DNA of 64,000 bases, from positions 62,001-126,000 of the forward strand of contig NZ_SBIT01000015.1 of NCBI RefSeq assembly GCF_004765785.1. The letters are read 5' to 3'. Shown here piece after piece: positions 1-64,000 of the stretch. The notes below the pieces were generated by a model, which did no database searches, had not been told where the DNA came from, and saw nothing but the letters and a program-made list of their open reading frames with translations. The stretch comes from Halorussus ruber (GTDB lineage: Archaea > Halobacteriota > Halobacteria > Halobacteriales > Haladaptataceae). Position 1 is the stretch's first letter. Each line of letters opens with the position of its first letter. The position numbers and the translations under genes were made by a program.

Positions 1-124
1 CGAGCGCATCCGCGACGGCGAACTCGACGCGCCCCACGACTCGGTGGTGACGGTGTTCGCCGACTCCAGCGAGCGATACCTCTCGAAGGGCATCTACGGC
101 TCCTTCGAGGAGTGGGAAGGGTAG
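1..124 (+). CDS. PLP-dependent cysteine synthase family protein, C-terminal end (partial)
   Basis: Only the last 40 codons lie in the window, read in the frame that starts at base 2 and stops with TAG at 122-124. The end reads VVTVFADSSERYLSKGIYG followed by SFEEWEG, which matches the C-terminus of fold-type II PLP enzymes of the cysteine synthase/cystathionine beta-synthase family (the D-S-x-E-R-Y-L-S element). These enzymes replace the activated hydroxyl of serine with sulfide or another nucleophile in the cytoplasm. The catalytic lysine and the asparagine loop are outside the window, so the exact reaction cannot be assigned. Confidence 0.72.
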   Translation, partial: ERIRDGELDAPHDSVVTVFADSSERYLSKGIYGSFEEWEG

Positions 125-130
125 TCGAAG

Positions 131-370
131 TTACTCGATTTCTCTGAGGCGGTCTTCGAGCGTCTGGTCGAACGCTTCGAGTTCGTCGTCCGATAGTTCG
201 GTGAACGGCGTTGAGGACGGTCCGCGGTCGTCGAGCCACCGGGCATTGGCCTCGTCGGTGAGATCCACGATTGGAGCGTCGTCCGGAACCTCCGACGGCG
301 GCAGTAGACAGCCGGGCCACTCTCGGTCCGTCTGAGAGCGGTCACGGTCCCCGAGGTCGGAGTCGGTCAT
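131..370 (-). CDS. small acidic hypothetical protein (79 aa)
   Basis: A 79-residue, very acidic reading frame converging on the cysteine-synthase-like gene, only 6 bases after its stop. No domain is recognised. The middle has the segment PDDAPIVDLTDEANARWLDD and the C-terminus is a likely amphipathic helix (SDDELEAFDQTLEDRLREIE). The composition is typical of soluble haloarchaeal proteins, which supports it being real. An AT-rich stretch just upstream of the start (about 375-410) could hold its promoter. Confidence 0.6.
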   Translation of the reverse strand: MTDSDLGDRDRSQTDREWPGCLLPPSEVPDDAPIVDLTDEANARWLDDRGPSSTPFTELSDDELEAFDQTLEDRLREIE

Positions 371-558
371 CGTGTGTTCTTTCGTAACCTGTCTTTAAAA
401 ATACTTCTCCCGGCCGTGTGGCGACGGTCCTTCGGTCCATCGTCGGGAGGCCGATGCCGAATCCGTGTCTGGCGTTGCCAGCACCGAAGTAAAGAAATAT
501 TTATATTGCTTAAAAATAGGAAAAAATTGTTTTTGGAAACACGTCTGTTTCCATATCG
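371..558. other. intergenic region, AT-rich
   Basis: About 190 bases without a credible gene. The part from about 490 to 550 is unusually AT-rich for this genome (TATTTATATTG, runs of A and T). It lies after the 3' end of the 321-residue gene and before the 79-residue gene, so it may act as terminator and promoter together. I see no repeat or RNA gene in it. Confidence 0.4.
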
Positions 559-1524
559 CTATGCCCAGTACGCATCGGGATTTGTCGAACTCACGTACGA
601 GACCATCTTCCGAACGCGGTCCTCGTCGGCCGCATCGAACGCACCTGCCTCCTCGGCGGTGTCCCACCACGTCTGCAACCGTCGGGAACCGGCCTCCGTC
701 GCCACGCGGGTTCCGTGTTCGACCATGTGTTTGAGCAAGTTGGCAACCTCGCGGTGGTCCACAAGTTCCATCTGCGATGGCGACCCCATTCTGTCGGTCA
801 TTCTCGTGAGGGGGACCTCGAATCGACTCTCCGTTCCCGCGTGGCGCACCGCTGATGCGTCGAGTTTTCTCGTCCCGCCGAGGAGGTGGACTTCCGCCTC
901 GCTCGGAACGTTACCCGGTCGCAGGAAATCGACTGCGGCCGCGACTTCATCGAGTGTGGCCTCCCAGCGGAGGACCACGCCGTCGGAGTACTCCGCGCCG
1001 ATTTGTTTGACCGTGCTGTGATTCGAGACTACCGTCGTCCTGAAGAAGAACTCTTTGCGGTCAGGGTCGTCAAGTGCCTGCGCGAAAAGTTCGGCGACTG
1101 CCTTCTTTCGGACGGCACGGTGGACGCGGACCGTCGTCTTGTCCTGCTCGCCGAAGAACTCCCGGCTCAACTCGTGGTACTTTCCGTACAGGGCCTTCAT
1201 CGGAGTGGACGGCGAATCACTCCGGTCCTGTTGCCCGTCGAGAGTTCGGATTTCGACCGGATGGGCGAGCGTTTCTCTCACTAACCGTTCGTAGTCTTGA
1301 GTCTCCTTCCGCGGTTTGCTCGTCTCCTTCCAGCATTCCAGCAGGTCCAGCAGTCGTTGGACCTGCTCGATGCCGTGTTTCTCGACTAGTTCGGCGTGGA
1401 GTTCGAGTCGGTCGGGGAGACTGAGACGACTGTAGGAGTGCTCGCTACGGATTTCCCCCGAGTGGCCCGGAACGTAGGGTGCCGGAGAAATCCGGAGTGG
1501 GGCTAGCGTAATCTCGTCAGACAT
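559..1524 (-). CDS. hypothetical protein (321 aa)
   Basis: A 321-residue soluble protein I do not recognise. It has no membrane segment or signal peptide. The N-terminal third is helical and charged (SLPDRLELHAELVEKHGIEQ); the middle carries a basic patch (RVHRAVRKKAVAELFAQAL); a beta-rich part follows (EVHLLGGTRKLDASAVRHAG); the end has W and H residues (LQTWWDTAEEAGAF). The ATG at 1524 is preceded on the coding strand by a TATA-like element (TATTATAG, about 1553-1561), at the spacing expected for a leaderless haloarchaeal transcript. Its moderate GC and less acidic composition than its neighbours may point to an accessory gene. Confidence 0.65.
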   Translation of the reverse strand: MSDEITLAPLRISPAPYVPGHSGEIRSEHSYSRLSLPDRLELHAELVEKHGIEQVQRLLDLLECWKETSKPRKETQDYERLVRETLAHPVEIRTLDGQQDRSDSPSTPMKALYGKYHELSREFFGEQDKTTVRVHRAVRKKAVAELFAQALDDPDRKEFFFRTTVVSNHSTVKQIGAEYSDGVVLRWEATLDEVAAAVDFLRPGNVPSEAEVHLLGGTRKLDASAVRHAGTESRFEVPLTRMTDRMGSPSQMELVDHREVANLLKHMVEHGTRVATEAGSRRLQTWWDTAEEAGAFDAADEDRVRKMVSYVSSTNPDAYWA

Positions 1525-1582
1525 CCCTCTACCGCTTCCGTCACCTTCAAGACTATAATACCTATCGAGACTACTCAGGGGA

Positions 1583-2254
1583 TCAACCCATCCACGGCGG
1601 TTCGTGCAGGTCCCACATCGAGTCGATGGTGTGGTCGGGCGTCACGTCCACGTTCTCGTCGCTCCGCGCCAGCCAGACCGCCGAAACCCCGGCGGCCTTC
1701 GCGCCAGCCACGTCGGCCCGGAGCGAGTTCCCGACGTGGACCGCCTCGTCCGCCGCCACGCCCATCGCCGAGAGCGTCCGGTGGAAGTGGTCGGGGTCGG
1801 GCTTGACGGGGCCGCCGGGTTCGGTGAACGTCGCCGCCGCGAAGTGGTCGGCGATGTCGAGCGCCGCCAACTTGGCCGACTGGGTCTCGCGGTCGCCGTT
1901 GGTCACCAGCGCGAGGTCGTGGCGCGCGCCAAGCTCCTCCAGCGCCGACTCCGCGCCGGGCAGGAACTCGACCGCGGTCGGGTCCGGGTCCTCGTAGGCG
2001 CGGGCCACCGCCAGCGCGTCGGCGGGGTCCCGGTCCTGCTCGTCGGCGATACCGGCGAAACACTCCTCGCGGAGTTCGACCGTCGAGTCGGCGGTCACCT
2101 TCGCCAGCCAGCGCCGGAAGTCCGAGACCTCGAAGAAGGGTTCGACCCCGGCGGTCTCGAAGGCGTCGGCGAGTCGGTCCTCCGTCGAGCGGGGATGCTC
2201 GCAGATGGTGTCGTCTAAGTCCAGAAAGACGGTAGAGTGGTCCGCAGCGGTCAT
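1583..2254 (-). CDS. HAD superfamily hydrolase (phosphatase-like)
   Basis: A 223-residue haloacid-dehalogenase-fold hydrolase. Motif I is DLDDT (residues 12-16; D12 nucleophile, D14 acid/base), motif II is LVTNGD near 116-121, the motif III lysine is in KPDPDHF (K151), and motif IV is VGNSLRADVAGAKAAG near 174-189, with an asparagine where many members have GD. The cap inserts between motifs I and II, as in subfamily I. These enzymes usually hydrolyse small phosphate esters in the cytoplasm; the substrate cannot be read from the sequence. It is transcribed in the same direction as the exported protein upstream of it. Confidence 0.85.
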   Translation of the reverse strand: MTAADHSTVFLDLDDTICEHPRSTEDRLADAFETAGVEPFFEVSDFRRWLAKVTADSTVELREECFAGIADEQDRDPADALAVARAYEDPDPTAVEFLPGAESALEELGARHDLALVTNGDRETQSAKLAALDIADHFAAATFTEPGGPVKPDPDHFHRTLSAMGVAADEAVHVGNSLRADVAGAKAAGVSAVWLARSDENVDVTPDHTIDSMWDLHEPPWMG

Positions 2255-2298
2255 TACCCGGGAGTACGCGCTCGACGGGAAAAAGTACTCCGCAGGAA

Positions 2299-3192
2299 TT
2301 AGCTACTATTGTTGCCGGACTGGTCCCCGCCGTTTCCGCCGGATTGGTTCCCGCCGTTTCCGCCCGACTGGTTGCCGCCGCCACCGCCGTTGCCGTCGAG
2401 GAGGCCGTCGTTCAGCGTGGCTTCGTCCACCCGGTCGAAGTCCACGGTCATCAGGTTACCCTCGGGGTCGGTGATGTCGAACTCGTCGCTCATGACGTAC
2501 ACCGCGCCCCGCTCTAGTTCCGCGGCCTGCGCCGGGTAGAACGTGAACTGGTTGTTCGTGTTCAGATACTCGGCGAACCGGGTGTTGTAGTCGCTGAAGA
2601 GGTCGGTCCCCTGCACGTTGTCCTTGGGTTGCCACTTCACGACGCCGGAGGTGACCCGGAACAGCGCGTTCGGGTGGAACACGTCCCGCTTGACGAGTGC
2701 CTTGCCGCCGCCGTCGTCGAGGACGTCGAATTCGTCGTCGAACACCTCGTCCTCGCCGACCGGTTCGAAGGACACCGAGATGATACCTTGGTCGTTGGTG
2801 TCGTCGGCGAACAGCGAGAAGTTGCGTTCGAGTTCGTACACCTGTCCCTGCTTTACCTCGGCGTCGTGGGCCGGGAACAGCAGTACCTGCTGGTTCGTGT
2901 TCAGGAACTGAATGGCCCGTGTGTTGTAGTCGCTCCAGATGTCGCCCTGATTGACGCCGCTTACGTCGGGTTGCTGTTCGATGACGGGCGAGACGACCCG
3001 GAACTGCGCGCCGGGCCGGAAGGCGTCGTTGAACATCAATGCCTTCCCGCCTTCGGCCGCGTCACCGTCTTGGGCCGCGACGGTTCCGGTGCCCCCGACG
3101 CCGAGGGCCAACCCACCGGACGCGACGGCGCTCTTTTTCATGAACGAACGACGCGACTCACCGCTCAGCGAGTGCTGGTTTTCCTCTGTCAT
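2299..3192 (-). CDS. Tat-exported protein with two homologous domains and Asn/Gly/Ser-rich tail
   Basis: The chosen start (ATG at 3190-3192) puts a twin-arginine signal RRSFMKKSAVASGGLALGVG at residues 13-32, ending near VAAQD. Two homologous halves follow: the first has SDYNTRAIQFLNTNQQ, the second SDYNTRFAEYLNTNNQ, each next to a block with FPA or YPA and ExGxVY. The last 30 residues are a low-complexity tail of GGNQS repeats that supplies several N-x-S N-glycosylation sequons. It is therefore probably a glycosylated secreted or surface-associated protein. Function is unknown. The frame stays open upstream of this ATG, but the Tat signal fixes the start. Confidence 0.8.
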   Translation of the reverse strand: MTEENQHSLSGESRRSFMKKSAVASGGLALGVGGTGTVAAQDGDAAEGGKALMFNDAFRPGAQFRVVSPVIEQQPDVSGVNQGDIWSDYNTRAIQFLNTNQQVLLFPAHDAEVKQGQVYELERNFSLFADDTNDQGIISVSFEPVGEDEVFDDEFDVLDDGGGKALVKRDVFHPNALFRVTSGVVKWQPKDNVQGTDLFSDYNTRFAEYLNTNNQFTFYPAQAAELERGAVYVMSDEFDITDPEGNLMTVDFDRVDEATLNDGLLDGNGGGGGNQSGGNGGNQSGGNGGDQSGNNSS

Positions 3193-3314
3193 AATTACTC
3201 TCCCCCACCGAAGGAGGCTATCGAAAACAAGGGCCTTGCGTCTGAAAAGGTCCGTGGCCAGCGGTTTCAGTCTGGCCGTGTACCCTAAACCGGAGGAGCC
3301 ACCGCGCCGATATG

Positions 3315-3725
3315 TCAGGCAACCAGCTTCTGATGCTCGACCTTGATGCACTTGTCCTGCACCACGCGCCGACCTGCGTTCTCGGCGCGCTCGGCCGCCT
3401 CGGCGTCGGCGATGCCGAGTTGGGTCCAGATGACCGCCGCGTCCTCCCTCCCGAGCGCCTCCTCGACGATACCCGCCACCTCGTCGCTGGGCCGGAACAC
3501 GTTCACGATTTCGACGTCCTCCTCGACGTCCGAGAGCGAGTCGTAGGCCTTTCGACCGAAAATCTCGTCGGCGGTCGGATTGACCGGAATCACCTCGTAG
3601 CCGTGGTCGAGCATGTATTTGGGAATCTCGTGAGCGTCCTTGCCGGGCGTGGTCGAACACCCGACCACCGCCACGCGGGTCATCCCGAGGATTTCGCGCA
3701 ACTCGGCGTCGCTCTCTACGGGCAT
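3315..3725 (-). CDS. CoA-binding domain protein
   Basis: A 136-residue stand-alone CoA-binding (succinyl-CoA-synthetase-like Rossmann) protein. The nucleotide loop VAVVGCSTTPGKDAHEIPKY lies near residues 16-35, followed by EVIPVNPTADEIFGRKAYDS and the C-terminal EAGRRVVQDKCIKVEH-like end. Homologues are small cytoplasmic proteins of uncertain role in acyl-CoA metabolism. The start at 3725 was preferred over 3752 because it begins just before the conserved domain. Confidence 0.85.
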   Translation of the reverse strand: MPVESDAELREILGMTRVAVVGCSTTPGKDAHEIPKYMLDHGYEVIPVNPTADEIFGRKAYDSLSDVEEDVEIVNVFRPSDEVAGIVEEALGREDAAVIWTQLGIADAEAAERAENAGRRVVQDKCIKVEHQKLVA

Positions 3726-3784
3726 GGCCCGACAGACGGTTGCATGGTCCAAAAGGATTGAGGTAGCGGCGGGCAGTCCGGCAG

Positions 3785-4438
3785 TCAGAACTCGGGCATC
3801 GGTCGCCAGTCGGTACCGCCCCCGACGCCCTTCAGGCGCAGTTCCGGTTGGCCGTCGCCCTCCCGAATCTCGATTTGGCCGTCGAACAGCTGTTTGAGGG
3901 TACTCATCGTCTGCTGGTCGTGGGCCGTCGAGTCGATGACGAAGATGCCCAGCGCGTCGGCGCTCTGGACTCGCCCCGTGAAGACGTGGAGGAACCGGAA
4001 CACCGTCTGGAGGTTCGAGTACATCAGCAGCGTCGAGAGCGAGTGGAGCAGGATGCGGTTGCGCTGGACGCCGCGGTCCTTGTAGAAGGCCTCCAGAAAC
4101 TCCGAGAGCTGAATCCCGATGCCGGTCATGTCCTTGGGCGAGGAGGCGTAGGCGATGTCGTCGCTCTGGGAGGGGTTCATGCCTTGTTGCTTGGAGACGC
4201 AGTCCACGATACCGAGCGGTCCGCCCTCGTCGCGGCCGAGCAACTCACGAAGGTCCTCGCGCACGTCCTCACCGCCGTCTTTCGTCGTGACGACGATGGT
4301 GCCGTCCCCGCGACGGCTTCCGTGCGCGAGAATCTTGAGAGCGAGTGTTCGCTTGCCCGTCATCGGCGGCCCGGCCACCAGGAGGTTCGTTCCCGGTTCG
4401 ACCTCGACCCCCGGACAGACCTCACCCAGTCCGTACAT
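3785..4438 (-). CDS. RecA-fold ATPase (KaiC/RAD55-like, haloarchaeal)
   Basis: A 217-residue protein with a P-loop GPPMTGKRT (residues about 23-31) and hydrophobic beta strands typical of the RecA/KaiC fold (TIVVTTKDGGEDV; RILLHSLSTLLMYSN; ALGIFVIDSTAHD, the last resembling Walker B). Haloarchaeal relatives are annotated as RAD55 or KaiC-like ATPases, often near signalling genes. It is shorter than full KaiC (about 230-250 residues per domain) and has no partner domain. It ends with GGTDWRPMPEF. No neighbour points to a pathway. Confidence 0.75.
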   Translation of the reverse strand: MYGLGEVCPGVEVEPGTNLLVAGPPMTGKRTLALKILAHGSRRGDGTIVVTTKDGGEDVREDLRELLGRDEGGPLGIVDCVSKQQGMNPSQSDDIAYASSPKDMTGIGIQLSEFLEAFYKDRGVQRNRILLHSLSTLLMYSNLQTVFRFLHVFTGRVQSADALGIFVIDSTAHDQQTMSTLKQLFDGQIEIREGDGQPELRLKGVGGGTDWRPMPEF

Positions 4439-4582
4439 GGCGGTTCCTCGCGTGAAATTTCGACAGGCACGGTTCCACGGCTAGTCCCGTCCCCGGCGTC
4501 GTCTGGCAGTAAAATCTCCTGTTTCGCTTATATTCTTTTTGATTATTCGCTGAATTTCCGCGTCTGGAGTCGCCCGCCCGGC

Positions 4583-5701
4583 TCACGCCCGCAGGCGGTC
4601 GATTCGGTCGAGCGACTGCTGGCGGATGTACTCGACCGCGATGCGAGTCAGGTGGTCGCCCTCGTCGGCGTAGTCGTCGGCTCGGTCGAGGTACGTCTCC
4701 ACGATGCGCCGGATGCGCTCGACGCCGACTTTCCTGTCGTCGGCGAGGTTCAACTCGGCGGTGACGGGCGTGAGTTGGGTTCCCCTGTCCTCGGGGTAGT
4801 CGTCGGTGTCGTCCAACCCGATCTGCGCGCCGACGACCATCAGCACGATGGCGCGCTTGAATCCCTCGCCCAAGTCCACGCCGAGGTCGGCCTCGTACAT
4901 GTTGAGCATGTCCTCGTAGAGGATGCCGACCCGGGCGTACTGAGTGGCGAAGTACGGCAGGTCCGACTCGTCGCCGAACAACTCGCCCTCCTCGATTGGC
5001 GCGAACTTGTACTGCTCGCGGACCTCGTCGGCGACCGTCTCCCACTCGTCTGACCCTTCCCTCGACCCCCGGAGCCTGTCCAGCAGGTCCCGAAACGCCT
5101 CGTCCTCGTCTTGGTGGCGCTCGGAGAGTTCGACCGCGTGCTGATACGACTCCCGAACTGCTTCCGGGGTGTCCTCGCTGTCGAACCACGATTCGACGCC
5201 CTCCTGCAAGCTCTCCTGTGCCAACTCCGCCACGCGCTCTCGCGGTCGGAGGTTCGTGTCGAAGTCCTCGTACTCGTCGTCGTTGATGGCGTCGCGCATG
5301 TCGCCGTCCAACAGCGCCCGGACGACGTTCCGGGTCGTCTCTCGCCCGCGAGCGATGAACTCGTGGTCCACGTCGCTCCCGACCCGAGAGACGGGCACGT
5401 CGCCCGCCATGACGTGAATACGGGCGAGGGTCAGCATCGCGGGCAGGACGAGGCGCGTGTCGTAGTCGAACTTGGCCTGTTCGTCTGCCGTGCCGGGAAC
5501 GGGGTCGAGTTCGCCCGCCACTCTGGCGCGCTGGAGGTCGCGCTCGACGCTCAGAAACAGGCGCTCGGTCATCGACTCGATTTCCGACTCGACCTCGCTG
5601 CGGAGCAACACCATCGTGGCGACTCGCGGGTCCTTCGTCTCGGCGAGGTGGCCGAACAGCGCCCGCGCGGTCGCCGGGATTCGAGACCGAACGCTACCCA
5701 T
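4583..5701 (-). CDS. conserved hypothetical helical protein (372 aa)
   Basis: A 372-residue, mostly alpha-helical acidic protein with no signal peptide. A hydrophobic helix (KRAIVLMVVGAQIGL) near residue 290 runs straight into an aspartate-rich stretch DDTDDYPEDRGTQLTP. I do not know its function. It is transcribed divergently from the long GGGP-synthase homologue, with 126 bases between the two starts, so they may share a control region. The Asp-rich motif and this neighbour hint at isoprenoid or lipid chemistry, but the motif is not in a recognised prenyltransferase context. Confidence 0.75.
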   Translation of the reverse strand: MGSVRSRIPATARALFGHLAETKDPRVATMVLLRSEVESEIESMTERLFLSVERDLQRARVAGELDPVPGTADEQAKFDYDTRLVLPAMLTLARIHVMAGDVPVSRVGSDVDHEFIARGRETTRNVVRALLDGDMRDAINDDEYEDFDTNLRPRERVAELAQESLQEGVESWFDSEDTPEAVRESYQHAVELSERHQDEDEAFRDLLDRLRGSREGSDEWETVADEVREQYKFAPIEEGELFGDESDLPYFATQYARVGILYEDMLNMYEADLGVDLGEGFKRAIVLMVVGAQIGLDDTDDYPEDRGTQLTPVTAELNLADDRKVGVERIRRIVETYLDRADDYADEGDHLTRIAVEYIRQQSLDRIDRLRA

Positions 5702-5827
5702 GTCTGGTCGGAGAGGAGCCTTCCCCGGTATTTCAGGGTTTGGAAGTCATCCGGAGGTTTCCGGAAACCCGGCGTTCGTCCGCGGAAGCGAGCTATTTAT
5801 CTACCTGTCGGCGGCTCTTTCGGCTGT

Positions 5828-7126
5828 ATGACGAGTCTCGACGGCGTCGGGAGGTCGCTCGGTCGCGTCGCCCGCGGAATCGGACTCGCCGGTCGGACCG
5901 TCCTGCCGGTCGACACCAATCCGGTCCCGGCCGACTGGACCCACGTCACGAAGGTCGACCCCGAGGAGGCCAAGAAGCTCCCCCTGCTTTACCCCCTCTA
6001 CCTCCGGCACACCAGCGCGGTGTCGGTCGGCGGGTCGGCCGACGTGACCGCCCGGAACACCGAGGAGACCTTCGACCTGCTCGCGCCCGCCTCGGTGCCG
6101 GTGTTCCACGAACCCAGCGGTCCCCGCCACGTCACGCCACGGACCCGCGAGCAGGCCGAACTGCTGGCGATTCCCGAGGTGCTGAACGGCGACTCGGAGT
6201 CCCTCGTGGGGCAACTCGGCGCTGGCACCGAGTACATCCGCGACGAGTTGGTCCCCGACCTGCTGGCCGACGAACTCCCGTGGCTCCCGGGCCGGGTTTC
6301 CGACGCGCTCGCGGACTTCGCAACCTCGTGGCTCCTCGCCGAGGCCGTCTTCGAGGCCTACATCATCCAGAACCCCGACAGCGCGGCGGCCCGCGAGGCC
6401 AACGTCGCCGAGTCGGACCTGCTCTCGCCCCGCGAGGCCAAACAGCATGCCATGGCGGCCGAGCGCCACCTCGAAAGCGAGCTCGTCTACCTCGAGTACT
6501 CGGGCACCTTCGGCGACGAGGAGGCCGCCGAAATCCTCGCGGAAATCGCCGAGGGCCTGTCGTGGTCGCGCCTCTGGTACGGCGGGGGCATCGACTCCCG
6601 CGAGCGCGCCGAGAGCATTCTCGACGCTGGCGCGGACGCTATCGTCGTCGGCGACGCTTTCCACCGAGTCGCCGACGAGGAAGTCGGAGTCTGCGAGCGC
6701 GCCGCGGACGACCTCGGCGCGGACGTGCTCGACTCGGCGGCACTCGACTCGGACGCTCCCGTGTCCGACTCGCCGGTCCGGGCGTGGGTCCGCGAGAACG
6801 TCGCCGTCGCCGACTCGCAGGCCGCGGGCTACCTCGCCACGATTCCCGGCGTCTCGAATCCCGAGCGACTCGCCGAGCGATACCTGACCGCCACGGTCCG
6901 GACGTGGCTCCGGATTCGCGCCCAGTCGGACGAGTCCGCCATCAATCTCCGAGACGCGCTCGGCTCGGACGTGGTGGCGTCGCTCGACGAGGCCGACCGC
7001 GCGCTGGTCCGCCGGTCGGTCCGGGCGCTCCTCGAGGAGGGCGACGAAGCGGCTGGCTCCTCGGCCTCCTCGGGTTCGTCGGGACTGGCGACGACGCATC
7101 TTGCGCTCTCGCTGACCTCTCGGTAA
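5828..7126 (+). CDS. geranylgeranylglyceryl phosphate synthase-family protein, extended (432 aa)
   Basis: The first about 280 residues match the PcrB/GGGP synthase TIM-barrel family, which joins a prenyl diphosphate to glycerol-1-phosphate in archaeal ether-lipid synthesis. Visible motifs are KVDPEEAKK (about 42-50), VYLEYSG (about 220-226, phosphate and glycerol binding), LWYGGGIDS (about 249-257) and AGADAIVVGDAF (about 268-279). About 150 further residues follow, helical and acidic (SPVRAWVRENVAVADSQAAG; RYLTATVRTWLRIRAQSDES). Ordinary haloarchaeal GGGP synthases have about 220-250 residues, so this is a long paralogue. The ATG at 5828 follows a weak TATA-like TATTTATC. Its substrate could differ from GGPP. 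Confidence 0.78.
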   Translation: MTSLDGVGRSLGRVARGIGLAGRTVLPVDTNPVPADWTHVTKVDPEEAKKLPLLYPLYLRHTSAVSVGGSADVTARNTEETFDLLAPASVPVFHEPSGPRHVTPRTREQAELLAIPEVLNGDSESLVGQLGAGTEYIRDELVPDLLADELPWLPGRVSDALADFATSWLLAEAVFEAYIIQNPDSAAAREANVAESDLLSPREAKQHAMAAERHLESELVYLEYSGTFGDEEAAEILAEIAEGLSWSRLWYGGGIDSRERAESILDAGADAIVVGDAFHRVADEEVGVCERAADDLGADVLDSAALDSDAPVSDSPVRAWVRENVAVADSQAAGYLATIPGVSNPERLAERYLTATVRTWLRIRAQSDESAINLRDALGSDVVASLDEADRALVRRSVRALLEEGDEAAGSSASSGSSGLATTHLALSLTSR

Positions 7127-7205
7127 GTTCATACGGCCAAAAGAATGAAAAATGGTTTAAGTCGGTTCGCCAAAACGGTGGTACACCGCTGGCGGAACGC
7201 TACGC

Positions 7206-7403
7206 ATGAGTCTAGCTACCAAAATCGCCCGCGTGGTTTGGGCCACCGATTCCGAGTCCGCCCCCGACTCCGACACTGATTCGGAGGGGACCTACGAGTG
7301 CGAGGACTGCGGAGCGACGTTCTCGCTCGACCGGCAGACCTGTCCCGACTGCGACTGCTGTCGCATCGACCGCATCGACTGGGACGGGGTCGTCTCCGAG
7401 TGA
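7206..7403 (+). CDS. small zinc-ribbon protein (65 aa)
   Basis: A 65-residue acidic protein with two CxxC knuckles, YECEDCGATF (residues about 31-40) and CPDCDCC (about 47-53), which should bind one zinc ion. The N-terminal part (MSLATKIARVVWATDSESAP) is a short hydrophobic segment plus an acidic linker. Such single zinc ribbons are common in haloarchaea and mostly uncharacterised. A TTTAAG box sits about 45 bases before the start. Confidence 0.75.
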   Translation: MSLATKIARVVWATDSESAPDSDTDSEGTYECEDCGATFSLDRQTCPDCDCCRIDRIDWDGVVSE

Positions 7404-7441
7404 ATTTCGTTACGCCATCACACGGCCGGTCGAAACCAAGG

Positions 7442-7450
7442 CGTTTAAAA
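7442..7450 (+). promoter_or_regulatory. TATA-like box of the tRNA-Arg gene
   Basis: CGTTTAAAA lies 26-34 bases upstream of the tRNA 5' end, the usual archaeal BRE/TATA spacing. No other gene starts here. Confidence 0.55.
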
Positions 7451-7475
7451 CTACCCGGCCAGTAGAAGTAAGCGA

Positions 7476-7550
7476 GGGCGCTTAGCTCAGTCTGGACAGA
7501 GTACTTGGCTTCGGACCAAGCTGCCACGGGTTCAAATCCTGTAGCGCCCA
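7476..7550 (+). tRNA. tRNA-Arg (anticodon TCG)
   Basis: A full cloverleaf can be drawn: acceptor GGGCGCT paired with AGCGCCC, D arm GCTC/GAGT, anticodon stem CTTGG/CCAAG around the loop CTTCGGA with anticodon TCG (reads CGA), T arm ACGGG/CCTGT with loop TTCAAAT, and discriminator A. The CCA end is not encoded and no intron is seen. The 3' part is duplicated at 7685-7707. Confidence 0.95.
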
Positions 7551-7799
7551 CTCGTTTTGCGGTGAGTAAGTCGGCGAGCGCCTCGTGCGCTCGCCACAGC
7601 GCGAACCGCGAACGCGGTTTGCGAAGGATTTGAATCCTGCCAGAGGAAGCCCGCACAGCGAAGCGAGCAGGAACCTCTGGCTCTGGTTCAGAATCCTGTA
7701 GCGCCCATCTTTCTGACGACGAACGAAGTGAGAAGTCGAAACTGAGCCGAACAGGCAGATTACTCCCCCAAAAAGAAAAACGACTCTCCGAGACGCTAC
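7551..7799. repeat. relic region with duplicated tRNA 3' end (att-like) and inverted repeats
   Basis: At 7685-7707 the sequence GGTTCA(G)AATCCTGTAGCGCCCA repeats the T arm and acceptor end of the adjacent tRNA-Arg with one inserted G. Between the two copies (about 135 bases) are short inverted repeats: GGCGAGCG/CGCTCGCC, the palindrome AGGATTTGAATCCT, and CCAGAGG/CCTCTGG. This is the footprint expected of an attL/attR pair left by an element that integrated at the tRNA and was lost. No integrase gene remains. A GAACGAAGTGA loop motif near 7723-7733 resembles the loops of the structured repeat family described below. Confidence 0.6.
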
Positions 7800-10409
7800 T
7801 TACGCCGAATCCGGGGAGGCTCGACCTACTCCGTCGTCGGCATCTTCGGAACTGCCCTCGTCTCCGGAACCGTTCTCGTCGGTAGCGTCGGAGTCGGACA
7901 CTTCCTCGCTCGTTTCCTCCTCTGTTGCCACATCTTCCTCACCGTCACCCTTCCCGACAGTCTCGCCCTCACTCGCCTCGTCGTCCTCGACCCGCCACGG
8001 GTCGTCGGTCGCGTCGCCCAACAGGTCGTCGGGGTCGTCGGAATCGTCGGCGTCCACGGGGAGCGAGAGTTGCTCGTCCAGTCGCTCGCCCGCCGACTCG
8101 CTGTCGGCGAATCGGCCGCTGGCTTCGGCCTCGGTCTCGAAGCGAGCCAGCGCCTCCGAGAGGCGGTCGGCCTGCGCGGTCAGGTCGCTGGCCGAGCGCG
8201 AGACTTCGGTTAGGGCGGTGGTCTGCTCCTCGGCGGCGGCCGCGACGTTCTCGGCCTCTGCGGTCGTCGCGTCGCTGATGCGGGCCACCTCGTCGAACAT
8301 CGTGACGACCTCCTCGGTCGAGTCGGCCTGCTCCTCGGTCGCTTCGCTGATGTTCTGAACCCCGGTGTTGGTCTCCTGCGCGTAGTCGGCGATTTCCTCC
8401 AGCGCGTCCACGGCCTCGGCGATGGAGTCGGTGTGGCGCGAAATCTGGTCGCTGGCCGACTGGACCTCGTCGCCGGTCCGCTCGGTCTGGTCCTTGATGC
8501 GTTCGAGGCGCTGCTCGATGTCCTCGGAGGCCACCTTGGCCTCCTCGGCGAGTTCCTTGATCTTGTTCGCCACCGCCGCGAAGCCCTCGGGGTTGCCCCC
8601 GTCGGTACTGGAGCGAGAGACCTCGATGCTGGCGTTGAGCGCGAGCATGTTGGTCTGGGTGGCGATTTCGCCGATGAACTCGATGAGTTCGTCCACCTCG
8701 GTCACCTCGTCTTCGAGGCGCTCGATTTCGGCGACCGCCTCGTCGGAGGTCTCCTCGATTTTGTCGAGGCCTTCGATGGCTTGCTGTGCGGCTTCCCGGC
8801 CCTCGCGGCCGGTCTCGGCGGTCTCCGCCGCGAGGTCGGCGACCTCGTTCGAGGAGGCCGCGATCTCCTCGGTCGTGGCCGAGAGGCCGCTCATCTCGTC
8901 GGCGACCGCTTGGAGGCGCTCGTTCTGGACCTCGGCACCGTCCGAGATTTCCTGCACGGATTCGGTCACCTGCTCGCTGGCCGAATAGACCTCCTCGGAG
9001 GAGGCGGTCACGACTTCGCTGGCCGAGTAGACCTCGTCGGCGAACGCCTTCAGGTCGGCCAGCGTCTCCTCGATGTCGGCCATCATCTCGTTGAACGCCT
9101 CGGCGATGTCCGACATCGCCTCGTTGTCGCTCTCGGGGTCCATCCGGCCGGTGAGGTCGCCGTCGGCGCACGCTTCCATCACGTCGCTGTAGTCGTCGGC
9201 CTTCTGCTCCAGATGGCTGTTGAGTTGCTCGGTGGTCCGAATCTGGTCGCGGAGTTCGTCGCGCATGTCGGCGAACGCCTCGTAGAGCCTGCCGAACTCG
9301 TCGTCGCGGGGCGTCTGGAGGTCCACGTCGAGTTCGCCCCGGCCCATCCGCTCGCTCCGCTCGCGGAGGTCCGCCAGCGGTCTGACGGTTCGTCTCCCGA
9401 GGACCATCCCGACGCCGACGAGCGCCAGCAAGCTCGCGCCGACGAGGTAGCCGATGTTCCGGCCGACCGCGCTCCCGAGGGCGTAGGCCTCGGACTTCCG
9501 GATGGCGGTCACGGCGACCCACCGGGTGCCCTCGATGGGCGCGAACGCCAGCACGAAGTCGCCGCGCTCGCGGAGCGTGACCTGCTGGTCGGGGACGCGA
9601 CTGCCGACCAGTCCCGCCGACGAGACGTTGGTCGCGTCGGATTCGAGGACGGTCTCGCCCCCAGTATTCACAATCCACGTCGTCTGGTTGGTCGCGGGCT
9701 GGTGGAGATTCGCCACCCGGTCGTCGATGCCGCCCGCGACGACGAGGTAGACGTCCTCGCTCCCGGCGACGGGGCTGGCGACGGCCATGTACTTGTCGTC
9801 CTCGGTGTACCACGGCGAGTCCTCGTCGGTGTAGGTCGTGGTCTTCGAGACGTAGGCCTTCGAGGTCCACGCGTCGTCGGTTCCCTCGAAGGAGTCGGCC
9901 ACGGCGGGGTCGGCCCACGGCATCTCGACCCGGTCGAGCGACCAGCCTTCGACGGTCCGCTTGGTGCTGGCGACGACCGTCTGCTCCTCGGCGTCCACCA
10001 GATACAGCGCGGTCACGCCGTTCGAGGAGCGATTGCGCGCGGCGACGAGTCGCTCGCGCATCGCCGACTGGTTGCCCTCCGCGAGCGACTCGCGGGCCGA
10101 GACGGTCCGGGTCTGAGTCCGGATGCCGTCTATCCAGCGACTCAGCGAGTCGGCCTGCAACTCGACGGTGGATTCGACTTGGGCCTCGGAGTCGTCGCGG
10201 GCCATCTCGCGGGCGTCGGCGTAGGTGACCGCTCCCGCCGCCGCGACGACGAGGACCACGAGCGCGATGGCGATCGTGAACTTTGCCGCGTACCGGCGAC
10301 GGATCACCGAAGGTGTCACGGTCGAGACGAGACGACACCACACCGAACGGTCCCCACAGCTGTCCGACTCCTTTTCAGCCGAACCCCCGCCGCTACTGTT
10401 ATCTCTCAT
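7800..10409 (-). CDS. methyl-accepting chemotaxis protein (halobacterial transducer)
   Basis: An 869-residue transmembrane transducer. A membrane helix (about 44-62) is followed by an extracellular sensory region of about 250 residues (probably Cache-type; PWYTEDDKYMAVASPVAGS) and a second helix (NIGYLVGASLLALVGVG, about 310-328). One or two HAMP domains follow (RRTVRPLADLRERSERMGRG; ACADGDLTGRMDPESDNEAM), then the long coiled-coil signalling domain with the hairpin tip IATQTNMLALNASIEVSRSS. The last about 110 residues are an acidic low-complexity tail. It should signal through CheA/CheW to the archaellum; the ligand is unknown. The natural start may lie further in, near VTPSVIRRRYAAKF, as in related transducers. 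Confidence 0.93.
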   Translation of the reverse strand: MRDNSSGGGSAEKESDSCGDRSVWCRLVSTVTPSVIRRRYAAKFTIAIALVVLVVAAAGAVTYADAREMARDDSEAQVESTVELQADSLSRWIDGIRTQTRTVSARESLAEGNQSAMRERLVAARNRSSNGVTALYLVDAEEQTVVASTKRTVEGWSLDRVEMPWADPAVADSFEGTDDAWTSKAYVSKTTTYTDEDSPWYTEDDKYMAVASPVAGSEDVYLVVAGGIDDRVANLHQPATNQTTWIVNTGGETVLESDATNVSSAGLVGSRVPDQQVTLRERGDFVLAFAPIEGTRWVAVTAIRKSEAYALGSAVGRNIGYLVGASLLALVGVGMVLGRRTVRPLADLRERSERMGRGELDVDLQTPRDDEFGRLYEAFADMRDELRDQIRTTEQLNSHLEQKADDYSDVMEACADGDLTGRMDPESDNEAMSDIAEAFNEMMADIEETLADLKAFADEVYSASEVVTASSEEVYSASEQVTESVQEISDGAEVQNERLQAVADEMSGLSATTEEIAASSNEVADLAAETAETGREGREAAQQAIEGLDKIEETSDEAVAEIERLEDEVTEVDELIEFIGEIATQTNMLALNASIEVSRSSTDGGNPEGFAAVANKIKELAEEAKVASEDIEQRLERIKDQTERTGDEVQSASDQISRHTDSIAEAVDALEEIADYAQETNTGVQNISEATEEQADSTEEVVTMFDEVARISDATTAEAENVAAAAEEQTTALTEVSRSASDLTAQADRLSEALARFETEAEASGRFADSESAGERLDEQLSLPVDADDSDDPDDLLGDATDDPWRVEDDEASEGETVGKGDGEEDVATEEETSEEVSDSDATDENGSGDEGSSEDADDGVGRASPDSA

Positions 10410-10956
10410 TTATGTGTTCGTCTTTTCGATAGTTCTGGCATAAATCTAATTGCCGATTTTGTTATCTAAGATTTCGGGTAGGTGGTAAGCGACGGTCTGC
10501 AGAACGCCACCCGGCGAGGCGAGCGGAAACGGAGGGAATCGAGAAAGCAAGTAAAATAATGCTTTAATATATGAATGCCTATTTCTAGAGAATATTTCTG
10601 TTTCTGCCCGGGCGCTCTCGGGCGACTCTCCACACGAACGGCGGCCTGCGGATAATCCGCCGAGCGACGGCCTGCCGACCATCCGCACAGCGACACCGGC
10701 CCGATAGCTACCGTGAATGGTCGGCGTCTCTCCTCGACCGAGGAGCAACCGATTCGGTAAATTATCAGTTCGATTATTCGATTGTTTCCGTCGCGTCGCT
10801 CCCGTCCGCCGACGTCCGCGTCTCCGCGAGTTGGAGCAACTGAATCGCCTCCCGAACGTGGAAGTTCGCCTCGTCGGCGTCGTCGGTCCGAACGCGATGG
10901 AGTTTCGAGACGGCCGGAAGACGGGCATTTAGGGCGCTCCGCGACCAACCCCCGGC
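10410..10956. other. intergenic region with short GC-rich direct repeats
   Basis: Nothing coding is convincing here. The stretch at about 10640-10692 contains two related 26-nt units, read on the minus strand as CGCTGTGCGGATGGTCGGCA followed by GGCCGT and CGCTCGGCGGATTATCCGCA followed by GGCCGC. They resemble the CGCTCGG units found upstream of the structured repeats. The left part (10430-10450, ATTTATGCC on the minus strand) probably contains the transducer promoter. Confidence 0.4.
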
Positions 10957-12051
10957 ATGGTCGAAGACAGCGACGAACTGCTGATGACGCCCGGCCCCAC
11001 CGCCGTCCCGCCGGGCGTGCGCGAAGCGATGAGCCGAGCACCCCTCAATCCCGACGTGCAGGCCGAGTTCTCGCCGTTCTACCGCGACGTACTCGACAAA
11101 CTCGCCGCCGTCCACGGCACCGACGACGACCCCCTGATTCTGAGCGGCGAGGGGATGCTCGGCCTCGAAGCCAGCGTGGCCTCGCTGGTCGAGGAGGGCG
11201 AGGAGGTCCTCTGTCTGGCGAACGGTCTCTTCGGCGCGGGCTTTTCGGACTTCGCGGCGATGCACGGCGGCGAGGCGGTCGTCCACGACGCGCCCCACGA
11301 CGAGGGGTTCGACCCCGAGGCGGTCAAGTCGGTCGTGGAGAATCACGACTTCGCGGTCGCCACGATGGTCCACTGCGAGACGCCGACCGGACTGCTCAAC
11401 GACTTCGGCGAGATTCTGGAACTCTTGCAGGACGAGGGTATCCTGACCATCGTGGACGCCGTCTCCTCGCTCGGCGGCGCGCCGGTCCCGACCGAGCACA
11501 TCGACGTGTGTCTCGGGGCGTCCCAGAAGTGTTTCAGTTCTCCGCCGGGCCTGACCACCCTCTCGGTCAGCGACCGGGCGTGGGAGAAAGTCGAGGCGAC
11601 CGACCAGACCACCTTCTACACCAGCCTCGAACCGTGGCGCGACGTCGAGATTCCCGAGGAGGAACCGCCGCACCTGCCCTACACCCACGCGGTGTCGAAC
11701 CTCTACGCGCTCGACGCCTCGCTCGACCGACTGCTGGACGAGGGCCTCGAAAGCGTCTACGACCGCCACGAGGAGGTCGCCGACTACTGCCGACAGCGCG
11801 GTCGTGACCTCGGCCTCGAACCCTTCCCCGCCGACGAATCGCTCTGCTCGCCGACCGTGACCGCCTTCCGGGTCGAAGGGCGAGCGAAAGACCTCCGGAA
11901 GCGACTCGAAGCGAATCACGGCATCGTCACGGCCACCGGACTCGGCGAGCGGGCCGACGATATTCTCCGGGTCGGTCACATGGGCTACAACGCCGACCGC
12001 GAGCGCGTCGAGGAGACGATGGACGCGCTCGCAGACGTGATGAACCGATAG
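10957..12051 (+). CDS. class V aminotransferase (alanine-glyoxylate/serine-pyruvate type)
   Basis: A 364-residue fold-type I PLP enzyme. It opens with LLMTPGPTAVPPGVREAMSR, the classic start of the serine-pyruvate/alanine-glyoxylate aminotransferase family, and contains LILSGEGMLGLEA, VDAVSSLGGAPV (cofactor Asp), and GASQKCFSSPPGL with the Schiff-base lysine near residue 192. The C-terminal domain ends with RVGHMGYNADRERVEETMDA. It probably moves an amino group between a small amino acid and a keto acid in the cytoplasm. No operon partner follows in the same direction. Confidence 0.9.
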   Translation: MVEDSDELLMTPGPTAVPPGVREAMSRAPLNPDVQAEFSPFYRDVLDKLAAVHGTDDDPLILSGEGMLGLEASVASLVEEGEEVLCLANGLFGAGFSDFAAMHGGEAVVHDAPHDEGFDPEAVKSVVENHDFAVATMVHCETPTGLLNDFGEILELLQDEGILTIVDAVSSLGGAPVPTEHIDVCLGASQKCFSSPPGLTTLSVSDRAWEKVEATDQTTFYTSLEPWRDVEIPEEEPPHLPYTHAVSNLYALDASLDRLLDEGLESVYDRHEEVADYCRQRGRDLGLEPFPADESLCSPTVTAFRVEGRAKDLRKRLEANHGIVTATGLGERADDILRVGHMGYNADRERVEETMDALADVMNR

Positions 12052-12115
12052 CATCGGTCCGGGCCGACACCGAGCGGACCTCACTACGGACCGAGGAGAC
12101 CTGAGCGTGAATCGG

Positions 12116-12468
12116 TCACGCTCGGGCCTCCTCGATGGTCTCGATGACGCGCTGAGACAGGTCAACGTCCGAAAGCTCGCCGCGCGCGTGGCCGACCAAC
12201 CACTCGCGGTCGGCCCGCCACGTCCCGCGGGGTTCGTCCTCGATGCTCGCCACCGCCGCGCGCACGTCGGTCGGGTCCCACCCGTCCTCGGACAGCGCCA
12301 GCAGGCGGTTCAGCACCCGACCGACCTCGCGGTGGGGGACGCCGCGCCGGGCGTGGCCGTCTCGTACTCGACGCGCAGGGTCCCCTCCTCGGTGGTCAGA
12401 TTCGTCACGTAGACGCCGTGGCTCATCAGTCGCTGTTCCAGTCGCTCGCGGACCTCCTCGTCGTCCAT
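12116..12468 (-). pseudogene. conserved small haloarchaeal gene broken by a one-base frameshift
   Basis: Translation from ATG at 12466-12468 gives MDDEEVRERLEQRLMSHGVY...VEYETATPG, then runs into a stop. From about 12352 the adjacent frame continues smoothly as RGVPHREVGRVLNRLLALSE through WRADREWLVGHARGELSDVD to a stop at 12116. Joining the frames gives a single acidic protein of about 117 residues. The break is in a GC-repeat (CCCGGCGCGGCG on the coding strand), where one base appears to be missing. It is either a recent pseudogene or a sequencing or assembly error. Function is unknown. Confidence 0.7.
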
Positions 12469-12505
12469 GCCGAGGAGTACGGTTCGCGGCGGGTAAAGAC
12501 CCCTG

Positions 12506-12727
12506 CTACCAGAAGCCCTGAGAGTCCCGCGGCGCGACGCAGGCGCAGGTCACGGTCGGGTCCAGAACGTCGTCCACAGGTAACTCCTCGCCGCACTCCG
12601 CGCAGATGACCGTCGTCGCTTCGCTTCGCCGGTAGCGACGGAGCGCGTGCGCGCCGATTACCGCACCGGCGGCCAGTCCGACCGCTCCGGCCAGCGCCTT
12701 GTCTAGTATCGCAGTCTCGCGTGCCAT
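12506..12727 (-). CDS. small membrane-anchored zinc-ribbon protein (73 aa)
   Basis: The 73 residues hold one transmembrane helix (KALAGAVGLAAGAVIGAHAL, about 10-29), a short basic stretch RRYRR that should face the cytoplasm, and a zinc-ribbon-like part with CAECGEELPVDD and CACVAP. Three or four cysteines could bind zinc. The protein is a conserved type in haloarchaea without known role. Confidence 0.7.
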   Translation of the reverse strand: MARETAILDKALAGAVGLAAGAVIGAHALRRYRRSEATTVICAECGEELPVDDVLDPTVTCACVAPRDSQGFW

Positions 12728-12841
12728 GCGCTCCCGAGGTTCGGCCAGAAACTTAAAGGCATTGACGCGGGGAAAACAACAGAATTCGTTCGTGTCTGAA
12801 AAATTGCAAGCTTTTTACCATCGACGGTGGTAGCCGACCGC

Positions 12842-13276
12842 ATGGACGACCTCACCGAGTACCACGACGACGAGAACGCGCTCGTGAAACTGACCTCGCT
12901 CGTCGTCCTCGGCGTCGGCCTCGCCGGGTTCTTTCTGGGCTACGACTGGTTCTGGGTCGTGTTCGCGGTCGGGTTCGCCGCCGTCGTTCCCATCGTGAAG
13001 GTGCTGACCGACCTCCTCGGAGTCGACGAGACCGCCGAGCGCGACCGCCGACCGCGGAACCGCACCGACCAGCGACCGTGTCCGACTACGGGCGACCGGG
13101 TCGCAGACACCGAGTCGAAGCAGGACGCCCTCGACGCGCTCCGGAGTCGGTACGCTCGCGGCGACCTCTCCGACGCCGAGTTCGAGCGCAAAGTCGAGAC
13201 CCTGCTGGAGACCGAGACGCCCGAGAGTGCGCGAAAACACGTCGAGCAGGAGATGGAAACTGCGACCGACAGATGA
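12842..13276 (+). CDS. SHOCT-domain membrane protein
   Basis: A 144-residue protein with two adjacent hydrophobic helices (LTSLVVLGVGLAGFFLGYDW; FWVVFAVGFAAVVPIVKVL), a linker rich in Arg and Pro, and a C-terminal SHOCT motif (DALDALRSRYARGDLSDAEF plus ERKVETLLE). SHOCT segments are short amphipathic helices thought to mediate oligomerisation. The start at 12842 was preferred to the in-frame ATG 15 bases upstream, because the domain and the TATA-like TTTTTACC near 12811-12818 fit it better. Confidence 0.8.
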   Translation: MDDLTEYHDDENALVKLTSLVVLGVGLAGFFLGYDWFWVVFAVGFAAVVPIVKVLTDLLGVDETAERDRRPRNRTDQRPCPTTGDRVADTESKQDALDALRSRYARGDLSDAEFERKVETLLETETPESARKHVEQEMETATDR

Positions 13277-13296
13277 CTCGCCTTCTCCGGTCGGGT

Positions 13297-13665
13297 GACA
13301 TGCGGCACATGTGACATCCTCCCGCGGCTAAAGTCGCGGGCCTCCCGAACCGCACAAGGTGCGATTCCCGTCAATTCGGAAGGTTGGGAGTCTCAGGTTT
13401 GCGACCGACGGCGCTGGCTCTGCCACGAAGCCGATACTCGTCCCCCGTGTGGGGCTTCGAGGTATCTGGTTTTGTGTCGGTCGGCGCGGTCGGCTTACCT
13501 TTTACTTTCGGCTACTCGCCGTGGCAAACACCGAGTCAACTGCCAGTTTTCCGCGCACAGCCCACGGTACATCGCGCTGAACTGTGAATCTTCCGACACG
13601 GACGAACGCGAGACGATGACGCCGATTCGGCCACGCCCTAACGGCGTGGTATTCTCGCTTGCAAT
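13297..13665 (-). mobile_element. IS200/IS605-derived non-autonomous element (MITE-like), no transposase gene
   Basis: Read on the minus strand, the element starts with a subterminal hairpin CCACGCC-CTAAC-GGCGTGG (13631-13649) like the left-end hairpins of IS200/IS605 elements in haloarchaea. It ends near 13312 with CCCGCGGC-TAAA-GTCGCGGG (13321-13340) followed by AGGATGTCAC, which is the typical right-end hairpin and terminus. About 290 bases lie between, with a third hairpin (CGCAC-AAG-GTGCG, 13351-13363). No TnpA or TnpB coding remains. The right end resembles regions that yield the guide (omega) RNA of TnpB elements. Boundaries are approximate. Confidence 0.6.
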
Positions 13666-13667
13666 AA

Positions 13668-13678
13668 CTATAAAAGGC
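13668..13678 (+). promoter_or_regulatory. TATA box of the 124-aa membrane protein gene
   Basis: ACTATAAAAGG is 23-33 bases before the ATG at 13701, so transcription should begin at or just before the start codon (leaderless). Confidence 0.55.
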
Positions 13679-13700
13679 CAGTCGATTCAGATACGGACAC

Positions 13701-14075
13701 ATGGTAGGGTTCCTGAACTTCGTCATCGGTTTCGTCGTGAGCCTCCTCATCGGAGCGTTCGGGATTTACGTCGGCGCGCGCGTCATCGCCGACCGTGACG
13801 ACTACGAGTACGCGATTCTGACTGCGCTCGTCGGCGCGCTCGTCTGGTGGCTGGTCGCCGGGATATTCAGCCTCATCCCCCTCGTCGGGGGCCTCATCGG
13901 GTCGGTCCTCGGCCTGCTGGCGTGGGTGTACGTCATCAACGCGCGCTACCCCGGTGGCTGGGGCAAGGCCATCGGCATCGCGCTGGTCGCGTACCTCACC
14001 GTCTGGGTCGTGCTGGTCGCGCTCGGCACGGTCGGCCTCATCGCGCCGGACGCCCTCGGCGTCCCCGGCCTCTAA
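13701..14075 (+). CDS. small integral membrane protein (124 aa)
   Basis: The 124 residues form about four hydrophobic helices (FLNFVIGFVVSLLIGAFGIY; AILTALVGALVWWLVAGIFS; LVGGLIGSVLGLLAWVYVIN; IGIALVAYLTVWVVLVALGT) with a short charged loop DRDDYEY after the first. It resembles widely distributed haloarchaeal proteins of unknown role. It stands alone and starts directly after the IS605-like relic. Confidence 0.75.
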   Translation: MVGFLNFVIGFVVSLLIGAFGIYVGARVIADRDDYEYAILTALVGALVWWLVAGIFSLIPLVGGLIGSVLGLLAWVYVINARYPGGWGKAIGIALVAYLTVWVVLVALGTVGLIAPDALGVPGL

Positions 14076-14103
14076 TCGTTTCGGCGTCTAATCAGTTCGT
14101 CCT

Positions 14104-15279
14104 CTACTCGGTTTTCGACTCTTTTCCGTAGCCTAACTCCTCGGTCACGAGGTCTGCGGCGTTCCGAATCGCGCCCACCGACGAGAGGTATCCCGCCCCG
14201 ACGGTGGTCTTGAGCGCCTTGGCGGCCCGTCCCGTCAGCACCTTCGGGCCGATTTGGGCCACCGCGCCGTCGCCGACCGAGACCAGCCACCCCGGCGAGT
14301 CGAACGCGAAGGGTTCGAGCCGCGGCTCGAAGATATCGTCGCCCTCGCGGTCGTACTCCACGAGGCTGGCGATGTTCCGGGCGACGACGCGGGCCTCTCT
14401 GACCGCGGCCTGCGCGCTCGCCGGGACGGGTTCGCCGTCGGCGTCCACCACGCGGGCCGCGTCTCCGACGACGAAGGTGCCGTCGCCGAGGCGCAGGGTG
14501 TTTTTCACCGCGGGGCGCTCGCCGCCGAGCGCCGCGGGACCGCGGATGCCCCCGGTCCAGACGAACTGGTCGTAGGCGAGTTCTCCGCCGGTTTCGAGTT
14601 CGATGGCCTCGTCGTCGGCCGAGGAGACCGCGGTGCCGGTCCGGACCTCGACGCCCCGGACTTCGAGTTGGTCGCGGACCGCCGCTTGGAAGTTCTCGGG
14701 GAAGGATGGCGCGACGCTGTCGAACTGTTCGAGGAGGGTGATAGCAACGTCGCTCTCGGCGTCCTCCTCTCGGGCGAAGGCGGCGAGCTCGCCCGCGACT
14801 TGGACGCCGGAGAGGCCCGCGCCGCCGACCACGACGTTGGCGGGCGAGTCGGAACTTGCGGATTCGACCGCGTCGAGGAAGTCCGCCCGGATGCGTTCGG
14901 CGTGGGCAATCGTCTTCAGCGGCGTGGCGCGGTCCTCGACGCCCGGCAGGTCGTAGAAGGCGGTCTCGGCCCCGAGACAGACCGCGGCGTAGTCGTAGCC
15001 GATTTCCTCGCCGGAGGCCAGCGAGACGACGCTCTCCTCGGGGTCCACGTCGGCGACCTCGGCTCGGCGGACCGTCGCGCGGTCCAGCACGTCTTCGAGG
15101 TCCACCACGATTTCGTCGGCCAGCGAGGGGCGTCGGACGACGCGGTGGAGTTCGTGCTGGACGAGGTGGCTTCCGGTCTGCTCGACCACCAGAATCTCCA
15201 CGTCGTCGGGGACGGTGCCTTCCAGCTTTCGCGCGAGGGTCAGTCCGGCGTAGCCCGCGCCGAGAATAGCGATTCGCAT
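14104..15279 (-). CDS. NAD(P)/FAD-dependent oxidoreductase (type II NADH dehydrogenase-like)
   Basis: A 391-residue flavoprotein of the pyridine nucleotide-disulfide oxidoreductase family. The FAD-binding loop is at the N-terminus (MRIAILGAGYAGLTLARKLE), the second Rossmann motif is VVVGGAGLSGVQVAGELAAF near 168-187, and the conserved FAD contact is FVVGDAARVVDADGEPVPAS near 270-289. There is no redox CxxC pair, as in non-proton-pumping NADH:quinone oxidoreductases (Ndh-2) and sulfide:quinone oxidoreductases. It could feed electrons to the quinone pool used by the bc complex encoded from 17.7 kb on. The substrate assignment remains tentative. Confidence 0.82.
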   Translation of the reverse strand: MRIAILGAGYAGLTLARKLEGTVPDDVEILVVEQTGSHLVQHELHRVVRRPSLADEIVVDLEDVLDRATVRRAEVADVDPEESVVSLASGEEIGYDYAAVCLGAETAFYDLPGVEDRATPLKTIAHAERIRADFLDAVESASSDSPANVVVGGAGLSGVQVAGELAAFAREEDAESDVAITLLEQFDSVAPSFPENFQAAVRDQLEVRGVEVRTGTAVSSADDEAIELETGGELAYDQFVWTGGIRGPAALGGERPAVKNTLRLGDGTFVVGDAARVVDADGEPVPASAQAAVREARVVARNIASLVEYDREGDDIFEPRLEPFAFDSPGWLVSVGDGAVAQIGPKVLTGRAAKALKTTVGAGYLSSVGAIRNAADLVTEELGYGKESKTE

Positions 15280-15341
15280 TCAATCGGTCGTTGGGGGCGA
15301 GAGGGCTTAGAAGTGAGGGGAGACGGCAGAAACGCGAGCGG

Positions 15342-16325
15342 TCAGAACAGCGCTTCGCTCTCGTCCAGAATCCGGGCGGGGCCGCCGACCTCCCAGACCA
15401 TCGTCTCGACGCCGCAGTCGGCGACGACTTCTTGGACTCTATCGACGTGCTCCTCGGTCGTGTTGACGTAGACGCTCGCGCCGGTGTCGGTCGAGAAGTA
15501 GACCGGTACGTCCTCCTCCTCGCGGAGTTGCCTGACGGCGTTGAAGATGGCGATGGTCTCGGGCTTCCAGTAGACCCACCCGGACGGGCCGGTCATCGTG
15601 GTCGCCGCCAGCGACAGCGAGTCGTGTTCGGCCGTCTCGAAGACGCGCTCGAAGTCGCCCTCGCGGAGCGCGTCGCGCATCTCGGCGAGTTGGTCGTGGA
15701 TGTGGGCGAGTCGCGCCTCGAACATGTGGCTGTCGGCGGCCTCGCGGTGGGCGTGTTCGGTCTCCTTGTAGGCGGGAACCAGTCCCGCGACGATTCGCAC
15801 GTCGTCTTCGAGCGGCGAGTCGAGGCGCTCGGAGCGACAGTCCTCGTCGTTGAGACCGGTGTGGAGGTCGGAGAACCCGCCGGTCACGGCGCGGGCGGCC
15901 GACGAGGAGCCCCGTCGCGCGATGGTCGAAATCTCCGGCCGGGAGAGGTCGAGGTCCGCGGCCTCGGCCAGCGCCATCGCGGCGGCGGCGAACCCCGAGG
16001 AGGACGACCCGAGGCCCACGTTCGAGGGGAAGGAGTTCTCGCTCTCCAGTCGGACGGGATACTCGGCGTGGTCGGCGTCGGCGCGCTCGCGGACCTCGGC
16101 GACGACGCTCGCCACGCGGTCGGCCTCGTGGGCTTCGAGTTCTTCGCCGCCGACGACGAAGGTGTCCGAATCGAGGTCGGGGTCGAACTCGACGGTGGTC
16201 TTGGTGTGGCTCGGCGCGGTGCAGAGGCTGATGGAGTCGTGGTAGGGGAGACGCAGGTCTTCGTCGCGCATCCCGTGGTACTTGACGAGTCCCTGAATCG
16301 GGTGGGCTTTCGCGGTCGCCTTCAT
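15342..16325 (-). CDS. mvaD: phosphomevalonate/diphosphomevalonate decarboxylase
   Basis: A 327-residue GHMP-superfamily enzyme. It begins with KATAKAHPIQGLVKYHGMRD, has the ATP loop NSFPSNVGLGSSSSGFAAAA (about 107-126) and the catalytic region RRGSSSAARAVTGGFSDL (about 148-165), and ends with the usual STDTGASVYVNTTEE part. In Haloferax the homologous MvaD has been shown to act on mevalonate-5-phosphate, giving isopentenyl phosphate in the haloarchaeal mevalonate route; I infer the same here. TTTTAACC on the coding strand, 25-32 bases before the start, is a good TATA box. Confidence 0.88.
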   Translation of the reverse strand: MKATAKAHPIQGLVKYHGMRDEDLRLPYHDSISLCTAPSHTKTTVEFDPDLDSDTFVVGGEELEAHEADRVASVVAEVRERADADHAEYPVRLESENSFPSNVGLGSSSSGFAAAAMALAEAADLDLSRPEISTIARRGSSSAARAVTGGFSDLHTGLNDEDCRSERLDSPLEDDVRIVAGLVPAYKETEHAHREAADSHMFEARLAHIHDQLAEMRDALREGDFERVFETAEHDSLSLAATTMTGPSGWVYWKPETIAIFNAVRQLREEEDVPVYFSTDTGASVYVNTTEEHVDRVQEVVADCGVETMVWEVGGPARILDESEALF

Positions 16326-16565
16326 GCTTTGACGGGGGCGGTTCTGGTGGTTAAAACTCTCGGTACTCCGATAGTGGTCGTGCGTGTCGCGTCTCGGACT
16401 TGTTTTTGTTTCTCTAGAACAACCACTTATTTGGTAAAGAATTGTTTAGTAGTGTTCTCTGGTGAAGAGTCGACTCGGACCGACACGACACGTCGAAGAG
16501 GTGGACTCTTCGGCCCGAAGCGTAGAACACAGAAACGGAGGAGTGACGTTCTGGCCAGTAACAAG
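16326..16565. other. intergenic region
   Basis: The 240 bases carry the mvaD promoter at the left (about 16350-16357) and an AT-rich stretch (16396-16465, including TTATTTGGTAAAG). I see no gene, RNA or repeat that I can defend. Confidence 0.4.
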
Positions 16566-16847
16566 TTACTCTCCACTTCCGGTCCCGAACCTCGATTCTA
16601 CGGCGTCGTAGACGGATTTCGCACAACCGACCGAACCAATCAGTATTGCTATCATCCCCGCGACGAGGAAGAACGTCGTCGCACCGGCTCTCAGCGGGTC
16701 AGTTGTCATTACGAGTGGGCCGAGCGGATGAAAAGCAAAAGCCCGCACGAGGCTGTCTATCGTTTCCCATCCGACGTTTTGAACCGCTATCACTCCTAAA
16801 AGCAAAAGTACGTATGAACGCATGAAGGTTCGATAATCGTCGGCCAT
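16566..16847 (-). CDS. small membrane protein (93 aa)
   Basis: From ATG at 16847 the protein reads MADDYRTFMRSYVLLLLGVI and has two hydrophobic helices (YVLLLLGVIAVQNVGWETI; TTFFLVAGMIAILIGSVGCA) separated by a loop with FAFHPLGPLVMTTDPLR. I do not recognise a family. It is divergent from endonuclease III with about 185 bases between the starts. The same frame stays open further upstream, but the upstream part is not protein-like. Confidence 0.65.
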   Translation of the reverse strand: MADDYRTFMRSYVLLLLGVIAVQNVGWETIDSLVRAFAFHPLGPLVMTTDPLRAGATTFFLVAGMIAILIGSVGCAKSVYDAVESRFGTGSGE

Positions 16848-17031
16848 GTCCGCGTTACACCGTTTCACGTAAAATGAGTAACTACACCTGATTCGTCTGG
16901 CGGCGCAGCGTTGCGTTCGCCTCGACACGGATACGGCCGACTCATCGATACCAATGTCGAGTCCGCGCGTCGAACCACCGCGCCTATCCGGTAACGAACG
17001 ATTCAAGCCTCGTGCGCGCGACGAAATCGAC

Positions 17032-17718
17032 ATGGGAGAGCCACTCGACACCCGCGAGGAGCAAGCCGAGGAGGTCATCGACCGACTCCACGACGAGTAT
17101 CCCGACTCGACCATCTCGCTCAACTTCTCGAACCGACTCGAACTCCTCATCGCGGTCATGCTCTCGGCGCAGTGTACCGACGAGCGCGTGAACAAGGAGA
17201 CCGAACACCTCTTCGAGAAGTACGAGACCGTCGAGGACTACGCCGAGGCCGACGAGGACGAGTTGTCCGAGGACATCGGCTCGATTACCTACCACAACAG
17301 CAAGGCCGACTACATCAAGTCGTCGGCCCAGACCATGCTGGCGGAGTACGACGGCGAGGTCCCCGACACGATGGACGAGTTGACCGAACTGAAGGGCGTC
17401 GGGCGCAAGACCGCCAACGTCGTCCTCCAGCACGGTCACGACGTGGTCGAGGGCATCGTCGTGGACACTCACGTCCAGCGCATCTCGCGCCGCCTCGGCC
17501 TGACCGAGGAGAAGCGCCCGGAGGCCATCGAGGAGGACCTGATGGGCATCGTCCCCGAGGACGAGTGGCAACAGTACACCCACCTGCTCATCAGTCACGG
17601 TCGGGCCACCTGCACCGCGCGGAACCCCGACTGCTCGGACTGCGTGCTGGAAGACTTGTGTCCGTCTTCGAAACTCGACAGCGACGTGGACCTCGCCAGC
17701 GGCGAGAAGTGGGACTAG
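17032..17718 (+). CDS. nth: endonuclease III (DNA glycosylase/AP lyase)
   Basis: A 228-residue base-excision repair enzyme that removes oxidised pyrimidines and cuts the abasic site. The helix-hairpin-helix is LKGVGRKTANVVL (about 120-132) with catalytic K126; the catalytic aspartate is D145 in VVDTHVQRISRRLGL. The 4Fe-4S loop is C194-x6-C201-x2-C204-x5-C210 (CTARNPDCSDCVLEDLC). ATG 17032 was chosen over the in-frame ATG at 16954 because the extra 26 residues are absent from usual Nth starts and are basic and low in complexity. It is monocistronic. Confidence 0.93.
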   Translation: MGEPLDTREEQAEEVIDRLHDEYPDSTISLNFSNRLELLIAVMLSAQCTDERVNKETEHLFEKYETVEDYAEADEDELSEDIGSITYHNSKADYIKSSAQTMLAEYDGEVPDTMDELTELKGVGRKTANVVLQHGHDVVEGIVVDTHVQRISRRLGLTEEKRPEAIEEDLMGIVPEDEWQQYTHLLISHGRATCTARNPDCSDCVLEDLCPSSKLDSDVDLASGEKWD

Positions 17719-17745
17719 GAAGAAATCGACCGGCAGAGACGCTTC

Positions 17746-18234
17746 TCAGTACAGCACGTAGTCCATGACGAACCGGACCATCCCGACCAGCCACGCCAGC
17801 AGCCAGAACAGGACGTAGCCCGCGACCCCGATTCGGAGCCGACCGCGCCACGCGCCCATGTTCTCGTGGAGTTCGTTGATGTCCACGTCCCGGTCGGCCG
17901 CGCTCTCCTCGTAGAGGTCGTGCTGGCGCTTGACCTGAAAGATGCGGACGATGCCGGTCAGCGCGACGAGGAGCATCGCGTAGGCCTGCAATCCGAGGAA
18001 GGCGTGGAGGGCCGCGAACCCCCCGAGTTGGTCGAAAAAGCGCGGGAGCATCCAACCAAGCACCGGAACCGTCGTTAGCAGGAGGCCCACCGTGATGTAC
18101 TTGAGGTGGTGTATCAGCACGTCCCACGTCACCACCTCGTGGTCGAGGATGTACCACGCGCCGTAGAGGTAAAACGGGAAGCTGGCGGTAACGACGAGAG
18201 CCATCGCGGCGGCAACAAGCGTCTCACTCGCCAT
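17746..18234 (-). CDS. four-helix membrane protein next to the bc cluster (162 aa)
   Basis: The 162 residues hold four hydrophobic segments (VAAAMALVVTASFPFYLYGA; YITVGLLLTTVPVLGWMLPR; ALHAFLGLQAYAMLLVALTG; GVAGYVLFWLLAWLVGMVRF) and a hydrophilic loop with RQHDLYEESAADRDVDINEL. Histidines at WDVLIHHLKYI and FAALHAFLG could be haem ligands, as in cytochrome b561-like folds, but this is not proven. It is divergent from the cytochrome bc-type cluster and its family travels with that cluster in haloarchaea as far as I recall. Confidence 0.7.
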   Translation of the reverse strand: MASETLVAAAMALVVTASFPFYLYGAWYILDHEVVTWDVLIHHLKYITVGLLLTTVPVLGWMLPRFFDQLGGFAALHAFLGLQAYAMLLVALTGIVRIFQVKRQHDLYEESAADRDVDINELHENMGAWRGRLRIGVAGYVLFWLLAWLVGMVRFVMDYVLY

Positions 18235-18380
18235 GCGCGGCGGTTAGGAGCGAGGGCGGTTAAGGCGTGCGGAAACGCTCCTCGCACGCGAGCGAAGAAA
18301 ATAGACGCATAGATGCAGTCGCCGCGGACCTCGAAGCAACGTCGCGGCGCTTATACTCCTTCAGGTGTGAGGTTTCGACA

Positions 18381-19283
18381 ATGACCGACGCCTCGGACGA
18401 CCCGGCGGGCGGGACCGCCCCGGAGGACTCCACGGGCGAAGCCTCCGCGGACGCCCCGGGCGAAGCCTCTGCGGACGCCCCGGAGTCGCGGGACGGCGAA
18501 CGCACTCAGACCCCAGACGACGAGGGTCCCCGGCTCACTCCCGAGGAGATCGAAGAGAAGTACGACTTCGAGAACTTCGGCCCGCAGGACATGGCCGAGA
18601 TGAGCTACGAGGAGTGGGAGGCCGCGTTCGACCACGACTCGTGGATTACCGGCGAGGACCTGTTGGACCGCGTGGAGGCCGACCTCAAGAGTCGCGTCGC
18701 CGACCGGGACGTGTTCGCCGTGGTCGAGCGCATCGAACAGGAGAGCGAACCCCAACTGCTCGCGTACTCCGACGAGGGGTACGCCGTGGTCTATCCCGAC
18801 GGAACCGTCGAGGGGAGCGGGACCGTCCTCCGCGACGTGAAACCCTCGGTCGCGCTGGCGTCGATGGAGAGCTACGAAGTGCCGGAGCCACCGGAGGGCG
18901 ACGTGCTTCCCGACCCCGCCGAGGTCCCCGAAGGCTCGGGCCAACTCGGCAACCAACTGATGCAGATTATCGCTGCGGTCCACGTCCTCGCGGGGGTCGG
19001 CCTGTTCGTCGCGTGGATAGCCATGGGACTCCCCATCGTGGCGGCGGTGGCCTCGTTCGGCTTCTTCTTCTTCGGCGTGTTCGTCTTCCTGCTGGTGGCG
19101 AACGCTCGCCTCTCCGACCGGTTCCGGGCCGAGGAGTACCGCAACCGCCTGCGCGCGGTCGGTCTGGAAGACGACGAGCGACCGGAGTTTCTCCCCGGAG
19201 AGGGCGAGGAGACGGGCGATTCGCTCCCCGACGACGCGGCGGCCGAAACCGAGGTCTCCTCGGCCTCTGAAGGGGGCAACTAG
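18381..19283 (+). CDS. membrane-anchored acidic protein heading the bc cluster (300 aa)
   Basis: ATG 18381 gives a very acidic N-terminal domain with a short repeat (GEASADAPGEASADAPES; two 24-base copies in DNA), then ILTPEEIEEKYDFENFGPQD-like helical region and a beta-rich part (QLLAYSDEGYAVVYPDGTVE). Two adjacent transmembrane helices follow (LMQIIAAVHVLAGVGLFVAW; IVAAVASFGFFFFGVFVFLL), then a charged tail. The function is unknown. It is the first gene of the run leading into halocyanin, Rieske and cytochrome b, so it is probably an assembly factor or an extra subunit. Confidence 0.75.
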   Translation: MTDASDDPAGGTAPEDSTGEASADAPGEASADAPESRDGERTQTPDDEGPRLTPEEIEEKYDFENFGPQDMAEMSYEEWEAAFDHDSWITGEDLLDRVEADLKSRVADRDVFAVVERIEQESEPQLLAYSDEGYAVVYPDGTVEGSGTVLRDVKPSVALASMESYEVPEPPEGDVLPDPAEVPEGSGQLGNQLMQIIAAVHVLAGVGLFVAWIAMGLPIVAAVASFGFFFFGVFVFLLVANARLSDRFRAEEYRNRLRAVGLEDDERPEFLPGEGEETGDSLPDDAAAETEVSSASEGGN

Positions 19284-19367
19284 CCGGGAGTCCGGGCGTC
19301 TACGGCCGAAACCCCGATACGGTCGCATCGGTGGGTTTAAGCAAGTCGTGTCCTGAGATTCATGTGT

Positions 19368-20030
19368 ATGAAGAGGCGGGACTTTCTGATGGCAGCCAGC
19401 GGTGTTGCTGGTGGAACCGCCGCGGGGGCGACGGCCGCCGGGGCGCAGGAGACGACGACCACGTCGTCCGGCAACACCACGACTGCCTCTGGAAACGAGA
19501 CCACGACTGCCGCCAACGGAACCGCGACTGGAGGTCAGTCCGGCGGAGGCGGCGGTCCGACCAAAGAGGTAATAGTCGGTCCCGGCGGGAGCCTTGTGTT
19601 CGAGCCCGCCGAGTTGACCATCGCACCCGGGACGACGGTGAAGTTCGTCTGGGAGTCAGACAACCACAACGTCGTACCCGAGAGCCAACCCGACGGCGCG
19701 GACTGGCAGGGGACGGAGGGTGCCCCGAGCAAGACCTACAACACTGGCTACGAGTACAGCCACACGTTCGAGACGACGGGGACCTACGAGTACTTCTGCC
19801 AGCCCCACAAGACCGCCGGGATGGTCGGCACCATCACGGTCCAAGAGGGCGGTGCCTCCACTGGCGGTGGCGGCGGTGCCAAGGAAGCAGACCCGGAACA
19901 CATGGGTGTGCCCTTCCAAGCGCACTACGTCGGACTGGCGACCCTCCTGATGATCGTCGTGTCGCTCATTTACACGTTCTTCACCCTGAAGTACGGTGAA
20001 TCACCACACGCGAGCGGGAGTAACAGATAA
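19368..20030 (+). CDS. halocyanin (type I copper protein) with C-terminal membrane anchor
   Basis: MKRRDFLMAASGVAGGTAAG is a Tat signal. A T/N/G-rich linker with N-x-T/S sequons leads to a cupredoxin domain: KEVIVGPGGSLVFEPAELTI, first copper histidine in WESDNHNVVP, then YEYFCQPHKTAGMVGTI with the Cys, His and Met ligands. A Gly-rich linker and a transmembrane helix (YVGLATLLMIVVSLIYTFFT) close the protein, so the copper domain faces outside. It should carry electrons from the Rieske/b complex to the terminal oxidase. An alternative ATG lies two codons upstream (19362). A TTTAAG box is at 19336-19341. Confidence 0.92.
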   Translation: MKRRDFLMAASGVAGGTAAGATAAGAQETTTTSSGNTTTASGNETTTAANGTATGGQSGGGGGPTKEVIVGPGGSLVFEPAELTIAPGTTVKFVWESDNHNVVPESQPDGADWQGTEGAPSKTYNTGYEYSHTFETTGTYEYFCQPHKTAGMVGTITVQEGGASTGGGGGAKEADPEHMGVPFQAHYVGLATLLMIVVSLIYTFFTLKYGESPHASGSNR

Positions 20031-20032
20031 CC

Positions 20033-20419
20033 ATGTCATCCACAGGTTCAACTTACGGCGACATTCACCGCTACGAACCGGCCCGCGAGAGTACGGCCGC
20101 GGCCATCGCCATCGTCCTGTTGACGGTGGTCGAGGTCGTCTTCGTCGGCCTGTTCACCTACGGACTGATAAGCGGTTGGGGGTACAGCGCGGTCGGCAAC
20201 ATGTACCTCGGATTCATCCTTGCGATAATCTTCGTCGACCTCGCGTTCGTCCTCCTGTTGTACCGCAAGGAGTTCCTCCCCGACGTGATGATCGTCAAGA
20301 AGCGTCGTCGCAAGTGGGAGGACCTCTACATCCGCGAAGAACAGCAACACGGTACCGAGTCGCTCGGTAACGCGTGGGAGCAGTTCAAACACGCAGTCTA
20401 CCCGTACTACAAACGATAA
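20033..20419 (+). CDS. two-helix membrane protein in the bc operon (128 aa)
   Basis: Two hydrophobic helices (AIAIVLLTVVEVVFVGLFTY; YLGFILAIIFVDLAFVLLLY) are followed by a basic cytoplasmic stretch (VKKRRRKWEDLYIREEQQ) and the C-terminal EQFKHAVYPYYKR. No cofactor motif is visible. It begins two bases after the halocyanin stop and ends three bases before the Rieske gene, so it is cotranscribed and probably a structural subunit specific to the haloarchaeal complex. Confidence 0.8.
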   Translation: MSSTGSTYGDIHRYEPARESTAAAIAIVLLTVVEVVFVGLFTYGLISGWGYSAVGNMYLGFILAIIFVDLAFVLLLYRKEFLPDVMIVKKRRRKWEDLYIREEQQHGTESLGNAWEQFKHAVYPYYKR

Positions 20420-20422
20420 AAC

Positions 20423-21274
20423 ATGCCAGAAGAAGACGACAAATACCCGGAGAGTACAGGTCGCCGCCGCTTCGTAAAGGGCGTCGTCGGCAGCGCTTCG
20501 CTCGCAGGCGTCGGTACCGCCACCGCGGCAGGTATCAACTCCGCCACCGCGCCGACCGGCGCTGGCGGTGGTATCACCAAGTTCATGGCGATGGAGAACA
20601 CCGCGGGACCGGCCCCGCGGGGGATGCCCCAGGTTCCCATCGAAATCGACTCGGAGGGGTACCTCAAGGGCGTCTGGCCCGAAGTCAAGACCGAGACCCA
20701 ACAGGGCCGCGAGGTCAAGGTCGCCGAGATGCAACTCGGCGGCAAGACCTACTCCAGCGAGTGGTTCCAGTACTGCGGCGTCCAGACCAGTCCCGGTCTC
20801 AAGCCCGACGCCGACCAAGACAACTACTTCCGCTACAGCGGCAACTCGAAGTTCGAGTGGCAGAACGAGAGCGTCGAGGAGGGCCAGAAAATCCACGTCG
20901 ACGACTTCGACGACTACAAGACGTGGGGCAACGGCATCGGGAAGAGCGGCCTCGGTAAGCCCGCGCAGGGTACGTGGCGCTCCCAGGACATCCCCGCTTC
21001 GAGCACGATTCCGATTCAGGTCATCCGAAGCGAGCGCGTCGAGCAGATGGCCAAGAGCAACGAGTGGCTCGAGGCCAGCACCCAGGAAGGGTTCATTGCC
21101 AACTTGAACAAATGCACGCACTTTTGTTGCGTGCCGACGTTCAAGGGCCTGAAAGGGTCGAAGGTGGCCAGCGCACAGAACATGATCTACTGCCAGTGCC
21201 ACCAGTCGGTGTACGACCCCTTCAACATCGTCGAGAAATCGTTCGTCGCACTCCCGCGACCGGAGGACGACTAA
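20423..21274 (+). CDS. Rieske 2Fe-2S protein of cytochrome bc-type complex
   Basis: A 283-residue protein. The Tat motif GRRRFVKGVVGSASLAGVG serves as membrane anchor. The 2Fe-2S site consists of KCTHFCCVP (about 230-237) and YCQCHQSVYD (about 256-265), giving the C-x-H...C-x2-H pattern and the disulfide cysteines of the Rieske fold; the canonical CTHLGC and CPCHGS boxes are slightly altered. A large insertion (about residues 60-200) precedes the cluster domain. The protein takes electrons from quinol and passes them to the copper protein. It overlaps nothing; cytochrome b starts 2 bases later. Confidence 0.93.
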   Translation: MPEEDDKYPESTGRRRFVKGVVGSASLAGVGTATAAGINSATAPTGAGGGITKFMAMENTAGPAPRGMPQVPIEIDSEGYLKGVWPEVKTETQQGREVKVAEMQLGGKTYSSEWFQYCGVQTSPGLKPDADQDNYFRYSGNSKFEWQNESVEEGQKIHVDDFDDYKTWGNGIGKSGLGKPAQGTWRSQDIPASSTIPIQVIRSERVEQMAKSNEWLEASTQEGFIANLNKCTHFCCVPTFKGLKGSKVASAQNMIYCQCHQSVYDPFNIVEKSFVALPRPEDD

Positions 21275-21275
21275 G

Positions 21276-22070
21276 ATGAGTCTGGAACGCAAAGACGAAT
21301 ACGACCACGGCGAGTGGATGCGGGAGAAGAATCTCACGCCGGTCGAGACGACGTTCCTGACGGTCCTCATCTGGATGGACAAGCGGTTCCGCATCGTCGA
21401 CTACCTCGAAATTCTGGAGACCCTCTACTACAGGGTCAACATGCAGATGCCCAAGAGCCACACCGAGCAGTACAACTTGGACAACAAGTTCTGGTACTGG
21501 TACCCGCTGTACGCGCTCGGTAGCTTCTCGACCATCGCGTACGTCGTCGCGGCGCTGAGTGGTGCCCTACTCGGGTTCTACTACGCGCCAGCGACGACCG
21601 GTGACCCGACGACGGCGTACAACCAGTTGGCGTTCATCATGACGGAACTGAACTTCGGGTTCATGCTCCGGTCCATCCACCGATGGTCTGCGCAGGTCAT
21701 GGTGGCCGCCGTGTTCCTCCACATGCTCCGAGTGTACTTCACCGGGGCGTACAAGGAACCGCGCGAACTCAACTGGATAATCGGCATCATCCTCATCAGC
21801 CTCACGATGGTGTTCGGATACACGGGCTACCTGCTCCCGTGGGACCAGCTCGCGTTCTGGGCCGGACAGATCGGCGTCGAGATGAGCCTCTCGATTCCCC
21901 TGGCCGGTGAGTGGGTCGCACAGCTACTGTTCGGCGGATTCAGTCTGGGACAGGCGACGCTCCAGCGGATGTACATCATCCACGTGTTCCTGCTCCCGTT
22001 CGTCGTGACCACGCTCATCGCGGTCCACATCGGTATCGTGTGGATTCAGGGCATCGCGGAACCCCACTAA
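21276..22070 (+). CDS. cytochrome b, N-terminal (b6-like) subunit
   Basis: The 264 residues contain the four helices that hold two b haems. The first ligand pair is in HRWSAQVMVAAVFLHMLRVY (13 residues between the His), the second in HVFLLPFVVTTLIAVHIGIV with 14 residues between, the spacing of cytochrome b6 rather than mitochondrial b. A long N-terminal extension (LERKDEYDHGEWMREKNLTP) precedes the helices. It forms the quinol-oxidising core with the next gene and the Rieske protein. Confidence 0.93.
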   Translation: MSLERKDEYDHGEWMREKNLTPVETTFLTVLIWMDKRFRIVDYLEILETLYYRVNMQMPKSHTEQYNLDNKFWYWYPLYALGSFSTIAYVVAALSGALLGFYYAPATTGDPTTAYNQLAFIMTELNFGFMLRSIHRWSAQVMVAAVFLHMLRVYFTGAYKEPRELNWIIGIILISLTMVFGYTGYLLPWDQLAFWAGQIGVEMSLSIPLAGEWVAQLLFGGFSLGQATLQRMYIIHVFLLPFVVTTLIAVHIGIVWIQGIAEPH

Positions 22071-22073
22071 ACA

Positions 22074-22829
22074 ATGTCAGACGAAGAACCACAGACCGAC
22101 GGAAGCGGAACAGGAATCGTCCCGCCGGACGACGAGACCCCGACGTGGAGCGAGCGCAAGGAGCGCACGCAGGGTCTCTCCCGGCTGACCTACGAGTACT
22201 TCGAGCGCGCCCGGCGAGAGGACCAGGACCTCCGCCAGGAGTCCAGTTACGTCGAGCGTGACGTGCTGGCCTTCCCGGTGTGGCCCCACGAGATGATTCG
22301 AAACCTCTCGCTGACGGCCTTCTTCGTCGGGATGACCATCTTCCTGGCGGCGACGCTCCCGCCCCACCTCGGGCCGCCCGCCAATCCGAACTCGACCCCG
22401 GCGGTCATCCTGCCCGACTGGTATCTCTACTGGTCGTTCGGCCTGCTGAAGCTCGGCCCGCTCAACCCCGAGCTGGCGATTCTGGGCGGCGACACGCTGA
22501 TGGCCGACCGTACCTACGGTGTCGTCGCTAACATCGTCGTGGTCGGCATCATCGCCATCGTGCCGTTCCTGAACAAGGGGAGCGCGCGCCGTCCCGTCGA
22601 ACAGCCCTTCTGGGCCGCGGTCGGGATGGCCGGGTTCACGTTCGCGTGGACCATCAGCGCGCTGTCCATCAAGAACCTGCTGCCCATCGACCCGCACCTG
22701 CTGTTCGACTTGACGTTCCTCCTGCCCATCATCGGCGGGACGCTCACCTACGCGATTCTCAAGTCGATGCAGGAAGGGTACATGTACGACCTCAACCGGC
22801 GGTACTACCGGCTCCGACCGCCGAAGTAA
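22074..22829 (+). CDS. cytochrome b, C-terminal (subunit IV-like) subunit
   Basis: A 251-residue partner of the b6-like protein. After a hydrophilic N-terminal part of about 75 residues come WPHEMIRNLSLTAFFVGMTI and the quinol-site loop LPDWYLYWSFGLLKLGPLNP, where PDWY replaces the usual PEWY. Two or three further helices follow (GVVANIVVVGIIAIVPFLNK; VGMAGFTFAWTISALSIKNL). The gene begins 3 bases after the stop of the first half, consistent with a split cytochrome b translated together. Confidence 0.9.
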   Translation: MSDEEPQTDGSGTGIVPPDDETPTWSERKERTQGLSRLTYEYFERARREDQDLRQESSYVERDVLAFPVWPHEMIRNLSLTAFFVGMTIFLAATLPPHLGPPANPNSTPAVILPDWYLYWSFGLLKLGPLNPELAILGGDTLMADRTYGVVANIVVVGIIAIVPFLNKGSARRPVEQPFWAAVGMAGFTFAWTISALSIKNLLPIDPHLLFDLTFLLPIIGGTLTYAILKSMQEGYMYDLNRRYYRLRPPK

Positions 22830-22850
22830 CGCCGCTGCGATTTTTCTCAC

Positions 22851-23171
22851 ATGGATTCGAGTACCGACGATACCGACGCCGACGAGGAGACTCGCGCACG
22901 CGAAGTCGAGGTACCGCTGCATCTCTACAAGGTCGTGACGGTGTTCTCGACGATGTTCGCGGTCGCGTTCGTCGTCGGCGGGTTCATCGTCCTCGACACC
23001 GCGACCCAGCGGGCGCGACTCGACTTCGGGGAGATGAACCTGCCGCTGGCCATCCTCGGCGTGGCGATGATAGCCGCGGGAGCCCTGGTCTACGCCTTTG
23101 CGACCCGGTTCCGCGCCGAAGGAATGGGAAAACCTAAAGACGGCTCCGACGAACCATCAAACAATGGCTGA
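22851..23171 (+). CDS. two-helix membrane protein in the bc operon (106 aa)
   Basis: An acidic N-terminus (DSSTDDTDADEETRAREVEV) precedes two helices (VVTVFSTMFAVAFVVGGFIV; LAILGVAMIAAGALVYAFAT). The C-terminus is short and charged. There is no motif for a cofactor. It overlaps the next gene by 8 bases (ATG within its last codons), a sign of coupled translation. Confidence 0.8.
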   Translation: MDSSTDDTDADEETRAREVEVPLHLYKVVTVFSTMFAVAFVVGGFIVLDTATQRARLDFGEMNLPLAILGVAMIAAGALVYAFATRFRAEGMGKPKDGSDEPSNNG

Positions 23172-23418
23172 CGAATTCATCAAGGGACTGGCTATCGCCG
23201 CCGGCGGCGGTCTCATCTGGATGGTGCTGTCGGGCTGGTACACCACGCCCGGCTTCGAAGACGCCCAGCTCTGGGGCGCGATTCCGGAAGGGCTGGACGC
23301 CTACGGACAGGCGGCCATCATGCTCCGCGAGGTGCTGGCGTGGTTCATCATCCTCGGCGTGCTGGCCTTCTGGGTGGTCATCCCCGCGCTCGAACAGCTC
23401 CGCGAAGCGTCGTCGTAA
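23164..23418 (+). CDS. small membrane protein ending the bc operon (84 aa)
   Basis: MADEFIKGLAIAAGGGLIWM begins a protein with two hydrophobic helices (GLAIAAGGGLIWMVLSGWY; VLAWFIILGVLAFWVVIPAL) joined by a loop containing TTPGFEDAQLWGAIPEGLDA. The function is unknown. Its start lies inside the preceding gene, and it is the last gene of the forward bc operon before a gap of about 600 bases. Confidence 0.8.
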   Translation: MADEFIKGLAIAAGGGLIWMVLSGWYTTPGFEDAQLWGAIPEGLDAYGQAAIMLREVLAWFIILGVLAFWVVIPALEQLREASS

Positions 23419-24017
23419 CGCCAGCAGTCTCTCCTCTCTTTGTTTCGACCAACTGGATAGCGGTGGCTCTCTGTCCCTCCGTTCTGGCTCGTGACTCGCT
23501 CTCTTTCGTCTCGTGACTCGCCTCGACTCGCGCCTCAACTCGCGTCTCGGGGCACGCGCTAAGATGGCTCTGGGCGCTCGCCAGATGTCGGTGACAGCGC
23601 GGGCGACTGGAGTGGCACTGACAGCGCGGACGATTGTCATGGCTCAGCCCTCTCGGGGTAGTCGGACTGGCGGTCTCCGGCCTCGGCTCCGGACGATTCG
23701 GGGAGAGGAGTCTGCTCGGCTCACTTCGTTCCCTGCGCAGACGCGAGTTCGGGAATCGTCGGGTGTGACCGCGCGAAGCGTCCGAGGGGAGTTGGGCGCG
23801 TCCTCGTATTTGAACCTCCGGATGCGCGAGATGCGTGTCGAGATGGACGAGGCGACGTTCCGGGGCCTCGTCTGACGGGACAGGACCCCGGTGCGCGAAG
23901 GCCGACTTCGGTACGGAAGTCTGCTCCTCGCGCACGCGAGACTAAGAGAAGAAGGGTGGCTGCGAAAAGAAAGAGTGGCTTCGAGAGCGAAACCCGATAA
24001 AAAGAGACGGACCGCGA
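23419..24017. other. 600-base region without a convincing gene; contains a long hairpin
   Basis: The reading frames on both strands are Arg/Ser-rich and unlike the acidic proteins around them. The left half has short direct repeats (CTCGTGACTCGC twice near 23488-23523). At 23891-23937 a nested inverted repeat is visible: GTGCGCGA pairs with TCGCGCAC and, inside it, GACTTC pairs with GAAGTC. This may be a transcription terminator or a small structured RNA between two converging units. Confidence 0.4.
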
Positions 24018-24458
24018 TTAGACGATGGCGCTCCAAATCGGCTCGACGAGGAAGAACAGGCTGAGGTAACCCGCGTAGAGGAACACCACGAACGAGGCGG
24101 TCATCGCGCCCTTGGGGCTCGAAAGCTTCTCGTCCTTGCGGAGTTCGACTTCCTTGGCCTCGAACTCGAAGAAGTCCGTGAGGAACAGGCCGAGGACGAG
24201 CGTCGAGAGCACCATGCCCGCGTGGTGGTGGAGCGTCAGCAGGTAGAACGACCCCAGCACGAGGACGACGTTCGAGACCTCGTGGAGCCAGTTGCGGCTG
24301 AGTTCCTCGTCGTGGTCGTCGCTCCGGGCCTGCTTGCGGTAGTCCCGGTAGGCCCACCAGCGCGTGCCCATGTTGACCAGCACCAAGGCGAACACCACGT
24401 ACTCGATGATGCCCGCGAAAATCGCGTCAATCGGTCCGAGTAGTGACAGCGGTTCCAT
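24018..24458 (-). CDS. four-helix membrane protein flanking the bc cluster (146 aa)
   Basis: The 146 residues have four hydrophobic segments (DAIFAGIIEYVVFALVLVNM; VSNVVLVLGSFYLLTLHHHA; VLSTLVLGLFLTDFFEFEAK; AMTASFVVFLYAGYLSLFFL). A triple histidine (LLTLHHHAGMV) and His in NWLHEVSN could bind a metal or haem, but nothing in the sequence proves it. The gene converges on the bc operon. Its family is one of the uncharacterised membrane proteins that accompany haloarchaeal respiratory genes. Confidence 0.72.
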   Translation of the reverse strand: MEPLSLLGPIDAIFAGIIEYVVFALVLVNMGTRWWAYRDYRKQARSDDHDEELSRNWLHEVSNVVLVLGSFYLLTLHHHAGMVLSTLVLGLFLTDFFEFEAKEVELRKDEKLSSPKGAMTASFVVFLYAGYLSLFFLVEPIWSAIV

Positions 24459-24547
24459 ACTGGATAATCCGTAAGGCGACGTATTATATCCTTTCCATTG
24501 GGCCTCTCGTGGCGGGGGTGCAAGGCCGGTTCTCGCGGCCGAGTCGC

Positions 24548-25285
24548 CTACCGCTCGAAGAACGGTCGGCTCTCGGCGACGCGGACGAGTTCGAGCGGCT
24601 CGCTCGCCGACACCTCGACCGGCGTGTGCGGCGCGACCGGGCGCTCGGTCCGGTCGTCCAGCAGGAGCGAGACCTCGCCCTCGTCGCGCTCGACGGTGAG
24701 CGTGACCGGCTCGTCGGTCGAGAGGACCCAGTTATCGACGTTCACCGCGAAGGGCGCGACCGGGACGACGCCCACGACGCCCGTGCCGGGTTCGAGCAGC
24801 GGTCCGCCCGCGCTCCGACCGTAGCCGTGGCTCCCGCTCGGGGTCGAGACGGCCACGCCGTCGGCCCGGAAGCACGAGACGCACTCGCCGCGCGAGTGGA
24901 CGGCGTACTCCGAGATGCGGGCCGGTTCGGTCGTCACGAGCATCACGTCCGCGAGCGCGGGACCGACGCGCTCGCCGCCGACCGACACGTCCAGAACCGC
25001 TCGCGCGGTCGTGTCGAACTCGCCCGCCAGCACGCGCTCGACTGCCGGAATCGCACTCTCCTCGGGGACGCCGCCGTAGCCCGGCCCGGCCGCGACGGGC
25101 AGAACCGGCGCGCAGACCTCCTCGCGGACGACCCCGAGGAGGGCCGACTCGCCGACCGCCACGACGGCCTCGCTGTCCGCGAGCGCGTCGCTCTCGGGTC
25201 CGTGGGTCACGGCCTCGCCCGCATCCTCGGCGGTCTCGCGTATCCGGTCGGCGAGCGCGCCGTCGCCGACGATGCCGAGCGTCAC
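24548..25285 (-). CDS. NAD kinase-like protein lacking the GGDG motif
   Basis: A 245-residue protein. The C-terminal half has the NAD-kinase signature FRADGVAVSTPSGSHGYGRS plus AGGPLLEPG and a VPVAPFAVNVDNWVLS segment (as in VTPICPHTLSNRP of NADKs). The N-terminal half is Rossmann-like (MTLGIVGDGALADRIRET), but where NADKs carry GGDGT it reads VVAVGESALLGVVREE, without the phosphate-binding glycines and the catalytic Asp. It is therefore unlikely to be an ordinary ATP-NAD kinase; it may be a regulatory or substrate-binding paralogue. The start is close to the repeat element that follows. Confidence 0.8.
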   Translation of the reverse strand: MTLGIVGDGALADRIRETAEDAGEAVTHGPESDALADSEAVVAVGESALLGVVREEVCAPVLPVAAGPGYGGVPEESAIPAVERVLAGEFDTTARAVLDVSVGGERVGPALADVMLVTTEPARISEYAVHSRGECVSCFRADGVAVSTPSGSHGYGRSAGGPLLEPGTGVVGVVPVAPFAVNVDNWVLSTDEPVTLTVERDEGEVSLLLDDRTERPVAPHTPVEVSASEPLELVRVAESRPFFER

Positions 25286-25475
25286 GCGCCGCCGACCTCC
25301 GCTTCGTTCGCGCTACGCATTTGGTGTGACTTGGGGGGTCATCCGTGAAAAGGGTACGGAGTCGGGCTCCGGTTTTCTGCTCTTCGAGGGGGAACAGCGT
25401 CCTCTGAAGTTCCTGTCCGGTCGCTTCGTCTCGGTGTAATTGGAAGTGACGACGGCAGGATCACGTGGTGTTGTC

Positions 25476-25740
25476 TTCTTGAAGCCCCCGCCCGCTCGCG
25501 GTCGCTGAGCAGGATATTCGCCGCTCTCCGCACCGCCCGCGGCGAATAGTGGCCTGCTCAGGCGACTGAAGTGTACGCGACCGGGCGGCCCCTTCGTCCA
25601 CCCAAACGTGGTTTGATTGGCCGAGCGCATTCCTGCCGGTTGGTCGGCCGAGCGTTCGCCGGTGGTTCGTTTCACCGAGCGTTCGCCGGTGGTTCGTTTC
25701 ACCGAGCGCATCCCGGCGGCCGTTCGCTCGCGCTCGGTGG
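25476..25740 (-). repeat. structured intergenic repeat, copy A, with upstream CGCTCGG array
   Basis: Read on the minus strand. The base stem is CCGCCCGGTCGCG (25576-25588) with CGCGAGCGGGCGG (25488-25500, one mismatch). The main stem CTGAGCAGG/CCTGCTCAG (25553-25561 and 25505-25513) and inner stem ATTCGCCGC/GCGGCGAAT follow, with loop GGGCGGTGCGGAGA. The 3' end reads GGGGGCTTCAAGAAG. Upstream (25600-25740) are four to five units starting CGCTCGG, about 27 bases each, two of them identical. This is the shortest complete copy, without extra arms. The whole gap 25286-25817 holds no gene. Confidence 0.75.
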
Positions 25741-25817
25741 GATTTCCCCCGAGCGAGAGAAACAAAAAATGATGTTTAGGAACGATATACAGTATCTAAA
25801 CAATCAAGAAGATTCCC

Positions 25818-27173
25818 CTACTCGCCGTAGGGCCAGTCGCCGATAATCTTCATGCCCTCGGCAAGGTCGTCGTCTTCGAGCGCGGCGGCGATCTCCTCGG
25901 GGTCCTTGCGCTCGGCCTCGAACTCGTCGCCCGCGAGGAGGACAGTCAGTTCGGTCAGCACGATGGCCTGCTCGCGGAGGTCTCGCACTTCGAGTTTGTC
26001 GAGGGTGTCGGCGTAGGTGTGGCCCCACCCGCGGCCCTCGTCGCCCGTCTCGCTCATGACGTGGAAGCCCGGCACGCCCCACTTGACGTAGGGCCAGTGG
26101 TCGCTGTGGGGGCCTTGCTCGGGGATGGTCTTGACGGGGTGGCCGAAGTCGTCGGCGACCTCCTCGGCGGCGGATTCGAGCGCGTCGAAGCCGTGGGTGA
26201 AGAACGAAAGGGTGCGTCCGCGGACCACGCCGTCGTTGTTGACGATGCCCTTGATGGCGTCGAAGTCGGCCTGCTCGGCGTCGCCGGACTCCGTCCGACT
26301 AGCCGAAGCGCGACGCGCTTCGGCGTCGTGTCCGGACCCGACGAGGCCGACCTCCTCGGCACCGTAAGCGATGAAGTGGACCTTCGTGTCGAGTTCGTCC
26401 TCGCGCTCGGCGAGGGCGTTGGCCATCTCCACGACCATCGCGGTGCCAGCGCCGTTGTCCATCGCGCCCTCGGCGATGTCGTGGGCGTCGATGTGGCTGG
26501 TGACGAGGACCTCCTCGTCGGTGTCCGGCCCGAGTTCGGCGTGGACGTTCTGGCTGGTCGCGTCGTGGGTCTCGGCGTTCACCTCGACTTCGACCTCTTG
26601 GCCCTCCCAGCGCCGCGAGAGGCGGGACCCGACTTCCTTGCTCACGCCGACCGCGGGAATGTCGCCGATGGGGTCCTCGGCGGTGCCGACGCTCCCGGTC
26701 GGCGGGAGACACCCCTCGACGTGGTTCCGGAAGACGAAGCCGGACGCGCCGCCCTCGACCGCGTAGTAGTACTTCTCGCGCCGGTGGATGAACCGGTCGT
26801 AGTAGTCGGGCACGTTCGAGGCGGCCATCACGACTTTGCCCTCGATGTCGGTTTGCTCGAAGTCCTCGGGCAGGCCGTAGCCGAGGTCCACGAGTTCGCC
26901 CGTCGCGGTCCCGTCGGGGCTTCGCGGGAGCGCGATGGACTCTTGGGCGGTGTCGCCCGCCCGAACCTCGCTGTCGCCGCGGGTCCAGCCCTGAATGTCG
27001 AACTCCTCGAGTCGGGCGTCCCGCGCGCCGACCGATTCGAGCGCGTCGCGGGTGAGTTCCGCGGCCTCGCGTTCGCCCTCGCTCCCGGCCATCCGATTGC
27101 CGATATCGACGAGGTCTTCCAAGTGATTCCATCCGGCGTCGCTGGTGAACGTCTGGCCGATCCAGTGTGTCAT
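25818..27173 (-). CDS. M28-family metallopeptidase
   Basis: A 451-residue zinc aminopeptidase-like protein without a signal peptide. The metal and catalytic residues are visible: HIDAHDIAEGAMDNGAGTAM (H and D ligands), IAYGAEEVGLVGSGHD (catalytic Glu and Glu ligand), VNNDGV, and GPHSDHWPYVKWGVPG near the C-terminus (His ligand). A protease-associated insert lies in the first half (PDYYDRFIHRREKYYYAVEG). A segment EARRASASRTESGDAEQADF after GSGHD is encoded around a perfect palindrome (26302-26324) and looks like a recent insertion. ATG 27173 starts directly before the domain (MTHWIGQTFTSDAGW). Confidence 0.88.
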   Translation of the reverse strand: MTHWIGQTFTSDAGWNHLEDLVDIGNRMAGSEGEREAAELTRDALESVGARDARLEEFDIQGWTRGDSEVRAGDTAQESIALPRSPDGTATGELVDLGYGLPEDFEQTDIEGKVVMAASNVPDYYDRFIHRREKYYYAVEGGASGFVFRNHVEGCLPPTGSVGTAEDPIGDIPAVGVSKEVGSRLSRRWEGQEVEVEVNAETHDATSQNVHAELGPDTDEEVLVTSHIDAHDIAEGAMDNGAGTAMVVEMANALAEREDELDTKVHFIAYGAEEVGLVGSGHDAEARRASASRTESGDAEQADFDAIKGIVNNDGVVRGRTLSFFTHGFDALESAAEEVADDFGHPVKTIPEQGPHSDHWPYVKWGVPGFHVMSETGDEGRGWGHTYADTLDKLEVRDLREQAIVLTELTVLLAGDEFEAERKDPEEIAAALEDDDLAEGMKIIGDWPYGE

Positions 27174-27328
27174 ACCCTCGCATGAACGGCGATAGCGCCT
27201 AAGTTTTTCGAATCGAAAACTCCGACGATTTTTCATTCCACACCCGGTTGCGCTGGCGTCTCGTGGACGATTCGAAACTTGCCTTTTAAAGAAAGTGTCT
27301 TATTTTTGCTAATCTGTTCCCCGAGCAA

Positions 27329-27340
27329 TGGTTTATATCG
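27329..27340 (+). promoter_or_regulatory. TATA-like box of the E1-alpha gene
   Basis: TGGTTTATATCG is about 42-53 bases before the ATG at 27382, so the message would have a short leader. It makes the upstream in-frame ATG at 27328 unlikely as the start. Confidence 0.45.
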
Positions 27341-27381
27341 GTGGATACCCATATTATGGTAGACAGTCGGTGATCGACGAC

Positions 27382-28452
27382 ATGGCAATACAGGCACCCA
27401 ACCTGACGCGCGTGGTGGACCCGGACGGGACCGTGAACGAACGAACCGACCCGGAACTCTCGGAGTCGGAAGTAACAGACCTCTATCGACTGCAGGTACT
27501 CGCGCGGACGTTCGACGAGAAGGCGGTCAAACTCCACCGGCAGGGCCGCATCGGGACCTACGCACCCCTCCAAGGACAGGAGGCCGCGCAGGTCGGCGCG
27601 ACCTACGCCCTCTCGGAGTCGGACTACTGCTTCCCGACCTACCGCGACCACGCGATGTATCTCACTCGGGGCCTCGACCTCGAAGAAGTGCTAGTCTACC
27701 TCCTCGGCGAGGGCAACTACGTGGACCGCGAAAATCCCGACGAACTCCGGACCTTCCCGCCGACGATTCCCATCGCCACCCAAGTCCCCCACGCCGTCGG
27801 AACGGGGATGGCGGCCGACTACAAGGGCGACGACGCCGCCACGCTGGTCAGTTTCGGCGACGGCGCGACCAGCGAGGGCGACTTCCACGAGGGCATGAAC
27901 TTCGCGGGCGTCTTCGACGCGCCCACGGTCTTCTTCTGCCAGAACAACCAGTGGGCCATCTCGGTCCCGCGCGAGCGCCAGACCGCCAGCGCCACCATCG
28001 CACAGAAGGCCCAAGCCTACGGATTCGAAGGTGTCCGCGTGGACGGCAACGACGTGCTGGCGGTCTACAGCGCGGTCAAGGACGCCCTCGACGCCGCGAA
28101 GGACGGCGAGGGGCCGCGCCTCATCGAGGCCGTCACCTACCGGCAGGGTGCCCACACGACCACCGACGACCCCTCGAAGTACCGCGACGACGACGAAGTC
28201 GAGGAGTGGCGCAAGAAAGACCCCCTCGAGCGCACCCGCGAGTATCTGGAGGACACTCACGACTGGAGTGACGACGACGAGGAGGAACTCCGCGAGTGGG
28301 CCGAGCAGCGCGTGGCCGAGGCGGTCGTCAACGCCGAGGAGCGCACCGGACTCAGCGTGGACGACATCTTCGAACACGTCTACGCCAAGACGCCCGACTC
28401 GCTCCGACGACAGCGCCAGCAGGTCGTGGACGACCCCGAGGTCGAACGGTAA
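27382..28452 (+). CDS. 2-oxoacid dehydrogenase E1 component, alpha subunit
   Basis: A 356-residue thiamine-diphosphate enzyme subunit. The cofactor motif is GDGATSEGDFHEGMNFAGVF through CQNNQWAISVP (GDG...NN), near residues 158-190. The phosphorylation-loop-like TYRQGAHTTTDDPSKYRDDD and the start DLYRLQVLARTFDEKAVKLH are typical of pyruvate/branched-chain E1-alpha. E1-beta, E2 and E3 are not next to it, although they normally form one operon, so this is an orphan alpha subunit that would need partners from elsewhere. The 2-oxoacid substrate is not known; haloarchaea mostly use ferredoxin oxidoreductases for pyruvate. Confidence 0.88.
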   Translation: MAIQAPNLTRVVDPDGTVNERTDPELSESEVTDLYRLQVLARTFDEKAVKLHRQGRIGTYAPLQGQEAAQVGATYALSESDYCFPTYRDHAMYLTRGLDLEEVLVYLLGEGNYVDRENPDELRTFPPTIPIATQVPHAVGTGMAADYKGDDAATLVSFGDGATSEGDFHEGMNFAGVFDAPTVFFCQNNQWAISVPRERQTASATIAQKAQAYGFEGVRVDGNDVLAVYSAVKDALDAAKDGEGPRLIEAVTYRQGAHTTTDDPSKYRDDDEVEEWRKKDPLERTREYLEDTHDWSDDDEEELREWAEQRVAEAVVNAEERTGLSVDDIFEHVYAKTPDSLRRQRQQVVDDPEVER

Positions 28453-28591
28453 CTGTCCGGACGAACGACGCTTCGGAACCCGACTCGAAGTTTCTAACCT
28501 GACATTTATCGCGTAATTGTCTACGATTAGACAGTAGTAACCCGGCTATACTCCGGCAATTTTGTAGTCGTTCCGCGAGCGCGTTCAGGTG

Positions 28592-28600
28592 GCTTTTTAC
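28592..28600 (+). promoter_or_regulatory. TATA-like box of the coxC gene
   Basis: TTTTTACTA sits about 24-32 bases before the ATG at 28624, fitting a leaderless transcript. Confidence 0.5.
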
Positions 28601-28623
28601 TATTCGGCCCTCAAACCACTCCC

Positions 28624-29475
28624 ATGACAGTAGCGGACGATTCAGCAGAAGAGCACGGCCATCACCTACCGGCCGTCGAGGACTGGCCTCACGGATTCGG
28701 AGAGGCGAGCTGGTGGCCCTTCGTCACCGCACTCGGTGGTGCGGGCATCTACATCGGGGCCGCCCTGTTCCTCCTCGGGAAGGGACAGCAACCAATCGTA
28801 GACCCGTTGTACGGACCGCTCACGTTCGTCGGGTCCGTCACGCTGTTCCTCGTCGGCCTGTACGGCTGGGTCTACCACGCCTTCGTCAAGGCGTTCTGGT
28901 CCAGCGAGGGACACGGCGGCGGCGCACTTCGATGGGGTATGGTACTGTTCCTCGGTTCTGAAATCGCCACGTTCGGGGCCGGGTTCGTGTACTACTTCTT
29001 CATCCGCGTGGGCACGTGGTCCACGGAGGGACTCCCACACTTGCTGGGGTCGCTCGTCCTCATCAACACCGCCCTGCTGGTGCTGTCCAGCATCACGCTC
29101 CACTGGGGCCACGTCGAACTCCGGAAGGGTAATCGGCAGAACTTCCTCATCGGCCTCGGCGCGACGCTCCTGCTCGGCGTCATCTTCGTCGGCGGGCAGG
29201 TCTACGAGTACTACGCGTTCATCCAGCACGAAGGCTTCACGCTCACCTCGGGCATCTTCGGCAGCGCGTTCTACGCCCTGACGGGCCTCCACGGCCTCCA
29301 CGTCTCGATGGGCGCGGTCCTCATCGGCATCGTGTTCATCCGGGCGCTCTACGGACAGTACACCGCCGACCGCCACGTCTCGGTCACGACGGTCTCGATG
29401 TACTGGCACTTCGTGGACGCGGTCTGGATTTTCCTCGTCGTCGTGCTGTACGCCGGCGCGGAAATCACGGTCTGA
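28624..29475 (+). CDS. coxC: cytochrome c oxidase-type subunit III
   Basis: A 283-residue protein with seven hydrophobic helices. Family features include EASWWPFVTALGGAGIYIGA, MVLFLGSEIATFGAGFVYYF (conserved Glu in the second helix pair), a His-Gly-His-rich ALTGLHGLHVSMGAVLIGIV, and the C-terminal YWHFVDAVWIFLVVVLYAGA. It surrounds and stabilises the haem-copper subunit in the membrane. Subunit II and haem O synthase lie downstream (on the other strand and divergent), whereas subunit I is 26 kb away. Confidence 0.93.
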   Translation: MTVADDSAEEHGHHLPAVEDWPHGFGEASWWPFVTALGGAGIYIGAALFLLGKGQQPIVDPLYGPLTFVGSVTLFLVGLYGWVYHAFVKAFWSSEGHGGGALRWGMVLFLGSEIATFGAGFVYYFFIRVGTWSTEGLPHLLGSLVLINTALLVLSSITLHWGHVELRKGNRQNFLIGLGATLLLGVIFVGGQVYEYYAFIQHEGFTLTSGIFGSAFYALTGLHGLHVSMGAVLIGIVFIRALYGQYTADRHVSVTTVSMYWHFVDAVWIFLVVVLYAGAEITV

Positions 29476-29520
29476 AGACGCAGTTCGCGGTTCCCCTTTT
29501 CGCGGTTCGATTCCATCAGT

Positions 29521-30230
29521 CTCACGGCGGCGGATTTTCGCCGCGTGACTCGACCGAAAGCGACGCCGAGGCTGGTGTCCGGTCCACCACCGACGACGCT
29601 ACTCTCGCGCAACGACGCCCGCGCGCGACGGACTTCGACTACTCGCGGCGCGCTGGCCCGCTACGCGCGGCGCACTGGTCCAACTCGAAGGCTCACTGTT
29701 TCCGTCCTGCCTGACTCTCGCTGTCGTCGGCTTCCTCGTGGTCGGTCGTCTCCTCGCGGCCGGTTCCTCCTCGCGTCGCCTTCCTCGTCGTCCCTCTCGC
29801 AATCTTCTTCTGGGCCACCTCTCTGGGCGACCCCGCCGAGCGCTCAGCGACTGAGCCACGTGGGACGCTCCGACGGGACTACGAGACTCCCCTCGCTGCC
29901 TCGACTTCAGCGAGCGACGACAGCGCCGGAGTCCGTCGAGTCCTCCCGGACCTCGACTACGGACTCGTGGCCTCCTCGGGGGCGAGGAGGCCACGAGTGT
30001 CGAGGGTTGAGCGACGGGGAGAAGAGCGACGGGCGACGAGTGGCCGAGGAGACGAGCATCGTAGCGACGAGCGCCGGGCGGACAGAACAGCGGAATCGAA
30101 GCGAACCCCGATAGCGGACGAGCGGCTCTCGTCTCGCGCGTGCGCAGAGAAAAATATATACGCACGAGAGCGATGGAAACCCCTCGGAGACGAGACGTGA
30201 CGAGCGCGAGACGAAATCAGCGAGGAGTGC
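29521..30230 (+). pseudogene. possible decayed membrane protein gene (several frameshifts)
   Basis: No single frame is convincing across the 830 bases between coxC and coxB, but pieces of a protein appear in successive plus-strand frames. An acidic part SDSTESDAEAGVRSTTDDAT is followed, in another frame, by a hydrophobic helix CLTLAVVGFLVVGRLLAAG (about 29700-29765). After a +1 shift come RVAFLVVPLAIFFWATSLGD (about 29772-29830) and an acidic run GTLRRDYETPLAASTSASDD. Two helices with acidic linkers would fit a small haloarchaeal membrane protein. Random frames in GC-rich DNA can mimic this, so confidence is low. Confidence 0.3.
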
Positions 30231-30313
30231 TAGCGGACGATGGCGGACCAGCGTCGAGAGAAAGAGTCGGGACTGGGAGGGAAGGGGAAACCGCGAGAAG
30301 ACCGCTGGGTCGC

Positions 30314-31018
30314 TCAGTTACTCTGCTGCTCGTCGAGCCAGTCCTGGTACTCCTGCTGGGAGACGACCTCGACCTTGCCGAGCATCTTGGAGTGGCCGAC
30401 GCCACAGTACTCCGCGCAGTAGAGCTGATAGGTGCCGGTCTCGGTGAGCTTCGTCTTGATGACGTTGTGCTGACCGGGGATGGCGTCCTGCTTCAGGCCG
30501 AGTTCGGGCACGTGGAAGGCGTGAAGCCAGTCAGTCGACGTGATGTTTAGATACACGTTCTGTCCCTTCGGGAGGACGAGCGTGCCGGTCGCCGAGACGT
30601 CCTCACCTTGGTAGTTGTAGTTCCAGAGGTACTTCTGGCCGACGACCTCGACCTCGACCGCGTCCTGGTTGGGTTCGATGTCGTTCTGGGCCTGCGAGAC
30701 GTAGCTGTCGGCCATCACGCCGTAGGAGGCGTATCCGACGACCAACAGGACCAGCGCGGTGGCGATGGTCCACGAAATTTCGAGGCGACGGTTCTCCTTG
30801 GTCGGCTTGGGGTCGTCGTTCTTGCGGTACTTCCAGACGGTGTAGACGAGGATGCCCTCGACCAGTACCGTGATGGGGATCGCCATGTAGAGGAGCTGAG
30901 TGTTCAGCGACCGAATTAGCTCCTCGGTGGTGGACTCGTAGGCGAGCGCCGGGTCCGCGAACAGGGCGAGTGCCGCGACCCCGAGTACCGTTGCGAAGGC
31001 TGTCCGCTTGGAACTCAT
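30314..31018 (-). CDS. coxB: cytochrome c oxidase-type subunit II (CuA)
   Basis: A 234-residue protein: signal/first helix (RTAFATVLGVAALALFADPA), then two transmembrane helices (QLLYMAIPITVLVEGILVYT; IATALVLLVVGYASYGVMAD) and a cupredoxin domain. The CuA ligands are visible in STDWLHAFHVPELG and CAEYCGVGHSKM (C-x3-C-x3-H-x2-M). It receives electrons from halocyanin outside the cell and passes them to subunit I. ATG 31018 was chosen because the signal-like helix begins there; the frame is open further upstream. Confidence 0.93.
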   Translation of the reverse strand: MSSKRTAFATVLGVAALALFADPALAYESTTEELIRSLNTQLLYMAIPITVLVEGILVYTVWKYRKNDDPKPTKENRRLEISWTIATALVLLVVGYASYGVMADSYVSQAQNDIEPNQDAVEVEVVGQKYLWNYNYQGEDVSATGTLVLPKGQNVYLNITSTDWLHAFHVPELGLKQDAIPGQHNVIKTKLTETGTYQLYCAEYCGVGHSKMLGKVEVVSQQEYQDWLDEQQSN

Positions 31019-31115
31019 GCTGTTTGCATCCTTAGGCCAGACCCCATAAATACCTGCTGACTTTCCAGAGCCTCCGGATTCGATTCTACTAAATATGGCG
31101 AGTTCCCAAAGTGCC

Positions 31116-31122
31116 ATAAGGA
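31116..31122 (+). promoter_or_regulatory. Shine-Dalgarno-like site deciding the ctaB start
   Basis: AAGGAGA is 8 bases before GTG at 31131. The upstream in-frame ATG (31095) sits inside the AT-rich TACTAAATAT promoter-like box, so it is unlikely to be on the message. Confidence 0.55.
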
Positions 31123-31130
31123 GAGTTCGC

Positions 31131-32537
31131 GTGACTAAACACACCTCTCGTCGGTTCGGTTCTCTGCTCGCGGCGACCGCGATGGGCGTCTACCTGCTGG
31201 TGGTCGTCGGTGCGACCACCGCGCTGACAGATGCCGCCGCGGCGTGCCCGACGTGGCCAGCCTGCAACGGCAACTGGCTCGTCCCCCTCGACCAGCCGAA
31301 ACTGGCCGTCGCGTGGGGCCACCGCGTCGCCGCCCTCGGTGTCGCGCTCGCACTGACCGCGACGACTGTCCTCGGCTGGCGGACCGAGACTCCTCGGAAA
31401 GTCAGAGCCGCGCTCACCGCCGCAGTACTGCTCTATCCGGTACAGGTCGGACTGGGGGCGTTCGCCGCGACCGCCGCCACCCCGGCCCTGCTGTCGGCGG
31501 TCCACCTCGTCGTCGGCATGGCTATTTTCGGCGGCGTGGTTCTCGCGCTGGCGTGGACGCTCGAACCCGAGACGTACGACGAACCGACCGGCGTCGAGGA
31601 CCCCGACGAGGTCCCCGACGCCGAGGAACCGGCGGCCGCGCCGGGCCGACCCCAGCCCGACGGCCTCCTCGACCGGGCGAAGCGAACCGGCTTCGCGTAC
31701 TTCCGACTGATGAAGCCGCGGCTGATGTGGCTGCTCTGTCTGGTCGCCTCGGCCGCGATGGCGCTGGCGGCCGGTCCGGCCCTCCGGGTCGAGACGGTGC
31801 TGGCCACGCTCACGGGCGGCGTCCTCTCTATCGGCGCGTCGGGCACGTTCAACCACGTCCTCGAACGCGACGTGGACCGGAAGATGAACCGGACCGCCGA
31901 CCGACCCGCGGCGACCGACCAGATTCCGGTCCGCAACGCGGTCCTCTTCGGGTTCGCGCTCGCGGCGCTCTCGCTGGTCGCCTTCCTCTCGGTGAACCTG
32001 CTGGCGGCGGTGCTGGGGATGTTCGCCATCCTCTTCTACAGCGTCGTCTACACCCTCCTGCTCAAGCCCAACACGGTCCAGAACACGGTCATCGGCGGGT
32101 TCGCCGGGGCGCTCCCGGCGCTCATCGGCGGGGCCGCGGTCACGGGCGACATCGGCCTGCCCGCAATCGTGCTGTCGGGAGTCATCTTCCTCTGGACGCC
32201 CGCGCACTTCTACAACCTCGCGCTGGCGTACAAGGACGACTACGCCCGCGGCGGGTTCCCGATGATGCCCGTGGTCCGAGGAGAGGCCGTCACCCGCAAG
32301 CACATCCTGCTGTACCTCGGCGCGACCCTGCTGGCGGCTGGCCTCCTCTCGGCGGTCACGACGCTCGGATGGCTCTACGCCGTGACGAGCGTGGCCTTCG
32401 GCGGCGTCTTCCTCTGGGCCGTCGTCCGACTCCACCGCGAGCGCACCGAGGAGGCCGCCTTCCGGTCTTTCCACGCCTCGAACGCCTATCTGGGCGCGCT
32501 CCTCGTCGCGGTCGTCGCCGACGCACTCGTCTTCTGA
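31131..32537 (+). CDS. ctaB: haem O synthase fused to a CtaA-like N-terminal domain
   Basis: A 468-residue two-part membrane protein. Residues about 10-140 resemble one half of haem A synthase CtaA (RFGSLLAATAMGVYLLVVVG, CPTWPACNGNW cysteine loop, WGHRVAALGVALAL and SAVHLVVGMAIFG with His ligands). An acidic linker leads to a full UbiA-type protohaem IX farnesyltransferase: NHVLERDVDRKMNRTADRP (N-x3-D-x3-D) and AYKDDYARGGFPMMPVV. It makes haem O and probably helps make haem A for the aa3 oxidase, next to coxB. GTG 31131 with an AAGGAGA site is preferred to ATG 31095. Confidence 0.9.
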   Translation: MTKHTSRRFGSLLAATAMGVYLLVVVGATTALTDAAAACPTWPACNGNWLVPLDQPKLAVAWGHRVAALGVALALTATTVLGWRTETPRKVRAALTAAVLLYPVQVGLGAFAATAATPALLSAVHLVVGMAIFGGVVLALAWTLEPETYDEPTGVEDPDEVPDAEEPAAAPGRPQPDGLLDRAKRTGFAYFRLMKPRLMWLLCLVASAAMALAAGPALRVETVLATLTGGVLSIGASGTFNHVLERDVDRKMNRTADRPAATDQIPVRNAVLFGFALAALSLVAFLSVNLLAAVLGMFAILFYSVVYTLLLKPNTVQNTVIGGFAGALPALIGGAAVTGDIGLPAIVLSGVIFLWTPAHFYNLALAYKDDYARGGFPMMPVVRGEAVTRKHILLYLGATLLAAGLLSAVTTLGWLYAVTSVAFGGVFLWAVVRLHRERTEEAAFRSFHASNAYLGALLVAVVADALVF

Positions 32538-32573
32538 CCGACGCACGGACGATTTCCACACTTCATCTCGACC

Positions 32574-33245
32574 ATGACAGGAACACTCGGCTTCGACGCG
32601 GACCGCCTGCGACCGAATCGAGACACATTGCTGTGGGCTGGCTTGTTGGTCAACACCGAACTCATCCTGACGTTCACGTACCTCCTGCTCTCGGACGCGA
32701 CCATCACGGAGTGGCGCTACCTCGTCTTCCCGTTCGTCTGGATAAACGGCTCCATCTGGGTGTTCGCCCGGACCAAGCCCGAGGCCCGGTCGGCGCGGAC
32801 GCGCTATCTGGGCGCGGCCATCGCGGTCGGCTACTTCCTGCTGCTGGCGTCCGTCGGCGGTATCGTCAAACCGGGCGGCATGCACGCCCTCGGGTGGCGA
32901 GTCGCGTGGCTCCCGCCGGGGTGGGGTCCGGCCCTGCTGTACACCAGTTCGGACCTCAAACTCTCGCTGATGCCCTACAAGGTCGTGGGCTACCTCGCGC
33001 TGGCGTATCTGGTCTACGACACCGTGCTGGACACCGCGGGGTCGGCGGTGTCGGGCCTCGTCGGATTCGTCTCGTGCGTAAGTTGCACGTGGCCGGTCGT
33101 CGCCACCCTCGCGGCCGGACTCGCCGGAAGCGGCACCGCAGTCGCGGCCGCGGCCAGCGAGTGGTCCTACACTATCGGGACGCTCGCGTTCGTCGTCACG
33201 GTGGCGTTGCTGCGCTGGCGGCCCAGTTTCGGCGGGCGACTGTGA
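32574..33245 (+). CDS. six-helix membrane protein after ctaB (223 aa)
   Basis: The 223 residues form about six helices (LLWAGLLVNTELILTFTYLL; YLVFPFVWINGSIWVFARTK; YLGAAIAVGYFLLLASVGGI; YKVVGYLALAYLVYDTVLDT; GLVGFVSCVSCTWPVVATLA; EWSYTIGTLAFVVTVALLRW). A CVSC pair inside the fifth helix could bind a metal or form a disulfide, which suggests copper delivery or oxidase assembly, but this is inference from position. It starts 36 bases after ctaB in the same direction. Confidence 0.75.
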   Translation: MTGTLGFDADRLRPNRDTLLWAGLLVNTELILTFTYLLLSDATITEWRYLVFPFVWINGSIWVFARTKPEARSARTRYLGAAIAVGYFLLLASVGGIVKPGGMHALGWRVAWLPPGWGPALLYTSSDLKLSLMPYKVVGYLALAYLVYDTVLDTAGSAVSGLVGFVSCVSCTWPVVATLAAGLAGSGTAVAAAASEWSYTIGTLAFVVTVALLRWRPSFGGRL

Positions 33246-33324
33246 CCGACTGTCATCCAGTTATATCCAATGATAATTTAAAGAAATTATAACACGTTCC
33301 GCGATAGACGAACGTCTGACAGGT

Positions 33325-34002
33325 ATGCGGAACCCCGACGATTACGTCCGGCGTCTCGCATCGATGTTCGCATCCCGCGCCGGCCACGAGTCGGTGACGA
33401 CCGCCCGCTTGGCCGGCAGAGCCGACGCAGTCGCCGACCTCGAATCGTCGGTCGTGACTCACCTCGCGTCGGGTGAACACCCCAAGTTCTGCTTCGAGTG
33501 CCACGAGGCCGGCGTCGGTATCGGCGACCCAGAGGACACGGTCGAACCCGACCGAGGCGGCATCTACTGCTTTACCGACCGGCGAATCTTCGTCCAGTTG
33601 GGGGTCGGCGACCGAGACGAATCGCTGAGCGTCCCCTACAGCGACGTGTCTGGCGTCCGCCACCGTGAGGGGCGGCGTCGCCACCGCATCGACATCGCCG
33701 TCTCGGACGCGGCGTACTATCTCTGGATTCCAGCGAGCGTCGATGCCGCGGCCGTCGTCCGCGCCGCCGAGTACGTGAAGAACCAGCATACAGCCGAGTC
33801 CACCGATGCGAGCCACGATACAGCCGAACCCACCGATACAAGCCACGATACAGCCGAATCCGCCGATGCGAGCGACGAGTGGCCGTCCGGAGACCCCGAG
33901 ACTCTTCGGGAACGCCTCGAACGCCTCGGCGACGCCAAATCGCGGGGCCTCATCGACGAGGAGGAGTTTCAACACCGGAAGGAACGACTGCTCGACGAGT
34001 GA
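33325..34002 (+). CDS. PH-like/SHOCT domain protein with 30-bp coding repeats (225 aa)
   Basis: The first about 150 residues look like a bacterial PH-type domain (GIYCFTDRRIFVQLGV; SVPYSDVSGVRHREGRRRHR). Then come three repeats of ten residues (TAESTDASHD, TAEPTDTSHD, TAESADASDE) encoded by 30-base direct repeats at 33791-33880. The C-terminus is a SHOCT segment (ERLGDAKSRGLIDEEEFQHR plus KERLL). Such proteins are soluble and of unknown function. TTTAAAG near 33279 is a plausible promoter. Confidence 0.78.
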   Translation: MRNPDDYVRRLASMFASRAGHESVTTARLAGRADAVADLESSVVTHLASGEHPKFCFECHEAGVGIGDPEDTVEPDRGGIYCFTDRRIFVQLGVGDRDESLSVPYSDVSGVRHREGRRRHRIDIAVSDAAYYLWIPASVDAAAVVRAAEYVKNQHTAESTDASHDTAEPTDTSHDTAESADASDEWPSGDPETLRERLERLGDAKSRGLIDEEEFQHRKERLLDE

Positions 34003-34005
34003 GTC

Positions 34006-34260
34006 TCACTCGATTCGGTACTCCGCGAACTCCTCGCCGTAGCCGAAGTAGCCGAGCAACCAGTTCCACTTCTCGGGCACGCTGTGTCCCTTGGGCGCGT
34101 CGGTCATCTTCTCGGCGACGAACGAGGAGTTCCACTCGACCTCCTCGGCCTCGCGGAGTCGGACCGCGGCGTCGGCCACGCGCTCGGCGTCGCGCTCGGA
34201 CCCGAACTCCGCCGTGACTTTCGTCTCCAGATTCGCCCTGAAGTGGTCGGCGTCGCTCAT
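34006..34260 (-). CDS. small hypothetical protein (84 aa)
   Basis: MSDADHFRANLETKVTAEFG opens an 84-residue soluble protein with a central helix and an aromatic C-terminus (VPEKWNWLLGYFGYGEEFAE). I know no family name. It converges on the SHOCT gene (3 bases between the stops) and is divergent from the ABC transporter ATPase, with 84 bases between the starts. Confidence 0.68.
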   Translation of the reverse strand: MSDADHFRANLETKVTAEFGSERDAERVADAAVRLREAEEVEWNSSFVAEKMTDAPKGHSVPEKWNWLLGYFGYGEEFAEYRIE

Positions 34261-34311
34261 ACCCGACGTATCCGGTCGCTTACACAAATACCTGCTGGCG
34301 TCGGAATCGAA

Positions 34312-34320
34312 CCGCTTAGG
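34312..34320 (+). promoter_or_regulatory. TATA-like box of the ABC exporter operon
   Basis: CGCTTAGGG lies 25-33 bases before the ATG at 34345, at leaderless spacing. Confidence 0.4.
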
Positions 34321-34344
34321 GGCGGACCACCGTAACGGTCGGAC

Positions 34345-35360
<1,016 letters not shown>

Positions 35361-35364
<4 letters not shown>

Positions 35365-36161
35365 GCGCCACGGGTCGGGTCCGCGCGGAGGCCAGCGCGG
35401 CGTGGCGGTCGTTCGCCCGGCGGCGGACCGCGGTGTTCTTCACGTTCTTCTTCCCGGTCATCCTCATCCTCATCTTCGCGGTGCTGGTCCAGACGAATCC
35501 GGGCGGGGGCGGCCTGTTCGCCCAACCGCCGGGCTACTACCTGCCGGGGTATCTCGCCGTGGTCGTGCTGTTCACGCCCCTCTCGCGGGTGGGCTCGGAG
35601 GTCGCGCGCCACCGCGAGGGCAACCGCTTCGAGAAGCTGGCGACCACGCCGCTGTCGCGGTCCGAGTGGTTGCTCGCGCACACGCTGGTCAACGTCGCCA
35701 TCATCGGCCTCGCGGGGCTGCTGATTCTGGGCCTGATGGCGTTAGTGACTGGCACCGCCACGCTCGCGCTCGGAGTCGGGAATCTGGCCCTCGTGGCCGT
35801 CTTCGTCGCCTTCGCTGTCGCGCTGTTCTGCGGACTGGGCGCGGTGCTGGGCGGACTGGCCGACTCCCAAGACGGCGTCATCGCCGCGAGCAACACCATC
35901 GCGCTCCCGCTTCTGTTCCTCTCGGACACGTTCATCTCCTCGGACATGCTCCCGGCGTGGTTCCGGCCCGCGATGAACCTCTCGCCGCTGACCTACTTCG
36001 CGCGAGGAGTGCGCGGGCTGACCTACCAGCCGCCCGGAAACGAGGTCGAGACGCTGGCTACCGCCTTCGGCCAGACGTGGGAGTTCCAACTCGGCGTGCT
36101 GGTCGCGCTGACGCTCGTCTTCTTCGCCGCCGGAGCCTACGCGATTCCCCGGACAGATTGA
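35361..36161 (+). CDS. ABC-2 type permease
   Basis: A 266-residue membrane protein with six helices (AVFFTFFFPVILILIFAVLV; YYLPGYLAVVVLFTPLSRVG; LVNVAIIGLAGLLILGLMAL; LALVAVFVAFAVALFCGLGA; IALPLLFLSDTFISSDMLP; FQLGVLVALTLVFFAAGAYA). The SNTIALPLLFLSDTFIS segment followed by PAWFRPAMNLSPLTYFARGV is the ABC-2 signature. It forms an efflux pump with the ATPase upstream. Confidence 0.9.
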
Positions 36162-36204
36162 GGCAGGAGTTCGTTTTTCGGGCGTCTCGAATTGATACTC
36201 CACT

Positions 36205-36515
36205 TCGGCGCGCGCTGGCGGGTCGCTCTCGTGCGACCCGTCATCCGCGCGAGGGACGAGCATCGCAGGCCTATGGCCGAGAAGCGCAGTCGGTTGGGGA
36301 GGGTGTGGCCCGCGGTTGCGGTGCGGGGCAGTGTGGTAGACTCCTCGGCTTCGGCAGTAGCTAGCTTCCACTCGATTTCCTCGGTTCTTTAGCCTCTCCA
36401 ATCTAGTCGTGTTCAGATTAGCAGATGAAACCGGAGTGTCGGTCTCGAAAGCCCTCGCGCGGTTCGCGGTCGCCCTTTCAATCCACCAGGAATCGGCTGT
36501 CTCACCGAGCGAAGC
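36205..36515 (-). repeat. long structured repeat, copy F (left flank of the DHH gene)
   Basis: On the minus strand it opens with CGCTCGGTGAGACA, then GGTGGATTGAAAGGGCGACC and ACCGCGCGAGGGCTTTCGAG (36441-36495), matching copies B and G. It continues through a spacer to a block shared with copy G at 36207-36364: CCAACCGACTGCGCTTCTCG, GCCTGCGATGCTCGTCC, and the hairpin GCGACCC/GGGTCGC near its end. It lacks the GYGGTTT hairpin present in copy G. The rest of 36162-36642 has no gene; a weak TATA (CTTTAGG, 36610-36616) precedes the DHH gene. Confidence 0.7.
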
Positions 36516-36642
36516 AGGTGGTTCGTATCTGAGTACCGCCCGCAGTTCGGGAGCCAATTCACGCACAAAAACCGCCACCGAACCCCATCACAACTCCTAG
36601 ACGGTAGACTTTAGGCCGCGCAACGGAAACCCGGGGGATACG

Positions 36643-38133
36643 ATGGTTTCCCGGCTGGTACTCGGGTGTGGAACCGTCGGCCAGACCCTCGTGGAAGCGA
36701 TTGCCGACGGGCAGGGAAGCCTGCTTGTAATCGACGACGCCGAGAGTCGCATCGACGCGCTCCGCGAGGAGGGCGTCTCGGCGACTATCGGCGACCCGAC
36801 CGACGCCGAGACCGTCTCGGCGGGCGTCGAGGGCGCGGAGGTCGTCGTCGTGGCCGACCGGGACCCCGAGGCGAACCGTCGGGCGGCCGAACTCGCTGAC
36901 GAGCTGTTCCCCGAGGCGTACGTCGTCGCGTATCTCGGGAAGGGATGCGACGAGAGCCAGCGCGACCGAATCACGGAGTTGGCCGACCGAGTCATCGACC
37001 CGACCGCGGCAATCGTCCAGCAGGTGCTTGCGGTCTCGCTCGGCGAGAACGCGATTCGGACCGCCAACCTCCGGCGGGCGCTCCGGCGCGTGGACGGCAA
37101 ACTCGCGGTGTTCATGCACGACAACCCCGACCCCGACGCGATTGCGAGCGCCGTCACGCTGTGTCGCATCGCCGAGGAGGTCGGCATCGAGGCCGAAGCC
37201 TGCTACTTCGGCGACATCTCCCATCAGGAGAACCGGGCGTTCGTCAATCTGCTGGAGCTGGACCTGCGGAACTTCGAGTCCGCCGACGAGTTGGACCGCG
37301 AGGAGTTCGCTGGCTTCGCGCTGGTGGACCACTCCCGACCGGGCGTCAACGACCAACTCCCCGAGGACACCGAGGTCGACATCGTGGTGGACCACCACCC
37401 GCCGAAGGAACCCGTCGAGGCCGGATTCGTGGACCTCCGGAGCGACGTTGGCGCGACCTCGACTCTGCTGGCCGAACACGTCCAGCGCCTCGGCATCGAC
37501 ATCTCCGAGGAGGTGGCGACCGGCCTGCTCTACGGCATCCGGGTGGATACCAAGGACTTCTCGCGGGAGGTCTCGACCGCCGACTTCGAGGCCGCCTCCT
37601 ACCTGCTTCCCCACGCCGACACCGCCACGCTCGACCGCGTCGAGAGCCCCTCGGTCAGCGCCGACACCTTCGAGACGATAGCGCGGGCGATTCGCAACCG
37701 GCGCGTCGAGGGGACGGTGCTGGCGACCTGCGTGGGGTCGCTGTCGGACCGCGACGCGCTGGCCCAAGCCGCCGACCAACTCCTCAACATGCAGGACGTG
37801 ACGACCACGCTGGTCTACGGGTTCATGGACGGCACCGTCTTCGTCTCCGCGCGGGCGCGGGGCACCGACATCGACCTCGGCGAGACGATGCGCGCCGCCT
37901 TCGGCCAAATCGGGAGCGCGGGCGGCCACGCCGACATGGCTGGCGCGCAGATTCCGCTCGGCCTGCTGGGCGAGGTCGAGGACGAAGAGGAGGCCTCGCT
38001 CGCCAGCATCGTCAGCGACGTGGTGACCGACCGCTTCTTCGAGACGGTCCAATCGATCCCGCGGACCGACGGCGAGTACTCCCACGGCGGCGAAGCGAGT
38101 TTCGACGCGACGGTACTGGAAGGCGAAGATTGA
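36643..38133 (+). CDS. TrkA-N/DHH-family phosphoesterase (RecJ-like)
   Basis: A 496-residue fusion. Residues 1-130 form a TrkA-N (RCK) Rossmann domain (RLVLGCGTVGQTLVEAI; VVVVADRDPEANRRAAELAD). The rest is a DHH/DHHA1 phosphoesterase: HDNPDPDAIASAV (159-171), ALVDHSRPG (226-234), DIVVDHHPPKEP (246-257), and the C-terminal GSAGGHADMAGAQIPLG. The aspartates and histidines bind two manganese ions. Such proteins hydrolyse short nucleotides or cyclic dinucleotides; the RCK part suggests nucleotide control. The gene is bracketed by two long direct repeats (36205-36515 and 38221-38551). Confidence 0.9.
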   Translation: MVSRLVLGCGTVGQTLVEAIADGQGSLLVIDDAESRIDALREEGVSATIGDPTDAETVSAGVEGAEVVVVADRDPEANRRAAELADELFPEAYVVAYLGKGCDESQRDRITELADRVIDPTAAIVQQVLAVSLGENAIRTANLRRALRRVDGKLAVFMHDNPDPDAIASAVTLCRIAEEVGIEAEACYFGDISHQENRAFVNLLELDLRNFESADELDREEFAGFALVDHSRPGVNDQLPEDTEVDIVVDHHPPKEPVEAGFVDLRSDVGATSTLLAEHVQRLGIDISEEVATGLLYGIRVDTKDFSREVSTADFEAASYLLPHADTATLDRVESPSVSADTFETIARAIRNRRVEGTVLATCVGSLSDRDALAQAADQLLNMQDVTTTLVYGFMDGTVFVSARARGTDIDLGETMRAAFGQIGSAGGHADMAGAQIPLGLLGEVEDEEEASLASIVSDVVTDRFFETVQSIPRTDGEYSHGGEASFDATVLEGED

Positions 38134-38220
38134 GCATTGTTTTGTTGTTCTTCAGACAAGTAAAGATATGCTTAGAAATTTAATTTATATTCTTTAGCAA
38201 CTTTCGTGATTGTCTCGCGG

Positions 38221-38551
38221 TTGGCGCGCGCTGACGGGTCGCTCTCGTGCGACCCGTCATCCGCGCGAGGTCTTCGGCGAAGCCGAAGGCTCGGCGGACG
38301 TGGTTTGTCCGCCGGTGGACGAGCATCGCAGGCGAAGCCGAGAAGCGCAGTCGGTTGGGGAGGGTGTGGCGCGGTCGCGGTGCGTGGCGGTGGCGGTGAT
38401 GCCTAGGCTTCGGGAGTAGCTAGCTCCGAGTCCTCGAACGGTGACTTGCAGAGAAGCTATGGAAACAGCAACGATGGTTTCGAAAGCCCTCGCGCGGTTC
38501 GCGGTCGCCCTTTCAGTCCACCGGGACGTTGGATGTCTCACCGAGCGAAAC
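38221..38551 (-). repeat. long structured repeat, copy G (right flank of the DHH gene)
   Basis: Same orientation and architecture as copy F. It has CGCTCGGTGAGACA and GGTGGACTGAAAGGG at the right end (38510-38546), GGGCTTTCGAAACC, and at the left a perfect 11-bp hairpin TGACGGGTCGC-TCTCGT-GCGACCCGTCA (38232-38259). Relative to F it gains a block of about 45 bases with two hairpins: CTTCGGC/GCCGAAG and CGGCGGAC-GTGGTTT-GTCCGCCG (38292-38314). The second is the module also seen in copies C, D and E. No gene lies in 38134-38638. Confidence 0.7.
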
Positions 38552-38638
38552 GGTAGCTAGTCGCGCTCCTCGAAACACGACTCGTATCCGAAACCTGAAG
38601 CGGGAAGCCTTTTGTCCGCCGACCCCGTCCATTCAACC

Positions 38639-39520
38639 ATGGACGTGGCGGCAGCGGACGGCGGAACTGCCGACGGCAAGGCCAAGGTCAAAGACTACAT
38701 GACCCGCGACGTGGCGACAGTTTCGCCCGACGCGACCGTCGAGGAGGTGGCCCGACGCATCGCCGAGAGCGACGAACACAACGGTTACCCAGTCTGTGAC
38801 GGCCGCCGGGTCGAGGGGTTCGTCAGCGCGCGCGACCTCCTGCTTGCCGAGGACGGCGAACCGATTTTCAAGGTGATGAGCCAAGATCTCATCGTGGCCC
38901 ACCCCGACATGAACGTCAACGACGCCGCGCGGGTCATCCTGCGGTCGGGCATCCAGAAGCTCCCGGTCGTGGACGACGCGGGCAACCTCGTGGGCATCAT
39001 CTCGAACACGGACGTGATTCGCTCGCAAATCGAGCGCGCGACTCCCGAGAAGGTCGGCAAGCTCATGCGGACCCTCGAATCCATCCACGACACCGAGGTC
39101 GAGCAGACCCGCAGGGAGGTCTCGCTCGCGGACCTCACGCCCACGCAGGGGAAGGTCTACGCCGACGAACTGGAGGGTCGGACCTACGAACTCGAACGCG
39201 GACTGGCCGAACCCCTCGTGGTCATCGACTGTGCGCCGAATAGCGGGACTCCGGAGGAGTCCCGAAAAACGAGCGGGGACGAAGGACCCGCGAGTAGCGA
39301 CGAGAGCGACCTGCTACTGGCCGACGGCCACCACCGCGTGATGGCCGCAGACCGCATCGACGTCGAGGAGATGGACGCCTACGTCATCCTCGTGGACGAG
39401 GACGTGGAACTCGGCATGCAGAAGACCGCCGAGAAGGAGGGCTTAGAGACCTTGGACGACGTGAAGGTCGTGGACTACGCTCGCCATCCCCTCGTGGAGA
39501 CGACCAAGCGGTTGCAGTAG
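38639..39520 (+). CDS. CBS-pair and ParB-like nuclease domain protein
   Basis: A 293-residue soluble protein. Two CBS motifs form one Bateman module (YMTRDVATVSPDATVEEVAR; IVAHPDMNVNDAARVILRSG; GNLVGIISNTDVIRSQIE). The C-terminal half resembles the ParB/Srx fold (SLADLTPTQGKVYADELEGR; LLLADGHHRVMAADRI with the GHHR motif). The role is probably regulatory with an adenine nucleotide as ligand. Between VVIDCAP and LLLADGHHR about 25 hydrophilic residues are encoded by two hairpins (39245-39263; 39273-39291), which looks like an insertion. ATG 38639 was chosen over 38612 as the acidic start MDVAAADGG. Confidence 0.85.
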   Translation: MDVAAADGGTADGKAKVKDYMTRDVATVSPDATVEEVARRIAESDEHNGYPVCDGRRVEGFVSARDLLLAEDGEPIFKVMSQDLIVAHPDMNVNDAARVILRSGIQKLPVVDDAGNLVGIISNTDVIRSQIERATPEKVGKLMRTLESIHDTEVEQTRREVSLADLTPTQGKVYADELEGRTYELERGLAEPLVVIDCAPNSGTPEESRKTSGDEGPASSDESDLLLADGHHRVMAADRIDVEEMDAYVILVDEDVELGMQKTAEKEGLETLDDVKVVDYARHPLVETTKRLQ

Positions 39521-39530
39521 GAAGCGGGCG

Positions 39531-39540
39531 CTATTTTTAT
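39531..39540 (+). terminator. T-rich terminator after the CBS/ParB gene
   Basis: CTATTTTTAT follows the stop by about 10 bases in otherwise GC-rich DNA, the usual form of archaeal intrinsic termination signals. Confidence 0.4.
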
Positions 39541-39609
39541 CATCTGCCGCTCGATAGCTGGCCGACTGAACCATCGGAATCGAACTCGGCTGACCGGACC
39601 ACAATCACG

Positions 39610-39735
39610 GGCCGGGCGGTGTGGAGAGGCCCGCGATATGTCGCTGAGCGACCGCCGGGAGACAAACCGCGTCTCCCGAGGTCACGTTCACTCTGTTCAC
39701 GTGACCGCGACCGGGCGAGGGCTTCAGAAGACGAA
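39610..39735 (+). repeat. structured intergenic repeat, copy E (3' part only)
   Basis: The loop GGGCGGTGTGGAGA and the 3' side of the main stem GTCGCTGAGCGACCG are present, then the module CGGGAGAC-AAACCGC-GTCTCCCG (39656-39678; inverted relative to copies C and G), the arm GGTCACGT/ACGTGACC with perfect pairing (39680-39706), and the end CGCGACCGGGCGAGGGCTTC. The 5' side of the main and base stems is missing, so this copy is truncated. It lies 100 bases before the mutase start; the rest of 39541-39840 shows nothing else. Confidence 0.65.
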
Positions 39736-39840
39736 GAAACCTATCCGATTCGCTCCTCACGACATTTCAGACTTGCCATCCAGATACCGTCCGAAGCGGG
39801 TTGCGGAATCTTAATGGACAGTCCGGCAAGTATTACAACC

Positions 39841-41541
<1,701 letters not shown>

Positions 41542-41583
41542 GTCGGTCGAGCGACCCGCCTCGAAGTTCGCTACCGCGTCCCG

Positions 41584-41605
41584 ACTATATTTTTCACTAT
41601 ATTTA
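41584..41605 (+). terminator. T-rich terminator after the mutase gene
   Basis: CTATATTTTTCACTATATTT follows 43 bases after the mutase stop. It is a strong AT/T-rich run, and its right side overlaps the promoter region of the next gene. Confidence 0.4.
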
Positions 41606-41613
41606 GACTAGAA

Positions 41614-41623
41614 AAGATATATT
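41614..41623 (+). promoter_or_regulatory. TATA box of the amidase gene, sets its start
   Basis: AAAGATATAT lies 30-39 bases before ATG 41653. It makes the upstream TTG at 41629 an unlikely start and supports a short or leaderless message. Confidence 0.55.
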
Positions 41624-41652
41624 ACTGATTGGCTCGTTTGAATTTATTGCAG

Positions 41653-42255
41653 ATGAGTTCGAGACGAAACTTCCTCAAGAAGCTCGGTGCAGCAAGTACA
41701 GCAGGACTCGCAGGGACGGCGGCCCTGTCGGGCTCCGCCGCGGCGGACATGCCCGCGGTCGACTGGGTGCCAGCCGACTCCAGCAACTACACGAGTGCGA
41801 ACCGCGGTGCGAGCGAGATTAACTGGATCATCATCCACACGGTCCAAGGGTCGGCCAGTAGTGCAGTCAACTGGTTCCAGGACCCCGACGCCGACGTGAG
41901 CGCCCACTTCACCACCGCCGAGGACGGCTACCTCTACCAGAGCCTCTCGGAGATCAACATCGGCTGGCACGCTGGTAACTGGAGCTACAACGAGACTTCC
42001 GTCGGCATCGAACACGGCGGCTACGTCAGCGAACCCTACCCGGACGCTCAGTACCAGAAGTCCGCCGACCTCGTCGCCTACCTCTGCGAGGAGTACGACA
42101 TTCCGAAGCAACGCGCCACGTGGGTGCCCGACGACGCGTGGGACAACACGACCGGCGGCATCATCGGCCACGAACAGGTCCCCGGCAGTAGCCACACCGA
42201 CCCCGGCGACTACTGGGACTGGGACTACTTCATCGACCTCGTCAACTCGTACTGA
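41653..42255 (+). CDS. Tat-exported N-acetylmuramoyl-L-alanine amidase (Amidase_2/PGRP fold)
   Basis: A 200-residue secreted hydrolase. MSSRRNFLKKLGAASTAGLA is a Tat signal cleaved near SAAADMP. The mature domain is an Amidase_2/peptidoglycan-recognition fold: zinc His in WIIIHTVQGS, the strand FTTAEDGYLYQSLSEINIGW, HAGNWSYNETSVGIEHGGYV (His and Glu), and GHEQVPGSSHTDPGDYWDWD (second zinc His and Asp). These enzymes cut the bond between muramic acid and the stem peptide of bacterial peptidoglycan. Archaea of this class have no peptidoglycan, so the enzyme probably acts on competing or prey bacteria, and the gene was probably acquired from bacteria. Confidence 0.9.
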   Translation: MSSRRNFLKKLGAASTAGLAGTAALSGSAAADMPAVDWVPADSSNYTSANRGASEINWIIIHTVQGSASSAVNWFQDPDADVSAHFTTAEDGYLYQSLSEINIGWHAGNWSYNETSVGIEHGGYVSEPYPDAQYQKSADLVAYLCEEYDIPKQRATWVPDDAWDNTTGGIIGHEQVPGSSHTDPGDYWDWDYFIDLVNSY

Positions 42256-42328
42256 GCGAAAACCACGACGCTGACGCCGAGTCAGCGCCGTCCCAATTTA
42301 CTTCCCGGCGCGCGCCGATAGTTCTCGC

Positions 42329-42547
42329 ATGGACTACACCGTCCAGTACTACGACCTCGTGCTGGTCGCCATCTTCGCCACGATGGGTCTCGGCGCGGGC
42401 GTCGGCGTCTTCACGCCGCTCGCGCTCCCGACCGCCGTGACGGTCGCGGGCGTGGCCGCCGCACTCCTCATCGCCCACGGCCTGTTCGTCAACGGCCCGG
42501 TGGACGGCCCCGAGGACCTGACCGACGAAGTCGACGCGCTGAACTGA
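42329..42547 (+). CDS. small two-helix membrane protein (72 aa)
   Basis: MDYTVQYYDLVLVAIFATMG begins a protein of two hydrophobic helices (LVLVAIFATMGLGAGVGVF; VTVAGVAAALLIAHGLFVNG) with an acidic tail (VDGPEDLTDEVDALN). The family is common in haloarchaea and uncharacterised. It lies between the amidase and Acs in the same direction. Confidence 0.7.
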   Translation: MDYTVQYYDLVLVAIFATMGLGAGVGVFTPLALPTAVTVAGVAAALLIAHGLFVNGPVDGPEDLTDEVDALN

Positions 42548-42697
42548 CTCTTTTCCCGCTTCGAGGGGTCAAGTAGGTAGCACGTAACCGGCGAATATCG
42601 GAGCCTGCGGTCTGGAACGGGGCGCTTTCCCTGCTTTCAGGTATGCTAACTCGCGCCAACCTTTATTGCTCTCCTGAGTGAGTAGTACAACGAACCT

Positions 42698-44689
42698 ATG
42701 CCCGAAGATACCGCCGAACTCGAAGCACGGCTCGAGGAGCAGGACGAGTTCGAGCCGCCCGAGGAGTTCGTGGCGCAGGCGAACGTCTCCGACGACTCCA
42801 TCTACGACGAGTTCGAGGAGAACTGGCCCGAGTGCTGGGGGCGCGCGGCCGAACTCTTGGACTGGGACGAGGAGTACGATACCGTACTCGACGACTCGAA
42901 CCCGCCGTTCTACGAGTGGTTCACCGGCGGTGAGCTGAACGCCTCCGCCAACTGTCTCGACCGCCATCTGGACGAGCGGGGCGACGAGGCCGCAATCGAG
43001 TGGGTCGGCGAGCCGACCGACGAACAGAACCGCACCTACACCTACGAACAACTCCACCGCGAGGTCAACGAGTTCGCCGCCGCCCTGCGGGAGATGGGCG
43101 TCGGCGAGGACGACGTGGTGACGATGTACATGCCGATGATTCCGGAGTTGCCCGTCGCCATGCTGGCCTGCGCCCGCATCGGCGCGCCCCACTCGGTCGT
43201 CTTCGCCGGGTTCTCCGCGGAAGCGCTCGCCACTCGGATGGAGAGCGCCGACTCGGAGTACCTCGTCACGGCGAACGGCTACTTCCGGCGGGGCGACCCC
43301 CTCGACCACTACGAGAAGACCCGCGAGGGCCTCGGCGACGTGGGCCACGAGGTCTCGGACGTGGTTGTCGTGGACAGGCTGGGCGAACACGGCCACGGCC
43401 ACGACCTCGAATCGAACGAACACTACTATCAGGACCTCGTGGAGGACCAAGAGGGCGCGGAAGTCGAACCGGTCTCCAGAGACGCCGAGGACATGCTGTT
43501 CCTGATGTACACCTCGGGCACGACCGGTCAGCCCAAAGGAGTCAAGCACACGACCGGGGGCTATCTGGCGTGGACCGCGTGGACCTCCCAAGCAGTCCTC
43601 GACATCAAGCCCGAGGACACGTACTTCTGCTCGGCGGACATCGGCTGGATTACCGGCCACTCCTACATCGTCTACGGTCCCCTCGCACTCGGGACGACGA
43701 CGATGATGTACGAGGGGACGCCCGACCACCCCGAGCGAGACCGCCTCTGGGAGATTATCGAGGAGTACGAGGCGACGCAACTCTACACCGCGCCGACCGC
43801 CATCCGGGCGTTCATGAAGTGGGGCGACGACTACCCCGACCAGCACGACCTGTCGAGTCTGCGCCTGCTGGGCACCGTCGGCGAACCCATCAACCCCCGA
43901 GCGTGGAAGTGGTACTACACCAACATCGGCGACGAGTCCTGTCCCATCGTGGATACGTGGTGGCAGACCGAAACCGGCGGGATGATGGTCACGACGCTTC
44001 CGGGGGTCAAGACGATGAAACCCGGTTCCGCCGGGCCTCCTCTGCCGGGGGTGGACGCGCAGGTCGTGGACGCCAACGGCGAGGAGGTCGAGGCCGGGCA
44101 GGCAGGGTACCTGACAGTCCAGAAGCCGTGGCCGGGGATGCTCCGAACCCTCTACAAGAACGACGAACGCTACGTCAACGAGTACTGGGCGGAGTACTCC
44201 GACACCGATAGCGACGACCCCGACGACTGGGTCTACTTCCCGGAAGACGGCGCGAAGATAGACGAAGACGGCTACATCACGGTCCTCGGGCGCGTGGACG
44301 ACGTGCTGAACGTCTCGGGCCACCGCCTCGGCACGATGGAAATCGAATCAGCCATCGTCGGTGTCGAGGGGGTCGCGGAGGCCGCGGTCGTCGGCGGCCA
44401 CCACGACGTGAAGGGCGAAGCGGTCTACGCCTACGTCATCACTGAAGACGGCTACGAGGGCGACGAGGAGATGCGCGGCCGAATCGAGGAGGGCGTCGAG
44501 GACGCCATCGGTCCCATCGCTCGACCCGAGGCGGTCGTCTTCACGCCCGAACTCCCCAAGACGCGCTCGGGCAAAATCATGCGCCGACTGCTGGAAGACA
44601 TCGCCAACGACGAGGAACTGGGCGACACCTCGACGCTCCGGAACCCCGACGTTGTCGAAGACATCCAGCAGAAGGTCGGCGGGGACTGA
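42698..44689 (+). CDS. acs: acetyl-CoA synthetase (AMP-forming)
   Basis: A 663-residue adenylating enzyme. The P-loop-like A3 motif is LMYTSGTTGQPKGVKHTTGG (about 268-287), with DIGWITGHSYIVYGPLALGT, DTWWQTETGGMMVTTLPGVK, the acyl-adenylate GRVDDVLNVSGHRLGTMEIE, and LPKTRSGKIMRRLLEDIAND carrying the lysine that can be regulated by acetylation. Length and motifs fit acetyl-CoA synthetase rather than longer-chain ligases. It activates acetate for the TCA cycle or biosynthesis. TTTATT about 32 bases before the ATG is a likely TATA box. Confidence 0.95.
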   Translation: MPEDTAELEARLEEQDEFEPPEEFVAQANVSDDSIYDEFEENWPECWGRAAELLDWDEEYDTVLDDSNPPFYEWFTGGELNASANCLDRHLDERGDEAAIEWVGEPTDEQNRTYTYEQLHREVNEFAAALREMGVGEDDVVTMYMPMIPELPVAMLACARIGAPHSVVFAGFSAEALATRMESADSEYLVTANGYFRRGDPLDHYEKTREGLGDVGHEVSDVVVVDRLGEHGHGHDLESNEHYYQDLVEDQEGAEVEPVSRDAEDMLFLMYTSGTTGQPKGVKHTTGGYLAWTAWTSQAVLDIKPEDTYFCSADIGWITGHSYIVYGPLALGTTTMMYEGTPDHPERDRLWEIIEEYEATQLYTAPTAIRAFMKWGDDYPDQHDLSSLRLLGTVGEPINPRAWKWYYTNIGDESCPIVDTWWQTETGGMMVTTLPGVKTMKPGSAGPPLPGVDAQVVDANGEEVEAGQAGYLTVQKPWPGMLRTLYKNDERYVNEYWAEYSDTDSDDPDDWVYFPEDGAKIDEDGYITVLGRVDDVLNVSGHRLGTMEIESAIVGVEGVAEAAVVGGHHDVKGEAVYAYVITEDGYEGDEEMRGRIEEGVEDAIGPIARPEAVVFTPELPKTRSGKIMRRLLEDIANDEELGDTSTLRNPDVVEDIQQKVGGD

Positions 44690-44706
44690 GTGTGGCGACC
44701 ACCAGA

Positions 44707-44941
44707 CGCGCTCGGTGAGACAACTGACCGTTTGGGTGGACTGAAAGGGGCCGCCCGGTCGCGTTTACGTGGTCGTCTGGCCGACCCCTATCGGCGCGGG
44801 CGGTGTCTCACCGAACGAAGTGAGGTGACGGCTCGGAAGTCGCAGTCCGCGCAGGCCGAAGGCCGAGCAGAACCGTCTTCCGGAGCGGAGAGCGCCGATA
44901 TGTCGGCCAGCGACCGCGACCGGGCGGGGGCTTTCTAAACC
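44707..44941 (+). repeat. structured intergenic repeat, copy B
   Basis: Begins with GCGCTCGGTGAGACAACTGA, then GGGTGGACTGAAAGGGG. Base stem CCGCCCGGTCGCG (44751-44763) pairs perfectly with CGCGACCGGGCGG (44915-44927). Main stem CTGGCCGAC (44777-44785) pairs with GTCGGCCAG (44902-44910); TATCGGCG pairs with CGCCGATA. Inside are the arm TCACC-GAACGAAGTGA-GGTGA and a long variant of the CGGAAG/CTTCCG hairpin holding GGCC-GAA-GGCC. It ends GGGGGCTTTCTAAACC. The remaining bases to 45015 hold no gene. Confidence 0.75.
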
Positions 44942-45015
44942 ACTCTCGGAACCCTTTCTCGACATTCCGGTCTAGTTCTCCAGCGACTGCAAACGCACCG
45001 AGCCAAATCCCCGCC

Positions 45016-45315
45016 TCAAGCCCCGAGCCAGTCGTTCGAGGAGATAGACTCGCCCACGTCCCGGCAGATTTCCGCGCCCTTCTTGCGGACGCGGCGACTC
45101 GAGGGGAGTTTCTTTTCGTCTCGAATCGTGGTCTCTATCCACGCCGCCAGTCGCTCGGCCTCGGTCTTGCCCGCGATTTCGCCGACCTCCTCGATGGACT
45201 TCTCGTAGGTGCGGCGCTGGGACCGGCCGTCTTTCTTGGCTTCGTACTGCTCGTGGCTCCCGAGCGAGTCCTCGACCGCGCGGTCGATGTCTCGCATCGA
45301 TTGCTTGATGCTCAC
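45016..45315 (-). CDS. hypothetical protein (99 aa)
   Basis: A 99-residue charged, helical protein (MSIKQSMRDIDRAVEDSLGS; EIAGKTEAERLAAWIETTIR) with a basic stretch KKLPSSRRVRKKGAEICRDV. No domain is recognised. It is divergent from the acyl-CoA ligase (121 bases between the starts) and lies next to repeat copy B. The more basic composition could mean nucleic-acid binding, which is only a guess. Confidence 0.62.
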   Translation of the reverse strand: MSIKQSMRDIDRAVEDSLGSHEQYEAKKDGRSQRRTYEKSIEEVGEIAGKTEAERLAAWIETTIRDEKKLPSSRRVRKKGAEICRDVGESISSNDWLGA

Positions 45316-45436
45316 GCAGGCGGCTACGACGTTTTCGCGGGAATAACTGGTGGGCGAAGCGACGAATTTTCTGAGAATAACTCGCTATCTGGTAAATTTT
45401 TGGGCCCCAAAGCTTGCACCCACCAGAACGTATATC

Positions 45437-47080
45437 ATGAAAGTCATGAACAGTCTAAGCATGTACAAACCGCTACTCGTGACCGACTTCTTAGACCGGG
45501 CGCGGGACAACTACGGCGACCAAGAGGCCATCGTGGCGACCACGGGCGAGCGATACACCTACGACGAGTTCGGCGAGCGCGCCGACCGACTCTCGGCGGC
45601 GCTGGCCGACCGCGGCATCGAGAAGGGCGATAGAGTGGCCGTACTCGACCCCAACACCCACTATCAGTTGGAGTCGGCCTACGGGATTATGCAACTCGGC
45701 GCGATTCACACGCCGCTGAACTATCGGCTCACGCCCGAGGACTACGAGTACATCCTGAACGACGCCGGGGTGGACGCGATTATCGCCGACTACGAGTACG
45801 CCGAGAAAATCGAGGCGGTCCGCGACTCGGTGCCGACCGAGACGTTCGTCTCGAACGACGCCGACGCGACCGAGGGCGACTGGGAGGACTTCGAGGAGAT
45901 CATCGAGTCGGCAAGTCCCGACGGCTACGAGCGCCCGGAGATGGACGAGGACGAGGTCATCACCATCAACTACACCTCCGGCACGACCGGCGACCCGAAG
46001 GGCGTGATGCGGACCCACCGGACCGAGACCCTCCACGCCCACATCCTCGCGGTCCATCAGGAAATCTACGACGACGACGTGTATCTCTGGACGCTCCCGA
46101 TGTTCCACGTCAACGGGTGGGGTCACATCTACGCCGTCACCGGGATGGGGGCCAAGCACGTCTGCACGCGAGGCGTGGACGCCGCCGAAATCGTCGAGAC
46201 GATTCAGGCCGAGGACGTGTCCTTCCTCTGCGGCGCGCCGACGGTCCTGAACATGCTCGTGGACTACTACGAGGAGAGCGGCGAGCCAGCGATGCAGGGC
46301 GACAACCCGGTCCGGGTCACCACCGCGGGAAGCGCCCCGCCGGAGGCGACGATTCGCGCGGTCGAAGACGAGTTCGGGTGGTACCTCAAGCACCTCTACG
46401 GCCTGACCGAGACCGGCCCGCTCATCACGATGTCGGACGCCCGCCGACTGCTGGACGAAGACGACGACGGCCGATTCGCGCTCAAGAAGCGCCAAGGAAT
46501 GGGCGTCCTCGGCACCGAGGTCGCGGTCGTGGACGACGACGGCAACGACGTGCCCCGCGACGACGCGACCATCGGCGAAATCGTGGTCCGGGGCAATCAG
46601 GTCATGGAGGGCTACTGGGAGAAGCCCGAAGCCACCGAGGAGGCCTTCAACGAGAAGCGCGAGGGCTGGTTCCACACGGGCGACCTCGCGGTCGTGGACG
46701 ACCACGGCATGGTTTCGATTCAGGACCGCAAGAAGGACATCATCATCTCCGGCGGGGAGAACATCTCCAGCATCGAAATCGAGGACACCCTCTTCGAACA
46801 CGACGACGTTTCCGACGTGGCGGTCATCCCTGCGCCGAGCGAGCGCTGGGGCGAGACCCCCAAGGCGTTCGTCGTCCCGGCGTCGGGCGACCCCGACGAA
46901 CCCGGCGTGACCGAACAGGAGATTCGGGAGTTCACGAAGGAACACATGGCCTCCTACAAGGCGGTCAAGCGCGTCGAGTTCGTGGCGGAACTGCCCTCGA
47001 CCGCGACCGGGAAGATTCAGAAGTACGAACTCCGCGAGCGCGAGTGGGACGACGAGGACCGGATGGTCGGGCAGGGGTAG
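45437..47080 (+). CDS. long-chain/medium-chain acyl-CoA ligase (AMP-forming)
   Basis: A 547-residue adenylating enzyme. Motifs are INYTSGTTGDPKGVMRTHRT (about 177-196), YGLTETGPLITMSDARRLLD, GWFHTGDLAVVDDHGMVSIQ with DRKKDIIISGGENISSIEIE, and the C-terminal lysine in PSTATGKIQKYELREREW. It matches fatty-acyl-CoA synthetases (caiC/fadD group) common in haloarchaea. It would activate fatty acids for beta-oxidation; the chain length is not predictable. ATG 45437 (MKVMNSLSMYKPLLVTDFLD) was chosen, although MNSLSM nine bases later is equally possible. Confidence 0.88.
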   Translation: MKVMNSLSMYKPLLVTDFLDRARDNYGDQEAIVATTGERYTYDEFGERADRLSAALADRGIEKGDRVAVLDPNTHYQLESAYGIMQLGAIHTPLNYRLTPEDYEYILNDAGVDAIIADYEYAEKIEAVRDSVPTETFVSNDADATEGDWEDFEEIIESASPDGYERPEMDEDEVITINYTSGTTGDPKGVMRTHRTETLHAHILAVHQEIYDDDVYLWTLPMFHVNGWGHIYAVTGMGAKHVCTRGVDAAEIVETIQAEDVSFLCGAPTVLNMLVDYYEESGEPAMQGDNPVRVTTAGSAPPEATIRAVEDEFGWYLKHLYGLTETGPLITMSDARRLLDEDDDGRFALKKRQGMGVLGTEVAVVDDDGNDVPRDDATIGEIVVRGNQVMEGYWEKPEATEEAFNEKREGWFHTGDLAVVDDHGMVSIQDRKKDIIISGGENISSIEIEDTLFEHDDVSDVAVIPAPSERWGETPKAFVVPASGDPDEPGVTEQEIREFTKEHMASYKAVKRVEFVAELPSTATGKIQKYELREREWDDEDRMVGQG

Positions 47081-47156
47081 AGTCTCCTCTACATATATCT
47101 TAGCCTACTTTCTATTTCTTTAATAACTATATCTATTTTCAAAAGCACGTATTTCA

Positions 47157-47475
47157 TTGTTCGGCCGGGCGCGACCGCTCGCGGTCGCGCCCCGCCGACC
47201 AACCCCCACGGGTGCGCGCGGCAGACCAGACAACCGGCAGGCACACGGCCGACTAACCGCCGGCAGGCGCTCAACTGAACAGACTACCGGGTGGGATGAA
47301 GGGGCCGTCCGGTCGCGTTCACTTCAGTCGCTGTGGTGGCTCTATTCGCGGCAGGCGGTGTCTCGCCGAGCGAAGCGAGGCGATGGCTCGGAAGACGCGG
47401 TTTGTCTTCCGGTGCGGAGAGCCGCGAATATCCACCACAGCGACCGCGACCGGGCGGGGGCTTCAAGAAGACAAC
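47157..47475 (+). repeat. structured intergenic repeat, copy C, with degenerate upstream array
   Basis: Upstream (47170-47290) are three to four degenerate 25-29-base units such as GGCCGACTAACCGCCGGCAG. The core starts GTGGGATGAAGGGG. Base stem CCGTCCGGTCGCG (47305-47317) pairs with CGCGACCGGGCGG (47445-47457) with one G-U pair. The 13-bp main stem GTCGCTGTGGTGG/CCACCACAGCGAC (47327-47339, 47432-47444) is perfect; ATTCGCGG pairs with CCGCGAAT. Two arms follow: TCGCC-GAGCGAAGCGA-GGCGA and CGGAAGAC-GCGGTTT-GTCTTCCG (47389-47411). It ends GGGGGCTTCAAGAAGACAAC, shared with copy A. No gene lies in 47081-47572. Confidence 0.78.
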
Positions 47476-47572
47476 ACCGCCGCGGTTCTGCTGTTCGCGC
47501 TCACGATTAGAACCAGCCAAAATACGCACCGAGCCGAATCCTCAAGGCCCGCGGCGTAGTCACTCAGAGACC

Positions 47573-48280
47573 ATGCCCGACTCCGGAGACCCCGACGACT
47601 CCAAATCCGACAACTCCGAAGCGCTCTGTTTCGACATGTACGGCACGCTCTGCGACACCAGCACCGTCACCACAGCACTCGGCGAACACCTCGACGTGGC
47701 AGACGGCTTCGTCGCAGACGTGGACGCGGTCTGGCGGCGGACCCAACTGCGCTACGCCCAGCAGGTCGCGCTGATGGAGGAGTACCGACCCTTCTGGGAG
47801 GTCACCGAGCGGGCCCTCGACTACGCGCTGAACTTCTACGACCTCGAACCCTCCGAGCGGGCACGCGAGGAGATCATCGCGGCCTACGAGGACCTCGACC
47901 CCTACCCGGACGCCGCCGACGCGCTGGCCGACCTCGGCGACTCGCACACCGTGGTCGTCCTCTCGAACGGCAACCCCGAGATGCTCGCCACCCTCGCGGA
48001 GAACGCCGGTCTCGCGGACCTCCTCGACGACATCGTGAGCGCCCACGAGGTCCGGACGTTCAAGCCCGACCCGGCGGTCTACCGGAACGCCGCGGACCGA
48101 CTCGACCGCGAGTTGGGCGAGTGCCGACTGGTCTCCTCGAACCCGTGGGACGTGGCGGGCGCGGCCAGCGCCGGGATGGCGACCGCGTGGGTGAATCGGT
48201 CGCGCGAACCCGCCGAGGAGGTCGGGGGTGAGGCCGACCTGACCGTGGAGTCGCTCTCGGTGCTGGCCGAGGTGCTGTAA
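47573..48280 (+). CDS. haloacid dehalogenase type II-like HAD hydrolase
   Basis: A 235-residue HAD-fold hydrolase. Motif I is CFDMYGTLCDTSTV (nucleophile Asp about 21; MYGTL rather than DGTL is typical of L-2-haloacid dehalogenases), motif II VVLSNGNPEML, the motif III lysine in RTFKPDPAVYRNAADRL, and motif IV LVSSNPWDVAGAASAGM. The sequence fits type II haloacid dehalogenases, but the substrate may be another small molecule. The acidic N-terminus PDSGDPDDSKSDNSEA precedes the domain. Confidence 0.87.
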   Translation: MPDSGDPDDSKSDNSEALCFDMYGTLCDTSTVTTALGEHLDVADGFVADVDAVWRRTQLRYAQQVALMEEYRPFWEVTERALDYALNFYDLEPSERAREEIIAAYEDLDPYPDAADALADLGDSHTVVVLSNGNPEMLATLAENAGLADLLDDIVSAHEVRTFKPDPAVYRNAADRLDRELGECRLVSSNPWDVAGAASAGMATAWVNRSREPAEEVGGEADLTVESLSVLAEVL

Positions 48281-48500
48281 GGTCGACCCCTCGCGGTAGG
48301 GTCGCCCCGATTTCCTGCGACTTCGACGCGAATGGCCCGACGAGAGCGCGGACCGACAAAAGTCAGCCTCGGAAGCGACAAAAGTTATTGGATGAGTTAC
48401 ACGACGAATCGCGCGGCAAATCTTGCGAGGATTCGGCCTCAATTTTTCGCTACCCTCCGATTCTCCCGATATTTTACGCCTCGGCGGTCGGAATATTCCC

Positions 48501-48510
48501 GTATAATTAT
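48501..48510 (+). promoter_or_regulatory. TATA box of the liv-type operon
   Basis: GTATAATTAT lies 27-36 bases before ATG 48537, in an AT-rich stretch (48470-48520). It supports a leaderless transcript and this start. Confidence 0.65.
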
Positions 48511-48536
48511 TAATGAGGTTCTCGTCCCGTGATAGC

Positions 48537-49859
48537 ATGGCACGGAGAGAAAAAACTGACGTGTCGCGCCGAGACGTGGTGAAGATGGCCGGAGCCACCG
48601 GATTGGCGGGATTGGGGGTCGCGGGGAGTGCGAGCGCACAGGAGTATCCGCCCATCGGGAACTTCCCGATTCAGGGCAACCCGACGTTCGGGTTCACGGT
48701 TCCCCAGTCGGGACCGTACTCCTCTGAGGGACAGGACGAGTTACGAGCGTATCGGATGGCGGTCGAACACCTCAACAACGGTGGGGGTTGGGTGGACAAC
48801 TGGTCGGACCTGTCGGGCAACGGCGTGCTGGACCAGCAGATCGAGTTCGTGTCGGGGGACACCGCGACCGACGCCGACACCGCGCGCCAGACCGCCCGCC
48901 GGATGATTCAGCGCGACCAAGCCATCATGCTGTCGGGCGGGTCTTCCAGCGCGGTCGCAATAGCGATTCAGGAGCTGTGTCAGCGCGAGAAGGTCAACTA
49001 CATGTGCTGTCTGACCCACTCGAACGACACCACGGGCAAGTCCTGCGTGCGCTACTCCTTCCGGGAGATGTTCAACGCCTACATGAGCGCCCAGGCACTC
49101 GTCCCGCCGGTCACCAACGAGTACGGAGGAGACAACAACTTCTATCAGTTGTACGCCGACTACACGTGGGGTCAGACGGTTCAATCGTCGATGAGCCAGT
49201 TCTTCGGCGAGGCGGGGTGGAACGAGATGAACAGCGTCGCCACGCCGCTGGGCACCAAGGACTTCTCGTCGTACCTCTCACAGGTGCCGCGAGACCAGAC
49301 CGACGTGCTGTTCCTCGACCACTACGGCCTCGACGGGGCGAACTCGCTGAGTCAGGCCAAGGAGATGGGGCTGGACGAGGACATGGAAATCGTCGTCCCG
49401 CTGTACAACCGGCCGATGGCCCAAGCCGCGGGCGGAGCCATCGAGGACGTGTTCGGTACGGTGGCGTGGGACTCCCAAATCGACAACCCGCCGTCGAACC
49501 AGTTCACGCAGGCGTTCAACGACCGCTACGACCGAATCCCGTCGGGTCCGGCGCAACTGGCCTACGCCCAGACGCTCCAGTACGCCGCGGCGGTCCAGCG
49601 CGCTGGCACCTTCTACCCGCCGGAGGTCATCAAGCAGTTGGAGGGGAGAGAGTACAACAACATCGGGATGGGCCAGGAACTGATGCGAAAGTGCGACCAT
49701 CAGGCCCAGCGCGCGGTCCCGGTCGTCAAGGGACTGTCCGAAAGCGAGCAACAGCAGGGTCAGTTCTTCGAAATCGTGAATCTCACGGGAGCCGACCAGC
49801 TCGGCTACTCGTGCGACGAGGGACCGGCCGGGGAGTGCGAACTCGGCCCCTACGAGTAG
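48537..49859 (+). CDS. ABC transporter substrate-binding protein (LivJ/amide-urea type), Tat-exported
   Basis: A 440-residue extracellular binding protein. SRRDVVKMAGATGLAGLGVA is a Tat signal ending near SASAQEY. The mature part has the type I periplasmic fold of branched-chain amino acid and amide/urea receptors (FTVPQSGPYSSEGQDELRAY; VSGDTATDADTARQTARRMI; GGSSSAVAIAIQELCQREKV). No lipobox cysteine follows the signal. Several cysteines (MCCLTHS, SCVRYS, KCDHQ, CDEGPAGEC) suggest disulfides. It is the first gene of a five-gene import operon. Confidence 0.9.
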   Translation: MARREKTDVSRRDVVKMAGATGLAGLGVAGSASAQEYPPIGNFPIQGNPTFGFTVPQSGPYSSEGQDELRAYRMAVEHLNNGGGWVDNWSDLSGNGVLDQQIEFVSGDTATDADTARQTARRMIQRDQAIMLSGGSSSAVAIAIQELCQREKVNYMCCLTHSNDTTGKSCVRYSFREMFNAYMSAQALVPPVTNEYGGDNNFYQLYADYTWGQTVQSSMSQFFGEAGWNEMNSVATPLGTKDFSSYLSQVPRDQTDVLFLDHYGLDGANSLSQAKEMGLDEDMEIVVPLYNRPMAQAAGGAIEDVFGTVAWDSQIDNPPSNQFTQAFNDRYDRIPSGPAQLAYAQTLQYAAAVQRAGTFYPPEVIKQLEGREYNNIGMGQELMRKCDHQAQRAVPVVKGLSESEQQQGQFFEIVNLTGADQLGYSCDEGPAGECELGPYE

Positions 49860-49995
49860 CCGGGGAACCCCGTTTTCGGGGTGGCGTTCGTGTTCAAACG
49901 AAGGAACCAACCTTTATGCTTGCGAGAGGATACCACACAGACATGGTGGGGAAAACGCATCGGAACTCGACTGAACTGACTTCGGAGGTGGGAGC

Positions 49996-50931
49996 GTGAG
50001 CCTCCTCGCGGAGACGGTGACGGTACTGCTGAACGGTCTCCAGCAGGGCGCAATCTACGTGTTGGTGGCAATCGGGCTGTCCATCATCCTCGGGACGCTG
50101 AAGTTCGTCAACTTCGCGCACGGCGCGCTCTACTTAATCGGTACCTACGCCGGACTGCTCATCACGCTCAAGATTACCCCGACCGGCGGCAAACTCGCCG
50201 ATTGGGGCTACACCACGCTCGGTCTGGGGTGGGGCTTCCTGCCCGCGCTCCTCATCGTCCCGATTCTGGTGTTCGTGGTCGGACTGGCGATGGAGCGATT
50301 CGTCGCCAGACCGTTCTACGACAGGCCCGACACCGACCAGATTCTGCTCACATTCGGACTGGCAATCGTGGTCCAAGAGGTGTTCAAAATCCTGTTCGGC
50401 GGCCAGAGCTACAACTTCGCCCGACCGGGATGGGCCAGCGGGCAGGTGGGTCTCCCCATCGTGGGCACCTTCCCCGAGTGGCGGCTCTACATCATCGGAA
50501 TCACGGCAACGGTCGTCGTGCTGGTCTACGGCCTCATCGAGTACACCGACTTCGGACTGGTCGTCCGGGCCGGGACCAGAGACGCCGAGATGGTCGAACT
50601 GCTGGGCATCAAGCTCTCGCGGCCCTACCTGATGGTGTTCGGGGTCGGCGCGGCGCTGGCGGGCGTGGCGGGGGTCGTCGGCGGGCCGCTCTACGCGGTC
50701 AACCCCAACATCGGGACCGAGGTCCTGGTCCCCTCCTTCCTCGTCGTGGTCATCGGAGGAGTCGGGTCCATCTCGGGCGCGGTCCTCGGCGGGATTCTCA
50801 TCGGCGAGACGCTGGCGGTGATGGTCGCCATCGCGCCCCAGTGGTCGCAGGTCGGCATCTACGTGCTGGCCGCAATCGTCCTGCTGGCGAGGCCGCAGGG
50901 GCTTCTCGGGGCCGAGGAGGTGGCACCGTGA
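49996..50931 (+). CDS. livH: branched-chain amino acid/amide ABC permease LivH-type
   Basis: A 311-residue permease with about eight helices and the LivH start TVLLNGLQQGAIYVLVAIGL through KFVNFAHGALYLIGTY. The motif DAEMVELLGIKLSRPYLMVF is the cytoplasmic coupling loop, and PSFLVVVIGGVGSISGAVLG is the conserved C-terminal part. Translation starts at GTG 49996 following GGAGGTGGGAG, a fair ribosome site. Its stop overlaps the GTG of the next gene. Confidence 0.92.
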   Translation: MSLLAETVTVLLNGLQQGAIYVLVAIGLSIILGTLKFVNFAHGALYLIGTYAGLLITLKITPTGGKLADWGYTTLGLGWGFLPALLIVPILVFVVGLAMERFVARPFYDRPDTDQILLTFGLAIVVQEVFKILFGGQSYNFARPGWASGQVGLPIVGTFPEWRLYIIGITATVVVLVYGLIEYTDFGLVVRAGTRDAEMVELLGIKLSRPYLMVFGVGAALAGVAGVVGGPLYAVNPNIGTEVLVPSFLVVVIGGVGSISGAVLGGILIGETLAVMVAIAPQWSQVGIYVLAAIVLLARPQGLLGAEEVAP

Positions 50932-52112
50932 GCGACGAACCCACCGAGACCCCGGACGCGACCGACGAGACCGGAAGCGTCGTCGAGCGAACTCAGCGCG
51001 AACTCCCCTCGTGGGAGCGAATCCGCGAGAGCGAGCTGTTCGTCGTGGCGGCGACCACGCTCGCGGTCGCAATCTTCCCGTGGCTGTTCGCTCGTGCGCC
51101 GGTCGTCAGCGGCGTCCTGCAGGGGTATCAGGATTTGGCCACGCTCATCCTCATCTGGGGCATCTTCGCCATGGGGTTCAACCTCCTGCTTGGCTACACC
51201 GGCCTGCTGTCGTTCGGCCACGCCGCCTTCTGGGGCGGCGCGGCCTACGCCGCGGGGGTGTTCAGCGCGCAGGTCTCCTCGAGTCCGATACTCATCATCC
51301 TCGCGGGCACGTCGTTCGCGGCGCTGTCGGCGTGGATTCTGGGGTTCATATCTCTTCGGCGCGGGGGCATCTACTTCGCCATCCTGACGCTGGCGTTCGG
51401 CCAGATGGCGTTCTACATGGCGCTATCGCCGCTGGCGTGGATTACCGGCGGCGAGAACGGCTTTACCGGGGTCGAACTCGGGAAGCTGTTCGGCGTGTTT
51501 CAGTTACGGTACCCCGTGCCGGGACTCGACTGGCTTGTCGGGACGTGGAAGTACGTGCTGGTCGGCGGTGTCGCGGTCCTCTGTGTGGCCGCGGCCAACC
51601 GCATCCTCCACTCGCCCTACGGGATGGTGTTCCGGGCGATTCGGGAGAACGACCAGCGCGCGGAGTTCGTCGGTCTGAACGTCTGGCGCTACAAGTTGAT
51701 GGCGTTCATCATCTCGGGCACCTTCGCGGGGGTCGCGGGGAGCCTGTTCACCATCTACAGCGCCTACGTCCCGCTGTCGTCGTTCTACTGGACCACCAGC
51801 GGCGAGGTCGTCATCATGGCCGTGCTGGGCGGGGTCGGGTCGCTGTTCGGTCCCATCCTCGGCGCGGCCATTTACCTCTACGTCGAGAACATCGTCAGCG
51901 GGGTCCAGCAGTTGACCCTCCCGTTCACCGGGCCGAACGAGTACGTCACGCTGGTCCAAGAGCCGGTGGTCCTGATGGACGGCTTCGGGGCCTACTGGCA
52001 CCTGATTCTGGGACTGGTGTTCGTCGCGGTCGTGGTCCTGTTCCCGCGGGGCATCTGGGGGCTGCTGATGGACTTCGGAAGTGCAGTTCGGAAATTGGGG
52101 GGTGGTCGGTGA
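50928..52112 (+). CDS. livM: branched-chain amino acid/amide ABC permease LivM-type
   Basis: A 394-residue permease. GTG 50928 overlaps the stop of livH. About 45 acidic residues precede ten helices with the LivM signatures ILIWGIFAMGFNLLLGYTGL, LSFGHAAFWGGAAYAAGVFS, and SPYGMVFRAIRENDQRAEFV followed by GLNVWRYKLMAFIISGTFAG. It forms the channel with LivH. Its stop is followed by a tiny coupled reading frame (see 52112). Confidence 0.92.
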   Translation: MSDEPTETPDATDETGSVVERTQRELPSWERIRESELFVVAATTLAVAIFPWLFARAPVVSGVLQGYQDLATLILIWGIFAMGFNLLLGYTGLLSFGHAAFWGGAAYAAGVFSAQVSSSPILIILAGTSFAALSAWILGFISLRRGGIYFAILTLAFGQMAFYMALSPLAWITGGENGFTGVELGKLFGVFQLRYPVPGLDWLVGTWKYVLVGGVAVLCVAAANRILHSPYGMVFRAIRENDQRAEFVGLNVWRYKLMAFIISGTFAGVAGSLFTIYSAYVPLSSFYWTTSGEVVIMAVLGGVGSLFGPILGAAIYLYVENIVSGVQQLTLPFTGPNEYVTLVQEPVVLMDGFGAYWHLILGLVFVAVVVLFPRGIWGLLMDFGSAVRKLGGGR

Positions 52113-52147
52113 TGGTTTCCATCGACCGACGAGGAGGTGGTCGGTGA
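52112..52147 (+). CDS. 11-residue reading frame coupled between livM and livG
   Basis: The livM stop overlaps an ATG (GGTCGGTGATGG) that opens MVSIDRRGGGR and stops in a second identical GGTCGGTGATGG, whose ATG is the livG start. The block GGTGGTCGGTGATGG occurs twice, 36 bases apart, so it looks like a tandem duplication of the junction that kept both couplings. Whether the 11-mer is made or merely lets ribosomes pass on is unknown. Confidence 0.4.
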   Translation: MVSIDRRGGGR

Positions 52148-52905
52148 TGGCCCTCCTCGAAACCCACAACCTGACCAAGTCGTTCGGCGGCCTCGTGGCG
52201 GTAGACGACGTGAACCTCGAAATCGAGGAGGGCGAGTCTATCTCGGTCATCGGGCCGAACGGCGCGGGCAAGTCCACGCTCATCAACCTCGTCACGAGGA
52301 TGTTGGACGCCACCGAGGGCGACATCGAGTTCGACGGCGACTCGATTCTCAAACACGAACCTCACGAGGTGGTCCAGAAGGGAGTGAGTCGGTCCTTCCA
52401 GACCGCATCCATCTTCCCCGAGCTGACGGTCGAGGAGAACGCCCAAATCGCGGCGTTGGCGGCCGAACACGGCTCGTTCCGGTTCAACTTCCTGCGCCAT
52501 CGGAACAACTACGGCGAGGTCGATAGGCTGGCCCGGCGGACCTTGGACGCGGTGGGACTGCTCGGCCAGCGCGACGTGACCGCCGAGGACCTGCCCTACG
52601 GCGACAAGCGCAGGCTTGAGTTGGGCATCGCGCTGGCGAGCGAACCGAGTCTGTTGCTGATGGACGAACCGACCGCGGGGATGTCGCCCGAGGAGACCGC
52701 CGACACGGTCGAACTCATCGAGGAGGTCAAAGAGCAGTTGGACCTGACCATCCTGCTGGTCGAACACGACATGGAGGTGGTGTTCAACGTCTCGGACCGA
52801 ATCGTGGTGCTGAACCGCGGAGCAGTCATCGCCGAGGGGCCGCCAGAGGAGGTTCAGGGGAATCCCGAGGTCCAAGAGGCGTATCTCGGAGGTATGGATG
52901 CATGA
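52147..52905 (+). CDS. livG: branched-chain amino acid/amide ABC ATPase LivG-type
   Basis: A 252-residue ATPase. Walker A is GPNGAGKST (about 36-44), the signature is the LivG form LPYGDKRRLELGIAL, Walker B is LLLMDEPTAGMSP, and the switch is VEHDMEVVFNVSDRIVVLN. It has the LivG-type insertion after Walker A (SRSFQTASIFPELTVEENAQ). It pairs with LivF to power the LivHM channel. Confidence 0.93.
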   Translation: MALLETHNLTKSFGGLVAVDDVNLEIEEGESISVIGPNGAGKSTLINLVTRMLDATEGDIEFDGDSILKHEPHEVVQKGVSRSFQTASIFPELTVEENAQIAALAAEHGSFRFNFLRHRNNYGEVDRLARRTLDAVGLLGQRDVTAEDLPYGDKRRLELGIALASEPSLLLMDEPTAGMSPEETADTVELIEEVKEQLDLTILLVEHDMEVVFNVSDRIVVLNRGAVIAEGPPEEVQGNPEVQEAYLGGMDA

Positions 52906-52918
52906 CGGAGGGCGAGAG

Positions 52919-53671
52919 ATGAGCCTACTGGAGTTACAGGGCGTAGACGCTTTCTACGGCGAGAGCCACATCCTGCGGGACGTGACCCTCGGCGTCGAGG
53001 AGGGCGAGGTCTGCTCGCTACTGGGGCGCAACGGCGCGGGCAAGACCACGACGCTCCGGTCGATTTCCGGCGCGCGTCCGCCGGAGGTCCGCGACGGGCG
53101 CATCGTCTTCAAGGAGGAAGACATCACCGCGATGTCGCCCGAGGACATCTCGGCGCGGGGCCTCTCGCTGGTGCCAGAGGAGCGGCGGGTCTTCCCGAAC
53201 CTCACGGTGGCCGAGAACCTCCACCTCGCGGAGGTCTCGGAGAACCGGTCGAACACGGTCGGGCGGTCGCTCGGGCAGGTGCAGGTCGAACACGTCGGGA
53301 TGACGACCGAGGAGGTCTACGACGAGTTCGAGCGACTCCGCGAGCGCAAGTCCCAGAAGGCCGGGACGCTCTCGGGGGGCGAACAGCAGATGCTCGCCAT
53401 CGCTCGCGCGCTGAAGCAGAACACCGACCTCCTCCTGCTGGACGAACCCTACGAGGGGCTCGCGCCCCAGATTATCGCCGACGTGGAGGACGCCATTCGG
53501 CGCATCAGCGACTCGGGCACCACGATTCTGCTGGTCGAGCAGAACGCCATCGCGGCGATGGACATCGCCGACCGGTGTTACGTCATCGACCAAGGGAGCA
53601 TCGTCTTCGAAGGGACTGCGGAGAAGCTACGAGCAGATGACGAAACGAGAGACCGATACCTCGGCGTCTGA
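52919..53671 (+). CDS. livF: branched-chain amino acid/amide ABC ATPase LivF-type
   Basis: A 250-residue ATPase with Walker A GRNGAGKTT, signature LSGGEQQMLAIARAL, Walker B LLLLDEPYEGLAP (EPYEGLAP is typical of LivF) and LVEQNAIAAMDIADRCYVID. ATG 52919 begins at the usual MSLLELQGVDAFYG; another ATG seven codons upstream would extend into the livG stop. A short insert RSNTVGRSLGQVQVEHVGMT before the signature is longer than usual. It overlaps the next gene by 35 bases. Confidence 0.92.
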   Translation: MSLLELQGVDAFYGESHILRDVTLGVEEGEVCSLLGRNGAGKTTTLRSISGARPPEVRDGRIVFKEEDITAMSPEDISARGLSLVPEERRVFPNLTVAENLHLAEVSENRSNTVGRSLGQVQVEHVGMTTEEVYDEFERLRERKSQKAGTLSGGEQQMLAIARALKQNTDLLLLDEPYEGLAPQIIADVEDAIRRISDSGTTILLVEQNAIAAMDIADRCYVIDQGSIVFEGTAEKLRADDETRDRYLGV

Positions 53672-54380
53672 GGAACCGAGCGAGCAATCAGCACAGGCGA
53701 CAGCAGTTGCGGCCGACGAAGCAGCGGCGCGCTTCGACGCGCTGGTCGAGGAGGGCGTCCTCGCGGTCGGCGACGAGAGCGGGGTCCGAACCACCGACGA
53801 GTTCGACGACACCCACGCCATCTACCACGATTCGTACGTCGGCGTGGACGACCACGAGTTCCACGAGGCCGTCGCGGCGACGTTCGGCCTGCCGGGCCGC
53901 GAGGCTGCGGCCGACCTCGTGGCCGAGCGCGGCGTCTCCAGGGACGAGTTCGTGGTCTACCTCGCGGTCGAGTCCCATCTCGACGGCGCGGACTCCCGCT
54001 CGGCCGAGGAGCTGTCCGCGATGGCCGGGATGGTCTGGGAGGTCGTGCCCGACTCGCCGGTCCCGGCCGACTTCGCGGACGTGACCGACGACCCCCACTC
54101 GCTGCTGGCTGGCGAGGAGCGCGCGCTGGTCTCGGTCTGGAAGCGGTTTTGCGACCCCTGCGAGGCGGCCAAGGAGGACCTCGACCCGCTCCTCGACGCG
54201 GTGCCCGACGACGTGTCGCTCGCGGGCGCGGACGGCGAGGCGGCCGTCGAGTTCTGCCGGACCCACGGCGTCGAGTCCGCGCCGGGGTTCGTCCTCGCGG
54301 ACGGCGACGACCGCCGGACGGTCTGCGAATCGGACCCCGAGGCGGCGGCCGACGAGGTACGGGCGTTCTACGAGGACTGA
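53637..54380 (+). CDS. thioredoxin-like protein with N-terminal acidic domain (247 aa)
   Basis: The last about 85 residues look like a thioredoxin fold (ALVSVWKRFCDPCEAAKEDL with a CDPC pair; FCRTHGVESAPGFVLADGDD, where APGF replaces the usual cis-Pro context). The first about 150 residues are acidic and helical with HEFHEAVAATFGLPGREAAA and SRDEFVVYLAVESHLDG. There is no signal peptide. The gene overlaps livF by 35 bases, so it is translated with the operon; a link to the importer or to sulfur-containing substrates is possible but not shown. Confidence 0.78.
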   Translation: MTKRETDTSASEEPSEQSAQATAVAADEAAARFDALVEEGVLAVGDESGVRTTDEFDDTHAIYHDSYVGVDDHEFHEAVAATFGLPGREAAADLVAERGVSRDEFVVYLAVESHLDGADSRSAEELSAMAGMVWEVVPDSPVPADFADVTDDPHSLLAGEERALVSVWKRFCDPCEAAKEDLDPLLDAVPDDVSLAGADGEAAVEFCRTHGVESAPGFVLADGDDRRTVCESDPEAAADEVRAFYED

Positions 54381-54495
54381 TTCGGCCTCGACGAGCGGAT
54401 AGACAATTAATTACGTTTTCTAAAGCAATGTTTTTTTGTCTCTAAATAATGCCAAAGCTTGCTTCGAGCGGATGCGTCCGGCAGGCGCATCCGCG

Positions 54496-54722
54496 GCGCT
54501 CGGTGGAACAGACCACTGGGGCGCGCTCGGTTCTACAACTGACAGGGGCGGATGAAGGGGCCGCCCGGTCGCGCTTGCTTGGTCGCTGAGTGACCCTCTA
54601 TCCGTCGCAACCACGTCCGTCGGATATGTCACTCAGCGACCGCCGGAGGACAAACCGCGTCCTCCGAGGCCACCTTCGCTTCGCTCGCGTGACCGCGACC
54701 GGGCGGGGGCTTCAAGAAGTGT
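54496..54722 (+). repeat. structured intergenic repeat, copy D, with upstream CGCTCGG units
   Basis: Two upstream units begin GCGCTCGGT (54496, 54523). The core starts GATGAAGGGG. Base stem CCGCCCGGTCGCG (54561-54573) pairs perfectly with CGCGACCGGGCGG (54694-54706). The main stem GTCGCTGAGTGAC/GTCACTCAGCGAC (54582-54594, 54628-54640) is perfect over 13 bp, with ATCCG/CGGAT inside. The arm CGGAGGAC-AAACCGC-GTCCTCCG (54644-54666) is the same module as in copy C but inverted and placed outside the main stem. It ends GGGGGCTTCAAGAAG. No gene lies in 54381-54852. Confidence 0.78.
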
Positions 54723-54852
54723 TCATCACCTCGATTATTGTCGTAGCTGTGGTGATACGAAACGGAAGAGAACTTCGAGAAGCGGTCACGTCTCCAGTTG
54801 TTGTCGAGTCCGTAGCGATGCAAAACGAGCGAACGAAGACCCAAAAACGGAG

Positions 54853-55254
54853 TTACTGTTCCTCCATCGCCCCAGTAACCAACACCGGCCTGTCGGCTTG
54901 CAGAATCACCGACTGGGAGACGCTCCCGAAGATGGCCTTCCCCGCGGGCGAGCGGTTCCGGCCGCCGACGCAGATGCAGTCGGCGTCCGTCTCCTGCGCG
55001 AACTCCAAGACCGCGACGGCGGGGTCGCCGCTCCGCTCGGCGATTTCTGTCTCGACGCCCTCGTTGTCGAGGAACTCCTCGGCGCGGCGCACCGACCTGA
55101 TTTGGGTCGCCGACGCGCCGTCGGGGTTCTCGGTGAAGACGTGGAGGAGTGTCGCGCGCACTTCGTCGGCCGACTGCGGGAGGTCGGCGACCGCTCTGGC
55201 CTGTCTCTGCGCGCGGTCGGACTCCTCGTCGACTGCGATGACGACGTGGTACAT
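54853..55254 (-). CDS. universal stress protein (UspA family)
   Basis: A 133-residue USP. MYHVVIAVDEESDRAQRQAR is the usual start, and the ATP-binding loop is VGGRNRSPAGKAIFGSVSQSV (about 98-118; G-x2-G-x9-G-S pattern). It is a cytoplasmic nucleotide-binding dimer in related proteins. ATG 55254 was preferred because the 28 residues upstream in frame are not part of the fold. Confidence 0.88.
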   Translation of the reverse strand: MYHVVIAVDEESDRAQRQARAVADLPQSADEVRATLLHVFTENPDGASATQIRSVRRAEEFLDNEGVETEIAERSGDPAVAVLEFAQETDADCICVGGRNRSPAGKAIFGSVSQSVILQADRPVLVTGAMEEQ

Positions 55255-55396
55255 GCTCGGACTCACGACGAACGCGGCCTTAGATGTTCGGTCTGTCTGG
55301 ACCGTGGTGTTCAGATACGAGGTGAGAAGAGAGTCCACCAGGGAGGGGATGTTTCACCGAGCGTCCGCTCCTCGAAGACAAATCTCGAAGCACTAT

Positions 55397-55708
55397 TCAG
55401 GGGTTCTCGTCGGGTCGCTCGGCGTCGGCCATCTCCGAGACGAGGACGACCAGCGCCAGCGGGACGCCGAGCGCCAGTCCGACCGTCACGACGCCGTAGA
55501 CCGCGAGGCCGAGCGGCGTCGGCGGAAGCTCGACCAGTCCGAGGAGTTTGACCGCGGTGAGGTCCCGCGGCCCGACCGCGCCAAGCACGGCTCCCACGAC
55601 GCCCGTGAGAGCCACGATGAGGGCGTAGAACCCGACGACGAACGACCGACCGCCGAACGTCTCGCTCACGTCCGGTGGTGAGAGCGGCGGAAGGATTAGC
55701 CTTTTCAT
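55397..55708 (-). CDS. three-helix membrane protein near coxA (103 aa)
   Basis: The 103 residues have three hydrophobic segments (FVVGFYALIVALTGVVGAVL; LGLVELPPTPLGLAVYGV; TVGLALGVPLALVVLVSEMA) and an acidic end. No motif for a cofactor is visible. Similar small membrane proteins accompany haloarchaeal oxidase genes. It is divergent from the 28-residue peptide gene, with 21 bases between the starts. Confidence 0.7.
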   Translation of the reverse strand: MKRLILPPLSPPDVSETFGGRSFVVGFYALIVALTGVVGAVLGAVGPRDLTAVKLLGLVELPPTPLGLAVYGVVTVGLALGVPLALVVLVSEMADAERPDENP

Positions 55709-55729
55709 CCGGAGGACCCAATCCCGGGT

Positions 55730-55816
55730 ATGAGCGAGAAAGACATGCTGGCGTATCTCCTCGGCGGGATTGCGGTCCTGATGTTTGCGATGGGCATCAT
55801 CCTCGCGCTGACGTAG
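55730..55816 (+). CDS. 28-residue single-helix membrane peptide next to coxA
   Basis: The complete frame ATG 55730 to TAG 55816 encodes MSEKDMLAYLLGGIAVLMFA followed by MGIILALT: a charged N-terminus and one hydrophobic helix of about 20 residues. It lies 154 bases from the coxA stop and 21 bases from the divergent membrane protein. Tiny one-helix subunits are known in oxidases (for example subunit IIa of Thermus ba3), so it may be an unlisted subunit of the aa3 oxidase. This is inference from size, helix and place. Confidence 0.6.
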   Translation: MSEKDMLAYLLGGIAVLMFAMGIILALT

Positions 55817-55970
55817 CCGAGGCGTCGTCTGACTTCGACCGAGTAGCTCGACTCCTCGACCGACCCGCGGACCGCCGAGTCGATTCGCTCTGATTCTGTG
55901 TGCTGTGCTACGTCGTTCGACACGTAGCTTCGGCTACTCGGCGTGAAAAAACGGAAAAGCGGTTGTACGT

Positions 55971-57731
55971 CTATTCGTCGTCTTCGACTTCGCCGCCGTC
56001 GGTGCGAATCTCCTCGCCGCCGTCGGTGGCGATAGCGGTCTCGCGCTTGCGCTCGAACCACTCCCACTCCTTGGTCTTCATGCCGTCTTCTTCGAGGTCC
56101 CACGGGTCGGCGCTCTCGACCTTGGGGCCTTCGAGCCACGAGACGACGAGGTTGTAGACGAAGATGAGCTGACCGAAGCCCATGATGAACGCACCGACCG
56201 TCGCAATGAGGTGGAGGTCGGTGAACTGCGGGAGGTAGGTGGCGTAGCGTCGGGGCATCCCGCCGTAGCCCAGCAGGAGCATGGCGATGAACGTCACGTT
56301 GCTCCCGATCATGCTGAGCCAGAAGTGCCACTTCGCCAGCGTCTTCTGGTACATCCGACCGGTGAACATCGGGAACCAGTAGTAGATGCCCGCGAAGCCA
56401 GCCATTGCTATGGCTCCCATGACGATGAAGTGGAAGTGCCCGACGACGTAGTAGGTGTCGTGAAGCACGAGGTCCACGGGGATGGACGCGAGGAAGACGC
56501 CCGTGACGCCGCCGAGGATGAAGTTCTGGACGAACCCGATGCAGAACAGCATCGGCGCGACGAGTCGGAGCCGACCGTTCCACATCGTGGTAATCCAGTT
56601 AAAGACCTTCACCGCGCTCGGGACCGCGATTGCCAAGGAGACCGCCATGAAGCTCGCTCGGATGCGGGGGTCGATGCCCGTGCTGAACATGTGGTGTGCC
56701 CACACGCCGAAGGAAAGGACACCGATTGCCAGCGTCGAGTAGACGACGAACTTGAACCCGAACAGCTTCCGGCCCGAGAAGCGGGGCAGGATGAGGCTGA
56801 CGAGTCCCATCGGGGGCAGCACGAGGATGTACACTTCGGGGTGACCGAAGAACCAGAACAGGTGCTGCCAGAGGATGGGTCCGCCGCCTTCCGAGGCGAA
56901 GAACGTCGTGGCGAAGTTCCGGTCCAGCAGGAGCATCACGAGCGCGCTCCCCAGCAGCGGGAACGAGAACAGGATGAGACCCGACTGGGTCAGCATCGTC
57001 CACGAGAAGATGTCGAGTTTCTCCCAGCCGACATCGTCGCCGCGCTCGGCGAAGATGGTCGCAATAAAGTTGATTGCGCCCATCGTCGCCGAGACACCCG
57101 AGAGGTGCAGTCCCAGCAGCATCAGGTCCACGCCGGGGTTGGTCTGGTCGACCGACAGCGGCGTGTACATCGTCCACGAGGTCTGCGCGGGCTGGATGTC
57201 ACCGCTGGTCAGCGTCGCCAGCGGGAAGCCCGCCCAGATGAGGAGCGCCGCGGGCGGAAGCAGCCAGAACGCGATGGCGTTGATTCGCGGGAAGGCCATG
57301 TCGTCCGCGCCGATGAGCAGCGGGATGAAGTAGTTCCCGAACGCCGCGATGATGGGCGTCCCGAACAGGAACAGCATCGTAATCCCGTGGGTCGTCAGCA
57401 GGGAGTTGTAGAAGTTCGCCCCGATGATGAACTCCTCGGGAACCGCGAGTTCGGTCCGCATCAGGAGGACCGCGATGCCGCCCCACGCGAACGCGAAGAG
57501 GCCGTAGAACCCGTACAGGTACCCGATGTCCTTGTGGTCCACGGTGGTCAACCAGCGCACGATTCCGGCAGGTTTCTCGTGATGAACCTGCCCTGTCTGT
57601 TCGCCGACGTGTCCGCCGCTGCCGAGGGGCGTGTAGGAACGCCAGTCCTCGAGTCGGGAGAGGAAAGCCGCGACCCCGACGAGGAGGATCCCCATGACGA
57701 CGGTGATTGCTATTTGCCCGGCTTCTACCAT
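55971..57731 (-). CDS. coxA: cytochrome c oxidase-type subunit I (haem a / haem a3-CuB)
   Basis: A 586-residue protein of about 13 helices. Haem and copper ligands are visible: LLTTHGITMLFLFG (low-spin haem), WQHLFWFFGHPEVYILVLPP (CuB His, the cross-linked Tyr and the family A glutamate), GVWAHHMFSTGID (CuB His-His), and HDTYYVVGHFHFIVMGA (haem a3 and a His). An extra N-terminal helix (AITVVMGILLVGVAAFLSRL) and a hydrophilic linker precede the core. The acidic C-terminus ends ERKRETAIATDGGEEIRTDG plus GEVEDDE. It reduces oxygen and pumps protons. It is 25-27 kb from coxB and coxC. Confidence 0.95.
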   Translation of the reverse strand: MVEAGQIAITVVMGILLVGVAAFLSRLEDWRSYTPLGSGGHVGEQTGQVHHEKPAGIVRWLTTVDHKDIGYLYGFYGLFAFAWGGIAVLLMRTELAVPEEFIIGANFYNSLLTTHGITMLFLFGTPIIAAFGNYFIPLLIGADDMAFPRINAIAFWLLPPAALLIWAGFPLATLTSGDIQPAQTSWTMYTPLSVDQTNPGVDLMLLGLHLSGVSATMGAINFIATIFAERGDDVGWEKLDIFSWTMLTQSGLILFSFPLLGSALVMLLLDRNFATTFFASEGGGPILWQHLFWFFGHPEVYILVLPPMGLVSLILPRFSGRKLFGFKFVVYSTLAIGVLSFGVWAHHMFSTGIDPRIRASFMAVSLAIAVPSAVKVFNWITTMWNGRLRLVAPMLFCIGFVQNFILGGVTGVFLASIPVDLVLHDTYYVVGHFHFIVMGAIAMAGFAGIYYWFPMFTGRMYQKTLAKWHFWLSMIGSNVTFIAMLLLGYGGMPRRYATYLPQFTDLHLIATVGAFIMGFGQLIFVYNLVVSWLEGPKVESADPWDLEEDGMKTKEWEWFERKRETAIATDGGEEIRTDGGEVEDDE

Positions 57732-57901
57732 ATCCCGTGGTCAGTACTACAAGGTAAAGAAAGGTTAGGATATGACTCGGCGGAGTCGTCGTATTTCGGC
57801 TGAAAGGGAGGAAAATATTTCCGCTATCCCTCAGAGAAAGCTCATCGATTAGCGCGGTTACGTGACAGTTCCTCGATAGGGTCAGCGACCGACGGTCGTC
57901 G

Positions 57902-58129
57902 TTACTCCGACTCGGCGTCCTCGATGAGGCTGGCCGCGACGTAGGTCAGGTACGCCAACAGGACGAAGGGGACGACCAGCAGGGCGAATCCGACTGCGGA
58001 GACTAGCCCTTCGATTGCCCATGGCGATGCGACCGCGAACAGCGCGACGAAGAACCCGATGATGAACAGGGGGATGATGTTGACCGAGATGTCGAGCCAC
58101 GTCTCCCGTTCGAAGATGGGGGTTGCCAT
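57902..58129 (-). CDS. two-helix membrane protein upstream of coxA (75 aa)
   Basis: MATPIFERETWLDISVNIIP starts a protein with two helices (IPLFIIGFFVALFAVASPW; VGFALLVVPFVLLAYLTYVA) and an acidic end (SLIEDAESE). ATG 58129 was chosen because the 20 residues upstream in frame are basic and unlike the family. It is in the same direction as coxA, 171 bases upstream of it, so it may be a small oxidase subunit or assembly partner. Confidence 0.72.
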   Translation of the reverse strand: MATPIFERETWLDISVNIIPLFIIGFFVALFAVASPWAIEGLVSAVGFALLVVPFVLLAYLTYVAASLIEDAESE

Positions 58130-58267
58130 GTGGGGCGCTTCCCACGGGGACCTCATATAGGTTGCCGATTTCCTCCGACCGGCGCTCACGAGGGCATTCC
58201 CCGACGGAGGACAACTCCACCCACGTCAGAGAAATAAAAGCAATGTTTAAAGCAATCTATATCCGAC

Positions 58268-58627
58268 TCAAACGGTGTCTGGCTGCCAGAACGAGCCGAA
58301 GACGCCGCTTGCGAGGAGAATAATCCCGCCCGCGAGGATAGCGAGGCCGCGGAGTTGGACCGACCCGCCCGTGGTGTACGAGATGAGCGCGCCGATGGCG
58401 AGACAGAGGACCGACGCCGTGACCAGTCCCTTCCACGGGTCGGCGATGTAGCCCGATTCGCGCAGGATGCCGACGACGCTTCCGGCGAACAGGAGGAGTC
58501 CGCCGACCGCGACGGGGAACAGTGGCCACACGATGCCGATCTCGAAGATGGCGAGTCCGAACGCGACGAACAGCGGCCACGGACTCGCCTTGCGATATTC
58601 GTCACTCAGTCCGGGTTGTTCGTCCAT
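58268..58627 (-). CDS. four-helix membrane protein (119 aa)
   Basis: MDEQPGLSDEYRKASPWPLF leads into four hydrophobic segments (LFVAFGLAIFEIGIVWPLFP; VAVGGLLLFAGSVVGILRES; LVTASVLCLAIGALISYTTG; LRGLAILAGGIILLASGVFG). No functional residue stands out. Orientation and place put it in the coxA neighbourhood, where such small membrane proteins are frequent in haloarchaea. Confidence 0.72.
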   Translation of the reverse strand: MDEQPGLSDEYRKASPWPLFVAFGLAIFEIGIVWPLFPVAVGGLLLFAGSVVGILRESGYIADPWKGLVTASVLCLAIGALISYTTGGSVQLRGLAILAGGIILLASGVFGSFWQPDTV

Positions 58628-58936
58628 ACTACTCTTTCGGGAAGCGTCCGACTAAAGGCCACCGCTCCGAAACCGGCGCGATACTTCCGGAACGAGTGGG
58701 AAATTTTCGAGGGAGAAGATTCGTTGGTCGGGGACGTGCGCGGTAGTTTGCTACCGCTACCGCAACCGCGCCGCGACAGTTCCGCACCGCAACCGCGCCG
58801 CGACAGTTCCGCACCGCAACCGCGCCGCGACAGTTCCGCACCGCAACCGCGCCCCGTGCCTCCCCGCTTGCTCGCGCATGAACGCGCTCGCGGCGCGTCC
58901 GGGGGTCTAGTTAGCCGAGCGCATTCTGTAGGCTGG
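58628..58936. repeat. 27-bp tandem repeats and CGCTCGG units in a gene gap
   Basis: At 58761-58853 the unit CGCAACCGCGCCGCGACAGT plus TCCGCAC (27 bases) occurs 3.4 times without a mismatch. At about 58890-58956, read on the minus strand, two 26-base units CGCTCGGCTAACCAGCCTAC(AGAATG) and CGCTCGGCTAACTAGACCCC(CGGACG) follow each other; the first overlaps the stop codon of the zinc-finger gene. No gene is credible in this gap. Confidence 0.75.
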
Positions 58937-59266
58937 TTAGCCGAGCGCGTCCGCGCCGAATCCGACGAGCGTGGCGGCGCTGAGGGGGTCGTTCGTGTAA
59001 ATCGAGTAGACGAACAGGAAGGCGAAGTAGACCACCACGAGCAGGCCGAGCATCTTGAGGCGGAAGGTCCGGAGGTCGTCGCTCTCGTCCTGATACGTCT
59101 CGCGGAACTCCTCGCGGCGGTCGTCGTCGAGGCGCTCCCAGTGTTCGATGCCCTCGTGGAGGACCAGCAACTCCGCGGACTCCAGCGGGCGCTCACAGTA
59201 GGGGCACTCGACGGGCGATTCGTCCGGCGGCACGTCCGTATCGTAGGCGGGGGTGATTTCGCTCAT
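58937..59266 (-). CDS. membrane-anchored C2H2-type zinc-finger protein (109 aa)
   Basis: A 109-residue protein with a finger-like CPYCERPLESAELLVLHEGI plus EH (C-x2-C-x12-H-x4-H) at about 21-42, an acidic helix (DDDRREEFRETYQDESDDLR), and one C-terminal transmembrane helix (LKMLGLLVVVYFAFLFVYSI). The finger should face the cytoplasm. It begins 1 base after the end of the large membrane protein gene, so both are in one operon. Its last codons contain the CGCTCGG repeat unit (residues ALG). Confidence 0.78.
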   Translation of the reverse strand: MSEITPAYDTDVPPDESPVECPYCERPLESAELLVLHEGIEHWERLDDDRREEFRETYQDESDDLRTFRLKMLGLLVVVYFAFLFVYSIYTNDPLSAATLVGFGADALG

Positions 59267-59267
59267 G

Positions 59268-60656
59268 TCAGACGAATGGAGGCGTCGCACTCGGTGCGGA
59301 CACTATCCAGAGGCTCGTCATGGTGTACAGCACCATCACGACCACGAAGGGGTACTGGCTCCGGACCGCCTGCAAGCGACCCGGGAACACGTCGTAGGCG
59401 CTGGCGTGGGCGACCCAGACCGCGAGCAGGTGGCCCAGCAGGACGAACGCGACCGCGAGCATCCCGAACCACCCCGGCAGGACGACGACCGAGGGATTGA
59501 TGGGCGGACTCAACGGGTTCGACAGCGCGGCGACCAGCGCGGGCGACAGCGAGACGAACAGGCCCAGAAAGTGCGCGAGGTGGTAGCCCGCCGCGATGGG
59601 CAGCAGCGACGGCGCGAATCGCTTTGCGATGGCCTCCGGGGTGAGGTACGTCTCGGCGGTCTTGCGGGAGTATCCGGACGCGAGCCAGTAGGCCCCCAGA
59701 AAGAGGCCGTAGCCCGCGAGCATCGCCAGCGGGTAGAGGAGGACCGCGGGCAGGCCGACGCCGACCAGCCAGTTCGCCGCGTCCGCCCAGAACGGCGTCC
59801 CGACGAAGCCGTCGTAGGTCGTCACCCAGAGAATCGCCACCACGAAGGCGACCTCGTCGCGGCCGTCGGCGAGGCCCGCGTCGGTCAGCGCCGCGCCCGG
59901 CGGTCGGACTGCCAGTCCGTCCTCGCCGCGCTGAATCGGCGCGACCGCGCCGTAGTACCGGAAGAGTCGCGCGACGGGGTCGGCCCGCCCGAACCACGAC
60001 TCGGGACCGAAGACCAGCGCGCCCGCCAGCGTCACCGCAGAGTAGCCGACCACGACCCACGCCAGCAGTCGCGGGTCGTCGGCCAGCGGACTCACGACTT
60101 CGAGCCACACCAGCACGAGGAGGCCGACCACGCTCGGCCACGCGCCGAACTCCTCGGGGTACTTCCGGTCGAGCGAGGGGAGCCACTCGGCGAGCGCGCG
60201 CCACGGGTTCAGCGCGGGCCAGCTGTTGCCGACGAGGTAGACCGTGGCGACGTATCCGGCCCACCAGCCGACCCAGACCGTCAGAATCGCGGCGTTTCGG
60301 AACATCTCCTCGGGGCCGAGGAAGCCGATAGCCACGACGCCAGCCAAGGCAATCACCGAGAGGAGGCGAGTTAGCGTCGTCACCCCGTCGAGGGGCGCGC
60401 TGGCGACGCGCCGCCAGCGATGGACCGCCCGAATGAAGGCTCGGTCGGTGACGAAACTCGCCAGCAGGAAGGAGGCCCCGACGACGCCCCCGCCGGTCAG
60501 CAGGAAAAGCCACGTCGGAACGGAGAGTGACCCCGCGGCCGCGCGGAGGCCGCCGCCGTGAGCGAGCGCCTGTCCCGAGAGGAGCAAGATGCTCGAGGCC
60601 GCGAGCAGCAAGCCCGTGGTCGTAGGCAAGAGCGTCCGGACAGTCGGGCGTCTCAT
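59268..60656 (-). CDS. large polytopic membrane protein (462 aa)
   Basis: About twelve hydrophobic helices follow a signal-like N-terminus (TTTGLLLAASSILLLSGQAL, then AHGGGLRAA). Conserved-looking parts are NSWPALNPWRALAEWLPSLD, TYDGFVGTPFWADAANWLVG, AGYHLAHFLGLFVSLSPALV with His residues, and VAHASAYDVFPGRLQAVRSQ. The architecture resembles proteins that databases label fenitrothion hydrolase-like in actinobacteria, a name with weak experimental support. A link to oxidase biogenesis or copper handling is suggested only by the neighbourhood. It is the first gene of an operon with the zinc-finger protein. Confidence 0.72.
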   Translation of the reverse strand: MRRPTVRTLLPTTTGLLLAASSILLLSGQALAHGGGLRAAAGSLSVPTWLFLLTGGGVVGASFLLASFVTDRAFIRAVHRWRRVASAPLDGVTTLTRLLSVIALAGVVAIGFLGPEEMFRNAAILTVWVGWWAGYVATVYLVGNSWPALNPWRALAEWLPSLDRKYPEEFGAWPSVVGLLVLVWLEVVSPLADDPRLLAWVVVGYSAVTLAGALVFGPESWFGRADPVARLFRYYGAVAPIQRGEDGLAVRPPGAALTDAGLADGRDEVAFVVAILWVTTYDGFVGTPFWADAANWLVGVGLPAVLLYPLAMLAGYGLFLGAYWLASGYSRKTAETYLTPEAIAKRFAPSLLPIAAGYHLAHFLGLFVSLSPALVAALSNPLSPPINPSVVVLPGWFGMLAVAFVLLGHLLAVWVAHASAYDVFPGRLQAVRSQYPFVVVMVLYTMTSLWIVSAPSATPPFV

Positions 60657-60710
60657 CGTCGGAGGTTAGTACGGTCGGGACTTGTCGCTTCCGGAGTCAC
60701 GTCGCCAGCA

Positions 60711-60720
60711 AGGTTTTATA
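60711..60720 (+). promoter_or_regulatory. TATA box and leader hairpin of the 73-aa acidic protein gene
   Basis: GGTTTTATAC is a good TATA box; transcription would start near 60745. The leader contains a hairpin TCCGGGC-GAGCGA-AGCCCGGA (60780-60800), just before the start at 60815. The in-frame ATG-equivalent at 60728 is upstream of the expected message start. Confidence 0.5.
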
Positions 60721-60814
60721 CAATCGTGTGGTACGGGGTGTCGGGGAGATTACCGTGGAACGTCAAGGAACACCGACAGGTCCGGGCGAGCGAAGCCCGG
60801 AACAGGGGAGTAGC

Positions 60815-61036
60815 ATGGGAGCGCCGACCGAATCCGGACAGCGACCCGACGACATCGCCGAGATTGACATCACCGAACCGACGGTGACGTGGCTCGAAGT
60901 GTCCCATCCCCAACAGCCGATTCCCATCGGCGAGAACGACCGGGTACTCGACAGTCACTTCAACGAACAGTACGACGTCTGGGAAGTACTGCTGGTCGCG
61001 CTTCCCGACGAAGAGGAAGAAGAAGACGAAGAGTAG
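60815..61036 (+). CDS. small acidic protein (73 aa)
   Basis: MGAPTESGQRPDDIAEIDIT leads a 73-residue, very acidic protein with a beta-rich centre (VTWLEVSHPQQPIPIGENDR; HFNEQYDVWEVLLVALPDEE) and a C-terminal run of Glu/Asp. No family is recognised. It converges on the MTH865-like gene with no base between the stops. A structured leader suggests possible RNA-level control. Confidence 0.68.
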   Translation: MGAPTESGQRPDDIAEIDITEPTVTWLEVSHPQQPIPIGENDRVLDSHFNEQYDVWEVLLVALPDEEEEEDEE

Positions 61037-61300
61037 TTACAGCATATCCTTCTCTTTCAGCCCTTCGAGGAGGTCGTCCACGAGGGTCTCGACGTCGTCG
61101 TACGGGAAGTCCTGCACGCCCGAGAGTTTGGTCGAAAGCTCCATCGCGGTGAAGCTCACGTCGCCCGCCTCGAAGCGCGTGCCCGGTCCGTCGGGGAGCG
61201 CGGGGACGAGGTCCATCGGGTTGCTCACGGGGTAGTCTGCGCCTTCGAACGCTTCGGTGAACTGCTCGCGGAGTTCGGCCTCGGTTTCTTCGTCTGCCAT
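61037..61300 (-). CDS. MTH865-like family protein (87 aa)
   Basis: An 87-residue EF-hand-like helical protein of the MTH865 type, named for a small Methanothermobacter protein of known fold but unknown role: ELREQFTEAFEGADYPVSNP, MDLVPALPDGPGTRFEAGDV, and DFPYDDVETLVDDLLEGLKE. It is abundant in haloarchaea. The start at 61300 is the only ATG ahead of the conserved part. Confidence 0.82.
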   Translation of the reverse strand: MADEETEAELREQFTEAFEGADYPVSNPMDLVPALPDGPGTRFEAGDVSFTAMELSTKLSGVQDFPYDDVETLVDDLLEGLKEKDML

Positions 61301-61619
61301 GTCAGATGTTGTATCGCGTTGCGGCCAAAAGCGTTCCGGAACAACACAGAACTCGTTGACGGTTTCTTACTCGTCGGTCCCCGACAACCGCCTCACCGCG
61401 CCCAGTATGAGTGGATTACCACACTCGATCCGGGGTTAACCTCCGGTTGAAAGCCCCGTCACGCGGTCTACGGACCCCGACTCGTCAGTTTCGGAAGCGG
61501 AACCGAAAGTCCCTCTAACCGCCAGCAACGAGCGGAGTTGTCCAGAACATAAATCGTAAAGCACCCATTGAAGCGAAACCGCAAAGCTTGTAATATAGTA
61601 ACCTCGCCTTGAAACTGCA
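61301..61619. other. promoter region between MTH865-like and beta-helix genes
   Basis: About 320 bases without a gene. At 61591-61600 TAATATAGTA, 20-29 bases before ATG 61620, is the TATA box of the beta-helix gene (leaderless). The left part should carry the divergent promoter for the MTH865-like gene. Nothing else is seen. Confidence 0.55.
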
Positions 61620-63104
61620 ATGGCACGCGACAAGACGGCACGCGAACACGACGAACGACGAGCAGTAGACCGGCGGTCCTTCTTGGGAGTCGCCGGAGCG
61701 GGGGTCGCCGCCGCACTCGGCGTCGGCTCGGTGGCGAGTCAGACGGCGAACGCGGCGGACTACCGGACAGTTACGGTCCCTGCGGGCGAGACCCGAACCT
61801 TCAGCGTCGGGAGCGGCGAGACGCTCGAAAACCTCCTCATCGACATGACCGCCGACGGCGCGTCGGCCAAGATTTACGCGAACGGCGACGGCTGGACGGT
61901 CCGGAACGTCGCCTTCAAGGGTAATCACCCCGGCGGGCACTACCTGTTCACGCCCGCGGTCTCGGAGGGCGGCACCGCGCTGGTCGAGAACCTCTACATG
62001 GGCGACGGGCAGACCGAGGGCACCGGCAAGGGCGGCATCTGGGTCAACGGTCCCGACCATTACGGCACGCTCAACTTCCGAAACGTCAACATCCAGCATT
62101 TCATCGACAACGGACTGTACGGCACGGACCCCGGCTACGACTACGCCGGAGCGCACGGCGGCGTCGTCAACGTCTACGACAGCTTCTTCAACAGCAACAA
62201 CATCTCGAACATCCGGGTCGGCTCCCGCGACGGCCGGACCTGCCACGTCGAGAACTGCGTGGTCCGCACCGGTTCGACGCGGGCCTGCGACGTCGGCTGT
62301 TCCAGCCCCGGCGCGAAGAACTCCCGCGGCGTCTGGGCGTGGTGGGGTCCGGTCGAAGTCAAGGACTCCGACATCGAGGGTCCCGCCGTTGAGCAGGACA
62401 ACCGCGCAGGCGACCCCACAATTTCCTCGACCAACACTCGCTGGGGGTCGAATGCGAACGCCGACCGCGTCCCCGAAGGCGTCCCCATGACCGCCGAGGA
62501 GGCCGCCTCCGGCACCTCCAGCGCGTCCGGTAGCGACCAGACGACCGAGGAATCCGGGACCGCAGACGCCGAGGGCACGGTCCTCGAACTCGTCGCAGGC
62601 TCGAACACGTCGAGCATCTCCTACGAGTTCACGGTCGAGGGGAGCGTCCAGAAGCGGACGTCCGCGGGCGACGTGGAGTCCGAAAGCAACGACAGCGTGA
62701 CCGACAACGGCGACGGCACGATGACGGTCACGGGCGTCTCGGGCAACGGGTACGGCGATTCGTACCTCGTGAACGGCGACTTCGTCTCGATGAACTTGGA
62801 CGAGAGCAAGTGGACGCTCACCTACGGCGGCGAGCAGGTCAGCGTGGACGACCTCGTCCTGCCGAACAAAATCGTCATCGACGGGACCGACACGCCGCGA
62901 GTGTCCAGCCAGTACGTCGTGGAGTTCAGCGGAAAGGCCCGCAAGAGCGCCGCGCTCGGGTCGATACAGGCCAACGACGAGATTACGGACGGGCAGATTT
63001 CGGGCAACGTCGTCGGCGGTAAGGACGGCTACCGGTACTCGGGCGAAATCACCGGCTTCCGCCTCGACGGTCCCGCGAGGGTTCGCGTCGAGGAAGACTC
63101 CTAA
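61620..63104 (+). CDS. Tat-exported right-handed beta-helix protein with C-terminal adhesion-like domain
   Basis: A 494-residue secreted protein. VDRRSFLGVAGAGVAAALGV is a Tat signal ending near TANAADY. Residues about 50-290 have the irregular short repeats of a parallel beta-helix (WTVRNVAFKGNHPGGHYLF; LNFRNVNIQHFIDNGLYG; NVYDSFFNSNNISNIRVGSR; HVENCVVRTGSTRACDVGCS), as in polysaccharide lyases and surface proteins. A Ser/Thr/Glu linker leads to a beta-sandwich-like domain (SISYEFTVEGSVQKRTSAGD; QYVVEFSGKARKSAALG) with two similar halves. It may bind or cut polysaccharide; no catalytic set is recognised. Confidence 0.82.
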   Translation: MARDKTAREHDERRAVDRRSFLGVAGAGVAAALGVGSVASQTANAADYRTVTVPAGETRTFSVGSGETLENLLIDMTADGASAKIYANGDGWTVRNVAFKGNHPGGHYLFTPAVSEGGTALVENLYMGDGQTEGTGKGGIWVNGPDHYGTLNFRNVNIQHFIDNGLYGTDPGYDYAGAHGGVVNVYDSFFNSNNISNIRVGSRDGRTCHVENCVVRTGSTRACDVGCSSPGAKNSRGVWAWWGPVEVKDSDIEGPAVEQDNRAGDPTISSTNTRWGSNANADRVPEGVPMTAEEAASGTSSASGSDQTTEESGTADAEGTVLELVAGSNTSSISYEFTVEGSVQKRTSAGDVESESNDSVTDNGDGTMTVTGVSGNGYGDSYLVNGDFVSMNLDESKWTLTYGGEQVSVDDLVLPNKIVIDGTDTPRVSSQYVVEFSGKARKSAALGSIQANDEITDGQISGNVVGGKDGYRYSGEITGFRLDGPARVRVEEDS

Positions 63105-63337
63105 TCGGCTTTTTGCGCTCTCGGCCTCTTCTTCGGAACGTCGCGGTTTTCTCGAAACGGTAGCGACAGCACCGACAGCCCGCCCGACTGTTTCGCCCGT
63201 GAGTTTCGTCCGGCAGGGAGCGTTTACCCCGTGGTCAGACGCCACGTACTCTCCGGCGAGGAGTCGGTTGCCGAGGGCTGAACCGGGCGAACGCGGCGTA
63301 GAACAATACTCGCGCCGACGCGACGTGTAGCCGAGAC

Positions 63338-64000
63338 ATGAAGTACCTGTTCTTCACCAACACACCGGCCCACGTCCACCTCTATCGGAACGCGGTCGAG
63401 GAACTGGAGTCCCGCGGCCACGACGCCCTGTTGCTGGCTCGGGACTACGGGTGTACCCTCGACCTGCTGGACTACTACGACCTGCCTCACGTTGTCTACG
63501 GCGAGTTGGCGACCAGCAAGTACTCGCTGGCCCGCCAACTCCCGAGTCACTACTACACCATCGTCCGGAAGACCCGCGAGTACGACCCGGACAAGATTTT
63601 CGGGGTCGGTGCCTACGCCGCCCACGCCGGGGCGGTGACGGACACGCCGGTCGTCCTCATCACCGACTCGGAGAACACCCACCTCGACCACGCCATCTCG
63701 CGGCCCTTCGCCGACGCCTACCTGACGCCCCACACCTTCGACAAGGACCTCGGCGAGAAGCACCACGTCTTCGAGGGATTCAAAGAGTGCGCCTATCTCC
63801 ACCCCGAGGAGTACGAACCTCAATCGGACATTCGAGACCAGTTGGGCGTCGGCGAGGAGGAAGAGTACGCCATCGTCCGCCTCAACGCTTTCGGGTCGCA
63901 CCACGACGTTGGACAGGGCGGATTCACCCCCGAGAAGCGCGAGCAACTCGTCGAGGAACTCTCCGAGGAGGCCGCCGTCTTCGTCTCGGACGAGGGCGGC
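63338..64000 (+). CDS. DUF354-type glycosyltransferase-like protein (partial, 5' end)
   Basis: ATG 63338 opens a frame that runs off the window after 221 codons. It begins MKYLFFTNTPAHVHLYRNAV with a Rossmann-like strand and continues VGAYAAHAGAVTDTPVVLIT with DSENTHLDHAISRPFADAYL and FKECAYLHPEEYEPQ. This matches the DUF354 family of GT-B-fold proteins related to UDP-GlcNAc 2-epimerases and glycosyltransferases, usually found in surface-polysaccharide or N-glycan gene clusters. Such a cluster may continue beyond the window. Confidence 0.85.
   Translation, partial: MKYLFFTNTPAHVHLYRNAVEELESRGHDALLLARDYGCTLDLLDYYDLPHVVYGELATSKYSLARQLPSHYYTIVRKTREYDPDKIFGVGAYAAHAGAVTDTPVVLITDSENTHLDHAISRPFADAYLTPHTFDKDLGEKHHVFEGFKECAYLHPEEYEPQSDIRDQLGVGEEEEYAIVRLNAFGSHHDVGQGGFTPEKREQLVEELSEEAAVFVSDEGG

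Follow-up and report, generated by a model that had tools for sequence, protein, structure and literature searches.

Amidase gene and its product

What use an archaeon could have for a secreted peptidoglycan amidase is the question raised by a gene of Halorussus ruber located in the window studied here (the whole stretch of DNA that was analysed, 64,000 nucleotides in length). The preliminary description of this gene proposed a Tat-exported Amidase_2 enzyme, acquired by transfer and directed at the walls of co-occurring bacteria. The open reading frame encodes a protein of 200 aa (Table 1). Amidase_2 (PF01510) is its single Pfam domain and scores 112.9 bits, the cut-off being 26; no wall-binding domain was found in the protein by the Pfam search. 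The NCBIfam Tat signal profile TIGR01409 gives 19.1 bits, which is above the curated cut-off of 16.7 and confirms the proposed export signal, and the Arg pair of the signal peptide (R4 and R5) is invariant in the alignment of relatives. The mature amidase is very acidic, with a pI of 4.05 and only two Lys and two Arg residues. The mean pI of the compact haloarchaeal group is 4.5 versus 5.8 for the Streptomyces relatives.

Table 1. Features of the amidase locus (positions in the window).
Feature	Position	Strand	Evidence or remark
BRE/TATA element CTAGAAAAgaTATATTA	41608..41624	+	Same approximate spacing in syntenic Halorussus orthologues
CDS, predicted secreted N-acetylmuramoyl-L-alanine amidase (Amidase_2), 200 aa	41653..42255	+	Exact open frame, Pfam, structure match
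Tat signal peptide, residues 1-31 (SRRNFLKK, hydrophobic stretch, AAA-D)	41653..41745	+	TIGR01409 above cut-off; cleavage point by eye
Amidase_2 catalytic domain, residues 54-186	41812..42210	+	PF01510, E = 1.7e-32
H62 codon, zinc ligand 1 (AmpD His34 position)	41836..41838	+	Alignments
E120 codon, catalytic Glu (AmpD Glu116 position)	42010..42012	+	Alignments
H173 codon (GHEQ), zinc ligand 2 (AmpD His154 position)	42169..42171	+	Alignments
H181 codon (SSHTDPGD), AmpD Lys162 position, no zinc ligand	42193..42195	+	Alignments
D183 codon (TDPG), zinc ligand 3 (AmpD Asp164 position)	42199..42201	+	Alignments
Neighbouring gene, 72-aa hydrophobic protein	42329..42547	+	Position conserved; functional membership only putative

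Fold and active site

The AlphaFold model, built from 26 related sequences, has a pLDDT of 86.6, and the signal peptide is its only poorly predicted part. The top structural match of the model is AmpD (Z 19.9, rmsd 2.0, 149 residues), followed by the endolysin LysCS, XlyA, AmiA, and LytA. T7 lysozyme is matched with a Z of 13.8, and the model has the AmpD/T7 lysozyme fold, in agreement with the Amidase_2 assignment.

The active site was read from an alignment that included relatives from haloarchaea and bacteria and from an alignment with AmpD, the residue numbers of which are given in Table 1. The His-His-Asp/Cys set of zinc ligands and the catalytic Glu are all present, as H62, H173, D183, and E120. 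Two zinc histidines had been named in the preliminary description, one in the IIIHTVQGS motif and one in the SSHTDPGD motif. The former (H62) is indeed a ligand; the latter (H181) stands at the position of AmpD Lys162 and therefore is not, and the site is complete all the same. In the sampled intact haloarchaeal copies, both His ligands and the Glu are retained, the third ligand being either Asp or Cys, and no clade that had lost its zinc ligands was seen among these copies. Cys replaces Asp as the third ligand in one haloarchaeal subgroup (L174, L180, L206, and related loci), as in T7 lysozyme.

Relatives of the protein are annotated by NCBI as "peptidoglycan recognition family protein", which would suit an inactive PGRP-like sensor or binder; however, none of the three zinc ligands has been lost, nor has the catalytic Glu, and such a role is very improbable. 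Judging by the sequence, the protein is secreted and very probably an active peptidoglycan amidase; of what had been expected of it, the secretion and the intact active site are well supported.

AmpD is a cytosolic enzyme that recycles anhydro-muropeptides. AmpD and AmpDh2 (PDB 2y28, 4bol) have the fold, the zinc site, and the catalytic Glu in common with the H. ruber amidase. In contrast to AmpD, the H. ruber protein has a secretion signal and a His at the Lys162 position, and with the AmpD equivalog profile NF008758 it scores 56.8 bits, below the cut-off of 143.

Cell wall enzymes of the host

The profile search of the H. ruber genome indicated that the PBP transpeptidase (PF00905) is absent. 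The sole Mur_ligase_M match in the genome lies in a long FolC-FolP-like frame, presumably a FolC-FolP fusion of folate synthesis. Since both results leave no sign of a murein of its own, the view that H. ruber is an organism without peptidoglycan was upheld, and its own peptidoglycan was ruled out as the substrate.

The gene studied here is the only Amidase_2 of the genome. Profile searches for M23, Glucosaminidase, and AnmK found none in the genome; thus, as far as these families are concerned, there is no wider set of genes for wall degradation or muropeptide recycling. A PG_binding_1 fragment was detected elsewhere in the genome, in a 73-aa frame (L227:1501-1611), and may be what is left of a further wall-active protein.

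Promoter and neighbouring genes

The TATATTA sequence (41618-41624) is located 3' of CTAGAAAA (41608-41615). In the syntenic Halorussus orthologues, the CTAGAAAAnnTATATTA motif, slightly varied, precedes the ATG by approximately as many nucleotides as in H. ruber, and this conservation bears out the suggestion that the gene has a TATA box of its own. The spacing between this element and the ATG is consistent with an almost leaderless mRNA of the haloarchaeal type.

In most Halorussus genomes that contain a copy more than ~68% identical, the amidase gene has two metabolic genes on its flanks, one methylmalonyl-CoA mutase-like and the opposite one acetyl-CoA synthetase-like (presumed names, given after sequence resemblance). 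At most of the syntenic Halorussus loci, the gene of the 72-aa hydrophobic protein separates the amidase gene from the synthetase-like gene. As this protein has no Pfam match, nothing marks its gene as an immunity gene, and no clear match to it was found at non-syntenic amidase loci; it was rejected as an immunity partner, in line with the earlier claim that the amidase has none. An archaeal producer would need no such partner. In one Halorussus genome, an M23 peptidase with a Tat signal (PF01551, E = 8.5e-28; L136:8601-9371) is encoded directly behind the amidase orthologue, and the two genes may form a two-enzyme wall-degrading pair.

It is extremely unlikely that the gene is a remnant of a prophage endolysin. 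The domain is matched by PHROG endolysin families, and endolysins of Cutibacterium phages are ~31% identical; on the other hand, the protein has a Tat signal, its metabolic neighbours are conserved between species, and far closer kin are found on haloarchaeal chromosomes and plasmids. A search for a related viral contig found none, and with the phage matches being only distant, a viral origin was discarded.

Distribution and conservation in haloarchaea

A match was found in 14 of the 18 Halorussus genomes, and one of the four genomes where it is missing is 62% complete. The relative from H. amylolyticus is 88% identical. The locus is syntenic in most of the Halorussus genomes compared; other copies in the genus sit elsewhere, and some of them are plasmid-borne. 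Pairwise dN/dS values against the syntenic orthologues are ~0.16-0.45, which indicates purifying selection. It is a long-standing gene of Halorussus and no recent arrival. In one Halorussus species, a frameshift close to residue 57 interrupts the orthologue (L139:8001-8640), which reflects either decay of the gene or an error in the sequence.

Amidase_2 of any form was detected in 65 of the 392 Halobacteriales genomes sampled (about one sixth), belonging to 19 of the 95 genera; single genomes of one genus in the family of H. ruber contain as many as five copies. Among Archaea beyond the Halobacteriales, the phylum sample contained three genomes with Amidase_2, one of which is below the family cut-off. 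A Tat-like motif is present in 82 of the 85 haloarchaeal copies, and additional domains were identified in some of them: SH3_3 (21/85), PG_binding_1 (8/85), and Glucosaminidase (3/85).

The conservation of the genomic position and the promoter across Halorussus might be expected if the enzyme had been recruited to envelope turnover, with a surface glycan or a poly-amino-acid of the archaeon itself as the substrate. This is very improbable, however, given that the gene is missing from the four Halorussus genomes mentioned and frame-shifted in one more, that most of the Halobacteriales genomes have no Amidase_2, that some relatives carry peptidoglycan-binding domains, and that the active site is of the standard type.

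Phylogeny and origin of the gene

The preliminary description called for a phylogeny with bacterial and archaeal Amidase_2 proteins. On a tree that comprises 152 sequences, the haloarchaeal rows, 86 in number, are all on one side of a branch. On a bootstrapped tree with an outgroup, the sampled haloarchaeal Amidase_2 proteins form a single clade with 100/100 support that lies within bacterial, mainly actinobacterial, sequences, and the archaeal protein from outside the Halobacteriales (one sequence) forms a very long separate branch. The sequences nearest to the haloarchaeal clade are those of Actinomycetota, and since the support for this union is 84/86, the exact donor is not settled. The bacterial sample was gathered with patterns derived from the H. 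ruber protein and may for this reason lack a bacterial donor that is closer.

The topology suggests one old transfer from bacteria followed by descent, duplication, and spread. Thus, of the proposed acquisition by transfer, the bacterial origin is supported, with the haloarchaeal clade nested in bacteria, whereas an acquisition by this particular strain is not, the event being old, apparently single for the haloarchaeal class sampled, and followed by genus-wide synteny.

Proposed function and comparison with known enzymes

We infer the activity, substrate, and ecological use of the enzyme as follows. It is likely a secreted amidase of bacterial ancestry that acts on the peptidoglycan of neighbouring bacteria and either kills or weakens competitors or digests dead ones. 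For the haloarchaeal class sampled, the ancestral gene would have been acquired a single time from bacteria, with Actinomycetota as the most likely source, and would then have undergone adaptation to high salt, duplication, and diversification. The small zinc amidase would leave the cell folded via the Tat pathway and would cleave peptidoglycan of bacteria nearby at the bond that links N-acetylmuramic acid to L-alanine. Lacking a wall-binding domain, the enzyme would probably cut walls while diffusing freely. The outcome may be competing bacteria killed or weakened, or dead bacteria digested. Bacterial peptidoglycan, the target put forward from the start, is well supported as the likely substrate: the context of the haloarchaeal relatives, with the SH3_3, PG_binding_1, and Glucosaminidase domains of some of them and the adjoining M23 peptidase in one Halorussus genome, points to it, while the single-domain make-up counts against it, as no binding domain ties the protein to peptidoglycan. 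The lack of M23, Glucosaminidase, and AnmK matches in the H. ruber genome likewise weighs against the explanation given here.

In a survey of archaea, Strock et al. 2025 (PMC12352652) looked for peptidoglycan hydrolases that combine a catalytic domain with one for wall binding; they reported such enzymes in 175 of 3,706 genomes, stressed their patchy distribution, and described two Halogranum enzymes that kill the halophilic bacterium Halalkalibacterium halodurans. The present finding is not conceptually new, since both the idea and the killing by these two enzymes were published there. The definition used in the survey comprises a peptidoglycan-cleaving catalytic domain, which the H. ruber amidase has, and at least one cell-wall-binding domain, which it lacks, and for this reason it falls outside the definition. 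Archaeal peptidoglycan hydrolases are hereby extended to a compact class beyond the published definition, which is present in most Halorussus genomes.

The two enzymes of Halogranum salarium, Woldo (M23) and Danwoldo (glucosaminidase), are haloarchaeal and Tat-exported like the H. ruber amidase, but they belong to other catalytic families and have two PG_binding_1 domains each (PMC12352652), whereas the H. ruber protein has none. Peptidoglycan cutting has been shown for Woldo and Danwoldo and is predicted for the H. ruber amidase. Killing of bacteria is likewise experimental for the former pair (PMC12352652); the H. ruber protein is known from its sequence, by which it is a well-preserved and unusually simple member of the class of archaeal antibacterial enzymes first shown to kill in 2025.

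The same enzyme might serve mainly nutrition, digesting the peptidoglycan debris of dead bacteria rather than killing live ones. This is a narrower reading within the explanation given above, and our confidence in the two overlaps; we consider it a real possibility that falls somewhat short of an even chance. One locus is kept genus-wide under purifying selection, unlike the patchy pattern of weaponised enzymes, and scavenging was explicitly left open by Strock et al. (PMC12352652); however, the recycling gene AnmK was not found in the genome, and both haloarchaeal peptidoglycan hydrolases tested in that work kill live bacteria. Stable presence throughout the genus fits general scavenging as well as a weapon. 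Returning to the broader reading, in which live or dead bacteria may be the target, such a long-lived syntenic gene contrasts with the patchy picture of an arms race, and the simple single-domain protein is suited to asking whether archaea kill or feed with such enzymes.

The chances seem evenly balanced that one old transfer of an actinobacterial amidase gave rise to a whole class of secreted haloarchaeal wall cutters, inherited mostly vertically in Halorussus, the single-domain members of which escape surveys that require a binding domain, and that archaeal attack on bacterial walls is commoner and older than reported.

Compact Tat-exported Amidase_2 proteins of Streptomyces are also single-domain, have a Tat signal and the same active site, and are ~45% identical to the H. 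ruber amidase; in contrast, their producer has its own peptidoglycan, and they are less acidic. The modular haloarchaeal Amidase_2 proteins with PG_binding_1 or SH3_3 share the clade, the Tat signal, and the catalytic domain with the H. ruber amidase but differ from it in the presence of wall-binding domains and, in some of them, in Cys as the third zinc ligand. In haloarchaeal proteins of 871 aa (L147:7392-10004, L148:7392-10004), Amidase_2 is combined with a DUF900 alpha/beta hydrolase region and SH3_3 repeats.

Follow-up and report, generated by a model that had tools for sequence, protein, structure and literature searches.

Copies of the Repeat in the Window

The window, namely the whole 64,000-nt stretch of Halorussus DNA analyzed here, carries five copies (A to E) of a repeat with a folded core. 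All five copies named in the preliminary description exist, and a covariance model places A to D and, in part, E. The 9-bp stems quoted there for four copies are exact (CTGAGCAGG/CCTGCTCAG in A, CTGGCCGAC/GTCGGCCAG in B, CTGTGGTGG/CCACCACAG in C, and CTGAGTGAC/GTCACTCAG in D), and the ends of the copies do pair, with the correction that they also covary (GAAG/CTTC versus AAAG/CTTT). Copy A (25481..25595, minus strand; covariance model 123.4 bits; RNA fold z = -5.3) has a complete core and is the simplest of the window, with no nested module; copies B to E look unlike it owing to the additional hairpins that they contain as nested inserts. Copy B (44744..44934, plus strand; 94.3 bits; RNA fold z = -4.4) is a complete core with the end variant AAAG/CTTT, in which sequence reading and the module catalog identify an apical double-hairpin module (44806..44883, plus strand), the second hairpin of which has another insert in its loop. 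Copy D (54554..54713, plus strand; 57.6 bits; RNA fold z = -5.8) is also complete and holds a double-hairpin module in its right arm in reverse orientation (54643..54694, minus strand; catalog class "rev"). Copy E (39610..39725, plus strand) is a core truncated on its 5′ side. It retains the inner 3′ arm, a double-hairpin module in reverse orientation (39655-39704, minus strand), and the 3′ end (39707-39725, plus strand; end-pattern match), and its partial covariance-model match spans 39575-39654 at 31 bits. The z values of copies A to D are relative to dinucleotide shuffles, none of 200 of which folded as well; the fold of the truncated copy E is no better than such shuffles (z = -0.9).

Copy C, a complete core at 47298..47464 on the plus strand (96.9 bits), has z values of -7.6 for the RNA fold and -6.8 for the DNA fold. 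Its P0 stem, GAAG/CTTC, pairs 47298-47301 with 47461-47464, and a GGG/GGG loop and P1 lie next inward. The 5′ strand of P2 (CTGTGGTGG, 47331..47339) pairs perfectly with the 3′ strand (CCACCACAG, 47432..47440), and the apical loop contains a nested double-hairpin module (47361..47412) that reads TCTCGCC-GA-GC-GAA-GC-GA-GGCGATGG, CTC, GGAAGAC-GCGGTTT-GTCTTCC, GG, all on the plus strand. The upstream flank (47196..47297, plus strand) is a degenerate array of CGCTCGGTGRAACANACCACCGG-like units that ends in GGGTGGGAT, and the downstream flank (47465..47510, plus strand; AAGAAGACAACACC..GGTTCTGCTGTTCGC) includes about 30 bp that are conserved in most copies. An ORF at 47333-48280 (plus strand) opens with a GTG within copy C and is in frame with the downstream gene for a HAD-like hydrolase (ATG at 47573); automatic annotation may place the start of the hydrolase inside the copy.

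Fold and Covariation

From its ends inward, the core folds into P0 (RAAG/CTTY), the GGG/GGG internal loop, P1, a bulge or hairpin arm on the 5′ side, P2, a CCNC/T loop, P3, and a cap, which is often of the GNA or GNNA type. The constant unpaired parts are the GGG/GGG loop and the CCNC/T loop beside TAT/ATAT. At two columns, tandem G.A pairs substitute for Watson-Crick pairs, and these are kept across genera.

From the genome of the studied stretch (G000, where the window spans C11:62001-126000), in which copies were taken as the stretches around matches, 96 copies were oriented and 50 simple cores were aligned, with a mean column identity of 64%. The RNAalifold structure of these 50 cores comprises 31 pairs, 17 of which have changed on both sides; 96.5% of the cells are paired, versus 33.6-46.1% when the partners are slid by 1-3 columns. 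Cells with a double change number 172 versus 51 in shuffles, and the covariation score is 0.300 versus 0.092. P2 alone (9 bp) occurs as 35 sequences among 66 copies, with 576 Watson-Crick and 16 other pairs. All of these counts are of sequences rather than of independent events, and the controls are shuffles and slid pairing, without phylogeny; within these controls, the covariation does not disappear when many copies are aligned, which the preliminary description had named as the outcome that would speak against its structure. Its proposal that compensatory change reflects selection for a folded single strand is thus borne out by strong covariation and conserved loops: in the reading favored below, the loops are conserved and the stems change in pairs because selection keeps the fold.

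Nested Modules

Many cores contain a double-hairpin module of about 55 bp, composed of a first hairpin (HP1, GA-NN-GNA-N′N′-GA), the linker CTC, and a second hairpin (HP2, GGAAGAC-GCGGTTT-GTCTTCC); between HP1 and HP2 lies another module, the centre of which is TGATCA. The module is found in the apical loop, the 5′ bulge, P1, the right arm (reversed, as in copies D and E), the upstream flank, and the HP1 of another module. The apical-loop site, GGGCGGTG^CGGAGAG, is filled in some copies and empty in others of the same genome. In G000, modules occur at several positions and in both orientations, nested up to three levels deep. No consistent target duplication was found at module insertions. The 5-bp CGGTG of apical loops was considered as a target-site duplication and rejected: insertions at GAGCGGAG^CGAACG retain GGTG, and CGGTG is therefore more likely to be the module's own end. 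Three modules that had appeared free-standing (C10 55988, C8 251840, and C3 45722) proved to lie inside a second type of core. This second type (AAAGGGCGAG..CGAGGGCTTT), also present in G000 at L079 1550-2050 (minus strand), L105 880-1200 (plus strand), L337, and L338, matches cores of the distant families f4 and f8 described below.

Abundance, Spread, and Surroundings

G000 contains at least 148 copies, since 148 of 150 scored candidates match the covariance model at an E value of 0.001, a figure that is a lower bound. Genome-wide, the 5′ end gives 112 matches at up to two mismatches and the reversed control gives one. When three mismatches are allowed, the end patterns give 185 and 229 matches, which is too many: numerous copies are counted twice, because each end differs from the complement of the other at only three positions. 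In each of the 17 other Halorussus genomes the end pattern is matched at least once (range 1 to 121), and the haloarchaeal contigs that share the end are mostly from Halorussus. The covariance-model search of haloarchaeal genomes that the preliminary description had proposed matched 74 of 293 Halobacteriales genomes, from 24 of the 87 genera sampled. Distant matches (families f4, f6, f8, and f13) retain the skeleton with wholly different stems, for example AAAG-GGG-C..G-GGG-CTTT around a P1 of GGGCGTGTCGCG/CGCGACACGCCC. Among plasmids, only short partial matches were found, in those of Halorussus and of strain DL31. In another Halorussus genome (G013), three cores with identical scores and mixed orientation lie within about 7 kb of contig C1 (1923786, 1928491, and 1930926), perhaps a recent local amplification.

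The cores are intergenic, with surrounding genes called by simple ORF rules, and they also lie between divergent genes and antisense to genes. Their outer borders are not fixed. Upstream of the cores, the spacing of GCTCGG/A is mostly 26-27 bp genome-wide, and the final 10 bp are highly conserved; degenerate tandem arrays with units of about 26-27 bp (GCTCGGTGRAACANACCACCGG) occupy the 5′ side of most cores (e.g., window 47196-47288, L012, and L020). Downstream, the first three 10-bp bins carry 0.82, 0.32, and 0.38 bits per position, and a 3′ domain of 70-80 bp (AAGAAGACAACACC..TTCTGCTGTTCGCGGTCAC..AAGCGACCGGGCGGGGGCTTC; e.g., L045, L015, and L047), which is sometimes tandem, repeats the 3′ end of the core. 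Inverted pairs of cores, separated by about 70-400 bp and with the 3′ ends facing outward, were observed at L283-L287 (genome G288), L229 8919-9471 (G027), L159, L237, L249, and L150. Those of G288 and G027 flank a module of the GGCTGGGGAGG type, and the centre of the G288 pair holds TTTATAAATGGCGCGC. Pairs in the minus/plus order occur in G288, G027, Haladaptatus DYF46, and others; most copies in G000 are single.

Turnover at Orthologous Sites

The sites of the window differ between species. At the site of copy C, G014 has about 70 bp without a core and G016 has no core, the core is reversed in G024 and G021, G027 has an inverted pair, and G013 has a 3′ remnant. At the site of copy B, G021 has 37 bp without a core, G027 has none, and G013 has a 53-bp form; G021 also lacks the cores of sites D and E. 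The genes of the compared species are roughly 75-90% identical, a divergence too large for insertion to be distinguished from deletion, and no transposition event was seen among them. In strains of Haloquadratum, repeats that occupy the same position but face opposite ways have been described (PMC3119063).

Strand and Molecule

The fold of the plus strand is the more stable in 91 copies and the less stable in three. Across 107 matches, G.T mismatches number 49 versus 19 for A.C (p = 0.0004); the two are balanced within the 50 A1 cores alone (11:8) and within P2 alone (6:4). The stability of the plus strand and the excess of G.T therefore favor one single strand with a set polarity, and the conserved tandem G.A pairs agree with this.

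Most triloops are cGNAg, in which N can be any of the four bases, and GNA loops are found in RNA as well. Tetraloops closed by C-G are GTCA, GACA, GTTA, and GATA, with GNRA seen once; cGNNAg tetraloops have a pyrimidine as the third base at about 13:1, and gCTTGc and gCAAGc caps occur too. Tips of the GNRA or UUCG kind are almost never found. Streptomyces telomeric DNA has GCA, GGA, and CTTG caps together with compensatory changes (PMC7205883), and CGCGAAGCG is a DNA mini-hairpin of extraordinary stability (PMC10527192). The low share of G.T, 1.5% of the pairs, also points toward DNA. The ViennaRNA DNA parameters store no special loops, so the caps cannot be scored with them and the DNA energies include no loop bonuses. 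The features expected of structured single-stranded DNA, namely a covarying, strand-specific fold and DNA-type caps, are both present, and the type of loop suggests that the folded strand is DNA rather than RNA.

Interpretation

With about as much doubt as confidence, we favor the reading that these repeats form a family of DNA elements in Halobacteriales that are non-autonomous and probably mobile, and the recognized form of which is the folded single plus strand. This reading starts from a covarying, strand-specific fold, an order-wide spread, differences in presence, absence, and orientation at sites, and nesting; it adds that the folded strand would be DNA, that the copies would transpose, and that a hairpin-recognizing enzyme of the host or of foreign origin would act in trans. 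Whenever the strand turned single-stranded, the core would fold; a hairpin-recognizing activity would then act on the folded core, and smaller hairpins would land in its exposed loops. Selection or repeated use would preserve the fold and the loops as the stems drift pairwise. Among the options offered by the preliminary description, it is the trans-mobilized element that the site turnover supports, here as a dispersed element that may be moved in trans.

The other two options offered there, a class of non-coding RNA and a structured regulator, are not our first choice. It is unlikely that the copies are a structured non-coding RNA family, transcribed and folded to bind a protein or a ligand. 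Such a family would explain the strand-specific, covarying fold and some excess of G.U over A.C, and in G000 (and in this genome only) the upstream gene tends to lie on the same strand as the core (48:25, p = 0.01). However, 77 loci from other genomes do not show this sense bias (34:30), and the downstream gene shows no strand bias either. The 300 bp upstream of 93 copies contain few TATA-like hexamers, at no fixed distance, and no conserved promoter; wobble pairs make up only 1.5% of the pairs, and the caps belong to DNA types, not to GNRA or UUCG. At its gathering thresholds, Rfam matched nothing in the window except a tRNA, and it gave no relevant match in full-length relatives at an E value of 0.05. 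Copy numbers above 100 per genome that turn over between species also argue against this explanation.

The survey for a mobilizer covered Y1 transposases and reverse transcriptases. It is rather improbable that the cores are REPIN/PATE-like elements moved on single-stranded DNA by Y1 transposases of the IS200/IS605 or RAYT kind. They are palindromic, intergenic, abundant, and devoid of a transposase gene, six Y1 genes are present in G000, and the inverted core pairs in several genera resemble REP doublets; on the other hand, the search for Y1 transposases gave no match in G011, G013, G014, G015, G018, or G021, though copies are present in all of them and G011 and G013 are high-copy genomes. 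Genomes without Y1 contain 66 and 89 pattern copies, Y1 counts and copy numbers are not significantly correlated (rho = 0.28, p = 0.27), and no covariance-model match falls in any of the six Y1 loci of G000, a set that leaves out IS1341/TnpB-only elements. Y1 transposases were therefore rejected as the mobilizer. Coupling to the lagging strand was likewise discarded, as the cores of G022 and G013 show no strand preference between replichores when a single origin is assumed at the best Orc1/Cdc6 gene; this also weighs against movement by Y1. Retro-mobility was rejected for the genus, in which 18 genomes gave no match to the reverse transcriptase profile PF00078 with positive controls. The survey of these two kinds therefore yielded no mobilizing enzyme, and one that is now extinct may have moved the copies. 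Of the features of MITEs, inverted ends are present and no target-site duplication was seen; a parent transposon was sought among Y1 elements only.

We give little credence to the idea that the fold is under no selection and that quasi-palindrome correction during replication, together with gene conversion, keeps the arms of decaying repeats complementary. Single mismatches are indeed very few beside the many double changes, those in P2 are balanced (GT 6, CA 4), and variants of P2 and P3 are freely combined between copies, all of which such correction would produce. It would, however, erase the GGG/GGG and CCNC/T loops and the tandem G.A pairs, which persist across genera, and the asymmetry between strands in the 107 matches is contrary to it. 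That the cores are cis-acting transcription terminators or 3′-end stabilizers of upstream mRNAs is scarcely credible and was rejected: they do lie beyond gene ends with a sense bias in G000, but this bias is not repeated in the 77 other loci, cores also occur between divergent genes and antisense, and they are reversed or absent at orthologous sites.

Comparison with Known Repeats

No match to an already named element was found in Rfam or in the searchable literature, where a search on the sequences and on intergenic hairpins of haloarchaea, the coverage of which excluded subscription journals and supplements, returned no description. The cores come closest to the SMRs and PATEs of haloarchaea, to REPINs, and to mitochondrial double-hairpin elements, with each of which they share some, and not all, of the defining features. 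The family belongs with the small non-autonomous hairpin repeats.

SMR-A and SMR-B of Haloquadratum walsbyi are about 110 bp long and have inverted terminal repeats, no transposase, an enigmatic mode of mobilization, and no known relation to a transposon, and sites at which they have opposite orientations in two strains have been listed (PMC3119063). The cores resemble them in size, inverted ends, lack of a transposase, and opposite orientations at a site (PMC3119063). In a comparison made by description rather than by sequence, SMRs are mostly more than 95% identical, whereas the cores have a mean column identity of 64% and stems that differ by paired changes. Furthermore, SMR-A targets PATE/IS605 palindromes, whereas the cores lie in ordinary intergenic DNA, are GC-rich, and are nested (PMC3119063). 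With PATEs and the ends of IS200/IS605 the cores share palindromic structure, the lack of a transposase, and many copies; PATEs have no evident target duplication, and no consistent one was seen at the module insertions in the cores. PATEs, however, are similar to the termini of IS605 and lack inverted terminal repeats, whereas the ends of the cores pair and covary and none of the six Y1 loci of G000 contains a core (PMC3119063). REPINs and BIMEs with RAYT are likewise intergenic palindromes with suggested movement as single-stranded DNA, and they sometimes form inverted pairs, as some cores do, most copies in G000 being single; the cores differ from them in a far longer, multi-stem fold and in the lack of a Y1/RAYT gene in some high-copy genomes (PMC3116915).

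Mitochondrial double-hairpin elements and the GC clusters of yeast mtDNA are, like the probably mobile cores, GC-rich hairpins, and they move, merge, shuffle, and turn over in copy number, but they are organellar, and the accessible portions of the accounts describe no order-wide skeleton or comparable covariation (PMC4478555, PMC5910586). Streptomyces telomere palindromes are similar in forming single-stranded DNA hairpins with GNA or CTTG caps, sheared G.A pairs, and compensatory changes; by contrast, they are unique chromosome ends bound by terminal proteins, whereas the cores are dispersed repeats (PMC7205883).

Implications

It is tempting to speculate, though more tentatively than for the family itself, that haloarchaea possess a hairpin-recognizing mobility system without a known transposase, in which single-stranded DNA hairpin elements insert into each other's loops and are conserved by shape, not by sequence, across an order. 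Taken together, paired changes in the stems, conserved loops, and DNA-type caps would make this dispersed repeat a clear example, drawn from sequence comparison, of selection acting on single-stranded DNA in its folded form. The family also explains many GC-rich intergenic repeats that are able to mislead annotation, as with the ORF that opens inside copy C. Since the elements are abundant in culturable archaea and occupy many intergenic regions with varying presence, orientation, and arm content, they offer a test bed for an enzyme that moves hairpin DNA without a recognizable transposase.
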